In this document: positions 1 to 43,694 of the stretch, piece by piece | Position numbering within the stretch: position 1 is the stretch's first letter | Layout: every line of letters begins with the position of its first letter | Assembly: GCA_018657645.1 (NCBI GenBank) | Contig: JABHWT010000419.1 | Coordinates: 1 to 43,694 of the forward strand | Length of the DNA: 43,694 nt | Source: Halieaceae bacterium | GTDB taxonomy: Bacteria > Pseudomonadota > Gammaproteobacteria > Pseudomonadales > Halieaceae | Reading direction: 5' to 3' | Program-made: the position numbers and the translations under genes | Notes under the pieces: model-generated | Seen by the model: the letters and a program-made list of their open reading frames with translations, nothing else | Databases searched by the model: none | Told to the model about the DNA's origin: nothing

Positions 1-595
1 CGAAAAGCGCCTCAACCGTGTCTTCGTCGCGGATATCCGCAGGGCAGACATGGGCGCGCCCGTTGCCGTCTTCATTGATGCCCTGCGCCAGCGCCTCCAG
101 TCGTTCCTGCTTGCGCGACACCATGGCGACGTCGTAACCCGTCCACTGCGCCGGCGAGAATTCAAAGTCACTGAACTCCCTGGGCAACAACTGACCCGGT
201 TTGCCTTGTACTTCATCGATCCATGCGTTCATACCGGCAGCATAGCCGCTAAAAACATCGCGGTCCTCGGGGCTTAAGGCATCGAGCTGCGCATGAATTG
301 AGGCGGGAAGAAACAGACGCCGAGCCTGCTCGTCAAAATCGACATAGTCGCTTCCCAGAACTTCGGCGACCAGTCCCTGGGTGCTGCGGCGCGCCATCTC
401 CATTTGAAACAATCTGTCCTGTGCGACTGCGTAGCCGTAGCCATAAAACAACTGGTAGACATTGTCTGCGTAGATGTGCGGTGTACCGTATTGATCGCGC
501 ACGATTCGCACACTGCCCGGTGTTGTTGGGTCAGCGACGTGAGTGCATGCAACCACAATGCACACTGCCAGGATCAGGATTGCTTTCGGATTCAT
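1..595 (-). CDS. Penicillin G acylase-family N-terminus fused in frame to an SDR fragment (partial, runs off left edge)
   Basis: Reading leftward from ATG at 595, 198 codons are open to the window edge. Residues 1-17 form a lipoprotein signal (VVAC, Cys17). Residues 30-157 match the alpha-chain start of penicillin acylases (Ntn hydrolases that cleave amide side chains), with [47 protein letters not shown] and [12 protein letters not shown]. From about residue 158 the match ends abruptly. [10 protein letters not shown] followed by [13 protein letters not shown] then reads like the second strand and following part of a short-chain dehydrogenase. The junction lies near 119-139. No autocatalytic Ser or beta-chain is visible. 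The start lies directly beyond a terminator U-tract with no Shine-Dalgarno. The family call for each half is firm; whether the fusion is biological is not. Confidence 0.75.
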
Positions 596-626
596 AAAAA
601 AAAGAGCACGTTATTAGCGTGCTCTT
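596..626 (-). terminator. Intrinsic terminator of the TonB receptor gene
   Basis: A perfect 9-bp stem (AAGAGCACG at 602-610, CGTGCTCTT at 618-626) with a 7-nt loop is followed, reading leftward, by a run of eight T. It sits 14 bp after the TonB receptor stop. Its U-tract ends at the ATG of the next leftward gene (595). Confidence 0.85.
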
Positions 627-639
627 AATCTCTACTGGG

Positions 640-2898
640 CTACATACTCCAGGTTGCTGTTACGCCGTAGGTGCGTGGCGCTCCCCAAACACCGATGCCA
701 CCGGGGCCGATGGTATACATGTGTGAAATATACTCCTCGTCGGCCAGGTTCTTGCCCCACAGTGAAACATTCCAGGTTTCGTCGCTTGACGTCCAGGAAA
801 TTCGGGCATCCCACAACTTCTGCTCTTCGATAATAATATCAGGTTTAATATAGTCGGTACGCTGCTCGTCGGTGTAGCTATAATCCAGCGCCGCTTCCAC
901 CGTGCCGGAACCGGTAATAACGGTGTAGGTTGCATTCAGATTGTAGGAATTTTCCGGCGCGCGGGTCAGCGGAGCACCACTGTAGTCGACACCATTGATC
1001 TCCAGGTCATTGGTGTCGGTGTCAAGGTAGGCATAAAAACCACCCAGGCGCAGATTTTCTGTGGGATACCAGGTGAACTCGGCCTCGAGGCCCTGAATAT
1101 CGGCTTCACCGATATTGGTGGTGATAAACGTACCAAATGGAGTTGAGGGCACGGGTCCAAAGCGCACGACCTGCAAATCCTGGTAATCCATGTAAAACGC
1201 AGAGGCGTTGATACGGAATGTGTCAGTGATGTCAGACTTGACGCCGATTTCGTAGTTGATGACGTCCTCTGGGTCTACGGGTGTGGTTGCCGCAACTTCG
1301 ACACCCTGCGATCCTGCAAAACCCCCGCTCTTGTATCCCTTGGATACGGTCGCGAAAAACATCGTATCCCCACTGGGCGTGTACTGCAGAGAAACCATCG
1401 GTGAAAAATCGTTCCAGTCGTCGTCCGGTTCAACGATAAATGCCTCTGCAATGATGCCGAGGCTGCCTTTGCCCGGTTCAGCAAATTTCATCTCGCCATC
1501 CGGACCCAAACATCCCGGCCACATTTCAAATTGGGTTCCCTCCAGATCAAGGCCGCAGTTAACCGCGGTGGCGCGATAGTCTTTCTCGTCCACTGTATAG
1601 CGGGCACCCACGGTTAATCGCAGGGTGTCGCTCAGTTCCCAGTTGGCCTGACCGTATGCTGCGTAACTGGTGGTTTCGTTTTCGGTACGCGTATACTCAA
1701 TACCGATGGGGAATTGGCCTATATCCGCCCTTTTCATATCGAGACGGAAGCGCTCTGGTCTGTCGGTTTCCTCGGTAAAGAAGAACAGTCCAGCTGTGTA
1801 ATTGAAGTTACCCATCTGATTGGAGGTCCAGCGGAACTCCTGTGAAAACGTGTCTATGTCCTCTTCGATATCATCAATGACGTCCACGCCGTAGGGGTTG
1901 CCATCGGGGGCCGATTTGCCGCCGGCGGGCGCGCCAATAGAGGCCATTTCCCAGTCGGTTTCTCCGTGACGAAATGCCGTGATAGTGGTGAACACACCAG
2001 AGTCAAATTCAATCACCCCCTGAAGACTAACCCCATAGGCCTCACGCTTTGAAAAGCCGTCAACCGGCTGCGCATTCTCGCGGCCACTGGTGCCCATTTC
2101 TTCACGAATATACGTCGGATACGGGTAGTTGCCTTCGACGATGGGTGTACGACCCATATCGTCGCGATCATCCTCCATGTAATCTGCGGTGAGTGTCCAT
2201 TCGCTGGACCCCGCCGAGAAAACCAGTTGACCGCGCACCGAGTCGGAGTCCTCATCCTGAAGATCTTTGTTCAGCAACACGTTGCGCACATACCCGTCGT
2301 GCTCGCGGTGTGAAAATGTGATTTTGCCTGCAACATTGTCGCTGAGGCCGCCGCTAATCAGGCCCTGATAGCGCAAAATACCCTCGTTACCCACAGTCGC
2401 GCCAAATTTGAGATGCGTATCCTGGGTGGGTTTTTGGGATACCACGTTGATTGCGCCACCGATGGCATTGCGTCCAAAAAGGGTGCCTTGCGGGCCACGC
2501 AATACTTCTATTCGCTCCAGGTCAAACATGTCGAAGTTAATACCTGCGGAGCGACCAATATAGACACCGTCGAGAAACAGGGCAGCGGAATTATCGAGGC
2601 CTGCACCATCGTCGGCAGAGGAAATGCCCCTCAATGCGGGATAGACCTGGCCGGGAGCGAACTCCGAATAAGAGAGACCGGGTGTGTGCTGGGCAATGCC
2701 CGATAGGTCAAATATATCTGCCTTGGCCATCATTTCACCGCTCATGGCGGTGACAGCGATTGGAACATCCTGCACATTTTGGGCCCGATGCTGAGCCGTG
2801 ACTATGACCTCTTCCAACGCGCCCGCCTGGGCTCCTGACGAAAGGAACGAGGCAGCTACGGCACTTGATATTGCAAAGGCTATTCTTTTTCTATACAT
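640..2898 (-). CDS. TonB-dependent outer-membrane receptor
   Basis: A 752-residue outer-membrane beta-barrel that imports a bound ligand using TonB-ExbBD energy. A signal peptide covers residues 1 to ~25 (cleavage near AQA-GA), followed by a TonB box-like EEVIVTAQ. The plug domain (about 35-160) carries LDGVYIGR, IEVLRGPQGTLFGRNAIGG and INVVSQKP. The rest is a long barrel ending in an aromatic-containing C-terminus (ATWSM). Length and layout are typical of the large FecA/CirA-like group found in marine gammaproteobacteria that take up aromatic, terpenoid or oligomeric substrates. The ligand cannot be read from the sequence. GGAG lies 8 nt before the ATG. A strong terminator follows the stop. 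A 518-bp A/T-rich leader separates it from the amidase gene. Confidence 0.93.
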   Translation of the reverse strand: MYRKRIAFAISSAVAASFLSSGAQAGALEEVIVTAQHRAQNVQDVPIAVTAMSGEMMAKADIFDLSGIAQHTPGLSYSEFAPGQVYPALRGISSADDGAGLDNSAALFLDGVYIGRSAGINFDMFDLERIEVLRGPQGTLFGRNAIGGAINVVSQKPTQDTHLKFGATVGNEGILRYQGLISGGLSDNVAGKITFSHREHDGYVRNVLLNKDLQDEDSDSVRGQLVFSAGSSEWTLTADYMEDDRDDMGRTPIVEGNYPYPTYIREEMGTSGRENAQPVDGFSKREAYGVSLQGVIEFDSGVFTTITAFRHGETDWEMASIGAPAGGKSAPDGNPYGVDVIDDIEEDIDTFSQEFRWTSNQMGNFNYTAGLFFFTEETDRPERFRLDMKRADIGQFPIGIEYTRTENETTSYAAYGQANWELSDTLRLTVGARYTVDEKDYRATAVNCGLDLEGTQFEMWPGCLGPDGEMKFAEPGKGSLGIIAEAFIVEPDDDWNDFSPMVSLQYTPSGDTMFFATVSKGYKSGGFAGSQGVEVAATTPVDPEDVINYEIGVKSDITDTFRINASAFYMDYQDLQVVRFGPVPSTPFGTFITTNIGEADIQGLEAEFTWYPTENLRLGGFYAYLDTDTNDLEINGVDYSGAPLTRAPENSYNLNATYTVITGSGTVEAALDYSYTDEQRTDYIKPDIIIEEQKLWDARISWTSSDETWNVSLWGKNLADEEYISHMYTIGPGGIGVWGAPRTYGVTATWSM

Positions 2899-3416
2899 AG
2901 TTTGCTCTCCGGGGTTACGGTAGTTCAGGTTTCAGAGTTAAAATAAATTTCGGTTTTCCATCTAATGGCCTGGTAGCTGCGGAGGACGGGTTTGTGATTG
3001 AGCGATATATCACGTGTCCTCTTGTTTTATTTGACATTTTACTCACCTCATCATCAGCCAATACTGGGTAAGATTGTCGTATTGTGGCGCCAGTGCCTCA
3101 AGCATGTTCTTTTGATTGCCATCTCGTGATCTCCGGGATCTGCTTCACACACGCATTGGAGTGACCTATACCTGATAGTCTGTTTAATAGGCTAGGTTTC
3201 AGAGTAATTCACTATTATTCTTAAATTAACGGTTAAAGTTACAGTAATGATTAAAAGTACAGTAACGGATACATTAATTATTATATGTTAGTTGTCAAGG
3301 GCGGCTTGACGTAATATTGATATGCATCAATTGCCGCCTGTTTTGCCGCTTGGAAATGCAGTGGGGGGAAAGCCTCTGTCGATTAGGGTTGCTGCGTCGT
3401 CAGGCACTCATCTGGT
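2899..3416. other. 518-bp intergenic leader of the TonB receptor gene
   Basis: No gene or gene relic was recognised on either strand. The amidase gene ends at its right border and the TonB receptor starts at its left border, so it is leader DNA for the leftward receptor gene. The part around 3200-3290 is strongly A/T-rich and contains the short direct repeats listed separately. Confidence 0.5.
3236..3266. promoter_or_regulatory. Direct repeats upstream of the TonB receptor (possible operator)
   Basis: Two near-identical copies, AAGTTACAGTAA (3236-3247) and AAGTACAGTAA (about 3255-3265), are about 19 bp apart in an A/T-rich stretch. An AACGG occurs near each. Spacing of about two helical turns suits a regulator site for the receptor gene, but no regulator is encoded nearby. 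This is a pattern only. Confidence 0.25.
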
Positions 3417-4814
3417 TTACTTGATTAAGGCCTCGACATGTTTTCCAATTGCCAGCAGTTTACGATCTGAATCAACCGGTCCATCCAGCTGCAGCGCGAT
3501 AGGTAAACCCTCGAAATTGGTACCCATGGGGATCACCAGAGAGGGAATTCCAGCATTGCTTGACGGGTCAGTATTACGGATGAATGTGGGAAATGTTGGT
3601 GCGGCGTTTCCATTTAGCATTATGGTTTCATCACTTCCACTAATATTCTGAGCTGCCAGAGGTGTCGCAGGCACTATTAATGCGTCGAGCTGATGCGTGT
3701 GGAAATAGGTTGCGTAGGCAGACTGCAACTTTGGCCTGGAACTATCAATTGCCTTTCGATAAACATCCTCGGGGATCGGTGTCGTTACAAGGCTTGATAC
3801 AATACCTTTCACATCGGGGCTGCTGATTCCCTCTATAAAATCATCCAGAGATAAACCTGGATTGGCTCGCTTAATTAAGCTGGGTAGTAACTGTCTGGTT
3901 TCAAAAAGTACGATAGGAAAACCGACCTGATCATTCAGTTCACCAATATTATTAATATCGGCGACAACCAGTTCGACCCCCGAATCAGCTAGAGCTTTAA
4001 AAACACGCTCCATACCTTTTGTAACATCTGCAGATAGGTTGTCATAGAAATAGCTTTTAGGAACGCCAATCCGCAGTTTTCCCGGTACAGATTTTTCCTC
4101 GTGTGCGAGCTTTTCATCAGCCAGAACCGCATCGAGCCTTGCCACCGTGGCCACGTCTTTTGCCATGGGGCCCACAGTGTCCCGGGTGGTCGAGATCATA
4201 TTCATGCCGGCATTGGGATAACGACCGGTAGTGGGACGAAATCCCACTATGCCATTCAGTGCCGCCGGAATTCGAGCTGAGCCGCCAGTATCCGTACCAA
4301 GACCGGCGTCGGCCAGGCCCAGCGCAATGGCAACGGCGGTGCCTCCACTGCTACCTCCGGCAAATTTGTCGATATTATGGGCATTCGCCACAGCGCCAAA
4401 TGCGCTATTATTGCTGGTAATGCCATAGGTTAGCTCATGCAGGTTTGTCTTTCCCATGATGATTGCCCCGGCATCCTTCACTCGTTGGATTACCGTGGCA
4501 TCTGTTGCCGGTTGATAATTCTCCAGTAGTTTATGTCCCACAGAGTTGGGCATTCCTGCAATTTCAATATTATCCTTGATCGCAAGAGTCATCCCAAACA
4601 AAGGTAGGTTCTCCTTAGCTTTGGAGGTGGACAGTTTTTTTGCTGTAGCGATTGCCTGTTGCCTGGCTAAATAAATATAGGCATGGTGCGAGTCAAATTT
4701 ATCGGCTCTGGCCAGTTGCATTTCAACCTTGTCAACCAATGGACTGTCCATTTGAGGACTCGCCGCGCAACCTGCTAATAGAGCAATTAGACTACCTATG
4801 ATTTTTCGTATCAT
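3417..4814 (-). CDS. Amidase-signature family hydrolase, lipoprotein
   Basis: A 465-residue amidase that hydrolyses C-N bonds of a carboxamide to acid plus ammonia or amine. The Ser-cisSer-Lys triad is intact: Lys80 in LAIKDN, Ser155 in GGSSGGT and Ser179 in DTGGSAR. The 24-residue Ser spacing is that of the family (FAAH, indoleacetamide and mandelamide hydrolases). The N-terminus is a lipoprotein signal (LLAGC, Cys16), so the enzyme is probably membrane-anchored in the periplasm, which is unusual because most family members are cytosolic. The substrate is unknown. It is divergent from the acylase gene at 5132 and has the same orientation as the TonB receptor, 518 bp away. The Shine-Dalgarno is weak. 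Confidence 0.9.
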   Translation of the reverse strand: MIRKIIGSLIALLAGCAASPQMDSPLVDKVEMQLARADKFDSHHAYIYLARQQAIATAKKLSTSKAKENLPLFGMTLAIKDNIEIAGMPNSVGHKLLENYQPATDATVIQRVKDAGAIIMGKTNLHELTYGITSNNSAFGAVANAHNIDKFAGGSSGGTAVAIALGLADAGLGTDTGGSARIPAALNGIVGFRPTTGRYPNAGMNMISTTRDTVGPMAKDVATVARLDAVLADEKLAHEEKSVPGKLRIGVPKSYFYDNLSADVTKGMERVFKALADSGVELVVADINNIGELNDQVGFPIVLFETRQLLPSLIKRANPGLSLDDFIEGISSPDVKGIVSSLVTTPIPEDVYRKAIDSSRPKLQSAYATYFHTHQLDALIVPATPLAAQNISGSDETIMLNGNAAPTFPTFIRNTDPSSNAGIPSLVIPMGTNFEGLPIALQLDGPVDSDRKLLAIGKHVEALIK

Positions 4815-5131
4815 TTCTACTCATCTCTTTATTTGTGTTCAAACAACAAGCAAGTTAGCGTGTATGGGGGGTGGGGTAAAGGGTTAGCGTCAATACATGT
4901 TAGCGTCAATACAGCGATGCTTCATTCAATCTGCCTTACTTGATTTCACGAGGCCCCCAATGATTATTCCCTGTGAAAATGAAGCAGTCGGCTTGAATGG
5001 GTCGGAAGCAGCTACGAAAAAAGGTTGCCATCGGACACATGAACGGAGCACTATTGCCGGTTCTGGAAAAAGCCCGTCATCTTTGGCCCTAACAACCACG
5101 GCCACCGTCTGTTTTTCGAGGGAATGACCCA
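4815..5131. other. 317-bp divergent intergenic region
   Basis: It lies between the divergent amidase and acylase genes. Reading both strands I see no convincing gene, hairpin or strong promoter. A GAGGGA near 5118-5123 can serve as ribosome binding site for the acylase. A short imperfect duplication (TTAGCGTCAATACA, near 4884-4912) is present. Confidence 0.5.
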
Positions 5132-7438
5132 ATGTATCACCGCCTTACCATGACTATCATCGCCCTGGGTGGATTTCTTGCCCTGGGTGCCTGCAATCAT
5201 ACAGCGGACCCAGGTGCCGCTGCTGCCAGCGGAAAATACGCCACTGATATCCGCTGGACCAGCTATGGCATTCCCCATGTGAAGGCGGCTGACTGGGGCA
5301 GTCTGGGCTATGGCTTTGCCTATGCCACCGCGCAGGATGCGGTCTGTGTGATAGCCAAAGAGCTGGTATTGATGGACGGCGAAATGTCGCGCTATTTTGG
5401 TACCAATGACAAAAATCGCGCCGACGATATCTTCCACAAGGTGTTGTTACAACCGCAGCGACTGACGGCCTACGGGGCCAGCCAGTCTGACGGGGCAATG
5501 GAATTTTCCGACGGTTATATTGCCGGTTACAACCGCTTTCTTCGCGATAATCGCGGCCAGTTGCCGGCCTCGTGCAACGACGTGCCCTGGGTCCGGCAGA
5601 TGGTTGCCGACGATGTCGCCAAACTGAGTATTGGTGTTGGTATTCGATACGGGCTCGGTCGGCTCAGCCAGGAAATGGCAGCCGCCGCGCCGCCGCAGCC
5701 CGGTGAAGTTAGCACCGCGCTACTGGATACGGATTTCGATGCCCCCCGGGGTTATGGCAGTAATGCCGTGGCACTGGGGCGGGCGGTCACCGATTCTGGT
5801 CGCGGTATTCTGTTTGGCAACCCACACTACCCCTGGAGTGGGCCGTCGCGCTTCCATTTGATTCACACCACCATTCCCGGTGAATTGGACGTGATGGGGG
5901 TTAGTCTGCTCAGCACATCGCGCATCGTCATTGGCTTTAACAGCGACGTGGCCTGGAGTCATACAGTGTCAACCGCGCTGCGGGCGACCTTGTATCAGTT
6001 ACAACTGAATCCGCAAAACCCCCTGCAATATCGCTACGGCGACGGCTACCGGGATATAGAGGCGCGGCAGGTCTCGGTTGCCAGCATTGCCGATAACGGT
6101 GAGCTGACCCATAGTCAGCACACGGTATATTTCAGTCATTTCGGTCCTCTGGTCGAATCGAAGGCACTGCCCTGGAACGCGACCATTGCCTACGCTATTC
6201 GCGACGCCAACCTGGAGAACACCCGCACGGCGGATACCTACGATGCCCTAAATAAGGCTCGCAATACTGCGGAGGTGGAGGCTGCGATCAGTCGGCAGGG
6301 TGTTAGCTGGACCAACACCGTCGCCGCCGATAAGGAGGGTAATGCCTTCTATGCGGATATCAGTGTTACTCCCAATGTCGATGCCGAATTGCTCACGCGC
6401 TGTCAGCTCAAACCCGAGGCTGTGCCGGCGCGGGCGATTGTTCTCGATGGCAGTCGGGCTGAATGCGAGTGGCGCAATGACGCGCGCTCCGCCATCCCCG
6501 GAGTATTACCCGCACAGGAGATGCCGCGTCTTCATCGCGATGACTACGTGGCAAATTCCAATAACAGCTACTGGCTCAGTAATCCGCAGCAACCGCTGGA
6601 GGGCTATTCGCCTATTATTGGCGATGAGCGCACGGCGCGCAGTTTACGAACTAGGGCGGGGCTTACTTTTATAGGGGAAAAATTAAACGGCGGTCGCAAG
6701 ATGACCCCGGCTGACATGCAGGCGATGATATACACCCACCGCAACTATGGCGCTGAACTGCTACTGGATGACCTGCTGGTCCTGTGTAGCCAACAGCAAA
6801 CGAGTGTTGTGCTGGAGGAGGCCTCGGTTGATATAGCGCCGTCCTGTAACACCTTGCGAGGATGGGACAGGCGCAATACGGTGGATAGTCGTGGTGGGCA
6901 CCTGTGGCGTGAATTCTGGCGCGGGGCACGGCAGCTGGACAATGTGTTTGCAACGCCCTTTGACGCTAACGATCCAGTTCACACCCCCAATGGTCTGGCC
7001 ATTACCGAGGCGCAGGTACGCGAGGGCTTATTGCAGGCCTTGGCCCAGGCGCAACACACCCTGCAACAGGCCAATATTGCGCTGGACGCCCCCCTGGGGG
7101 AGATTCAATACACCGAAATTAACGGTCAGCGCGTTGCCATACCCGGTGGAGAGGGTTGGGCGGGTATGTGGAGTATGATTATTGCCCAGCTGGAAAAAGA
7201 TACCGGCTATAGCCCCATCATTCACGGTAATAGCTTCATGCAGGTCATATCCTGGGACGAGCAGGGCAAGGTAAATCCACGGGGAATACTCGCTTATTCC
7301 CAGAGCCCGGAGCCAGACTCCCCACACAGCATGGATATGACCCGGCTGTATTCAAGCGGCGAATGGATAGATCTGCCCTTCACCGAGGCTGAAATTAACA
7401 CCGATCCAAACCTGGTATCGCTTACGCTCAGCGAATAA
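5132..7438 (+). CDS. PvdQ/QuiP-type acyl-homoserine-lactone acylase (Ntn hydrolase), lipoprotein
   Basis: A 768-residue member of the penicillin acylase superfamily, closest by motif to PvdQ/aculeacin A acylase. These enzymes remove long acyl chains from AHL signals or lipopeptide precursors. The signal ends in LGAC (Cys21). An alpha chain (about 35-190) with TSYGIPHVKA and AYATAQDA is followed by a short spacer and the autoprocessing site, with Ser210 in GYGSNAVALG as predicted N-terminal nucleophile. Further landmarks are NPHYPWSG, LDVMGVSLL, RDANLENTR, the oxyanion Asn region VANSNNSYWLSNP and IPGGEGWAG. Length matches PvdQ (762). The lipobox suggests membrane anchoring rather than a free periplasmic enzyme. 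A start at the second Met (5150) would give a more compact signal peptide. Its 3' end is 15 bp from the convergent gene at 7454. Confidence 0.9.
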   Translation: MYHRLTMTIIALGGFLALGACNHTADPGAAAASGKYATDIRWTSYGIPHVKAADWGSLGYGFAYATAQDAVCVIAKELVLMDGEMSRYFGTNDKNRADDIFHKVLLQPQRLTAYGASQSDGAMEFSDGYIAGYNRFLRDNRGQLPASCNDVPWVRQMVADDVAKLSIGVGIRYGLGRLSQEMAAAAPPQPGEVSTALLDTDFDAPRGYGSNAVALGRAVTDSGRGILFGNPHYPWSGPSRFHLIHTTIPGELDVMGVSLLSTSRIVIGFNSDVAWSHTVSTALRATLYQLQLNPQNPLQYRYGDGYRDIEARQVSVASIADNGELTHSQHTVYFSHFGPLVESKALPWNATIAYAIRDANLENTRTADTYDALNKARNTAEVEAAISRQGVSWTNTVAADKEGNAFYADISVTPNVDAELLTRCQLKPEAVPARAIVLDGSRAECEWRNDARSAIPGVLPAQEMPRLHRDDYVANSNNSYWLSNPQQPLEGYSPIIGDERTARSLRTRAGLTFIGEKLNGGRKMTPADMQAMIYTHRNYGAELLLDDLLVLCSQQQTSVVLEEASVDIAPSCNTLRGWDRRNTVDSRGGHLWREFWRGARQLDNVFATPFDANDPVHTPNGLAITEAQVREGLLQALAQAQHTLQQANIALDAPLGEIQYTEINGQRVAIPGGEGWAGMWSMIIAQLEKDTGYSPIIHGNSFMQVISWDEQGKVNPRGILAYSQSPEPDSPHSMDMTRLYSSGEWIDLPFTEAEINTDPNLVSLTLSE

Positions 7439-7453
7439 GTCACTGAATGAAGG

Positions 7454-8830
7454 TTATCGATTCAGAATTTCGATTGCCCCTGCTACCAGTTCTTCGACGC
7501 CGTGGTTTTTACCGGGTGTAAAGCCGAGCCGCACAACAACGAGGTCCTCGGACGGAACCATGGCGACAAACTGACCCTGATAGCCAGACATGAAGTAGGC
7601 ATCGGGTGGAAGGCTGGGCCACGCGCCGGGTTGTTCGGCGTTTTCTGGGATCTCGTTCAGCCAGAAGTGAGCGCCATAATTATTATACGGATGTGTGGGT
7701 GTCGGGGTTGTGCTGTAAGTTATCCAGTTCTCGGGCAATAACTGCTCGCCATTCCAGTTACCATTTAGCAGGCAGAATTGACCGAGCCGCGCCCAGTCTC
7801 GCGCACTGACGTAGGAATAGGATGAGCTGACAAAAGTTCCCGAGGCGTCCGTTTCAAGTATTGCAGTTGTCATGCCAAGCGGGTTGAATAGCCTATTCCG
7901 AGTAAAGTCGTAGTAGGACTGAAGGCTGCCGCCCAGAGATCGCCGAACAATACCAGAGACAATATTCGTGGTCCCGGAGGAGTAGGCCCAGTGAGTATCC
8001 GGTTCTGCAAAGAGCGGCATAGAGGCTGCGAACGCCCCGGCATCGGGTTCGTTGGAGAGCATCTGCTGAACGTCGCTGAACATGGCATAGGTCTCATCAA
8101 ATTCAAGACCGCTGCTCATCCGCAACAGTTGATCCAGGGTAATTTTGGCGCGCGGGTCACCAGCGTCTTCTTGCCAGGAGGGAACCGGCGCCGGGTCATG
8201 GATTGAAAGCGCACCATCGAGGACGCGCATGCCCGTAAGCAAGCTGGTAATACTCTTGGTCATGGACCAACCGATGAGCGGGGTTTTTGCATCGACACCT
8301 TCGGCGTAGCGCTCTGCCACCAGCGTACCCTTGTGGATAATGACAACGGCCTTGGTGCTACGCATGTTCTGGGGGTCGATTTCGGAAAATGCCTCTGTCA
8401 GGATAGTGTCGAACCCGTCCGAGGCGGTGGCCGGTGCTGCGCCCGAAGGCCAGGGCGCTTGAGGGTCAGGTTCTGGTACATCACCCGCATGCCTGAGGTC
8501 TTTGTCCAGGCTGTCCTGTCCCGCCTGCAATAGCGTGCATCCAGTGTGTTCCCGGTAGATGGCCCTGCGGGTGAAGAATCCCAGGAAGCGGGCATCGACC
8601 TGCCCCTTCACCTCGTCGATATCAAAAGACACATCGGCCAGAAGAGGAGAGGCGCCCCTGAGAGCTTCATCCACTATCTGTTGCCCCGAGAAACCACTAA
8701 TGAAGTGGCCAGAGCAAATGTTCTTGGCCGCGTAACCACTCCCGCCACTCAGAACAGGCGACAGTTTGTAGAAACCAAGAGACAGGCCGCCAAGTAATAC
8801 CAGACCTGCAATTGTCAGTGCGTTTTTCAT
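7454..8830 (-). CDS. Serine beta-lactamase-fold hydrolase (class C/esterase family), membrane-anchored
   Basis: A 458-residue exported member of PF00144, resembling 6-aminohexanoate-dimer hydrolases (NylB-like). An N-terminal membrane segment (about 4-27) is followed by a linker domain. The catalytic domain (about 140-458) has SxxK at Ser189-Met-Thr-Lys192, a Tyr-containing second motif (Y283SSG) and a C-terminal MSGYQGQF in the place of the third motif. Such enzymes act on amides, esters or peptides, so antibiotic resistance should not be assumed. AGAGGAAAC precedes the ATG. It is convergent with the AHL acylase, and the two stops are only 15 bp apart. Confidence 0.88.
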   Translation of the reverse strand: MKNALTIAGLVLLGGLSLGFYKLSPVLSGGSGYAAKNICSGHFISGFSGQQIVDEALRGASPLLADVSFDIDEVKGQVDARFLGFFTRRAIYREHTGCTLLQAGQDSLDKDLRHAGDVPEPDPQAPWPSGAAPATASDGFDTILTEAFSEIDPQNMRSTKAVVIIHKGTLVAERYAEGVDAKTPLIGWSMTKSITSLLTGMRVLDGALSIHDPAPVPSWQEDAGDPRAKITLDQLLRMSSGLEFDETYAMFSDVQQMLSNEPDAGAFAASMPLFAEPDTHWAYSSGTTNIVSGIVRRSLGGSLQSYYDFTRNRLFNPLGMTTAILETDASGTFVSSSYSYVSARDWARLGQFCLLNGNWNGEQLLPENWITYSTTPTPTHPYNNYGAHFWLNEIPENAEQPGAWPSLPPDAYFMSGYQGQFVAMVPSEDLVVVRLGFTPGKNHGVEELVAGAIEILNR

Positions 8831-8952
8831 TGTTTCCTCTGTCTACGATACGTTCTATTGCGGCACAAAACTGTGGTGAAATTCAGGTGCTGCCCGGTTT
8901 TGGTTAATAGGGAACATCAGGCGCTGTACCTTTGCCCTGGATAATGTAACTC

Positions 8953-8994
8953 TTGACCCGATAGTAACAGCTGGCAGCTAAAAGCTGCTATCCT
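8953..8994 (+). promoter_or_regulatory. Candidate promoter with a short inverted repeat before the YjiH-type gene
   Basis: TTGACC at 8953-8958 could be a -35 element. A 6-bp inverted repeat GCAGCT-AAA-AGCTGC (8974-8988) covers the expected -10 area, where a regulator could bind. No good -10 hexamer sits at ideal spacing, so the call is tentative. Confidence 0.25.
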
Positions 8995-9021
8995 TGTGGG
9001 AAAAATAAGGAGTACGATCAG

Positions 9022-10386
9022 GTGACTGATTCCGGCGAGGGGCAGGCCATTTCGCTGCGAAATTGGCTGCGGTTTCTGTTGCCCTCGCTGCTGGGCGTGA
9101 TGATCTTCCTGACTCCGGTAGAGGTGGAGGGCTCAACCAAGGTTTTACTTGGTGTTATCGTCGATTGGATTATTGCAGAGTCCGGGGCCGGTATGCGCTG
9201 GTTCTGTCTGATTGTTTTTACAGGCGCGGCGGTCTTGACCCCACTTTTCAGCTACGGACCACAGGCAGGCGTGCTGCAGCGGGTGCTTCCCGCGGCAGTG
9301 CCGGTTCTGGTGCCCGGACCTTATGCGACCGCGGCGCGGATGATCGGGGGCATTGTCGCGCTTTTAACTTTTATGGGGGTTGGCCCCGACTGGATGATTG
9401 ATGCCGACACCGGCGGCACTGCCTATTATTCGCTGGCGGCCGTGATTTTTTGCATCATTGGTGCGGGGGCACTTCTGATGCCACTGTTGACTGACTACGG
9501 TCTTCTCGAGTTTTTCGGCACCCTGTTGCGCCGGCCCTTTCAGGCGATTTTTGGGCTACCCGGGCGCGCCACCATCGATACACTGGCCAGCTGGGTGGGA
9601 GCCTCGTCCATCGCCGTGCTGGTCACCTCCCGGCAGTATGAAAACGGCTACTACACGGCGCGGGAAGCCAGTGTTATTGCAACCAATTTCTCTGTTGTTT
9701 CCGTGCCGTTTGTGTTTTTGAGCGCAGATATAGCCGGGGTTGGGGATGCCTCCGGTACGCTGTATCTGGCAATGGTCGGTATCGGCGTGATCTGCGCGCT
9801 AACAACACCGCGTCTGTGGCCGCTAGTGGTGATGCGGGACGACTACTATGCACCGGTTGGCAAGCAAATCCACGAGCAGGTGGCGTCCGGTTCCCGATTG
9901 CGCTGGGCGCTCACCGAAGGCCTGAAGCGGGCCAAAACAGGACCCACGCCCCGGGCATTTATCCGGGAGGGTCTGGCGACGGTTCTCGATCTGTTTATCG
10001 CGATGATGCCGGTGGCTATGACTATTGAGTTCGTGGCCCTTGTGCTGTACTACCACACGGGCATCCTGCATGTACTGACAGCCCCCCTGGTGCCCGTTTT
10101 AAACCTGATGGCGCTGCCCGATGCAGCTGCCGCAGCACCGGGAATAGTGATCGGCTTTTTGGACCAGTTCGTACCGACCGTGATCGCCAGTGGAATTGAC
10201 GCCCCCGAGACAAGCTTTGTTCTTGCTGGACTATCGGTCACGCAACTCGTGTTCATGGCAGAAACCGGTGTGCTCATCTACCGCAGCGAGATCCCGCTGC
10301 CGATTCACTACCTGGCTACCATTTTCGTGATCCGTACAGTGATTGCCCTGCCGATTCTGGCGATGATTGCGCACTATGTGTATTAA
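9022..10386 (+). CDS. YjiH-family membrane protein (nucleoside recognition/GATE domain)
   Basis: A 454-residue polytopic inner-membrane protein with about 10-11 hydrophobic segments. The repeated gate-type layout and motifs (LFSYGPQAG-like loop, DTLASWVGASSIAVLVTSRQ, FSVVSVPFVF, FIAMMPVAMTIEF) place it in the YjiH family. This family carries a nucleoside-recognition domain and has no firmly assigned substrate. The start is GTG with AAGGAG at 9007-9012, 9 nt upstream. It is divergent from the beta-lactamase-fold gene and followed 69 bp later by an SDR in the same direction, so the two may be co-transcribed. Confidence 0.85.
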   Translation: MTDSGEGQAISLRNWLRFLLPSLLGVMIFLTPVEVEGSTKVLLGVIVDWIIAESGAGMRWFCLIVFTGAAVLTPLFSYGPQAGVLQRVLPAAVPVLVPGPYATAARMIGGIVALLTFMGVGPDWMIDADTGGTAYYSLAAVIFCIIGAGALLMPLLTDYGLLEFFGTLLRRPFQAIFGLPGRATIDTLASWVGASSIAVLVTSRQYENGYYTAREASVIATNFSVVSVPFVFLSADIAGVGDASGTLYLAMVGIGVICALTTPRLWPLVVMRDDYYAPVGKQIHEQVASGSRLRWALTEGLKRAKTGPTPRAFIREGLATVLDLFIAMMPVAMTIEFVALVLYYHTGILHVLTAPLVPVLNLMALPDAAAAAPGIVIGFLDQFVPTVIASGIDAPETSFVLAGLSVTQLVFMAETGVLIYRSEIPLPIHYLATIFVIRTVIALPILAMIAHYVY

Positions 10387-10455
10387 ATCAGCAAGCTGCG
10401 ATAAAGGTATTATCAATACATAACGAGGTACACTAGCAAGGTGTAGGAGAAATAT

Positions 10456-11289
10456 ATGGATATGAAGAACCTGAACGGGAAGACCGCCCTGGTGACCGGG
10501 GCGGCCAGTGGTATAGGACGGGAGACAGCGCTCGCCTTTGCGCGCCGCGGCGCCGACATCGTGATTTGTGACATCGACGAGGCTGGAATGAAGGCGACGG
10601 CGGATGCGATTCGTACACTGGGTTGCGAGGTGTACACCCACCGGGTAGACGTTGCGAACGCCGGTGAAATGGAGGCCTTCGCCGATGCCGTGCACGCGCG
10701 TGTGCCCGCTGTCGACATCCTCATGAACAATGCTGGTGTCGCAATAGCAGGCACCTTCCTTGCCACCTCGCTTGAAGATTGGGATTGGATTTTGGGGATT
10801 AATACCCGCGGCGTTGTGCACGGCTGCCACTTCTTTATTCCGGCAATGGTGAAGCGCGGGACGGGTGGGCACGTCATCAATGTTTCGTCGGCGGCGGGCT
10901 ACACGGTCAGCTCCGTCCTCGCAGCTTACAACACCACAAAGTTCAGTGTGCTTGGCCTGACCGAGGCGCTGTGGGAAGAGCTGCACCCGCACGGCATTGG
11001 CGTAACAGCGGTTTGCCCCGGGTTGATCGATACGCCCATCACGAGAAGCGCGAAGCTTGTCGGGCAAATGGACAAGCCCGAGATGCGCGAAGAGATGGTC
11101 GAGGGTTACCGAAAGCGGGGCTATGGTCCCGATCGGGTGGCGACCAACATATTAAAGGCGGTGCAATGCAATCGACTGGTTGCACCCATTTCGCCCGAAG
11201 CCTGGGGGCTTTATTATCTGAAGCGCTTTGCCCCTGGATTGCTGCGCTGGTTCGGGCTAAAAATGGGCCAGAGTCGATTGAACAACTGA
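10456..11289 (+). CDS. Classical short-chain dehydrogenase/reductase
   Basis: A 277-residue NAD(P)-dependent oxidoreductase with a Rossmann fold. The cofactor motif is TGAASGIG (14-21), an acid-rich CDIDE follows strand 2 (favouring NAD), and the structural motif is NNAG (91-94). Catalytic residues are Ser144/145, Tyr158 and Lys162 (AAYNTTKF). The ~25-residue C-terminal tail after the fold is basic and hydrophobic, as in SDRs linked to lipid or aromatic alcohol oxidation and membrane association. The substrate is unknown. AGGAGA lies 6 nt before the ATG. Confidence 0.9.
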   Translation: MDMKNLNGKTALVTGAASGIGRETALAFARRGADIVICDIDEAGMKATADAIRTLGCEVYTHRVDVANAGEMEAFADAVHARVPAVDILMNNAGVAIAGTFLATSLEDWDWILGINTRGVVHGCHFFIPAMVKRGTGGHVINVSSAAGYTVSSVLAAYNTTKFSVLGLTEALWEELHPHGIGVTAVCPGLIDTPITRSAKLVGQMDKPEMREEMVEGYRKRGYGPDRVATNILKAVQCNRLVAPISPEAWGLYYLKRFAPGLLRWFGLKMGQSRLNN

Positions 11290-11436
11290 AGGGTTGGCAG
11301 CACCTCTTGTACCAAGCCGGGTGGAAAAGAAGTGCTAATTCTACTTATACCCAGGCGGCTAAGGGTCAATGACTCGATCATGGGAATCAGTTTGGCAGTG
11401 ATTGAGTTTGAAAAGGGGGATGAAAGTAGATGTTGA

Positions 11437-11526
11437 GTTTGTGCTGAAAAGTACCTTAAGGCTACGATTGATTCAGTTATTTCACAGAGCTATGCAAACT
11501 GGGAACTACTAATAATTGACGATCAC
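11437..11526 (+). pseudogene. Relic of a family-2 glycosyltransferase (N-terminal piece)
   Basis: A short plus-strand frame, opened by a TGA at 11434, reads AEKYLKATIDSVISQSY then ANWELLIIDDHS. This is the signature of the first 35-45 residues of GT2 nucleotide-sugar transferases, where the DD of IIDD lies in the donor-binding pocket. The normal PxYN start is missing, and the match stops at the Ser codon TCA (11527-11529). Read on the other strand, that TCA is the stop of the neighbouring glycosyltransferase. There is no start codon or ribosome binding site. The scrap is ~84 bp of a gene cut at both ends and was presumably left by recombination. Confidence 0.7.
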
Positions 11527-12516
11527 TCAGCGGCCACTACTTTCTCGATGCCGTTGCACCACCCCCGGCATATTATTGTCCTGGTATAGCGAGCGGTAAC
11601 AACGCCAAAAGGCTTGTGAGTTCGCCGGGAGGATGCGTTGAAAATCTTCGCCTGCCTGCAGGAATGAAAGCGTTTTACGATAGCCTAGCAGTTCGTTCTC
11701 TAAATTGGTTACCAGGTCCTGCTTGTTTCGGTCCTGGTAGACGGTCGCCACGTCGTAAATAACTGCGTCGGGAAAGTAGTGCTGCAGTATATACGCGCCC
11801 CATATATCGTCCATACGACCCACATGAGGCAGAACTGCATAATAAGGAAGTACTTTCCGATGAAGGAATGTATTTTGTGAATTAAACGGTGCGACCTGAG
11901 TCGAGCCGTAGGGCCCAACAATGTCATCATATCTCACAAGCGGTTTATGCGTGAGGCGAGCAATGGCGTCGATATCAGGGTCCCCGTCCCAGAGATTTGC
12001 CTGCACCAGACACAATTTGCTTTTTCTTCCATGGGATACGAGTTGGTGGCGCACCTGTAAATGCTCTATTGGATATCCTCTATGCCACAAATGGTTGTCT
12101 TTTGTAACCGATAGGGGGTCGAAATAATCAGAGCCTGTGCACTCGTAACATTCGTAGCACACCTCCTGCCCTACCTTGATGTCACGCCCCCAGTGATCAT
12201 ATGGAACGTTGTCATCATCGATTGTCGCAATCACCTCTGCACCGCAGGCGAAGGCATATACAAATCCAATATTCCTGCGCTGAATAGTCCTCCATCCAAT
12301 AGTGGCAGATAGCTGCGGGAACAGTGCCTCTTGCTCTTCCGGGTCAAGATATTGGACGCGTGGAAATCGAGCCTCCAGTTCCCGGTAAGACCCGTGCGGT
12401 GTTTTCGTGTCCCCTATAATCAAAAACTCCCAGTCGATAAGGGACTCTGTGAGCTCACAGAACTTTTCTGTTGCCACCGTAGGTTCATTAATCGTTGTGG
12501 TCACAATAACGTTCAT
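11527..12516 (-). CDS. DUF288/STELLO-like glycosyltransferase
   Basis: 329 residues from the Met at 12516. An upstream in-frame TTG (12570) would add 18 basic residues without signal character. The N-terminus (MNVIVTTTINEP), GDTKTP, the WRTIQRRNIGF helix and the ATIDDDN triad (Asp100-102, metal/nucleotide-sugar site) resemble the DUF288/STELLO glycosyltransferases and reversibly glycosylated polypeptides. Later features are FNSQNTF and HVGRMDDIWGAY. The protein has no signal peptide and is probably cytosolic. Donor and acceptor are unknown. Its stop codon is formed exactly at the junction with a GT2 relic, so the natural C-terminus may be altered. A small membrane protein gene lies 102 bp upstream on the same strand. 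Confidence 0.75.
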   Translation of the reverse strand: MNVIVTTTINEPTVATEKFCELTESLIDWEFLIIGDTKTPHGSYRELEARFPRVQYLDPEEQEALFPQLSATIGWRTIQRRNIGFVYAFACGAEVIATIDDDNVPYDHWGRDIKVGQEVCYECYECTGSDYFDPLSVTKDNHLWHRGYPIEHLQVRHQLVSHGRKSKLCLVQANLWDGDPDIDAIARLTHKPLVRYDDIVGPYGSTQVAPFNSQNTFLHRKVLPYYAVLPHVGRMDDIWGAYILQHYFPDAVIYDVATVYQDRNKQDLVTNLENELLGYRKTLSFLQAGEDFQRILPANSQAFWRCYRSLYQDNNMPGVVQRHRESSGR

Positions 12517-12618
12517 AATCGTTTGGTCCGGTCTGGCTGGTCGTCGCCTGATATTCCTACAAAGAAGCAAATCCTCCCAGATCGATCCCGCCAGAGCAAG
12601 TGCAGGAGAGCAAGCAAA

Positions 12619-12909
12619 CTAGCGACTGAACGTTCCCTTTGCCGACCAGGGTATCGTCAGCCTGCTGTGCTGTAAGTACGACCTGCTCGTTCCGACCATC
12701 GGTATGGAATACACCAATCTGACCGGCCCCGATGCGGTTCGTGTATACAGTTCCAACGGGAACGCCGGCGAGCTTGTTTCAACGTTTCTGTCAGTTGCAG
12801 CAATGGGCTGGGTAACTTCCATTTCTGTGCCGTTGCCTGACAAGAACCGATCGGCCAATAAACCAATAACGGCCAACACCAACAGCCCCTGGATAATCCG
12901 GTTGAGCAT
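12619..12909 (-). CDS. Small single-pass membrane protein, function unknown
   Basis: A predicted 96-residue protein with a clear N-terminal membrane segment (MLNRIIQGLLVLAVIGLLADRF) and a polar, probably periplasmic tail rich in Thr/Ser and Arg (VETSSPAFPLELYTRT, VRLVYSIPMVGTSRS). I do not recognise a family. The frame stays open upstream to 13230, but that extension is basic, low in hydrophobic structure and would overlap the gene at 13130, so I prefer the Met at 12909. No good Shine-Dalgarno supports this start. It precedes the DUF288 glycosyltransferase on the same strand and may be co-transcribed. Confidence 0.5.
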   Translation of the reverse strand: MLNRIIQGLLVLAVIGLLADRFLSGNGTEMEVTQPIAATDRNVETSSPAFPLELYTRTASGPVRLVYSIPMVGTSRSYLQHSRLTIPWSAKGTFSR

Positions 12910-13129
12910 GGAGCCGGTTACATGAGCGACCGAGTCATCTGGATGGACATCTGCGGTTCGCTTTAAACCAGCTTTGTAGCGTCGACCCGACCCCACACCG
13001 CGAGCGGCCGATTTTGTTAAAAAGCGAACGAGATAGTGACCCGGGTGTCTAGAGGGCATACAGTCGATCTTACAATCCGCCCCTGTGAACGTGTAAAATG
13101 GCTGCAGGAAAAAGAGTGCTAAGGAGACG

Positions 13130-13639
13130 ATGATGAAATTTCGACAGTTGCTTTTATTGATGTTGCTACTGCCTCTGACGGCAACTGCAGAGGATGCGGG
13201 GCTTGAGTTTGAAGCCGTGGGCAAGGTCATTGACGATTTTCACGATGCCGCTGCACACGGTGACAAAGAACGCTATTTTGGCCATCTGACAGACGATGCG
13301 GTTTATCTGGGCACCGACGAGTGGGAACGATGGCCGAAGTACCCGGAATTTAATGAATATGTTGATGGCCGATTCAAGGACGGAGCGGGTTGGGACTACA
13401 AGTCGGTGGACAGAACGATTCGTCTTAATAATCGATCGGACGTCGCCTGGTTCGATGAGGTATTGTTTTCAGAAACCAGTGGTCGCATTCGAGGCACCGG
13501 CGTGTTGTCTCGACAGTCCGGAAAATGGAAGATTGAACACTACGCCATGTCATTCCTGATCTTTAACGAAAACTGGAAAGAGGTGATTGAGTTGACCAGG
13601 AAGACGAGGGCGCTCAAAGAGGGGCAGGAAAGGCAATAA
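13130..13639 (+). CDS. Exported SnoaL-like/DUF4440 (NTF2-fold) protein
   Basis: 169 residues with a cleavable signal (about 1-20, ending TATA-ED) and an NTF2-like cone domain. Landmarks are VIDDFHDAAAHGDKERYF, LTDDAVYLGTDEWERW, DVAWFDEVLF and GTGVLSRQSGKWKIEHY, the typical pattern of SnoaL_3/DUF4440 proteins. Such domains bind small molecules or act as simple isomerases, and no catalytic role can be fixed here. AAGGAG at 13121-13126 sits 3 nt before the first ATG and 6 nt before the second (13133), so the second may be the true start. The next gene starts 26 bp after the stop, suggesting an operon. Confidence 0.85.
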   Translation: MMKFRQLLLLMLLLPLTATAEDAGLEFEAVGKVIDDFHDAAAHGDKERYFGHLTDDAVYLGTDEWERWPKYPEFNEYVDGRFKDGAGWDYKSVDRTIRLNNRSDVAWFDEVLFSETSGRIRGTGVLSRQSGKWKIEHYAMSFLIFNENWKEVIELTRKTRALKEGQERQ

Positions 13640-13665
13640 GCCGCTGCAAAAAAAGGAAATCCATA

Positions 13666-14937
13666 ATGCGCAAAGCCAAACAAAGTTACAGGAATCTCTT
13701 ATTCTTACCCTTGCTGGTATTGCTGTACGCCTGCGCCGAGCCGCTGTCTGTCGCCAATCCACCCCTGCCCCAGGCAGAGCAGCCCCTGTCCTGGAGCGCC
13801 AGGGCAGGTATTAACGGCTTGTTGAATGCCAGTGTCTGGATGGGGCAGCGCTCGGGCTATATTGCGCTGTTCGCTAAAGACGGCGAACTGGTGCATGCCA
13901 CAACCGCGGGCTATGCGGATGTCGAGTCCTTAAGCCCCATGACCCTGGACACCCGCGTGCGCATGGCATCGATGACCAAGCCGGTGACGGCGGTGGCGGC
14001 TATGATACTGATGGAAGAGGGGCGGCTGGGACTGGATGACCCGGTGTCCGACTACATCCCGGAGGCTGCAAGCCTGCAGGTAGCCAGCCAGCAGCAGCCT
14101 GATGCCAGCGGTGAGTTTGTGCTGCAAGCACTGCAGCAGCCCTTAAGTGTCAGGCACCTGCTTACCTTTAGCTCGGGGATCGGCAGCCAGGAAGGGGAGG
14201 GTGAACTGGTGGAGCTGTGGGCGGCGAACAGCATTTATCGCACCGGTGGTAGCCTGGGCGATCGGGTGGATCGCATTCTGTCCCTGCCGCTGTTTGAGCA
14301 ACCTGGTACTCGCTGGCGTTATGGTTGGTCGGCAGATGTCCTGGCCAGGGTAGTCGAAGTGGCGTCAGGCCAGTCTTTTGACGCCTTTTTACAGCAGCGT
14401 ATTTTTGATCCGCTGGGGATGGTGCATACCAGCTTTCTACCACCTGCCGATCAACGGCAGGGCATGGCCAGCGTCTACACGCAGAACGAAGAGGGAAAGC
14501 TACAGCCAGTGAGCTATTTTAAAAACGATGCCCCCGACTGGACCCCTGGAGGCAGTGGGCTGGTATCAACCGCCGGCGACTATATGCGCTTTGCCCTGAT
14601 GCTGCTCAACGGTGGGGTGTATGAGGATGCACGCATTCTACAATCTGACACGGTGGCCGAAATGACGCATCCCCACGTGAAATCAGGGGTGCTCGCAGAG
14701 AGGGACATAGAGGGCCTGGGTTGGGGGTTGGGCGTGGCGGTGGCGGTAGATTCCGAGGCTACCCCTTTCGGTGACTACAATGGCGATTTTTGGTGGTCGG
14801 GCTACTACGGCACCACCTTCTTTGTCAGCCCTTCGGCCAATATGGTGGGTGTGGTGCTCTCCCAGAACGAACCGGCCGCTAATAGTGACGACCCCATAGC
14901 CCTTTATGCGGTGCAGGGTCTGGCGTTGATGCAATAA
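13666..14937 (+). CDS. Beta-lactamase-fold serine hydrolase, lipoprotein
   Basis: A 423-residue PF00144 member. Its signal ends in LYAC (Cys23), predicting a lipid-anchored envelope enzyme. SxxK is at Ser102-Met-Thr-Lys105 (MASMTKPVTA), the second catalytic Tyr is probably Tyr219 in RYGWSADVLARV, and WWSGYYGTTFFVSP near the C-terminus replaces the KTG box in the way seen in EstB-type esterases. LLTFSSGIG and DPLGMVHTSF are also conserved. This pattern favours an esterase/amidase over a true lactamase. AAGGAA precedes the start. It lies 26 bp after the SnoaL-like gene and is probably co-expressed with it. Confidence 0.88.
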   Translation: MRKAKQSYRNLLFLPLLVLLYACAEPLSVANPPLPQAEQPLSWSARAGINGLLNASVWMGQRSGYIALFAKDGELVHATTAGYADVESLSPMTLDTRVRMASMTKPVTAVAAMILMEEGRLGLDDPVSDYIPEAASLQVASQQQPDASGEFVLQALQQPLSVRHLLTFSSGIGSQEGEGELVELWAANSIYRTGGSLGDRVDRILSLPLFEQPGTRWRYGWSADVLARVVEVASGQSFDAFLQQRIFDPLGMVHTSFLPPADQRQGMASVYTQNEEGKLQPVSYFKNDAPDWTPGGSGLVSTAGDYMRFALMLLNGGVYEDARILQSDTVAEMTHPHVKSGVLAERDIEGLGWGLGVAVAVDSEATPFGDYNGDFWWSGYYGTTFFVSPSANMVGVVLSQNEPAANSDDPIALYAVQGLALMQ

Positions 14938-15002
14938 CAGCAGGTGTCAGCATGCATCCTGGTATGCAATTCAACAAGCAGGGGTTTGCAGGTACAGTGT
15001 TA

Positions 15003-15881
15003 TCAGGGCGAGTGGGGGGGCGATGAACTGAACCTGCCGGTCTCAACCAGCTTATGCATTGACCGATACAAAACCCAAAGGGCTAGCATCGGAATCACCA
15101 AAACATGCAGTATAAAAACAACGATGACATCGATAATATGGCCTACACTTTCAGTCATCTCTTGCTTGATTGATTGCACGGGGTTTTCCGGCATAGTAAT
15201 TTTTGGCAATTCAAATCCGTAAGGAAAGTCGAAAAGGCTCTTCTCCTGTTTTTTATGCGGAAGTTGATCAGTGAGCTCCGGGTTTTCCGGTTTAACCTCG
15301 GGGAGGTCACTAGATGAATCGTTAAGTTCCTGTTGGCTACCATGGTATGTGTCTGCCAAAAAGTGGTCAAACAACAGGTCGCTGGTTACCACCATCACGG
15401 GTATGGCAAACCTGACGAGCAGAAGAATTAGCAATATGTTCGACAAGATCGGCGGCACGGTGTTTTTGGTTAGTCGTAGTGCTAGCCATAGTAAGGCCAC
15501 ACAGGTTACTAAACTGGCAATGACTACTTCAGAGCCGATCGCCAGCAATATCTTGTGAATACCGAACGCCACACTGGCCAATAGCATCAGGTCTGAAAAA
15601 GTCTCTACGAGATCATTTAGAGGATCCAGTACCTGCCCTGGCGTCAGCGTAATTCCAACACCTATCGGTTGAAACGCGGCTTCCGTACCCTGCGCTGCCG
15701 ATATCGCCGCATTGAGGGCTCTGGCAGTCGCAAACGATGCAAGGGATCGCTGTAAACCGGTGTCAATGTGTTCCTCGGCGATGGTGTTTAGCGCCGGTAG
15801 CCAAGACAGCGTGATAGCCAAAAAGATAGCTACTACCGAAATGATGTTTGCCGGTGTCATTATTACCTTTTCAAGTTTCAT
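15003..15881 (-). CDS. Conserved membrane protein of unknown function
   Basis: 292 residues from the Met at 15881 (GGAA upstream); an in-frame Met at 15911 would add 10 residues. Hydrophobic segments lie near residues 8-30, ~100-120, ~125-145, ~150-178 and ~255-280. The conserved-looking block between TM1 and TM2 contains LNAAISAAQGTE and GITLTPGQVLDPLNDLVE. A charged Pro/Glu-rich loop precedes the last membrane segment, and the C-terminus is Ser/Pro-rich. I do not recognise a named family and no catalytic motif is visible. It stands alone, convergent with the beta-lactamase-fold gene at 13666. Confidence 0.75.
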   Translation of the reverse strand: MKLEKVIMTPANIISVVAIFLAITLSWLPALNTIAEEHIDTGLQRSLASFATARALNAAISAAQGTEAAFQPIGVGITLTPGQVLDPLNDLVETFSDLMLLASVAFGIHKILLAIGSEVVIASLVTCVALLWLALRLTKNTVPPILSNILLILLLVRFAIPVMVVTSDLLFDHFLADTYHGSQQELNDSSSDLPEVKPENPELTDQLPHKKQEKSLFDFPYGFELPKITMPENPVQSIKQEMTESVGHIIDVIVVFILHVLVIPMLALWVLYRSMHKLVETGRFSSSPPHSP

Positions 15882-15928
15882 AGTGTTTTCCAGGAATTGA
15901 TGGGGTCTCAAAGATTTGATTCAATTTA

Positions 15929-15941
15929 ACCCAATTTGGGT
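15929..15941. promoter_or_regulatory. Palindrome ACCCAATTTGGGT, possible operator
   Basis: Perfect 6-bp arms (ACCCAA/TTGGGT) around a single T, about 48 bp upstream of the leftward membrane-protein start. Size and position fit a dimeric repressor site, but no regulator gene is nearby. Confidence 0.3.
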
Positions 15942-15964
15942 GTTACTGTCGTGGGATTAATTGG

Positions 15965-16001
15965 GCACCCGCAGCAAGTGCACCCGCAGCAAGTGGCTGT
16001 C
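15965..16001. repeat. Tandem 15-bp repeat and first copy of a dispersed 18-bp repeat
   Basis: GCACCCGCAGCAAGT occurs twice head to tail (15965-15979 and 15980-15994). The second unit runs into GGCTGTC. The 18-mer CCGCAGCAAGTGGCTGTC (15984-16001) occurs again, identical and in the same orientation, at 43327-43344. Both copies are intergenic. Confidence 0.7.
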
Positions 16002-16287
16002 TGCGGCCAGCTGTGTATACTGGGTTGATTGAAAAGTTGGTGTTTACCCCTCTTGCTTTGGCTGTACCACTGATACCGCTGGAATATGCCATTCAAATGA
16101 AATAGGGTGCGACTTTTAAAAATAACTAAGAAAATGAACTGAAGATCACATTAGGCTGTAACTCCGTGGGCTCGAGAAAAGCTCAGGAACAGCTGCAAGA
16201 AGAGAGTGGAAAGCGTGAATGTGACGCTGGAGTCTGCGGACAATTTGCAGATTTCCTGGCCACAAAATAAGCAATGGTGAAATAGTT

Positions 16288-17673
16288 ATGTCGTTAGATC
16301 TTGCAAGCCAGTTTGCCGAGCAGGTTACCGTAAACCAATTAGTCCAAAACGTTGTGTACGCCTCCGGGGCGATCAGCGCACTTTTCGTTGTCGTGGGCCT
16401 GCTTCTGATTGATGTTGGTGCCAGCCGACGGCGGAGCGGCTTCAACTCCACGATTGAAAAACTGGTCGGCTTCTTCATTGGCTTTGCCACCTTCTTTTTG
16501 ATTGGTTTTGCCATCTGGGCGTCCCAATACTACATCATGACTGGTGGCACCATGGCCGATTCCATCAGGGACTGGTGGGCCGGTGGCGTACTGGCCAATT
16601 CGCTCGCACAAAATGTAGACCCGGCGGTATTCGCCGGTATTAACACGTATCAGATTTTCATATTTTTTATCGCCGTATTCGCGGGTATCACCAACGTCTT
16701 GCTACACTTTTCAGTCGCGGAACGCATGAAAGCCTCAGCCTTCTACGTCACATGTTTTGTCACCACGATTATGTTCGCATTTGTAGCCTATTGGACCTGG
16801 GGCTCTGTGGGACCGCTGACCAACAGGGGCTTCCATGATTTTTTCGGTGTCGGTTTTGTCTACCTGTTGCCGGCCGGCATGGCTTTGGTGTTTGTGCCTA
16901 TGTTGGGTCCCCGCCCTGGCATGTTCTCTGCGCATCCCAAAGTGTCAGAATATCGTTCTGTTAGCCTTGGACTTACGGTCGCTGGCGTTTTTGTGGTCTT
17001 TGCATCTCTGCCCATGGTGATCATGGCCTGCCTGTTTTTCTTTGACCCAGGTGCCTATGCGGTGAGTGTCACCATGGCAGATACCAGTGTGGGTATTACA
17101 TTCAATAATTACGGCGCAGCCTGGGCGGGTGGTGCACTTAGCGGTGCGTTCATTGCCTATAAGAAGCGCAGACTGGACTACTTCACCATGGGTCCGTTCG
17201 CTGGCTATGTTTCAGGGGCCTGTGGCTTTGATGTTTACATCCCCTGGCAAATGTTTCTAGTTGCGATGAGCGCGCCTTTTGTCGCCTATGCGGTTTATGA
17301 ACTACTACACAAACTGGAAATAGATGAACACAAGCTAATCCCACTGTTTATTGGTGTCGGCTCATACGGCCTGCTGATGGTGGGCGTGCTCCACGGCGGA
17401 ACGCCACGCGGCGGCTGGCTGGGTATTGAAGAGGGACCTTATGCATTCCAGCATGGTGAAATCAGTTTGATGATGCAATTTGTGGGTGTGGTTGCCTGTA
17501 TTGGAACGGGCGTTGTGACCGCCTTTGTATTGGCATTCATTCTCAAGCGCACAACCGGCCTGAAGGTGTCGGAAGAAGATCAGGCAACAGGTCTTGATAA
17601 GGTCTACTGGGGTATTGAACCCGATGTTGAGCCTATCGCAGAAACGGCTTCGCCCCAGGTTGAAGCGTCCTAG
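16288..17673 (+). CDS. Amt-like membrane channel lacking the twin histidines
   Basis: 461 residues with about 11 membrane segments and clear Amt/MEP/Rh features: VAERMKASAF, AYWTWGSVG, the DFFG motif at Asp184 (Asp160 of E. coli AmtB), MLGPRPGMF and YGAAWAGGALSGAF. In true ammonium transporters two pore histidines (His168 and His318 of AmtB) conduct the substrate. Aligning by hand, these positions are Tyr192 and Ile355. Ammonium conduction is therefore doubtful, and a different substrate or a sensor role is possible. The C-terminus is short and acidic. No GlnK gene accompanies it. A Tat-exported amine-oxidase-type flavoprotein follows 103 bp downstream. No strong ribosome binding site is visible. 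Confidence 0.8.
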   Translation: MSLDLASQFAEQVTVNQLVQNVVYASGAISALFVVVGLLLIDVGASRRRSGFNSTIEKLVGFFIGFATFFLIGFAIWASQYYIMTGGTMADSIRDWWAGGVLANSLAQNVDPAVFAGINTYQIFIFFIAVFAGITNVLLHFSVAERMKASAFYVTCFVTTIMFAFVAYWTWGSVGPLTNRGFHDFFGVGFVYLLPAGMALVFVPMLGPRPGMFSAHPKVSEYRSVSLGLTVAGVFVVFASLPMVIMACLFFFDPGAYAVSVTMADTSVGITFNNYGAAWAGGALSGAFIAYKKRRLDYFTMGPFAGYVSGACGFDVYIPWQMFLVAMSAPFVAYAVYELLHKLEIDEHKLIPLFIGVGSYGLLMVGVLHGGTPRGGWLGIEEGPYAFQHGEISLMMQFVGVVACIGTGVVTAFVLAFILKRTTGLKVSEEDQATGLDKVYWGIEPDVEPIAETASPQVEAS

Positions 17674-17776
17674 CCATTATGTGCTTGCATATAGGCCCCC
17701 ACGGTGGGCAAGGTTGTCCTCTTAACCGGACATTACCCCTAACGCCAACTACCAGCTCCAATCAGGATGCGTTTAC

Positions 17777-19669
17777 ATGAAAAAGAGAAATGATCGAAGC
17801 TTGGGTATGGGACGTGCGATCACCCGGCGCGATTTTATCAACGGCGTTGCCGCTGCAGCCGTCGGTGCCGCTATGCCCAATATCGGTCTGGCTGGCAATC
17901 CGGCGAATTATTATCCACCTGGTAAAACAGGCTTGCGCGGTAACCACCCCGGCTCTTACGATACCGCTCATGCCTTAGTCTGGCAGGGCAAAACTGATTG
18001 GGGCAAAGCCAGTAAACCCGACGCAGTACTCTACGATCTTATTGTTATTGGTGCTGGCATAAGCGGCTTATCGGCCGCTCACTTTTATCGCCAACAACAT
18101 CCCGATGCACGTATATTAATCCTCGATAATCACGATGATTTTGGAGGCCATGCCAAACGTAACGAATTTGAATACAACGGCAAAACCACTATTTGCTATG
18201 GCGGCACGCAAATACTTGAAAATCCAAGCCAATATAGCGCCGTAAGCCAACAACTACTTAAAGAGATCGGCATTAGTACGAGCCGTTTCGAACAAGCATA
18301 TGATCACAATTTTTATCGCCACAACGGGCTGAAAGGCAGTACTTTTTTTAATCAGAGTAAATATGGGTTTGACAAATTGATCCCTTATTCACTGCTTGAT
18401 TACGAGCGCTATGTACCGGCGGACATGAGGAATATCCCGGCTGAGCAAGCGGTGGAGCAAATGCCGCTCTCTGAAAATGCCAAAAGCGAATTACTGCGAT
18501 TGCTGCTGCTTCAAGACGACCTGTTAAGCCCGATGACCAAGGAAGAACAATATGAATACCTGCAGTCCATTAGTTATAAAGATTTCCTGATTAAGGAGGT
18601 CGGTATTACAGAGCCTGAAATTTTTGAGTTGTTTGCTAAATTAACCACCGACTCCTGTACCAGTATTGAAACAGCTTCCGCCATTGGCATATTGGGCTAT
18701 GTTGGCCTGCCAGGGCTCCAGGCGACCGCCTTTGCGAATTATCACGCCTCGGAGGATCCCTATATTCATCATTTCCCCGATGGCAACGCCGGTGTTGCTC
18801 GGTTGCTGGTACGCAAATTAATCCCACAGGTCGCACCAGGTAGCACCATGGACGATGTGGTGCTGGCAAAATTTGATTATTCGAAGCTCGACCTGGCCGA
18901 TTCCAATACCCGCCTGCGCCTGAATAGCACTGCGGTACATATCGACCATGATGGTAAGGAAAATAGCGGCAAGCCCGTTATCGTCACCTATGTGCGTGGT
19001 GAAATAAGCTACCAGGTTAGCGCCAAAAATTGCGTCTTTGCAGGCTACAATGCTATTTTGCCCCAGCTGTGCCCAGCACTACCTTCAGCCCAAAAAGACG
19101 CTTTAGGAAAAGCTATAAAATCCCCCATTTTGTACACTAACGTGCTGTTAAAGAACTGGCATGCCTGGGAAAAACTGGGCATTGGTTTTTTCTGTTCACC
19201 GGGTAGCTACTACAGTATCAGCTTTTTGGATTTTCCAATAAGTATGGGCGATTATAGTTTTTCGGCGAAGCCGGATGATCCTATTGTCGTCCATATGGAA
19301 CGCTTCCCTACCGGTAATGACCCCCTGCTAACGCCCAGAGAACAACGATTGGCTGGCCGCCATGAATTGTATGCCACATCCTTTGAAACCATTGAGCGTG
19401 AAACCCGCGAACAACTCGCTGGTGCCCTGGCTGGCGGCGGCTTTGACCCCGTCAAAGACATTGTCGCTATAACCGCAAACCGTTGGGGTCATGGTTATGC
19501 ATATTCGAATAGTCGCCTATTTGACGCACCGGATAAAAATGGCCAATACCCCAATGAAATTGGGCGTCAAGCATTTGGTCGGTTAGTGGTGGCTAATTCT
19601 GATGCCGGTGCATTAGCCGATACAGACACTGCGATCAACGAAGCTTACAGAGCTGTTGGGGAGTTGTGA
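17777..19669 (+). CDS. Tat-exported FAD-dependent oxidoreductase, spermidine dehydrogenase-like
   Basis: 630 residues. A twin-arginine signal (ITRRDFINGVAAAAVGAA, Arg17-18) indicates export as a folded flavoprotein. The FAD-binding GxGxxG is at Gly92-Gly97 (VIGAGISGLSAAHFY), followed by NHDDFGGHAKRNEF, the flavin-contact motif characteristic of the spermidine/putrescine dehydrogenase group of amine oxidases. A C-terminal NRWGHGYAY and LVVANSDAGALADTDTAINEAYRA close the FAD domain. The probable reaction is oxidation of a polyamine or related amine to an aminoaldehyde in the periplasm, passing electrons to the respiratory chain. The gene looks more A/T-rich than its neighbours. An AGGAT precedes the ATG. 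It lies downstream of the Amt-like gene. Confidence 0.85.
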   Translation: MKKRNDRSLGMGRAITRRDFINGVAAAAVGAAMPNIGLAGNPANYYPPGKTGLRGNHPGSYDTAHALVWQGKTDWGKASKPDAVLYDLIVIGAGISGLSAAHFYRQQHPDARILILDNHDDFGGHAKRNEFEYNGKTTICYGGTQILENPSQYSAVSQQLLKEIGISTSRFEQAYDHNFYRHNGLKGSTFFNQSKYGFDKLIPYSLLDYERYVPADMRNIPAEQAVEQMPLSENAKSELLRLLLLQDDLLSPMTKEEQYEYLQSISYKDFLIKEVGITEPEIFELFAKLTTDSCTSIETASAIGILGYVGLPGLQATAFANYHASEDPYIHHFPDGNAGVARLLVRKLIPQVAPGSTMDDVVLAKFDYSKLDLADSNTRLRLNSTAVHIDHDGKENSGKPVIVTYVRGEISYQVSAKNCVFAGYNAILPQLCPALPSAQKDALGKAIKSPILYTNVLLKNWHAWEKLGIGFFCSPGSYYSISFLDFPISMGDYSFSAKPDDPIVVHMERFPTGNDPLLTPREQRLAGRHELYATSFETIERETREQLAGALAGGGFDPVKDIVAITANRWGHGYAYSNSRLFDAPDKNGQYPNEIGRQAFGRLVVANSDAGALADTDTAINEAYRAVGEL

Positions 19670-19864
19670 GTCCTGCACCGATACGTTCGCGACCAAATGA
19701 CCTGGTTGGATATAAGGTGCCAGTGGTATAGGCGTTACTGATAGGGCAAGCTATACCTTTCCGCGCCACCGGGAGTTCTGGTAACCTGAACAAGAAAGTG
19801 AAGGCCAGTGTCGGTGCCAACGTGCCGAAATTCAAATCCTCTGGACAGCCCATTTAGGGAGTGA

Positions 19865-20155
19865 ATGACCATGTTAGAGATTTTTGCGCTAATAGTGCTG
19901 ATGGTACTGGTTGCAGCTGCAATCTGGGTGATTGTAATGGTCGGTAACATACCCGGAAATATTGCCCGGAGTGAAGCGCACCCCCAGGCCGATGCGATCA
20001 ACACGCTCGCCTGGGTGGGTTTGTTCACGTTGGGTGTGGCCTGGTTTGTAGCCCTGGTTTGGGCAAAGTTCAAGCCGCTTCTTCCGCCGGCTACGCTGGA
20101 GGCGAGAGTGGCTGAGCTGGAGTCGAAGGTTGCGGAGCTGGAGGTGGGGTCATGA
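19865..20155 (+). CDS. yiaW: YiaW-like small inner-membrane protein (DUF3302)
   Basis: 96 residues with two membrane helices (about 4-28 and 45-66) around a short loop, ending in a heptad-like [16 protein letters not shown] coiled coil. This is the pattern of E. coli YiaW, the partner of the membrane-fusion protein YiaV. It overlaps the next gene by 4 bp (ATGA at 20152-20155), implying coupled translation. AGGGAG lies just upstream. An alternative start at 19871 would remove two residues. Exact function is unknown; its role is inferred from the pair. Confidence 0.85.
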
Positions 20156-21144
20156 TTGCGCTTTTAATTATCTGCTACTCGGCTCTCTACATTCTGATTT
20201 TTAACAAGCTTGGGCTGTTGAGGAAAACTGCCGGTAATATTTCCGCCTTCGCGGGTGTGGGTGTGGCCTTGATCAGCGCGATTGTCTTTATGTGGTACAC
20301 CTTCTCACCCATGTCAGGTGACGCGCGCATGTTTCGTTACATCATTCCCATTGTGCCAAATGTTCGCGGTGAAGTAGTGGCAGTCCCTGTTCGCCCCATG
20401 GAAACAGTGGCACGTGGAGAAACGCTGTTCCAGATTGATCCCGAGCCCTATGAAATTGCAGTGCGACAACTGGAAGCGCAGGTGCGACGCCATGAGGCAG
20501 AATGGCGCCTGGCCAAGATCAACGTAGACCGCGCAGAAAAACTGCTCAAGGTGCAATCTGCCGCGCAGATAGATCTGGATACCTGGACGGCCAACATGGA
20601 CGTGGCCACTGCGGCGAGAGATTCTGCAAATGCCCAGCTGGACAATGCCAAGTGGCAACTCAAGGAAACCACGGTCGATGCCCCTTTTGAAGGGTATGTG
20701 GTCAACTTGCAGCTGCGGCCGGGGAATGTGGTGACCACTGTTCCACTCGCTTCACCCATGGCATTTGTGTCTAATGAGATGAGTATGGTTTTGTCCAGTT
20801 TCAGTCAGAGCTCTATTCGAAGGATCGCCATTGGTGACCCGGCGGAGGTGGTGTTTACCAATGTGCCAGGACAGACGTTTTCCGCCAAGGTAATTCGTAT
20901 AGTCGGGTTGGGAAGCCAGTCGCAATTGTCCGCCAGTGGGCAGCTTCCCTCACTGACGGGCGCGCCCGCCAACGACCGTTGGGCGGTGATGGTGGAGTTG
21001 GAAGATGAGGCCTTCGCCCGACAATTGCCACAGGGCGCAGGCGGTACTGTTGCAATCTACACGGAAAAGGGCAAACCCGTACATGTCATCAGTAAGGTCG
21101 CCATCCGAATGAGTGCCTGGTTGGGTTACCTGACTTCGCCCTAA
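20152..21144 (+). CDS. yiaV: HlyD-family membrane-fusion protein, YiaV-like
   Basis: 330 residues. Two N-terminal membrane segments (about 1-18 and 28-48) precede a periplasmic adaptor. The first lipoyl half-motif is [15 protein letters not shown]...GETLFQIDP, a helical hairpin spans about 105-180, and the second half-motif is [20 protein letters not shown], followed by a beta-barrel domain. It matches the YiaV/EmrA-like branch of HlyD adaptors, which link an inner-membrane exporter to an outer-membrane channel. Neither exporter nor TolC-type gene is present in the window, as usual for the yiaWV pair. GAGGTGGGG inside yiaW serves as ribosome binding site. Confidence 0.88.
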
Positions 21145-21193
21145 GCGACCCTATTCAGCAGGTATTACATTAGCACCTATCGGGATTCCCCAA

Positions 21194-22909
21194 CTACGGC
21201 ACCCCGTAAACATCCTTGCCATTGAATACAGTGGTGACGACCTGGACATCGCTGATTTCAGATGAGGAAATGCCGAACAGGTTTCGGTCCAGTATAACGA
21301 AATCTGCTCGTTTACCCACCTCAATGGAACCCTGCTTATCGTCCAGGCTCATCAGGTAGGCGCCATTGATAGTATAGGCTTCGATCATTGTCGCCAGGTC
21401 CACACGTTCGTCTTCGCCCAGTATTGGGCCGGAATTCTCATAGGGATTTTGCCGGGTGAGAGCCACCTCAATCGCCAGCAGAGGATTCATGTCTGTCACA
21501 AAGAAATCGCTGCCACCGACGACACGCCCGCCACTGCGATGCACTGTGCCAATGGAATACATGGACCAGGCCCTCTCTTTACCGAGGATGGGGGCAGCCA
21601 ACTCTGTTACAGATGGGTCGGGCCATGCCCAAAGCGGCTGGAAGGTTGCGCTAACATTTAATTCTGCAAACCGCGGGGCGTCGTCATCATTCATCAACTG
21701 CAAATGAACGATGTGATGACGCAGATTGGTAGGTCCGTTTTCCCGGCGGACAGTTTCAAAGGCATCAAGGGCCATTCGTATGCCGGCATCTCCCACGGCG
21801 TGCACATGAATTTGAAGCCCCATTTTTTCAAACTGAACCATGTATCTGTCCAGTTCTTTCTGACTGTAAAAGCGAGGACCAAGACCAGAGTAAGTACTGG
21901 TATAGGGTTCCAGCAGCGCGCCGGTTCCCGACTCGATCACGCCATCCATGTAAATTTTTACACCATCGATATCAAGCCCTTTCCGGCGCCATTGGTCACG
22001 GCTTTCCAGAAACTCGAATACTTCCTCGCCGAATACGCCCGGATGCCAGGCAATAGGGGAAAGCGAGACTTTCGTTCTAAGATTCAAACGGCCTTCTTCG
22101 GCAAGACGGACAACCGGTTCGAGAAGCCTGGCATCCAGGCCCGGCTCAATCAGGCCCGTTATGCCAAGAGAATGAGCGTAATCTATTGCCGCACTAACCC
22201 GATTGGTCCGGTACTTAAGAGAGGCCTCTGGAATTACGGCCTGCACAATCATCATCGCCCCATCGCGTAGCGTTCCACTGGGTTCGCCAGATTCCGGGTT
22301 ACGCATAATAATCCCGTCCTCGGGGTCTTCAGAGCCAGCATGGATTCCTGCAAGTTCCAGCGCCTTGCTATTAGCCAGTGCCGAATGCCCATAGCTTGAT
22401 TCCAGATAGACTGGACGGTCTGGAAAAAATTCGTCCAACAAAGATTTGTTCGGGTTGCCGTCAGCCCACAGCCATTCAGCCCATCCGCTCCCAACAATCC
22501 AGCCTTCTCCGCCGAACCCCTCTAAATTACGGCAGGCCGTTAGTTTGGCCCGAACCTTTTCCAAGGTGGGAATTCGCAGCAAATCGCACTCTTGCTCACC
22601 TGCGATTCCAATTAATAGATGGGCGTGAGAATCGTGAAAGCCAGGCAGCAACATCTGACCGTCCAAATCGGTCACCTCAGTGCCGTCACCTATTAACTGC
22701 TCTACTTCCTCGTTAGTACCTACGGCAACGATATGTCCGTCTCGAACTGCCAGCGCTTCTGCCCATGAGCGGTCATCATCCACGGTGTAGACAGACCCGT
22801 TAACAAACACCCTCGCAGCAGGCTTCAAAGCAGGGCTGACTGCTTTGTCCTCAACTCGGGCACTGCATGCCGCCACAAATATAGCGATAAGAATAAGGAC
22901 GTGTTTCAT
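21194..22909 (-). CDS. Amidohydrolase (YtcJ-like, amidohydrolase_3) lipoprotein
   Basis: 571 residues from the Met at 22909, chosen because GGGGAAG lies just upstream and a lipoprotein signal (VAAC, Cys15) follows. It is a metal-dependent hydrolase of the urease-related TIM-barrel superfamily: HxH metal pair at His95/His97 (FHDSHAH), VKIYMDGVIESGTG, HVHAVGD, HHIVHLQ and the active-site Asp in GGSDFFVTD. The C-terminal small domain is typical (GSIEVGKRADFVILD). Substrates in this family are amides, formamides or cyclic imides, and the specific one cannot be told. It is convergent with yiaV (49 bp) and divergent from the beta-lactamase-fold gene at 23062. A second family member lies at 37370. 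Confidence 0.9.
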   Translation of the reverse strand: MKHVLILIAIFVAACSARVEDKAVSPALKPAARVFVNGSVYTVDDDRSWAEALAVRDGHIVAVGTNEEVEQLIGDGTEVTDLDGQMLLPGFHDSHAHLLIGIAGEQECDLLRIPTLEKVRAKLTACRNLEGFGGEGWIVGSGWAEWLWADGNPNKSLLDEFFPDRPVYLESSYGHSALANSKALELAGIHAGSEDPEDGIIMRNPESGEPSGTLRDGAMMIVQAVIPEASLKYRTNRVSAAIDYAHSLGITGLIEPGLDARLLEPVVRLAEEGRLNLRTKVSLSPIAWHPGVFGEEVFEFLESRDQWRRKGLDIDGVKIYMDGVIESGTGALLEPYTSTYSGLGPRFYSQKELDRYMVQFEKMGLQIHVHAVGDAGIRMALDAFETVRRENGPTNLRHHIVHLQLMNDDDAPRFAELNVSATFQPLWAWPDPSVTELAAPILGKERAWSMYSIGTVHRSGGRVVGGSDFFVTDMNPLLAIEVALTRQNPYENSGPILGEDERVDLATMIEAYTINGAYLMSLDDKQGSIEVGKRADFVILDRNLFGISSSEISDVQVVTTVFNGKDVYGVP

Positions 22910-23061
22910 CGCGCTTCCCCAGATAGGTTGAATTTGCAATCTGTATAGTCTGACTTAAATCGGGTTGGATGTGAATTAGCCTGCCATGCATGCAATATCA
23001 CAGTTTGACTCCATGGGAGTATACTGTCGCCAGCACCGACAAAGTCACGAGTGGAGACATC

Positions 23062-24861
23062 ATGCAATTTACCTTTCTTACCATTCTGGTTTCATTTTCT
23101 TGCCTGTGGAGTGGCGGCGTCCTTGCAGCGCAGCCGCAACGCGCTCAACTGGGCTTCGCCCAAATAATGTCCGCCACTTACACGCCTGCCGGGCCGGTGA
23201 GCAACAGCTACTTCATGCCACAGCAAAGCAAACACCCCGCGCTTCAGCCGTTTTCAGGCGCTATCACTATTGTAGAGCATGCGATGCACACCGAACCGTC
23301 GGCAATTGTTCCGGCCAAAATCGCCGGCAAAATAACACAGTTGTTCCCCGGCATAGCGCTTCACTTCGTGTCGCACGAGGGCTACCTGGTGCCGGTGGAG
23401 CGCGACCTGTTGATCGCTGCGGACAGCGACAGTTACTGGCAAATCCAAATCTCACCGGGGCGCGTCTGGTCGGAGGAGAACGACGAGGGCATGTCACGCG
23501 CGTCCTTTCCGTTTTTTATCACCAGCAACATCGAGAATGAGTCCTACAATGGCGTTGCGACGTTCCTGTACGACGACAAATCGGTCTCCGAGCTTCGCTA
23601 TCAGATCGTGCAGCAGCTATCGCCTTTTTTCGTGGAGACCTGGTTCGTGGCGGCAAACCAGGAACCGATTGGCTACCAACCGATGGATCTTGCCAGCGAC
23701 GAACTGATCGACAACTTCAAAAAAGAACTGGCCGACCGCCTGGTGTGGCGGGAGTGGACAGAACTCGAGAGCAAATACGGTAAACAACACCTGTCGGACT
23801 TCAATGCCGGTATTGATCCTCAACAAGTTGCCGCAAGCGGCCTCGTTATCGACAATGAGGTTTACGTCTACTCAATGGGCACCCCCTGGGGCGACTATCC
23901 GTATCCGCGCGAAATGCGCCATGGGGTATGGTCGGCCACAAAAACGCTCGCCGGGCTTGTCACGCTTGCGCGTATGGCGCAGAAGTACGGCGATGAGATT
24001 CTCGACTATAAGATCAGGGACTATCTGCATATCACTGCGGACCACAATGGCTATGACAATGTGACCTTGCGGCACGCGCTCAGTATGGCGACTGGAATCG
24101 GCACCGGCTCGGAAAATGTAAACCCGAATGCTATTTCCGATGGCTATATCTACTCCGACCTGGAGGCGTATACAGCGTGGTACCTGGCCCCAACGATTGC
24201 AGAGAAGCTCGACTATAGCTTCAAGGTGCAGAATCATCCCTGGGGGCCGGGGAAGCATGTCAGGTACCGAGACCGGGATATCGTGCTGCTCGCTGCAGCG
24301 CTGGACAGCATTTACCGGCAGAAGGAGGGAGATGACGCCGACCTATGGCAGATGATGCTGGACGAAGTATACGGGCCAATTGGCATTCACCACATGCCGA
24401 TGAACAAGACCAAAGAGACCGGGCGTGCCGAAGTGCCATTTCTAGGCTGGGGCATTTACGTGACCCTGGATGATATCGCGAAAATCTCCGACCTGCTGCA
24501 ATCCGGCGGCAGGTATCGGGGCAGACAGATATTGAGCGGCGGTGTACTCGCCGAGGCAATGTATGAAACTGGCGTGCGCGGACTGCCGACCGGGGCGTCG
24601 AATAAATACGGCCACAAGACTTATCACCTGTCGTTGTGGCATGAGAGCTTCATTACCCGTTCAGGTACATCATATGCCGCGCCAAAGATGATCGGCTGGG
24701 GTGGCAATATCGTACAGCTCATGCCCAACGGCATGACCGGCATCCGCATCGGCAACGCCGGCGATGACCCCGGTGTAAAGATGATGATCGTCGCTGACAG
24801 GATTCGGCCATTTGACGATCACGCGGTAAGGGCACCGTTAAGCAAAAGTGAACACAAGTAA
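23062..24861 (+). CDS. Exported beta-lactamase-fold serine hydrolase with a long N-terminal domain
   Basis: 599 residues from the Met at 23062 (GGAGA 7 nt upstream; the frame is open further back to 22990 but without signal character). A Sec signal ends near VLAA-QP. Residues about 30-230 form a separate domain that I do not recognise. The PF00144 domain follows, with SxxK at Ser291-Ala-Thr-Lys294 (GVWSATKTLAG), a Tyr-containing VRYRDRD in place of YxN, LRHALSMATGIGTG and GWGIYVTLDDIAK. The C-terminal GWGGNIVQLMPNG corresponds to the third motif. It is a probable esterase, amidase or peptidase of the envelope. It is divergently transcribed from the amidohydrolase gene. Confidence 0.85.
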   Translation: MQFTFLTILVSFSCLWSGGVLAAQPQRAQLGFAQIMSATYTPAGPVSNSYFMPQQSKHPALQPFSGAITIVEHAMHTEPSAIVPAKIAGKITQLFPGIALHFVSHEGYLVPVERDLLIAADSDSYWQIQISPGRVWSEENDEGMSRASFPFFITSNIENESYNGVATFLYDDKSVSELRYQIVQQLSPFFVETWFVAANQEPIGYQPMDLASDELIDNFKKELADRLVWREWTELESKYGKQHLSDFNAGIDPQQVAASGLVIDNEVYVYSMGTPWGDYPYPREMRHGVWSATKTLAGLVTLARMAQKYGDEILDYKIRDYLHITADHNGYDNVTLRHALSMATGIGTGSENVNPNAISDGYIYSDLEAYTAWYLAPTIAEKLDYSFKVQNHPWGPGKHVRYRDRDIVLLAAALDSIYRQKEGDDADLWQMMLDEVYGPIGIHHMPMNKTKETGRAEVPFLGWGIYVTLDDIAKISDLLQSGGRYRGRQILSGGVLAEAMYETGVRGLPTGASNKYGHKTYHLSLWHESFITRSGTSYAAPKMIGWGGNIVQLMPNGMTGIRIGNAGDDPGVKMMIVADRIRPFDDHAVRAPLSKSEHK

Positions 24862-24951
24862 CACCGCTAGTTCCGACTCATTACACTGAACACCCAGGCC
24901 GAAATTCTCCGCGCCGCAGCTTAGAGCGTTACGTGCCTTAGTACGTATTGC

Positions 24952-24980
24952 ATGGATACCGTGTATCCGTTAATATCCAT
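24952..24980 (+). promoter_or_regulatory. Predicted operator of the higBA operon
   Basis: Just upstream of the toxin start lies the inverted repeat GGATAC-CGT-GTATCC (24954-24968). It overlaps a larger one, ATGGATA (24952-24958) with TATCCAT (24974-24980). Autoregulation of HigBA operons by HigA binding to such palindromes is established for the family; its assignment here is inferred. Confidence 0.6.
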
Positions 24981-24982
24981 GA

Positions 24983-25273
24983 ATGATAATTTCCTTTGGA
25001 AATCGTGGGACATCCGATCTTTTTCACGGCATTTCTAGCCGGCATGCGAAAAAACTCCCCGGCCAGATTCATAAGCTTGCTCTATATAAGCTCGATCTTC
25101 TAAACGCCGCGCAGGTATTGGAAGATTTGAGGTCCCCACCTGGAAATAGACTTGAGTCGCTGCGGGGTGATTTGAAGGGGCTCCACAGCATTCGAATCAA
25201 CTCGCAATGGCATATTGTGTTCCGTTGGGTGGAGAGCGGCGCGCACGACGTACAAATTGTGGATTACCACTAA
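24983..25273 (+). CDS. higB: HigB-type toxin (RelE superfamily mRNA interferase)
   Basis: 96 residues of the HigB branch of the RelE/ParE fold. These toxins cleave mRNA on the ribosome and are silenced by the downstream antitoxin. Family features are an N-terminal ISFGNRGTSDLF, the HAKKLPGQIHKLALYKLD helix, LRSPPGNRLESLRGDLKG, the core strand SIRINSQWHIVFRW and the C-terminal DVQIVDYH. In HigB homologues basic residues, a Trp and the terminal Tyr-His segment contribute to activity, and all have counterparts here. Toxin-first order with the antitoxin 12 bp downstream is the hallmark of higBA. The predicted operator overlaps the start region. Confidence 0.92.
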   Translation: MIISFGNRGTSDLFHGISSRHAKKLPGQIHKLALYKLDLLNAAQVLEDLRSPPGNRLESLRGDLKGLHSIRINSQWHIVFRWVESGAHDVQIVDYH

Positions 25274-25285
25274 GGAGGCTATCTT

Positions 25286-25576
25286 ATGATCCCAAGTAAC
25301 CGAATAGCTACACACCCCGGAGCCATTTTGCTTAAGGAATTTTTGGAGCCACTTGAGTTGACCCAGAAAGCTCTTGCGACTCACGTTGGCATTTCGGTGC
25401 AACGTGTTAATGAAATTGTCCGTGGGAAGAGAGGTGTAACGCCGGAAACCGCATGGCTTTTATCAGAAGCACTGCAAACTACACCTGAGTTTTGGCTAAA
25501 CCTGCAGTCAATTCACGACTTATCTGCGAATCGCCCAGAACATCATGTTGAGCCACTGCTGGCAGTCGGCACGTAA
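25286..25576 (+). CDS. higA: HigA-type antitoxin (HTH, XRE family)
   Basis: 96 residues of the HigA addiction-module family. The N-terminal HPGAILLKEFLEPL is followed by a helix-turn-helix (about 26-50, LTQKALATHVGISVQRVNEI) and the conserved GKRGVTPETAWLLSEAL and TTPEFWLNLQ. It neutralises HigB and represses the operon. The ribosome binding site AAGGAGG (25273-25279) is very strong and overlaps the toxin's end, fitting the need for excess antitoxin. A GC-rich hairpin terminator follows. Confidence 0.94.
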   Translation: MIPSNRIATHPGAILLKEFLEPLELTQKALATHVGISVQRVNEIVRGKRGVTPETAWLLSEALQTTPEFWLNLQSIHDLSANRPEHHVEPLLAVGT

Positions 25577-25603
25577 CAAGGCCATGAAGAAAAGCATGGG
25601 GTG

Positions 25604-25630
25604 GGGCGCGCAAAGAGCGCGCGCCCTTTA
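25604..25630 (+). terminator. Terminator-like hairpin after higA
   Basis: An 8-bp stem GGGCGCGC (25604-25611) and GCGCGCCC (25619-25626) with a 7-nt loop, followed by TTTAAT. The U-run is short but the stem is very stable. It separates higBA from the SDR gene at 25701. Confidence 0.65.
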
Positions 25631-25700
25631 ATGGCGGCGTTAAGTGTCAAAGATGAGCGCATTGCCTACTGCTAAAGAGAAAAGGGAGTTGGAGGTAGCT

Positions 25701-26447
25701 ATGTTGTTGGAGCATAAGGTAGTACTGATAACGGGTGCAGCATCTGGAATCGGTGAAGCGACAGCCAGGTTATGTATTGAGGAGGGGGCAGCTGTATGGC
25801 TGGCAGACCTGAATGAAGAGAAAGGGGTTGTTCTGGCACGCGCACTGGGCGATAAAGCGGCATTTACGCAATGTGACGTTACTGATGAACAACAGGTGGC
25901 GAGCTTGGTCGATGAGGTGGTCGAGCGCTATCACCGCCTCGATTGTGCGGTAAATAATGCCGGCATCAGTGGCTCGCCTGATGCGATTGAGAATATCAGC
26001 CTGGAGAATTGGCAGCAGGTAATGAATGTCAACTTGACCAGCGTATTTCTGTGTTTAAAGCATGAATTGAAACAAATGCAGCGGCAGGGCAGTGGTGCGA
26101 TAGTCAATATCTCCTCGGAGTCGGGGTTAATTGGAGAGCCCAATATGGCGGGATACTGCGCAACCAAGCACGGCGTATTGGGCCTTAGCAAAACAGCAGC
26201 TTTAGAAAATGTTAAGAACGGTATTCGCGTGAATGCCGTTTTGCCTGGTTCGGTTCGCACTCCAATGCTGGACCAATTCCTGGACCTGGGGCCAGATGTG
26301 GAAAAAATGATACTGGAGAGTGTACCTTGTGGCAGGTTTGGGCAGCCCGAAGAAATTGCTCAAAATGTGGTCTGGCTGTGTAGCGACCGTGCGTCCTATG
26401 TCAGCGGATCGGCTATGTCTGTGGACTATGCTAATGTTTGTCGTTAA
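25701..26447 (+). CDS. Short-chain dehydrogenase/reductase (FabG-like)
   Basis: 248 residues from the Met at 25701, selected because GGAGG (25691-25695) lies 5 nt upstream; a Met at 25644 would add 19 charged residues. The cofactor motif is TGAASGIG (11-18). Asp36 at the end of strand 2 favours NAD over NADP. NNAG is at 85-88 and the catalytic Ser139, Tyr152 and Lys156 (GYCATKHG) are all present, as is the C-terminal YVSGSAMSVD typical of 3-oxoacyl-reductase-like SDRs. The substrate is unknown. It is convergent with the symporter gene, whose 3' end is 41 bp away. Confidence 0.92.
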   Translation: MLLEHKVVLITGAASGIGEATARLCIEEGAAVWLADLNEEKGVVLARALGDKAAFTQCDVTDEQQVASLVDEVVERYHRLDCAVNNAGISGSPDAIENISLENWQQVMNVNLTSVFLCLKHELKQMQRQGSGAIVNISSESGLIGEPNMAGYCATKHGVLGLSKTAALENVKNGIRVNAVLPGSVRTPMLDQFLDLGPDVEKMILESVPCGRFGQPEEIAQNVVWLCSDRASYVSGSAMSVDYANVCR

Positions 26448-26488
26448 TCAAGATTATCATTTAGAACCCCCGCAAGGAGAGAATGTAA

Positions 26489-27949
26489 CTATCGTGACTC
26501 AGAACGCCACACGCGGTTCTTTAACTCAACCTGCTCACCCCTGTCATCGGTAATTGGTCGCGGCGGGTCGATGCGCTGTGTCATCAAAGTCACGACGATC
26601 ATTACAACGACTGAGACGGCAAAGCCAATGAGGTCTGGCGGCGTGACTGTCTGAAACTGTGACGAAATAATCCAACCCGCTAAACCACCGAATATGCCGC
26701 CAAGTGCCCCATAGCGGTTTGCCTTTTTCCACCAGAAACAAAGGACAAAAGGCACTATTGTCATCGCTAGTAGCGGTGCAGCCGAGTCGATTAACACCTC
26801 CACAACCCGCTCCGCCCCAAATGCGACGTAGCTCGCTGCCAGGGCAACAAAAGGAATGCTGTATCGTGCAACCGATAGTCGCATTTTTTCATCGGCATCT
26901 GCTTTTATTCTTGGCAACAAGTTTGTACTGATGATCGATGCGGCGCTCAGAAGAATACTGTCGGAGGTGCTCATAATTGAAGACAATATCGCTCCTACAA
27001 AAAAAACGACGAACACCGGCGGTAAATGGGCAATGGCAATGTCCGTTAACACCGCGTTCGAGTCCTCGATACCCGGCATCGAGACACTTGCCACCATTCC
27101 TAGCATTATTGGGATAACACCGATCACCACGTAGGCAGCTGCTGCTACCAGGAACGAATTTTGTGCCACGCTTTCACTGCGAGCAGATAGCGCACGCTGA
27201 ATAACGGAGTTCGCGGCAATTGCGGCGATGCCAAGTGTCATCCAGACGTGAATATACTCGATCCAGTTCTTATAACTGTGTTCGACCGGAAAAAAGCGCA
27301 ACGTATCCTTCGGTAACTGCTCGACAATGACGCTCCACCCACCGACGTCATCGAGAACGATCATCGACAAAATGAGCAAGCCGATAGTCAGGATGACGAC
27401 TTGAACAAAATCGGTGATGGCGACAGCCCACATTCCACCGATCATCGTATAGACAACGATAACAACAAGGCCGCCGAAGATGCCAGCTGCCATCGGCAAG
27501 CCGGTGAGCGATTCACTCAACACGCCGAAGGTAAACAACACGCCGCCGAGCCAGATAATGCCAGATATTACATCCGCGAGTGCGCCAAACACACCGGCGA
27601 AGGGGCCGTAACGAACCTCAAAGAACTCAATCCAGGTCAGGCGTCGAGCCCGGCGCATGATGCGCGCAAAAAATAGTCCGGACAACAACAGGGCGAGACC
27701 AGACCCAAAAGGTTCTCCAATCATCAGCAGAAAATCGCGATCGTATCCCGATGTTGCTGCGCCCATCATGATGCCGCTGCCAAACCAGGTTGCAAAAATG
27801 GAAACCGAACAAAGCCACAATGGCATCTTTCGGCCCGCAACGACAAAGTCTGCCAGAGTATGGGTCCCGCGTGATGCAAGATAGCCTATGACGATCATGA
27901 CCACCATGTAACCGCAGACGCCGATCAGAATCATTGTCTGCGTTGTCAT
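26489..27949 (-). CDS. Sodium:solute symporter family (SSS) transporter
   Basis: 486 residues with about 13 membrane helices, the normal SSS size and topology. Recognisable motifs are the TM1-2 region IGYLASRGTHTLADFVVAGR, the ATWFGSGIMMGAA stretch that lines the Na+ site, YTMIGGMWAVAITDFVQ of TM5 and the TM8 segment LSSIMSTSDSILLSAASI, whose Ser residues form Na2-site contacts in vSGLT/PutP. The substrate (organic acid, amino acid or sugar) cannot be decided. The start has no clear Shine-Dalgarno. It is divergent from the VapC relic region. Confidence 0.9.
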   Translation of the reverse strand: MTTQTMILIGVCGYMVVMIVIGYLASRGTHTLADFVVAGRKMPLWLCSVSIFATWFGSGIMMGAATSGYDRDFLLMIGEPFGSGLALLLSGLFFARIMRRARRLTWIEFFEVRYGPFAGVFGALADVISGIIWLGGVLFTFGVLSESLTGLPMAAGIFGGLVVIVVYTMIGGMWAVAITDFVQVVILTIGLLILSMIVLDDVGGWSVIVEQLPKDTLRFFPVEHSYKNWIEYIHVWMTLGIAAIAANSVIQRALSARSESVAQNSFLVAAAAYVVIGVIPIMLGMVASVSMPGIEDSNAVLTDIAIAHLPPVFVVFFVGAILSSIMSTSDSILLSAASIISTNLLPRIKADADEKMRLSVARYSIPFVALAASYVAFGAERVVEVLIDSAAPLLAMTIVPFVLCFWWKKANRYGALGGIFGGLAGWIISSQFQTVTPPDLIGFAVSVVVMIVVTLMTQRIDPPRPITDDRGEQVELKNRVWRSESR

Positions 27950-28092
27950 AAACTAGCCGACACGGCGAGCCATTCCGGCCCACCATGGCCCCCAAATTCA
28001 CTTTTCAATACATACTCCAAGTTGAGTCATTTTCTTTGTGATATTTCATACCCGGCAGGACAATCCCTCCATTAACCATTGTAGCTTTTCTC

Positions 28093-28275
28093 CCAGAATT
28101 TCATAGGGTGTTCTGCCACTTCCTGCGCGCAACGGGAACCTTCGACAACCTGACCTCAGATGCTCACATAGCCGCCATGGCGATCGAAAATGGCGCTACT
28201 GTGTATTCTGCAGATTATGACTTTCGCCGTTTCACTGGTGTTCGGCATATTAGCCCTCTCGTTGACATCACCTGA
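28093..28275 (+). pseudogene. Relic of a VapC-type PIN-domain toxin (C-terminal piece)
   Basis: In one plus-strand frame ending at TGA 28273-28275 the translation contains RATGTFDNLTSDAHIAAMA, then IENGATVYSADYDFRRFTGVR and HISPL. This is the last ~45 residues of a PIN-domain ribonuclease of the VapC family: the G-N-L-x-x-D-A-H-x-A-A-x-A-x-E-x-G-A block with the third acidic metal ligand, then the D-x-D-F-x-R-F strand with the fourth. The N-terminal half with the first Asp is absent; upstream the frame becomes unrelated and closes at 28039. No vapB antitoxin is nearby. It is a decayed or truncated toxin-antitoxin remnant directly bordering the polysaccharide operon. Confidence 0.75.
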
Positions 28276-28474
28276 TGGGGATAATGATATAGCGTCCCGA
28301 TTGATCACCCTGGCTGACATGCCTGTGATCCGGAATTGGACCGAATCGCTCTGGGGAAGTGAACGCCCGTATGTGAACCCAGAACCTGTTCCCGTGTACA
28401 AGTGACTGGAGAAGCCGCGGTTCCGCTGGCCGAAAATAAATGAGACATTAAGCCTGTCAGACAAATAGTTGGAC

Positions 28475-28503
28475 TGGTTGTTGTGCTGGAAAATTTGTAT
28501 ACT
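28475..28503 (+). promoter_or_regulatory. Possible promoter of the rfbH operon
   Basis: TATACT (28498-28503) is a good -10 match. TGGTTG (28475-28480) is a poor -35 at 17-bp spacing. It lies 86 bp before the rfbH start with no gene between. Confidence 0.35.
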
Positions 28504-28588
28504 AATTTGCATAGCACCGTAAAAAAAACCAGAAGAATTTGGGTATACGTAATTCCTCCGATTTGCCTCTGCCGGGAACTGTTGAGTA

Positions 28589-29902
28589 ATGCCGACTAGC
28601 AAAGAGACGCTGAGAGCGAATATTCTCGACCTTGTCAGGCAGTACCACGATGAGGCCTTCAAACCAGAGCCATTTGAGCCCGGAAGGTCCGAGGTTCCGT
28701 ATTCCGGCAGAGTTTTTGGTCAAGAGGAAATTGTCAACCTGGTCGATTCCAGTCTTGATTTTTGGCTGACTGCCGGGACCTGGGCAGAACGTTTCGAGCG
28801 GTCGTTTGCATCATTTTTCGGCCTGAGGCATGCGCTGCTTACGAATTCTGGTTCATCAGCAAACCTCTTGGCAATTTCTGCATTGACTTCACCGAAGTTG
28901 GGGCACAAGCGGATCAACCCCGGAGATGAGGTCATAACGACGGCCGCCGGGTTTCCCACGACACTCAATCCAATCTTACAAAACGGTCTGACACCGGTAT
29001 TTGTAGATGTGGAAATTCCCGGCTACAACGCCGACCTGTCGCAGTTGGAAAGAGCACTCTCCGACAAAACCAGAGCCGTCTTTTTTGCCCATACCCTGGG
29101 CAATGTTTTCGATGCTCAGAAAGTCAGGGAATTCGCGGATGAACGGGGGCTATGGTTTATAGAAGATTGCTGTGATGCAGTCGGATCACGTCTCCACGGC
29201 AAGCTGGTGGGTACTTTTGGGGATCTTGCGACCACGAGTTTCTACCCGGCGCACCACATCACCATGGGTGAAGGTGGTTGTGTCCTGACAAACAATTCAA
29301 AACTCGGGAAAATTGTCAAGTCCTATCGCGACTGGGGACGAGATTGCTGGTGCAGTCCCGGTGCGAATAACACCTGTAAGAAACGCTTTGACTGGCAACT
29401 GGGAGAAATGCCGCGAGGGTACGATCATAAGTACACATACTCCCATATCGGCTACAACCTCAAAATCACTGACATGCAGGCAGCAATCGGCGTGGCGCAA
29501 CTGGAACGGCTGCCAGGATTCGTCACGGCCAGAAGAAAGAACTTCGATATGCTCAAGGAAGGGCTGAAAGACCTTGAAGACCTGTTGATTCTGCCTGAGC
29601 CCGCGGCTAACTCGGAACCGAGTTGGTTCGGCTTTCCGTTGATGATACGAGAAAAAGCTCCGATATCGCGCGAGAGGCTCATACGCAAGCTGGAGGCCAG
29701 GAAGATAGCAACCCGGGTGCTATTTGGTGGAAATCTCACGCGGCAACCGGCTTATGCCGGCACCCGGTACAGGGTGGCGGTTGACCTTGACCGGTCGGAC
29801 GAAGTCATGAACCGCCTGTTCTGGGTCGGCCTTTACCCAGGCCTCGACAAACAGCGAATCGAATACATGATTGATTCGCTCCACCAGGCAGCCAGGGAAT
29901 AA
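28589..29902 (+). CDS. rfbH: CDP-4-keto-6-deoxy-glucose 3-dehydrase (E1/RfbH/DdhC)
   Basis: A 437-residue PMP- and [2Fe-2S]-dependent enzyme that, with an E3-type reductase, removes the 3-OH of CDP-4-keto-6-deoxy-D-glucose, the committing step to 3,6-dideoxyhexoses. It has the aminotransferase fold, but the PLP-binding Lys is replaced by His222 ([14 protein letters not shown]), the defining change of E1. Cluster ligands are Cys195 (EDCCDA), Cys253, Cys255 and Cys263 ([12 protein letters not shown]), all in place. [16 protein letters not shown] is highly conserved. It is the first gene of a compact five-gene operon, with gtrB starting 6 bp later. The E3 partner and the earlier CDP-glucose genes are missing from the window. 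Confidence 0.95.
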
Positions 29903-29908
29903 TCCGGG

Positions 29909-30847
29909 ATGGAGAGAAAAACACTTAGTGTTCTCACGCCCTGCTACAACGAGTCGGAAAATATCGGGGCACTGTATCGGCAAATCAAGGATGTTTTTGC
30001 CAGCCTGCCTGACTACGACTATGAACATATATTTATTGATAACTGCTCAACTGACGACAGTGTCGAGCAGATTCGCACCCTTGCGGCGACAGACAAGAAT
30101 GTCAGGGCCATCTGCAATGCGCGAAATTTCGGTCACATCAGATCGCCTTTTTACGGCATGCTGCAATGTGGCGGGGCTGCTGTGATCCTGATGGCTTCCG
30201 ATCTTCAGGATCCCCCGGCGCTGATACGTGATTTCGTGAAAAAGTGGGAAGCAGGCGCCAAAATTGTCATCGGGGTAAAGGACAAAAGTGAAGAAAATCC
30301 ACTGATGTTTGCAATCAGAAAGATTTACTACAAATTGGTTCGTATGATATCGGATGTCGACCTGGTGACGAATTTTACCGGTTTTGGTTTGTACGACAGG
30401 GAGTTCATCGCAGTATTGAGAAAACTCGATGTCTCCTACCCCTATTTGCGGGGCCTGGTGGCGGAGTTGGGCGGTCAGTGGTCCGAGGTCAGTTTTGTTC
30501 AGCCCAAAAGGAGGAGGGGGCGCACGAAAAACAACTTTCTTACCCTCTACGATATGGCGATGACCGGGGTCGTCAGCCACTCAAAGTTACCTTTGCGCCT
30601 GGCAGGAATTGTCGGATTCATTTTGGCAACACTGAGCCTTGGCGTGGCAATTTCTTATACCATCTACAAGCTGCTTCATTGGGATGAATTCCAACTCGGA
30701 CAGGCCCCAATCGTCATCGGGTTGTTTTTCTTTGCTGCAGTGCAATTGTTCTTTATCGGCATACTCGGGGAGTACATCGGGGCGATCTTCACCCATGTGA
30801 ACAAGAGGCCCCTGGTTGTCGAGAGAGAGCGAATTAATTTTGACTAA
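29909..30847 (+). CDS. GtrB-like polyprenyl-phosphate glycosyltransferase (GT2)
   Basis: A 312-residue DPM1/GtrB/ArnC-type enzyme that transfers a sugar from its nucleotide carrier to undecaprenyl phosphate on the cytoplasmic face. The GT2 domain (about 5-225) has LTPCYNESENI, FIDNCSTDDS and the catalytic MASDLQDPP. Two C-terminal membrane helices lie near 235-260 and 270-295, as in GtrB. KRRRGRTKNNFLTLYDMA is the typical amphipathic stretch before the membrane. It is followed by an overlapping gtrA-like flippase gene, the standard gtrAB pair in reverse order. Its sugar is probably the product of rfbH and the downstream genes rather than glucose; that is inference. Confidence 0.9.
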   Translation: MERKTLSVLTPCYNESENIGALYRQIKDVFASLPDYDYEHIFIDNCSTDDSVEQIRTLAATDKNVRAICNARNFGHIRSPFYGMLQCGGAAVILMASDLQDPPALIRDFVKKWEAGAKIVIGVKDKSEENPLMFAIRKIYYKLVRMISDVDLVTNFTGFGLYDREFIAVLRKLDVSYPYLRGLVAELGGQWSEVSFVQPKRRRGRTKNNFLTLYDMAMTGVVSHSKLPLRLAGIVGFILATLSLGVAISYTIYKLLHWDEFQLGQAPIVIGLFFFAAVQLFFIGILGEYIGAIFTHVNKRPLVVERERINFD

Positions 30848-31259
30848 CGCAACGGCCTCAGTCGTCCTTTCAAACCAGTTGGTCCGCTTTTTCCTGGTCG
30901 GCGGTGTCAATACGATTTTCGGATATTCAAGTTTTGCCCTTTTTATCTGGCTGGGGCTGCATTACGCACTTGCGGTTCTTCTGGCGACTGTTCTTGGCGT
31001 TGTGTTTAATTTCAGCACAATCGGAAAGCTCGTGTTCAAGCGCTTCAGTCCCTGGCTCATCCACCGATTTGTCGCTGTTTACGCCGTTCTGTATGTTATT
31101 AACGTGGCAGGAATCAAGGCGTTGCTCATCGCAGACCTGAACAGTTACCTGGCCGGGGGAATTATGGTTGTACCCATGGGATTGCTGGGTTTCGGGTTGC
31201 TGAAAAAGCTTGTATTCAAGCCAGCAGGACCGGAACCATCCGGGGCCGGCCCGCAATGA
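30840..31259 (+). CDS. GtrA-like membrane protein (polyprenyl-phosphate-sugar flippase)
   Basis: 139 residues with four membrane helices, the GtrA/DPMS3 fold thought to flip undecaprenyl-phosphate-sugars. Motifs are QLVRFFLVGGVNTIFGY in TM1, LLATVLGVVFNFSTIGKLVFK in TM2 and a basic C-terminus after TM4. No ATG fits. I chose TTG at 30840, which overlaps the gtrB stop by 8 bp with GAGAGAG upstream; another TTG at 30816 (AGAGG upstream) would add 8 residues. The stop overlaps the next start (ATGA at 31256-31259), so translation of the whole operon is coupled. Confidence 0.85.
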   Translation: MTNATASVVLSNQLVRFFLVGGVNTIFGYSSFALFIWLGLHYALAVLLATVLGVVFNFSTIGKLVFKRFSPWLIHRFVAVYAVLYVINVAGIKALLIADLNSYLAGGIMVVPMGLLGFGLLKKLVFKPAGPEPSGAGPQ

Positions 31260-32332
31260 CGCCGTCGTGCATGGCCGGAACCAGGCTCAGTGTTTCTGAC
31301 CTCGAGGAGGTACTGCTTAATTCGCGACATGTTTTTGAGCGACTCAACGGCGCCCGGCTGTTTGTCACGGGGGGCACCGGTTTTTGGGGACGGTGGATGA
31401 TCGAAAGCCTTGCCTACGCCGTGGAAAGACTGGGACTGGACATCAGGATGCTGTTGCTTGCAAGAAATCGGGAGAGTTTTCTGGCTGATAACACAGCGCA
31501 GTCCCGCCCGGCGTGGCTGAGTATTCTGGAGGGCGATGTCCGTAGCTTCAAGTTTCCCGAATTGGATATTACAGACGTCATCCATCTTGCCACTCCCGCT
31601 AGTGCGAGGCTGAACCGGGCTCAACCTGAGCTCATGTTCGACACCATAAAAACTGGAACGCGACGGGTTCTGGATTTTTCAGTGCAGGCGGGCGCCTCGA
31701 GATTTTTGCTGGCAAGCTCGGGTGCAGTCTACGGCAGGCAGCCCCCTGACATGTCACATTTAACTGAGGATTTCCAAGATTACTCTGGCAATGGACCATC
31801 TGTCTCGGCCTATGCGCAGGGAAAAAGATTGGCTGAAGAACTATGCGGTGAATATGCTTCAACACACGACATTGCAGTAAAGATCGCCAGGGGATTTGCC
31901 TTCGTGGGCCCCTACCTGCCTCTGAATGCGCATTATGCAATTGGGAATTTCATCCGAGACGGCCTGCGAGGTGGCCCCATCAGAATTCGTGGCGACGGAA
32001 CACCGGTTCGCTCCTACATGTACGCTTCGGACCTGGTCACCTGGCTGTGGAAAATTCTCCTGGATGGCCGCTCCCAGATACCGTACAACGTTGGGTCCGA
32101 GCAGGCAATCGAGCTTGGATTGCTGGCCGGCCAGGTGGCGGGGGCTTTTCGTGAGGTTCCTGAGGTCGAGATCGCTGTGGCGTCCGAAAAAGATATTGCC
32201 GCAGAGCGTTACGTCCCTTCAACCCGGCGAGCAAGAACCGAACTTGGGCTGAAGATCAGGGTACCGCTGCACGAGGCGATTTCCAGAACCGTAACCTTCA
32301 ACAGGCAGAATTCAACCGATGGTCCATACTGA
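31256..32332 (+). CDS. NAD-dependent sugar epimerase/dehydratase/reductase (extended SDR)
   Basis: A 358-residue nucleotide-sugar-modifying enzyme. The Rossmann motif GGTGFWG is at 39-45 and the catalytic Ser154/155 lies in LASSGAVYG. The YxxxK pair is Tyr186/Lys190 (SAYAQGK), and the substrate-domain signature is GDGTPVRSYMYASDL. The extended-SDR family includes CDP-paratose/tyvelose enzymes, abequose synthase and YerF-type reductases. Between rfbH and a YerE-like gene, reduction or epimerisation of a CDP-3,6-dideoxy-4-keto or branched sugar is the likely job. It overlaps gtrA by 4 bp and the next gene by 14 bp. Confidence 0.88.
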   Translation: MTPSCMAGTRLSVSDLEEVLLNSRHVFERLNGARLFVTGGTGFWGRWMIESLAYAVERLGLDIRMLLLARNRESFLADNTAQSRPAWLSILEGDVRSFKFPELDITDVIHLATPASARLNRAQPELMFDTIKTGTRRVLDFSVQAGASRFLLASSGAVYGRQPPDMSHLTEDFQDYSGNGPSVSAYAQGKRLAEELCGEYASTHDIAVKIARGFAFVGPYLPLNAHYAIGNFIRDGLRGGPIRIRGDGTPVRSYMYASDLVTWLWKILLDGRSQIPYNVGSEQAIELGLLAGQVAGAFREVPEVEIAVASEKDIAAERYVPSTRRARTELGLKIRVPLHEAISRTVTFNRQNSTDGPY

Positions 32333-34484
32333 GAAAATTCGCATAGCAGACTATCTATTCAACATTCTGGCTGAAGAGTACGGCGTCGATACGGTCTTCA
32401 TGATATCCGGTGGTGGCGCCATGTTTCTGAACGAAGCAGTTGGGCAGATGCACGATGCCGGCAAACTGCAGTATGTGTGTAATCATCACGAACAAGCCGG
32501 CGCTATAGCAGCGGAGGGATATTCCCGGGCAAGTAACGGCAGACTCGGGGTCGTGTGCGTTACTACGGGCCCGGGGGGGCTCAACACGTTAACCGGTGTG
32601 CACGGCCAATGGACGGACTCTGTTCCTGTTCTTTATCTATCTGGCCAGGTGAAAAGGACGACCACGCTGGGCCACGCTGAGGTTCGCGGCCTTCGACAGT
32701 TGGGGGATCAGGAGGTGGATATCGTCAGCGTGGTGCGCCCCATAACAAAATATGCCGCCGCGGTGACAGACCCGCTGGAAGCAGGCCAAATGCTGGAACA
32801 GGCGGTGCACGCCGCGCAATCCGATAGACCGGGCCCGGCATGGCTGGACGTACCGATCGATGTGCAGGCGTTTGAAGCTGATGTTGGGCAATTGGAGGAA
32901 TTACGGCTGCGCACCCGGAAGGAGTTGGAATTGCGCAGCAAAAAAAGTGCTTTGGTGTTGGAATCCAGTGCTCGAACAGGCGCCCTTGCAAGCTGGAACA
33001 AACTCACCGAAGCAAAGCGGCCGGTTATTGTAGCGGGCAGAGGTGTCAGGTTGGCGGGTGCCCGGGAAAAATTACTTGAACTTGCCGAAAAGCTTCCCAT
33101 TCCGATATTGGGGACTTTCAATGCGGTGGACCTCATGCCCTCGGATCATTCCTGTTTTGCCGGCAGAATCGGGACCGTCGGCACCCGGTCCGGGAATTTC
33201 GTGCTGCAGAACTCGGATTTGGTTCTCACGCTGGGCACCCGGAATAACATTCGGCAGGTGAGTTATAACTGGCAACTGTTCGCACGCTCCGCCTTTGTGA
33301 TTGGCGTTGATATCGACCCCGCTGAATTGTTGAAACCCACCCTTACCCCGGACCTCCCAATTCATGCCGATGCGGGAGATTTCCTCTCCAATGTGTTGGC
33401 ACTAGCAGAACAGGAAAGCTCGCAACCTGATTTTTCCAACTGGCTTGCCTGGTGCAGGGAAAGAAAGACCAGGTATCCGGTCGTCGGTGACACTGCACGA
33501 GGCCAAGCGGAAATCGACCCCTACCTATTTATGCAAGAATTGACCACCATGCTGAGCGGCGCGGATGTCGTTGCGGCGGGGAACGGTACTGCCTGCACTG
33601 CGCTGCACCAGGCAGCCGTGTCAAAATCTGGGTCCACAATTTTCTCTAATTCAGGCTGCGCAGCAATGGGCTATGATCTTCCTGCTGCAATTGGAGCATG
33701 GTTTGCACTGCATGAGGGTGACAGAGCTACACGTCGAATCTGTTGCCTGGCCGGGGATGGAAGCCTCATGATGAATATACAGGAGCTTGCGACCATAGTC
33801 CGTCATCGCATTCCCCTGAAAATATTTGTACTGAATAATGGCGGCTATTCATCCATCAGACAAACCCAGGAAACGATGTTTGCAGGGCATGCCGTTGCCA
33901 GCGGGCCGTCATCGGGCATCAGCTTCCCGGATTTTCGCAAGGTGGCCGAGGCATTCGGGCTCAGGTCGGCACGCATGGCGGGGACCAGTAGCATTGTGCC
34001 GGTATTGAGCGACGTGCTTAACGATGGCGGTCCCGTGCTTATCGAAGTGGTCCTGGACCCTGATTCACACTTTTCGCCCAAAGTTACAAGTTCGAGAAAC
34101 TCGGCGGGGGCGATCGTGACCAAGCCACTTGAGGACATGTGGCCGCAATTGGAGGCGGCGCTGACCCATATGCGAGTCCATGGCCGGGTGCCCATTTGCG
34201 GCATGATCGCCCACTACAACGACAGTAGAGCAGATATGACTCCCGGACCGCGAAACCTGACGGAAACTATTTACAAACTCATTACTCTCAGGGGTTTTGT
34301 GGTGTCTGAGCATGAACACATGCGCGAGCAGTTTGAGCAGGATATGGCGCAGTGGATTGCCTCGGGCCAGGTTAAGTACCATGAGACTATTGCCCAGGGC
34401 ATTGAAAATGCAGCGGATGCTTTTATCGGCCTGTTTAGTGGTTCCAACACCGGGAAAATGCTGGTTAAACTGGCTGACGAGTGA
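32319..34484 (+). CDS. YerE-like thiamine-diphosphate enzyme with a C-terminal piece of an MDR reductase (chimera)
   Basis: 721 residues. Positions 1 to ~610 form a complete acetolactate-synthase-like ThDP enzyme: the activating Glu58 in HHEQAGAIAAEGY, the middle domain with VIVAGRGVRL, and the ThDP/Mg motif GDGSLMMNIQELATI...LNNGGYSS. In polysaccharide clusters such enzymes (YerE of the yersiniose pathway) add a two-carbon unit from pyruvate to a CDP-3,6-dideoxy-4-keto sugar. After PLEDMWPQ (near 34149, residue 611) the sequence switches to the last ~110 residues of a zinc-free medium-chain reductase (CurA/prostaglandin-reductase type): EAALTHMRVHGRVPICGMI, PGPRNLTETIYKL, GFVVSEH and ENAADAFIGLFSGSNTGK. 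Family length is ~570-600, so the tail is extra. The two family calls are firm; the origin of the fusion is open. Confidence 0.88.
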   Translation: MVHTEKIRIADYLFNILAEEYGVDTVFMISGGGAMFLNEAVGQMHDAGKLQYVCNHHEQAGAIAAEGYSRASNGRLGVVCVTTGPGGLNTLTGVHGQWTDSVPVLYLSGQVKRTTTLGHAEVRGLRQLGDQEVDIVSVVRPITKYAAAVTDPLEAGQMLEQAVHAAQSDRPGPAWLDVPIDVQAFEADVGQLEELRLRTRKELELRSKKSALVLESSARTGALASWNKLTEAKRPVIVAGRGVRLAGAREKLLELAEKLPIPILGTFNAVDLMPSDHSCFAGRIGTVGTRSGNFVLQNSDLVLTLGTRNNIRQVSYNWQLFARSAFVIGVDIDPAELLKPTLTPDLPIHADAGDFLSNVLALAEQESSQPDFSNWLAWCRERKTRYPVVGDTARGQAEIDPYLFMQELTTMLSGADVVAAGNGTACTALHQAAVSKSGSTIFSNSGCAAMGYDLPAAIGAWFALHEGDRATRRICCLAGDGSLMMNIQELATIVRHRIPLKIFVLNNGGYSSIRQTQETMFAGHAVASGPSSGISFPDFRKVAEAFGLRSARMAGTSSIVPVLSDVLNDGGPVLIEVVLDPDSHFSPKVTSSRNSAGAIVTKPLEDMWPQLEAALTHMRVHGRVPICGMIAHYNDSRADMTPGPRNLTETIYKLITLRGFVVSEHEHMREQFEQDMAQWIASGQVKYHETIAQGIENAADAFIGLFSGSNTGKMLVKLADE

Positions 34485-34491
34485 GTGTGTT

Positions 34492-34587
34492 TTAGGCCTC
34501 GCCCCGGGCCAGGTTTTCTGGCAGGTAGCGGATCGCGACATAAAACAGCGAAATGGCCATAGTGCCTATCAAACCGACTATGACCAT
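34492..34587 (-). pseudogene. Possible C-terminal relic or tiny membrane peptide
   Basis: A minus-strand frame ends at TAA (34494-34492) and encodes one membrane helix with a polar tail: MVIVGLIGTMAISLFYVAI then RYLPENLARGEA. Upstream, the in-frame residues TRKSKVLRYA extend a basic flank, but a TAG closes the frame ~8 codons further. No ribosome binding site is visible. It reads like the end of a larger membrane protein cut off at about 34.62 kb, in the gap after the chimeric enzyme. A real 31-residue peptide is less likely. Confidence 0.3.
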
Positions 34588-34733
34588 GGCGTAGCGAAGA
34601 ACTTTAGATTTGCGAGTGTTCTATTGTCATTTGCCGCATATATAGCAATAGTTAATAGATGGTAGAATCGATGGTATGTGTTAAAAAAACTGCAAGAGAA
34701 CCTAATTTAGCAAACCATACAGGAAGTGATTAA

Positions 34734-35684
34734 ATGTCTATTCGTACACCAATCTGTGACACGCTCGGAATCGAACACCCCATCATTCTCGGCGGAATGA
34801 TGGGAATCAGCGACGGAATCCTCACCGCCGCAGTGTCCAACGCCGGGGGCCTCGGCACCTTGTCCAGTGCGACTTTCGGCGTAGACGGCACGCGTGAGCA
34901 AATGACCAAGCTGAACGAACTCACCGACAAACCCTACTCGGTCAATCTACCCCTGTTTCATCCCATGGTGCCAGATCTCATAAAACTGCTGCCCGAATAC
35001 AACGTCAAAATTGTGACCACCTCAGCAGGCAACCCCGCAAAGTATGTCGGCATCCTCAAAGAAATGGGTATCTATGTAATCCACGTCGTGTCCTCCGTAC
35101 GCACCGCGTTGAAAGCCGAAGATGCCGGGGTCGACGCGATCGTTGCCGAGGGCAGCGACTCGGGTGGAAAAGTAGCCCGTGATGAAGTACCCACTATCTC
35201 ACTCATCCCGCAGGTCATCGAGCAAGTCAATATCCCAGTCATCGCAGCAGGCGGTATGGCCACAGGACGTGGACTCCTTGCCTCCCTTGCGATGGGTGCG
35301 CAAGCCGTACAGCTGGGCACCCGTTTCATCGCGTCGGATGAAGCACCCGTGCATCAGAATTGGAAACAGGTGTTGATCGACAGCGGAGACTCCGCCACCG
35401 CAATCGCGTGCAAAACATCCTCACCCACGCGCCTGGTCAAGAACGAATTCTTCGATGAACTCGACGCACTCGATGAGCCCGGCAAGACCGCAATGGACTT
35501 CATGCCTAAACAAAATGAAGGCTCTATGCGCATCCCCGATGACAGCGACGGCTCCCGCGGAAATTACATTGCAGGTACCGGCACCGGCCTCGTCCGCGAG
35601 GTTAAACCCGTCGCAGACATCGTTCGGGAAATCATCGAGGAAGCCGAGGCCGGCATGGCCGTGATGCGTCAAGCATTCGTTTAG
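34734..35684 (+). CDS. Nitronate monooxygenase-family flavoprotein
   Basis: A 316-residue FMN-dependent TIM-barrel enzyme of the nitronate monooxygenase/2-nitropropane dioxygenase family, which oxidises alkyl nitronates; many members act on unknown substrates. Visible features are HPIILGGMMGISDG, SNAGGLGTLSS, IVAEGSDSGGK, the phosphate-binding IPVIAAGGMATGRGL and GAQAVQLGTRFIAS. It lacks a clear catalytic His in the usual GxGHGG motif (it has EGSDSGGK), so it belongs to a divergent subgroup close to FabK-like enzymes. GGAAG precedes the ATG. The stop overlaps the convergent gene's stop by 4 bp. Confidence 0.85.
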   Translation: MSIRTPICDTLGIEHPIILGGMMGISDGILTAAVSNAGGLGTLSSATFGVDGTREQMTKLNELTDKPYSVNLPLFHPMVPDLIKLLPEYNVKIVTTSAGNPAKYVGILKEMGIYVIHVVSSVRTALKAEDAGVDAIVAEGSDSGGKVARDEVPTISLIPQVIEQVNIPVIAAGGMATGRGLLASLAMGAQAVQLGTRFIASDEAPVHQNWKQVLIDSGDSATAIACKTSSPTRLVKNEFFDELDALDEPGKTAMDFMPKQNEGSMRIPDDSDGSRGNYIAGTGTGLVREVKPVADIVREIIEEAEAGMAVMRQAFV

Positions 35685-37084
35685 TCTCCCGCTATTAAAA
35701 CATCCGTTGATTCGCTGCCCTGCGCTAGTTGACGCTGGATCTCGCGGGCGAACAACCACAGGCGATCCTGCCCCCAGAGGGCCAGCAGCTGTTCGCCCTG
35801 TTCGTTCAACAGGCGAAAACTGGGTACTCCCCAGAGGCCGGCGTCGTACATGGTCAGACGATTTTCTTCCAGCATCTCCTCCCAGGCCGAGTTGCCAAGG
35901 TGCTGCTGCGCCTCACTCCAGTCGAGGCCAGCGGCTTCCACCACCTTACGTAATCCTGCACCACTATTGGTATTGATCCCCTGGGCAAAGGCGGCGCTGA
36001 GGAAGCAAGAGAGCAGTTCGTTACCCTTGCCCTGCTGGCAGGCCCAGGGGTAAAGTGAGTAGCAGCGCCGCACGGGGTTGCCGATAGGATCGTAGAAGTT
36101 GCCGTAGGGCACACCCGCCTCCCGGGCCTCGCGCTCCGTATCGGAGAAAATATACAAGCCCTTCTCACGGGTAGCCGGTACGCCGCGCATCACCATGGGC
36201 AGCACAGGGAGCACCTTTAGCTTCACGCCGGTGTCCTGTGCCAGCTTCACTGCGCGATCAAAGACAATTGATGTATAGGGGCTGCGCAGCGAGGGATACA
36301 CCTCAAGCGTCAGGCTGCCATTGTCTGTGAGCGGGCCAGCTTCCAACGGCGGGCGCGGCACGAGCAGCGCCTCCCCAGCCTCCCGGTCAGCTCCCAGTTT
36401 TGCGAGGCGCTTCTCCAGGTGATAGAGACGATCGACACCCCAGTACCACTCCTTGCCGTAATAGAACATCGCGCCGGAGTAATGCTTGAGCTCGGTACGG
36501 CGGGCGGTACCTGCTTCCAGGCGCGCTTCGATCTCACTTTCGCTGGCTCGGCCCAGATTGTCCGCCAGGCCATGCAAGCGCTCATTGTCGCCGGACCACA
36601 GTGCATCTCCCACTTGAGCCGCACACTCGATAAAACTCGCGTCATTCTGGCCCGCCAGGACAGCGGTCGCCAGCGCGACAAGTGAAGAGTCCAGCGGCGG
36701 GGCGTGTTCGGGAAAGCGCAGGCCATATTCCGGTGCCACGTGAAAAGCGTCATAGCGCGATAGCTGCAACAGTAGCTCCGGTTCGGCCGCGTTCTTGCCC
36801 TGGGGTCCACGCACCAGGTGACAGACCAGTTTGATGTCGTAGCGTTGGCAGAACTGCCGCAATATCTGGGCGGCCAGGTGGCTGTAGCCGTCCTCCACCT
36901 GGTGAAAGTACTCCACCACGTGGGGGGTGCCTGCCTTCAGGCGAGCTCGCTCCATTTTTGCCCGCTGCCTGTCCCGTCTCTGCCCGCTGCAGACAAAGCT
37001 GACGACAGTGGAACCCAGCCAGCGAGAGAGCGGACTTGGGTCCATGGTGGCCGCACCACCCTGATCCTTGAATTGCTTTGCCAT
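35681..37084 (-). CDS. Tandem thioredoxin-fold (DsbA/HCCA isomerase-like) protein
   Basis: 467 residues from the Met at 37084, chosen because GGAGGT lies 7 nt upstream; an in-frame TTG at 37207 would add 41 residues without a better site. Two DsbA/kappa-GST-like domains appear: the first (about 50-250) opens with VVEYFHQVEDGYSHLAAQIL, the second (about 270-455) with LEVYPSLRSPYTSIVFDRA. Neither has CxxC; the SPYT in the second resembles the Ser/Pro entry of 2-hydroxychromene-2-carboxylate isomerases. The C-terminal WGVPSFRLLNEQG has the cis-Pro typical of the fold. A glutathione-dependent isomerase or related role is plausible but unproven. Confidence 0.82.
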   Translation of the reverse strand: MAKQFKDQGGAATMDPSPLSRWLGSTVVSFVCSGQRRDRQRAKMERARLKAGTPHVVEYFHQVEDGYSHLAAQILRQFCQRYDIKLVCHLVRGPQGKNAAEPELLLQLSRYDAFHVAPEYGLRFPEHAPPLDSSLVALATAVLAGQNDASFIECAAQVGDALWSGDNERLHGLADNLGRASESEIEARLEAGTARRTELKHYSGAMFYYGKEWYWGVDRLYHLEKRLAKLGADREAGEALLVPRPPLEAGPLTDNGSLTLEVYPSLRSPYTSIVFDRAVKLAQDTGVKLKVLPVLPMVMRGVPATREKGLYIFSDTEREAREAGVPYGNFYDPIGNPVRRCYSLYPWACQQGKGNELLSCFLSAAFAQGINTNSGAGLRKVVEAAGLDWSEAQQHLGNSAWEEMLEENRLTMYDAGLWGVPSFRLLNEQGEQLLALWGQDRLWLFAREIQRQLAQGSESTDVLIAGD

Positions 37085-37369
37085 AGATGGCACCTCCGAA
37101 TAAGCTCTGTCTTCGACCAATGAGTTCAGCAGACCGAGGATGATGTCGATTGCCGCAGCCTTGCGCAGGCCGCGCGGGTCCTGTATAGATATCGTCTTTC
37201 TTTTCAATCAAACTAGCATACCCAACTGGCAGCAGACAACCACTTGCTGCGCTCGAATGCCCACCCCCGGTTAATGTTCTTCCACTTGAATGCTAAGCTG
37301 AAGAAGTGCGCCGTACTGGTCGTGTGCGATAGGGGAGTGGTCCATTACATTGATATTTTGGAGATTGTT

Positions 37370-39139
37370 ATGAAGATGCGCTCACTGTGCTGGAGCCCGT
37401 TTGTTCTGGTGCTCGTTCTTGCCGGTTGCGGTTCCGCAGTGGAACCGTCACAGATAGCGGCTAGCACTCCCAAACCAATGATGTCACCACAGGAGGCGCG
37501 CGTGTTTAGCGCGCGGGCTGTCATAACCATGGACGCAGGGAATACCATCGCTACGGCAGTGGCCGTACAGGGGGAACGCATTGTCGCCGTCGGAAGCCGG
37601 GAATCCATTAGACAAGCGCTGCCGGACTACCGACTGGTACATGATGAGATCTTCGCTGACAAGGTGATCATGCCCGGCTTTATCGACAACCATCTTCACC
37701 CGGCCCTGGCCGGTCTGCTGGTGCCGTCTCGATTCATTACTCCGTTTGACTGGGATCTGCCGAACCAGCAGGTCAAGGGCCTGGAGGGTCGGGAAGCCTA
37801 CCTGAAGCGTCTAAACGAAATCGAACATTCCTACCAGGACCCGGAGGAAGTGCTGATTACCTGGGGTTACCACGAGTACTTCCACGGCAACATTGTTCGA
37901 GAGGATCTGAACGCAATTTCTGCAACGCGGCCGATCATCGTCTGGCAACGTTCCTTCCACGAAATAGTAGTCAACGATGCCGCTTTGGCCAGGCTTGGTA
38001 TTCATGCAGAGGAATTTGGCGGCCACCCAATGATAGACCTGGAGAAGGGTCGGTTCTGGGAAACGGGATTGTTTGCCATCTTTGGCAAGCTGCAGTCGAT
38101 CGTGCTGGCACCCGAGCGGTTCCGCTCCGGTGTTTTAAATGGCCTGGAGCATGCGCGCCGAAACGGTATTACCACGTTCTGCGATCAGGGTGTCCCGCTC
38201 CTGAACCTGGATATGGAAATGCAGCACCTGGAGGCCGTGATCAACGAAAATGACTTGCCGCTGCGGGCGCTGATGATCGCCAACGCCAAGTCGCTGGGGA
38301 TTAAAGGCGATGATGCCGCGCTGCAGTTCGTCGAGAAACTGCCCCAGCGTAGCAACGAGACGATTCAGTACCTGCCCAAACAGATCAAACTGCTTGCAGA
38401 CGGCGCGTTCTACTCGCAACTGATGCAAATGGAAGACGGGTACCTGGACGGACATCACGGCGAGTGGATTATGACCCCGGAGCAGCTGGAGACTGCAGCC
38501 CGTGTCTACTGGAATGCCGACTACCAGCTACACATTCACGTCAACGGGGACAAGGGTGTCAACGTGATTCTCGACCTGATCGAAAAACTGCAACAGGAGT
38601 ACGCCCGGGAGGATCATCAGACCGTGCTCCACCACTTTGGCTATTCGGCCGAGGCGCAAAGCAAGCGCATTGCCGAACTCGGTGTCCTGGTGAGCGCTAA
38701 CCCGTATTACCTCTGGGCGCTTGGGGATAAGTACTCGGAGATTGGCCTTGGGCCTGAGCGGGCGCACTTCATTACCCGTCTGGGGTCGCTTGAGCGACAT
38801 GGCGTACCAGTTTCCTTGCACTCCGACCTGCCGATGGCTCCGGCTGCACCGCTGATTCTGGCATCCGTGGCAGCCTCGCGACTCAGTGCAGGTGGCAATC
38901 TACTGGGGCCAGGGGAAAGGTTGTCTGTGGATACTGCGCTGCGGGGGATTACGATCGAGGCGGCGCGGGCCATACAGCAGCAGGACAGCATTGGGTCGAT
39001 TGAGATCGGAAAACTTGCCGACTTCACTGTTCTCGAACAAAATCCCTACGCGGTGCCGACTGAAAAACTTGGAGAAATCCCGGTCTGGGGAACGGTGTTT
39101 GGTGGACAACCTCGGCCGAGGATCACGGATGATCTGTAA
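37370..39139 (+). CDS. Amidohydrolase (YtcJ-like, amidohydrolase_3) lipoprotein
   Basis: 589 residues from the Met at 37370 (GGAG 6 nt upstream, then a lipoprotein signal LAGC with Cys20; the frame is open earlier but not signal-like). Metal ligands are His108/His110 (GFIDNHLHP), with IKLLADGAFYSQ, HIHVNGD, VLHHFGYS and SLHSDLPMAPA carrying the other active-site residues. The C-terminal GSIEIGKLADFTVLEQNP completes the composite barrel/beta-sandwich. It is the second such lipoprotein in the window (see 21194-22909) but clearly a different paralogue, not a recent duplicate. The substrate is unknown. Confidence 0.9.
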   Translation: MKMRSLCWSPFVLVLVLAGCGSAVEPSQIAASTPKPMMSPQEARVFSARAVITMDAGNTIATAVAVQGERIVAVGSRESIRQALPDYRLVHDEIFADKVIMPGFIDNHLHPALAGLLVPSRFITPFDWDLPNQQVKGLEGREAYLKRLNEIEHSYQDPEEVLITWGYHEYFHGNIVREDLNAISATRPIIVWQRSFHEIVVNDAALARLGIHAEEFGGHPMIDLEKGRFWETGLFAIFGKLQSIVLAPERFRSGVLNGLEHARRNGITTFCDQGVPLLNLDMEMQHLEAVINENDLPLRALMIANAKSLGIKGDDAALQFVEKLPQRSNETIQYLPKQIKLLADGAFYSQLMQMEDGYLDGHHGEWIMTPEQLETAARVYWNADYQLHIHVNGDKGVNVILDLIEKLQQEYAREDHQTVLHHFGYSAEAQSKRIAELGVLVSANPYYLWALGDKYSEIGLGPERAHFITRLGSLERHGVPVSLHSDLPMAPAAPLILASVAASRLSAGGNLLGPGERLSVDTALRGITIEAARAIQQQDSIGSIEIGKLADFTVLEQNPYAVPTEKLGEIPVWGTVFGGQPRPRITDDL

Positions 39140-39393
39140 TCTGTACAGGATACTATCGCTTACGGTCAGTGGCCTTGAACGAGATGGATCACCCAATCAT
39201 ATACCCATCTCACAATGGCTGGCACCAGGAGGCATCTGCCAGTCAACAGGGGGAGATGCATAATTGAGTATCTGCACACTCTTTGGTAGGATGAATTTAC
39301 ACGAGAATTCTAATCTCGGATAAGTACTGCATTGTGTTAACCAGAATGAACTCACCCATATACAGCCTACAAGCCTGCGCCTTTCTCTTCTGC

Positions 39394-40971
39394 ATGAAAT
39401 GGAAAATGCTGCAGAACCGTCGCTTGAGTTGGGTGTTTTTACTTTGCCTGAGTCCTTTTCTGGCCTCCTGTCAGATGGCAGATTACCAAAGTAGGGGGCC
39501 TATTGCTGCCGAAGGTTTCATGGATCTTTCGAGTTGGCACTTTGAAGACGATGGACCGGTTATGCTCAATGGGGATTGGGAATTTTACTGGAATCAATTG
39601 TTGCATCCAACAGATTTCAGATCGCAGGTTACAGTGAGTGAGAAAAGCTATATCGCTGTTCCTGGCGAATGGAACGGAGTTGTGATTAATGGAGGGGCAG
39701 CTCCTGCCATGGGGTACGCAACGTTTCGTCTCAGGTTGAAAATCACTACGATTGAGGATAAGTATGCCTTTCGATTTCAGACACTGGGTACTGCTTTCAG
39801 GGTTTTCGTGGATGGTGAGTTAGCAAGCCACGCAGGCGTAGTAGGGAGGTCTCCTGAGAAATCTGTCCCCGGCTACTCACCACATACTTTCAATTTTCAG
39901 CCGAAGGGGGAAACGGTTGAAATAGTCATCCAGATGTCCAATTTCCATCATCGTTCTGGCGGCATCTGGGAATCCATAGCTTTTGGTCACGAGCAAGCCA
40001 TTCATCGAATGAGCGACGCGAGTCTTTCGATCGAACTTTTTCTTGCTGGTAGTTTTGCTGTCATGGGATTTTACCACTTGGGGTTATTCCTAATGCGGAG
40101 AAAGGAGGCTTCACCACTTTATTTCTCTCTGCTGTGCTTTCTGCTAATTTTGTATACCTTAACAAATGGGGAAATGTACATTCAGGATGTTATCCCCTCG
40201 TTGAGCTGGTCAAATATGGTGAGGATCGACTATGCAGCTGCTTTTTTGGGGATCCCATTGATCGGCCATTTTGTCTTCTCACTATTCCCGAAGTTCTATC
40301 GGCGAGCACTTTTAAATTGGAATTGGGCGATTGGATTTTGTTTTGTTGTTGCTGCTGGTGTGACAGACGTCTACACTTTCTCGCATTTAATGCCCATATA
40401 TGAGGTGATTGCACTGCTTTTTGTTTGTTATATTCTCTATGTTCTGCTTCGATCCGCCATTCATAGGCAAGATGGCGCCAGCTCATTTATTCTGGGATTC
40501 GCTGTTTTTTTTGTTGCACTTATTAACGACATTTTGAAATCAGTTTACCTGGTCCCTGTGCCATCTTTGATTCCCGTTGGGTTTTTCATTTTTATATTTT
40601 CCCAGGCGTTTGCCCTTTCCTCGCGATTTTCCAAATCATTTATTGCCGTCGAGAAACTGTCGTTAACGCTTGATGAGGCAAACCGAAACCTGGAAGCAAA
40701 GGTCTATGATCGCACCGTGCGGTTGGCTGAGGCCAGTGAGGATAAGCAAAGGAAAATTGAAGAGTTAGAGCTCGCACTAAATGAAATTAAGGCCCTCAAA
40801 GGTATTCTGCCAATTTGTAGTTATTGCAAAAATATCCGTGATGATGAAGGCTCATGGGAGCAAATGGAAGCCTATATAAGTTCTCACTCAGACACCCAGT
40901 TCAGCCACGGTATTTGCCCTGATTGTCTGGTAAAAGTAAGCAAAGAATCCGGAATGGACAAGCAGGATTAG
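39394..40971 (+). CDS. 7TM-DISM-type membrane sensor with coiled coil and C-terminal Cys4 motif
   Basis: 525 residues from the Met at 39394; GTG 39334 and Met 39346 and 39406 are alternatives, and no start has a good ribosome binding site. A lipobox-like FLASC ends the leader. Residues about 40-215 form a jelly-roll extracellular ligand domain (MLNGDWEFYW, YATFRLRL, FRVFVDGELASHAG) typical of 7TM-DISM receptors, followed by seven membrane helices (about 225-410) and a coiled coil (LDEANRNLEAKVYDRTVRL). The C-terminus lacks kinase, GGDEF or phosphatase domains. Instead it has LKGILPICSYCKNIRDDEGS...GICPDCLVK, a two-CxxC element usually found at the end of PAS or receiver proteins. It must signal through a partner protein. 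Confidence 0.85.
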   Translation: MKWKMLQNRRLSWVFLLCLSPFLASCQMADYQSRGPIAAEGFMDLSSWHFEDDGPVMLNGDWEFYWNQLLHPTDFRSQVTVSEKSYIAVPGEWNGVVINGGAAPAMGYATFRLRLKITTIEDKYAFRFQTLGTAFRVFVDGELASHAGVVGRSPEKSVPGYSPHTFNFQPKGETVEIVIQMSNFHHRSGGIWESIAFGHEQAIHRMSDASLSIELFLAGSFAVMGFYHLGLFLMRRKEASPLYFSLLCFLLILYTLTNGEMYIQDVIPSLSWSNMVRIDYAAAFLGIPLIGHFVFSLFPKFYRRALLNWNWAIGFCFVVAAGVTDVYTFSHLMPIYEVIALLFVCYILYVLLRSAIHRQDGASSFILGFAVFFVALINDILKSVYLVPVPSLIPVGFFIFIFSQAFALSSRFSKSFIAVEKLSLTLDEANRNLEAKVYDRTVRLAEASEDKQRKIEELELALNEIKALKGILPICSYCKNIRDDEGSWEQMEAYISSHSDTQFSHGICPDCLVKVSKESGMDKQD

Positions 40972-40977
40972 CCGCTC

Positions 40978-43134
40978 ATGACAATACATAGCACTATCGT
41001 TTATGCATCATTAATCAGTGTACTAACCCTGTTCGGCGGCTGTACTACAAATTCAGAACCTGCTATAGAAAAACCTGGGAATTTGCCTCCCATTGCAAAA
41101 AAGGTCCCCCACGAACTTATCTCCCATGGTGAAAGCCGCATCGACAATTACTACTGGATGCGCGATGACAGCAGAACTAGCCCTGAAGTTATTAGCCATT
41201 TAGTCGCCGAAAATGCATATACCCAATCGCAAATGGCGCACACAACGAAGCTTCAAGAAATACTTTTCACAGAAATATCTAATCGCGTCGAAAAAAATGA
41301 GAGGTCTGCACCCTACAGACATGGTAGCTATTGGTACTACAACTATTTTCAAGAAAGTAGTGAATACCCAATATATGCACGCAAAAAAGAAACTATGGAT
41401 GCGAGCGAGGAAATCTACCTTGATAAAAACAAACTGGCTAGTGATCACAGCTACTACTCATTTGGCGACAAGAAGTTTAGCAGTAACGAACAACTACTCG
41501 CTTGGAGTGATGACACTTTAGGTCGTAACATATTCACCATCCATGTGAAAGATATGCGCAGCGGCGAGCTACTTAGCGATACAATTACCGGCACCTCAGG
41601 CAGTATCATGTGGGCCAACGACAATCAAACGTTCTTCTACATTAACAAAGACCTACAGACATTATTAGGTTATCAAGTTTTCCGCCATCAATTGGGCACA
41701 AAGCAAAGCGAAGATGTATTAGTCTATGAAGAAATAGATACTAGCTTCTACACCGATATCGCCAAAAGCCGTGACAATAGCACCCTATTTATATATCACC
41801 AGAGCACAATGACTTCAGGGGCCTCAGTATTAGATGCCAATACCCCGGAAGGTAGCTTTCAAACTTTACAGGAGCGAGAAACCAACCATCGGTATTTCGT
41901 CACGGTAATCAACAACTGGTATTACATTGCAAGCAACTGGCAAGCTAAGAATTACCGGATAATGCGCGTTGATAAAAACAACATTGGCGATAAAAAACAC
42001 TGGCAAGAAATCATTCCCCACAAATTGGAGCGCTCTTTCTCAAACGTTCTGACGTTTGACAAGGCGTTGGTAACACATGAAAAAGTCAGCGGTCAAAACC
42101 ATGTAAAAATATATTCCTTAACAGGAGAGATTGAACGCGAACTTAACTTTCCTGAAAAAGCTTTTTATGTAGGCTTTGTGTCAAATCCAGAAACCAGCAG
42201 CCAGTTTCTGCGAGTAGAATACAGCAGTCATACCCAGCCCGACTCAATACTGCAATACACCATTGGCGACGGCTCACAAATCGTATTAAAACAAAAAAAT
42301 GCTGGCAGCAGTTTTGACACCAATAACTATAGCAGCGAGCGAATATTTGTCAGCGCTAGAGACGGTAAAAAGGTCCCTGTATCGCTGGTATACCGCAAAG
42401 AACTATTCAAGAAAGATGGTAGCAACCCACTCCTTCAATATGCTTATGGCGCATATGGAGACAATGAAGACCCCTATTTTGACAAATCAATTGTAAGCCT
42501 TCTTGACCGAGGGTTTGTCTACGCTATCGCCCACATTCGCGGCAGCTCTTTTTTAGGTACCGAATGGTTTGACGATGGTAAGGTTTTGAACAAGAAAAAC
42601 AGTTTCAATGATTTCATCGATGTCAGCAAAGGTCTAGTGGCGCAAAAATACGCTCACAAAAACAAGATTTTTGCAGCAGGTGGTAGTGCAGGCGGACTAC
42701 TAATGGGTGGAGTTGTTAATATGGCCCCTGAACTTTTCCGCGGCGTTATCGCCTGGGTACCCTTTGTAGACGTTGTTACTACTATGGAAGACGACAGCAT
42801 CCCTCTTACAAGTAATGAATATGGGGAGTGGGGCAACCCTGCAATCAAAGAACAGTACAATTACCTCATGTCTTACTCACCTTACGATCAAGTAAGGGCG
42901 AAAAACTACCCCAATCTTTTAGTCACCACGGGGTTGCATGATTCTCAGGTTCAGTATTTTGAGCCGATGAAGTGGGTGGCCAAATTACGAGAAATGAAAA
43001 CTGACAGTAATAAATTACTATTTCGTATTGATATGGAATCAGGCCATGGCGGTGCGTCGGGTCGCTATAAGGCGATTAAGGAAACGGCTATGGAATACGC
43101 CTTCTTGCTTGATTTACTGGGTATTGAAAAGTAA
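40978..43134 (+). CDS. S9A prolyl-oligopeptidase family peptidase (oligopeptidase B-like), lipoprotein
   Basis: A 718-residue serine oligopeptidase. An N-terminal lipoprotein signal (FGGC, Cys22) is followed by DNYYWMRDD, typical of oligopeptidase B. A seven-bladed propeller (about 100-450) gates the alpha/beta-hydrolase domain with triad Ser570 (GGSAGG), Asp655 (GLHDSQV) and His690 (SGHGGASG). Family members cleave short peptides, often after basic residues; the anchor implies the envelope, whereas classical PtrB is cytosolic. Codon use is visibly more A/T-rich than in most of the window, suggesting separate acquisition. It starts 6 bp after the sensor gene, so the two may form an operon. 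Confidence 0.92.
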   Translation: MTIHSTIVYASLISVLTLFGGCTTNSEPAIEKPGNLPPIAKKVPHELISHGESRIDNYYWMRDDSRTSPEVISHLVAENAYTQSQMAHTTKLQEILFTEISNRVEKNERSAPYRHGSYWYYNYFQESSEYPIYARKKETMDASEEIYLDKNKLASDHSYYSFGDKKFSSNEQLLAWSDDTLGRNIFTIHVKDMRSGELLSDTITGTSGSIMWANDNQTFFYINKDLQTLLGYQVFRHQLGTKQSEDVLVYEEIDTSFYTDIAKSRDNSTLFIYHQSTMTSGASVLDANTPEGSFQTLQERETNHRYFVTVINNWYYIASNWQAKNYRIMRVDKNNIGDKKHWQEIIPHKLERSFSNVLTFDKALVTHEKVSGQNHVKIYSLTGEIERELNFPEKAFYVGFVSNPETSSQFLRVEYSSHTQPDSILQYTIGDGSQIVLKQKNAGSSFDTNNYSSERIFVSARDGKKVPVSLVYRKELFKKDGSNPLLQYAYGAYGDNEDPYFDKSIVSLLDRGFVYAIAHIRGSSFLGTEWFDDGKVLNKKNSFNDFIDVSKGLVAQKYAHKNKIFAAGGSAGGLLMGGVVNMAPELFRGVIAWVPFVDVVTTMEDDSIPLTSNEYGEWGNPAIKEQYNYLMSYSPYDQVRAKNYPNLLVTTGLHDSQVQYFEPMKWVAKLREMKTDSNKLLFRIDMESGHGGASGRYKAIKETAMEYAFLLDLLGIEK

Positions 43135-43448
43135 GACTGATAGAGAGGTTCGAACGTCACTCATGCGTATAATTGAGAGTCTTATACTTACTAGATGCTT
43201 CGTAATTACTGTATTTGGTAAAGCCTTTGTTAAAAGTTTTCATACATGACCAAAGGCCTTAAAAAAACAAGTTACACGCACAGAGAGCACGAGACTTGGT
43301 TACCTGAGGGTGCGGCCAAACCCAGGCCGCAGCAAGTGGCTGTCGGCAGCCTGTCCCTACCAAAAACCTCGTGCAGGTTGGTTTTGTTGACTTTGGTGGC
43401 ACTGGATCGGTAGCGTTACTGGTATGAAGATTGTACTCGTGCGCCTCT
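43135..43448. other. 314-bp intergenic region
   Basis: It lies between the peptidase gene and the convergent flavoprotein gene. It has an imperfect inverted repeat (GCCTTTG near 43224 and CAAAGGC near 43252) next to a run of seven A, possibly a poor terminator, and the second copy of the 18-bp dispersed repeat. No gene is seen. Confidence 0.45.
43327..43344. repeat. Second copy of the dispersed 18-bp repeat
   Basis: CCGCAGCAAGTGGCTGTC, identical to 15984-16001 and in the same orientation. Both are intergenic and both are followed by a CGGC-rich stretch, so the repeat may be longer but diverged. Confidence 0.65.
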
Positions 43449-43694
43449 TTACCGGTCCTTTAGAGCCGCTCGTCTTCCCGCCATGCGGCCGGAGAAAGTG
43501 GCGTCCCCTATGGATATGCCACTGGCGTAGCCACTTCCACGGCGAGGCACACCACAGGCGGTACGGCCTGCGGCAAAGAGACCGGGAATAACCTCGCCGC
43601 CGGGGGTAAGCACTTCCCCAGTGACCAGGGTATCCAGACCACCCAGAGTGAAGTAGGGGATGTAGGCGCCGCGTCCGGGTGTGCAATCAAGGGC
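43449..43694 (-). CDS. FAD-dependent dehydrogenase, C-terminus (partial, runs off right edge)
   Basis: The last 81 residues of a minus-strand gene ending at TAA (43449-43451). PYFTLGGLDT, EVIPGLFAAGRTACGVPRRG and SGYASGISIGDATFSGRMAG form the closing FAD-binding segment of fumarate-reductase/3-ketosteroid-delta1-dehydrogenase-type flavoproteins, where PGLFAAGR contacts the flavin and the following GxSxGDA loop closes the active site. The exact enzyme cannot be fixed without the N-terminal and capping domains; a steroid or fumarate-type substrate is likely. Confidence 0.85.
   Translation of the reverse strand, partial: ALDCTPGRGAYIPYFTLGGLDTLVTGEVLTPGGEVIPGLFAAGRTACGVPRRGSGYASGISIGDATFSGRMAGRRAALKDR

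Follow-up and report, generated by a model that had tools for sequence, protein, structure and literature searches.

A recurrent GtrB-like subfamily linked to CDP-sugar and C-branching genes, and its possible role in loading branched sugars on a lipid carrier

Can a C-branched sugar made on CDP be loaded on a lipid carrier? This question is raised by five adjoining genes of a Halieaceae bacterium, found in a stretch of 43,694 nucleotides (contig JABHWT010000419.1), the whole of which is called the window here. The operon was confirmed. Each of its five genes is an open frame on the + strand and matched the family that the original prediction had assigned to it, namely an RfbH-type E1, GtrB, GtrA, an extended SDR, and a ThDP lyase of the YerE/JanthE kind. 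The gap between the E1 and GtrB genes is 6 bases, and the GtrB/GtrA, GtrA/SDR, and SDR/ThDP frames overlap by 32, 4, and 14 bases, respectively. Just left of the operon, a weak trace of a PIN-domain C-terminus was seen (28147..28233, + strand; PF01850, 21.2 bits, below the cut-off of 23.6).

The first gene (28589..29902) encodes an RfbH/DdhC-type CDP-4-keto-6-deoxyglucose 3-dehydrase. The protein matched the RfbH model NF011936 with 713.6 bits (cut-off 423) over residues 3-435 of 437, and its best solved match was 3bcx, with 585 bits. As had been predicted, His222 stands where a PLP lysine would be expected, and the protein has the four cysteines (Cys195, 253, 255, and 263), whose spacing, C-x57-C-x-C-x7-C, we take to be the iron-sulfur ligand pattern.

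The last gene (32319..34484) encodes a ThDP-dependent enzyme with matches to the TPP_enzyme N, M, and C domains (PF02775/PF00205/PF02776). Its closest solved relative was JanthE (PDB 8rph; 353 bits, residues 2-613), the characterised YerE-like enzyme used for this comparison. A GDG motif was found at 479 and HHEQ at 56, the Glu of which presumably marks the catalytic Glu region. The best NCBIfam matches of the protein were acetolactate synthases (335.9 bits, below the cut-off of 538.35), which would fit a gene for amino acid synthesis that stands in this operon by accident. This was rejected on score, tree, and neighbours, and we regard it as very improbable. Against the 353 bits of JanthE, the top PDB match among acetolactate synthases reached 222 bits, the tree placed the window enzyme among YerE/JanthE-like enzymes and apart from acetolactate synthases, and the host has a separate synthase-like gene on another contig (C121; 33%, 228.8 bits). 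Among the best 49 YerE-like loci, E1 was found in 29, ddhA in 25, ddhB in 18, and a GtrB at 45-63% identity in 20, whereas none of 31 acetolactate-synthase loci in the same scan had E1, ddhA, ddhB, or a GtrB in that range. These data agree with the YerE-like assignment made in the original prediction, under which the window enzyme would be a putative keto-sugar ligase.

The ThDP frame was predicted to end near 34150, but it runs on to 34484. The ThDP part covers approximately residues 1-605, and from there the frame continues as a foreign tail, the C-terminal piece of a zinc-type dehydrogenase (34143..34466, + strand; PF13602). This match was 27.1 bits at ORF residues 609-716 (cut-off 27) and 29.6 bits for the piece alone. 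The ThDP relative at locus L019 ends ...KPLEDLYPFLPRDEFEGNMIVPLVNEC*, and from this end point the window enzyme lacks only its last ~15-20 residues. No orthologue of the tail above 45% identity, by which to date the join, was found in 18 relatives, and the GC profile had no clear edge at the operon joins. The preceding gene (31256..32332) encodes an extended SDR of the NAD-dependent epimerase/dehydratase family (PF01370, 114 bits). It is 46-48% identical to the SDR adjoining the ThDP gene at five loci of Acidobacteria and Verrucomicrobia (L024, L025, L027, L028, and L055) and is a putative branched-sugar ketoreductase.

Next to E1 lies the gene for a GtrB-type polyisoprenyl-phosphate glycosyltransferase (29909..30847; PF00535). 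The protein aligned end to end with Synechocystis GtrB (5ekp; residues 6-304 of 312, 151.6 bits), as would be expected of an enzyme with a GT-A domain and a predicted pair of C-terminal TM helices, and matched ArnC (PDB 9hwj) with 87 bits. When 398 Pseudomonadota genomes were searched, 21 other genomes had matches at 40-58% identity and 154 had matches of at most 35%. This gap in identity sets apart the subfamily to which the window GtrB belongs. A CDP-glucose dehydratase above cut-off was found in 20 of the 21 subfamily genomes (G156 being the one without) vs 74 of 376 others; the 21 genomes represent 10 families, and their kinship inflates the Fisher test. Within ~20 kb, ddhA, ddhB, E1, ThDP, or a transketolase (TK) pair was present at 15 of 21 GtrB loci (16 with L153) vs 3 of 39 background loci. 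In the stretches of five of the 21 (L156, L157, L158, L160, and L162), none of these genes was found, with E1 judged at 230 bits. Next to the best plasmid GtrB among 423 records (42.3%) lie rfbF, rfbG, rfbH, and a transketolase pair. Near the subfamily GtrB occur ThDP enzymes for C-branching that belong to two unrelated types, and the association of GtrB with CDP-sugar genes spans phyla. The window pairs with L019 in both the GtrB and the ThDP trees. Co-evolution of the two proteins was considered and dropped, as the Mantel correlation of 0.84 over 24 loci fell to 0.41 (p 0.26) after thinning to 5 loci.

The original prediction was of a branched dideoxysugar on an undecaprenyl carrier, as a candidate new system. 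The linkage of the subfamily with CDP-glucose dehydratase and ThDP genes across phyla favors the lipid loading. The system is not confined to the window but recurs in relatives, and the window copy looks incomplete. The dideoxy part did not hold as a common feature: at four loci with a subfamily GtrB and a transketolase pair (L152, L165, L169, and L171) no E1 match was found within the stretch, and clusters without E1 indicate that it is not general. A C2 unit from pyruvate is also an unlikely branch in most relatives; aldolases or NeuB-like enzymes adjoin the ThDP gene.

The donor site of the subfamily appears to be rebuilt. In known GtrB/DPMS enzymes an Asp reads the nucleobase; in GtrB it is Asp43, according to the excerpted text of PMC5526996. 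At the equivalent position, Asn45 in the window protein, Asn stands in 44 of 44 subfamily rows, against Asp in 38 of 42 rows of the background; in an enlarged set the counts were 43 of 43 and 95 of 100. Cytosine N3 accepts a hydrogen bond where uracil N3 donates one, and a change from Asp to Asn at this position would therefore suit cytosine. DN-x-S is also found in ordinary GT2 enzymes (sequences from L024 and L056), so Asn45 is no proof of CDP use. In the GtrB tree, made by a quick method without bootstrap, Asn45 arose once in the subfamily clade and at least once elsewhere. L173 and L174 (33-34% identity, Asn45, adjoining ddhA/ddhB) were considered as separate origins and rejected, as they are sister to the main clade (SH-aLRT 98). 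Neighbouring ddhA/ddhB genes occurred with 2 of 5 Asn rows vs 0 of 95 Asp rows (p 0.002), which is not independent evidence because these two loci and the main clade share one origin. At the genome level, a CDP-glucose dehydratase accompanied 3 of 4 Asn cases vs 20 of 73 others (p 0.08).

Another possible explanation for the linkage is that the sugar loaded by GtrB and GtrA is an ordinary one, e.g. glucose, and that a cytosolic glycosyltransferase moves the branched sugar from CDP, as the original prediction describes for yersiniose. Known GtrB-type enzymes take UDP-sugars in the excerpted text of PMC11127046, polysaccharide genes cluster generally, and the dehydratase is also present in 37 of the 154 genomes with only ordinary GtrB. 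The association is nevertheless specific to one subfamily across phyla (20 of 21 vs 37 of 154), its donor site is altered, and elsewhere in the host, on contig C386, lies an ordinary GT-C/GtrB/GtrA trio whose GtrB has Asp at the base position. We consider an ordinary sugar unlikely.

Changes in the subfamily extend to the catalytic residues. Asp94, the first Asp of DxD, is absent from all 44 subfamily rows and present in 41 of 42 background rows, and at the position of Asp157, the putative catalytic residue, the subfamily has Gly in 34 rows, Asp in 7, and Glu in 3, against Asp in 42 of 42 background rows. Of the five functional residues of the Synechocystis enzyme (D94, D96, R122, D157, and R200), the window protein keeps D96 and R200 and has Lys for R122, Ala for D94, and Gly for D157; it is GtrB-like, yet it lacks the full functional set. 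Mutating Asp94 or Asp157 abolished GtrB activity (PMC4728340, excerpt). These losses leave room for another role, in which the protein is not a working Und-P glycosyltransferase and serves a different acceptor or chemistry in branched-sugar metabolism. Equivalents of Asp96, Gln98, Tyr140, and Arg200 survive, however, in 43-44 of 44 rows, every row has Lys or Arg at the place of Arg122, GtrA adjoins GtrB in the window and several relatives, and the Arg that replaces Ala136 in 43 of 44 rows is a possible compensation. A different role seems to us more improbable still than an ordinary sugar. From these comparisons we infer that the subfamily transfers C-branched sugars from CDP to polyprenyl phosphate. 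In its full form, we hold the proposal tentatively, at slightly less than even chances: a GtrB-like clade in several phyla would be a CDP-sugar-specific polyprenyl-phosphate glycosyltransferase, its rebuilt site would take C-branched 6-deoxy or 3,6-dideoxy sugars produced by the two unrelated types of ThDP enzyme, and the lipid-linked class would be an undiscovered one on surface glycans.

The GtrA-type small membrane protein, a putative flippase, is encoded at 30816..31259, with a TTG start that was set mechanically, in a frame overlapping gtrB (PF04138, 40.3 bits, cut-off 26.1). No GT-C protein was recognised by eye among the window frames. At 17 of 36 GtrB loci in relatives, hydropathy predicted at least 6 TM stretches in a frame of at least 400 aa within four genes, and one such frame is PMT_2. 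The predicted structures of two candidate GT-C proteins of L027 had a mean pLDDT of 38, useless for assigning a fold.

On balance, we lean towards the operon being the surviving stretch of a recurrent pathway in which a C-branched sugar would be made on CDP and loaded on a lipid carrier. The genes present, their families, their linkage in genomes, and the altered active-site residues are observed; the chemistry of every step, the specificity for CDP, the lipid carrier, and the final destination of the sugar we infer. DdhA and DdhB would produce CDP-4-keto-6-deoxyglucose, and in clusters with E1 this enzyme and a reductase would take off the 3-OH. The acyl unit that the YerE-like enzyme would then attach at the C4 ketone is probably a piece of a hydroxylated keto acid, supplied by an aldolase or NeuB-like enzyme, and the SDR would reduce the acylated product. 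The GtrB subfamily would take the sugar off CDP and put it on undecaprenyl phosphate, for GtrA to flip and a GT-C enzyme to use outside.

In the host genome, this pathway is incomplete as assembled (491 contigs, 89% complete). The original prediction looked to a CDP-glucose dehydratase and an E3 elsewhere in the genome and took their absence as a refutation, which is half borne out. Only a C-terminal ddhA half and an N-terminal ddhB half were found, both below cut-off; they lie together on contig C163, with a truncated FKBP gene and the weakly matching end of a DUF1800 gene next to them. None of the ten Fer2 matches in this 89% complete genome, in open frames of 109, 119, 162, 172, 173, 183, 220, 560, 709, and 964 aa, looks like the ~330 aa Fer2-FAD-NAD reductase expected of an E3. 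NeuB-like and HpcH-like donor makers were not found in the host genome, in a search without a positive control. With ddhA/ddhB cut and no E3 or GT-C partner recognised, the operon in the window may be a relic or the product of misassembly. A decayed remnant or misassembled mosaic, giving no pathway in this organism, is also in keeping with the dehydrogenase tail and with the absence of a YerE-like ThDP enzyme from 57 relatives (best match at most 36% identity). Conversely, the five frames are open and tightly spaced with key residues present, the ThDP enzyme lacks only its extreme C-terminus, and missing parts may lie in the gaps of the assembly. We put the chances at about even, and a decayed copy here is compatible with the CDP-based pathway in relatives.

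A few O-antigens and glycolipids are known to contain branched sugars that YerE-like enzymes make. If the GtrB subfamily loads such sugars from CDP on undecaprenyl phosphate, three-component glycosylation would reach a new nucleotide and a new sugar class. The gene pair would then predict carriers of such sugars, including rumen and gut Lachnospiraceae and soil Acidobacteria and Verrucomicrobia, and the idea that a single residue sets which nucleotide a polyprenyl-phosphate transferase uses would be directly testable.

Of the known systems, three-component GtrA/GtrB/GT-C glycosylation shares the side-by-side GtrB and GtrA genes and the expected sequence of Und-P-sugar, flip, and GT-C use. It differs in its UDP-sugar donors (PMC11127046, excerpt), whereas the window genes adjoin CDP-branched-sugar genes, with an altered GtrB donor site and no recognised GT-C. 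ArnC, which makes Und-P-Ara4FN, is likewise a polyprenyl-phosphate transferase for a modified sugar, but it keeps Asp at the base position in our alignments, and its sugar and neighbours differ; its nucleotide contacts are not described in the excerpted text of PMC12843557. JanthE of Janthinobacterium has a CDG ThDP motif (PMC12188165, excerpt) in place of the GDG of the window enzyme. In the yersiniose-type pathway, YerE acts on CDP-3,6-dideoxy-4-keto-D-glucose (PMC12247030, excerpt); ErwE is described in that review as preferring longer hydroxy keto acids. The RfbH E1 and YerE-like ThDP enzyme of the yersiniose-type pathway are shared by the window and its ddhA/ddhB type genes by relatives, while the dedicated GtrB/GtrA pair is an addition. 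With their aldolase or NeuB-like donor makers, the relatives are closer to ErwE.

The window operon was found to be as tight as originally predicted, with five + strand frames (28589-34484) assigned by Pfam and NCBIfam: E1 (28589-29902), GtrB (29909-30847), GtrA (30816-31259), an SDR (31256-32332) and a ThDP enzyme (32319-34484). E1 is a full-length RfbH that carries His222 and the predicted cluster cysteines (195/253/255/263). The YerE-like nature of the ThDP enzyme was also supported: its best PDB match was 8rph (353 bits), which is JanthE (PMC12188165), and the next was an acetolactate synthase (222 bits). In a 65-row ThDP tree, the window enzyme grouped with those of L019, a Bacteroidales locus (100/98), and L018 (100/95), whereas nine acetolactate synthases were placed elsewhere. 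A HigB-like toxin and helix-turn-helix antitoxin pair lies left of the operon (24983-25576).

The 80 best loci for the window ThDP protein comprised 49 YerE-like loci from many phyla (36-52% identity) and 31 acetolactate synthases (about 29-33%). E1 was present in 29 of the 49, the cytidylyltransferase gene ddhA in 25, the CDP-glucose dehydratase gene ddhB in 18, a GtrB of 45-63% identity to the window's in 20, an HMGL-like aldolase in 25 and a NeuB-like protein in 11, all of which are lower bounds because many loci are short. None of these six was detected at the 31 acetolactate-synthase loci at the thresholds used. One of the 49, L058, falls on the acetolactate-synthase side of the ThDP tree. 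The nearest relative, L019, contains E1, ddhA, ddhB, the ThDP gene, an HpcH/HpaI-type aldolase, a HAD phosphatase and the GtrB most similar to the window's (63%); the two pair in the GtrB tree (97) and likewise in the ThDP tree. ErwE is described as favouring hydroxylated keto acids longer than four carbons (PMC12247030), and it is therefore plausible that an aldolase would supply the keto-acid donor for the ThDP enzyme. NeuB-family proteins encoded beside YerE-like genes (L024, 9937-11064, and homologues; L056, 6447-7958; one with a cupin tail) are possibly makers of this donor.

When the window GtrB was compared with 398 Pseudomonadota genomes, 21 other genomes had a match at 40-58% identity (the subfamily) and 154 had matches at E <= 1e-30 beneath this range; none fell between 35 and 40% among the matches listed. 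CDP-glucose dehydratase exceeded its cut-off in 20/21 subfamily genomes (the exception was G156), compared to 37/154 genomes with ordinary GtrB only (Fisher, 2e-10) and 74/376 of all other genomes (1e-12), although these values are inflated because the 21 genomes belong to 10 families. GtrB neighbourhoods were stretches of up to 20 kb, with YerE-like ThDP scored at >=290 bits and E1 at >=230 bits. The 21 subfamily stretches contained ddhB in 11, a transketolase pair in six, YerE-like ThDP in five and E1 in five. At least one of ddhA, ddhB, E1, ThDP or the transketolase pair was present in 15/21, or 16/21 counting L153, which has a ThDP match of 285 bits, an E1 piece and ddhB 0.85 kb beyond the stretch. 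L156, L157, L158, L160 and L162 had none of them at these thresholds. Among 39 background stretches, two (L173 and L174) had ddhA and ddhB, and one had a transketolase-like gene.

A plasmid search, independent of the genome comparison, gave Methylovirgula pHY1 as the best of 423 records (42.3% identity to the window GtrB; next, 35.5%). Here, a transketolase pair lies between gtrA-gtrB and rfbH, rfbG and rfbF (L121, 14570-21945), and it may be a second ThDP enzyme type that branches CDP-sugars. E1 was not detected in four transketolase clusters (L152, L165, L169 and L171) at a threshold as loose as E 1e-3. Thus, 3-deoxygenation is optional, and "dideoxy" had to be dropped as a general feature of the original prediction.

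Gandini et al. (PMC5526996) report that N3 of UDP is bonded by Asp43 in GtrB and that its counterpart in PfDPMS, Asp39, recognises guanine. Window Asn45 aligns with Asp43 in a pairwise alignment (construct numbering minus 23). This position was Asn in 44/44 subfamily rows and Asp in 38/42 background rows; in a larger set, the counts were 43/43 and 95/100. The 44 rows form one group in the GtrB tree (SH-aLRT 99), with L173 and L174 as sister (98). Asp94 is replaced in all 44 rows, Lys132 is mostly Met, and Asp157, the putative catalytic acid (PMC4728340), is Gly in 34, Asp in seven and Glu in three. These changes count against a simple reading of the base-position Asn. Asp96, Gln98, Tyr140 and Arg200 are conserved; Ala136 is Arg in 43/44 rows. 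Asp89 of PfDPMS, the counterpart of Asp94 in the motif alignment of Gandini et al., is among the residues affected by the C2 hydroxyl (PMC5526996); the loss of Asp94 may therefore fit a different sugar. The sister rows keep both Asp94 and Asp157. In three GtrBs of the ordinary range (32-34% identity; L175 9575, L179 10453 and L263 10965), the base position is likewise Asn; L175 and L179 are a separate pair in the tree.

Adjoining subfamily GtrB in one verrucomicrobial and one gammaproteobacterial locus is an 8-TM protein family without a Pfam match (L027, 15483-17282 and 10433-12112; L152, 8436-10208; 35-39% identical), which is a candidate GT-C. The host also has a second, ordinary-looking trio on contig C386 (L205, 4714-7768). 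It consists of a 534-aa large membrane protein, GT-C-like by position, a GtrB (31% identity to the window's) whose base-position residue is Asp, and a GtrA-like frame.

The host draft genome is 5.4 Mb in 491 contigs at 89% completeness, and the window is an entire contig. From about residue 605, the window ThDP frame continues into a dehydrogenase C-terminus. To the left of E1 lies a weak match to a PIN domain, which at 21.2 bits stays below its cut-off. ddhA and ddhB, expected elsewhere in the genome, were found as pieces on contig C163, with no complete copy of either. The pieces match cytidylyltransferase model positions 144-255 and dehydratase model positions 1-134, both below cut-off. They make up about 0.75 kb, flanked on one side by a truncated FKBP gene, whose model match starts at position 36 of 94, and on the other by a DUF1800 end whose C-terminal match is weak (15.9 bits, under its cut-off; L009, 992-2629). 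These joins look like the same kind of mosaic as the window ThDP join. The E3 reductase partner of E1 did not turn up in this draft, where none of ten Fer2 matches was E3-like. A comparable ThDP gene was absent from 57 relatives' genomes (two from the genus, 34 from the family and 21 from the order), with best matches of <=239 bits and <=36% identity among the matches listed. The window copy and the C163 pieces may reflect gene decay or misassembly, and the function of the window copy of the operon is doubtful.

An in silico study of >200 YerE-like clusters is cited in the YerE review, in which a term search gave no mention of undecaprenyl or glycosyltransferases (PMC12247030). Among the open-licence papers listed in literature searches, we found no link of GtrB or undecaprenyl phosphate to dideoxyhexose, branched-chain sugar, RfbH or YerE-like clusters. 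In three-component glycosylation, GtrB-type enzymes are described as users of UDP-sugars, and a term search of that source gave no mention of CDP (Kelly et al. 2024, PMC11127046). In contrast, the window GtrB subfamily goes with CDP-sugar genes, and we call this a putative new form of three-component glycosylation.
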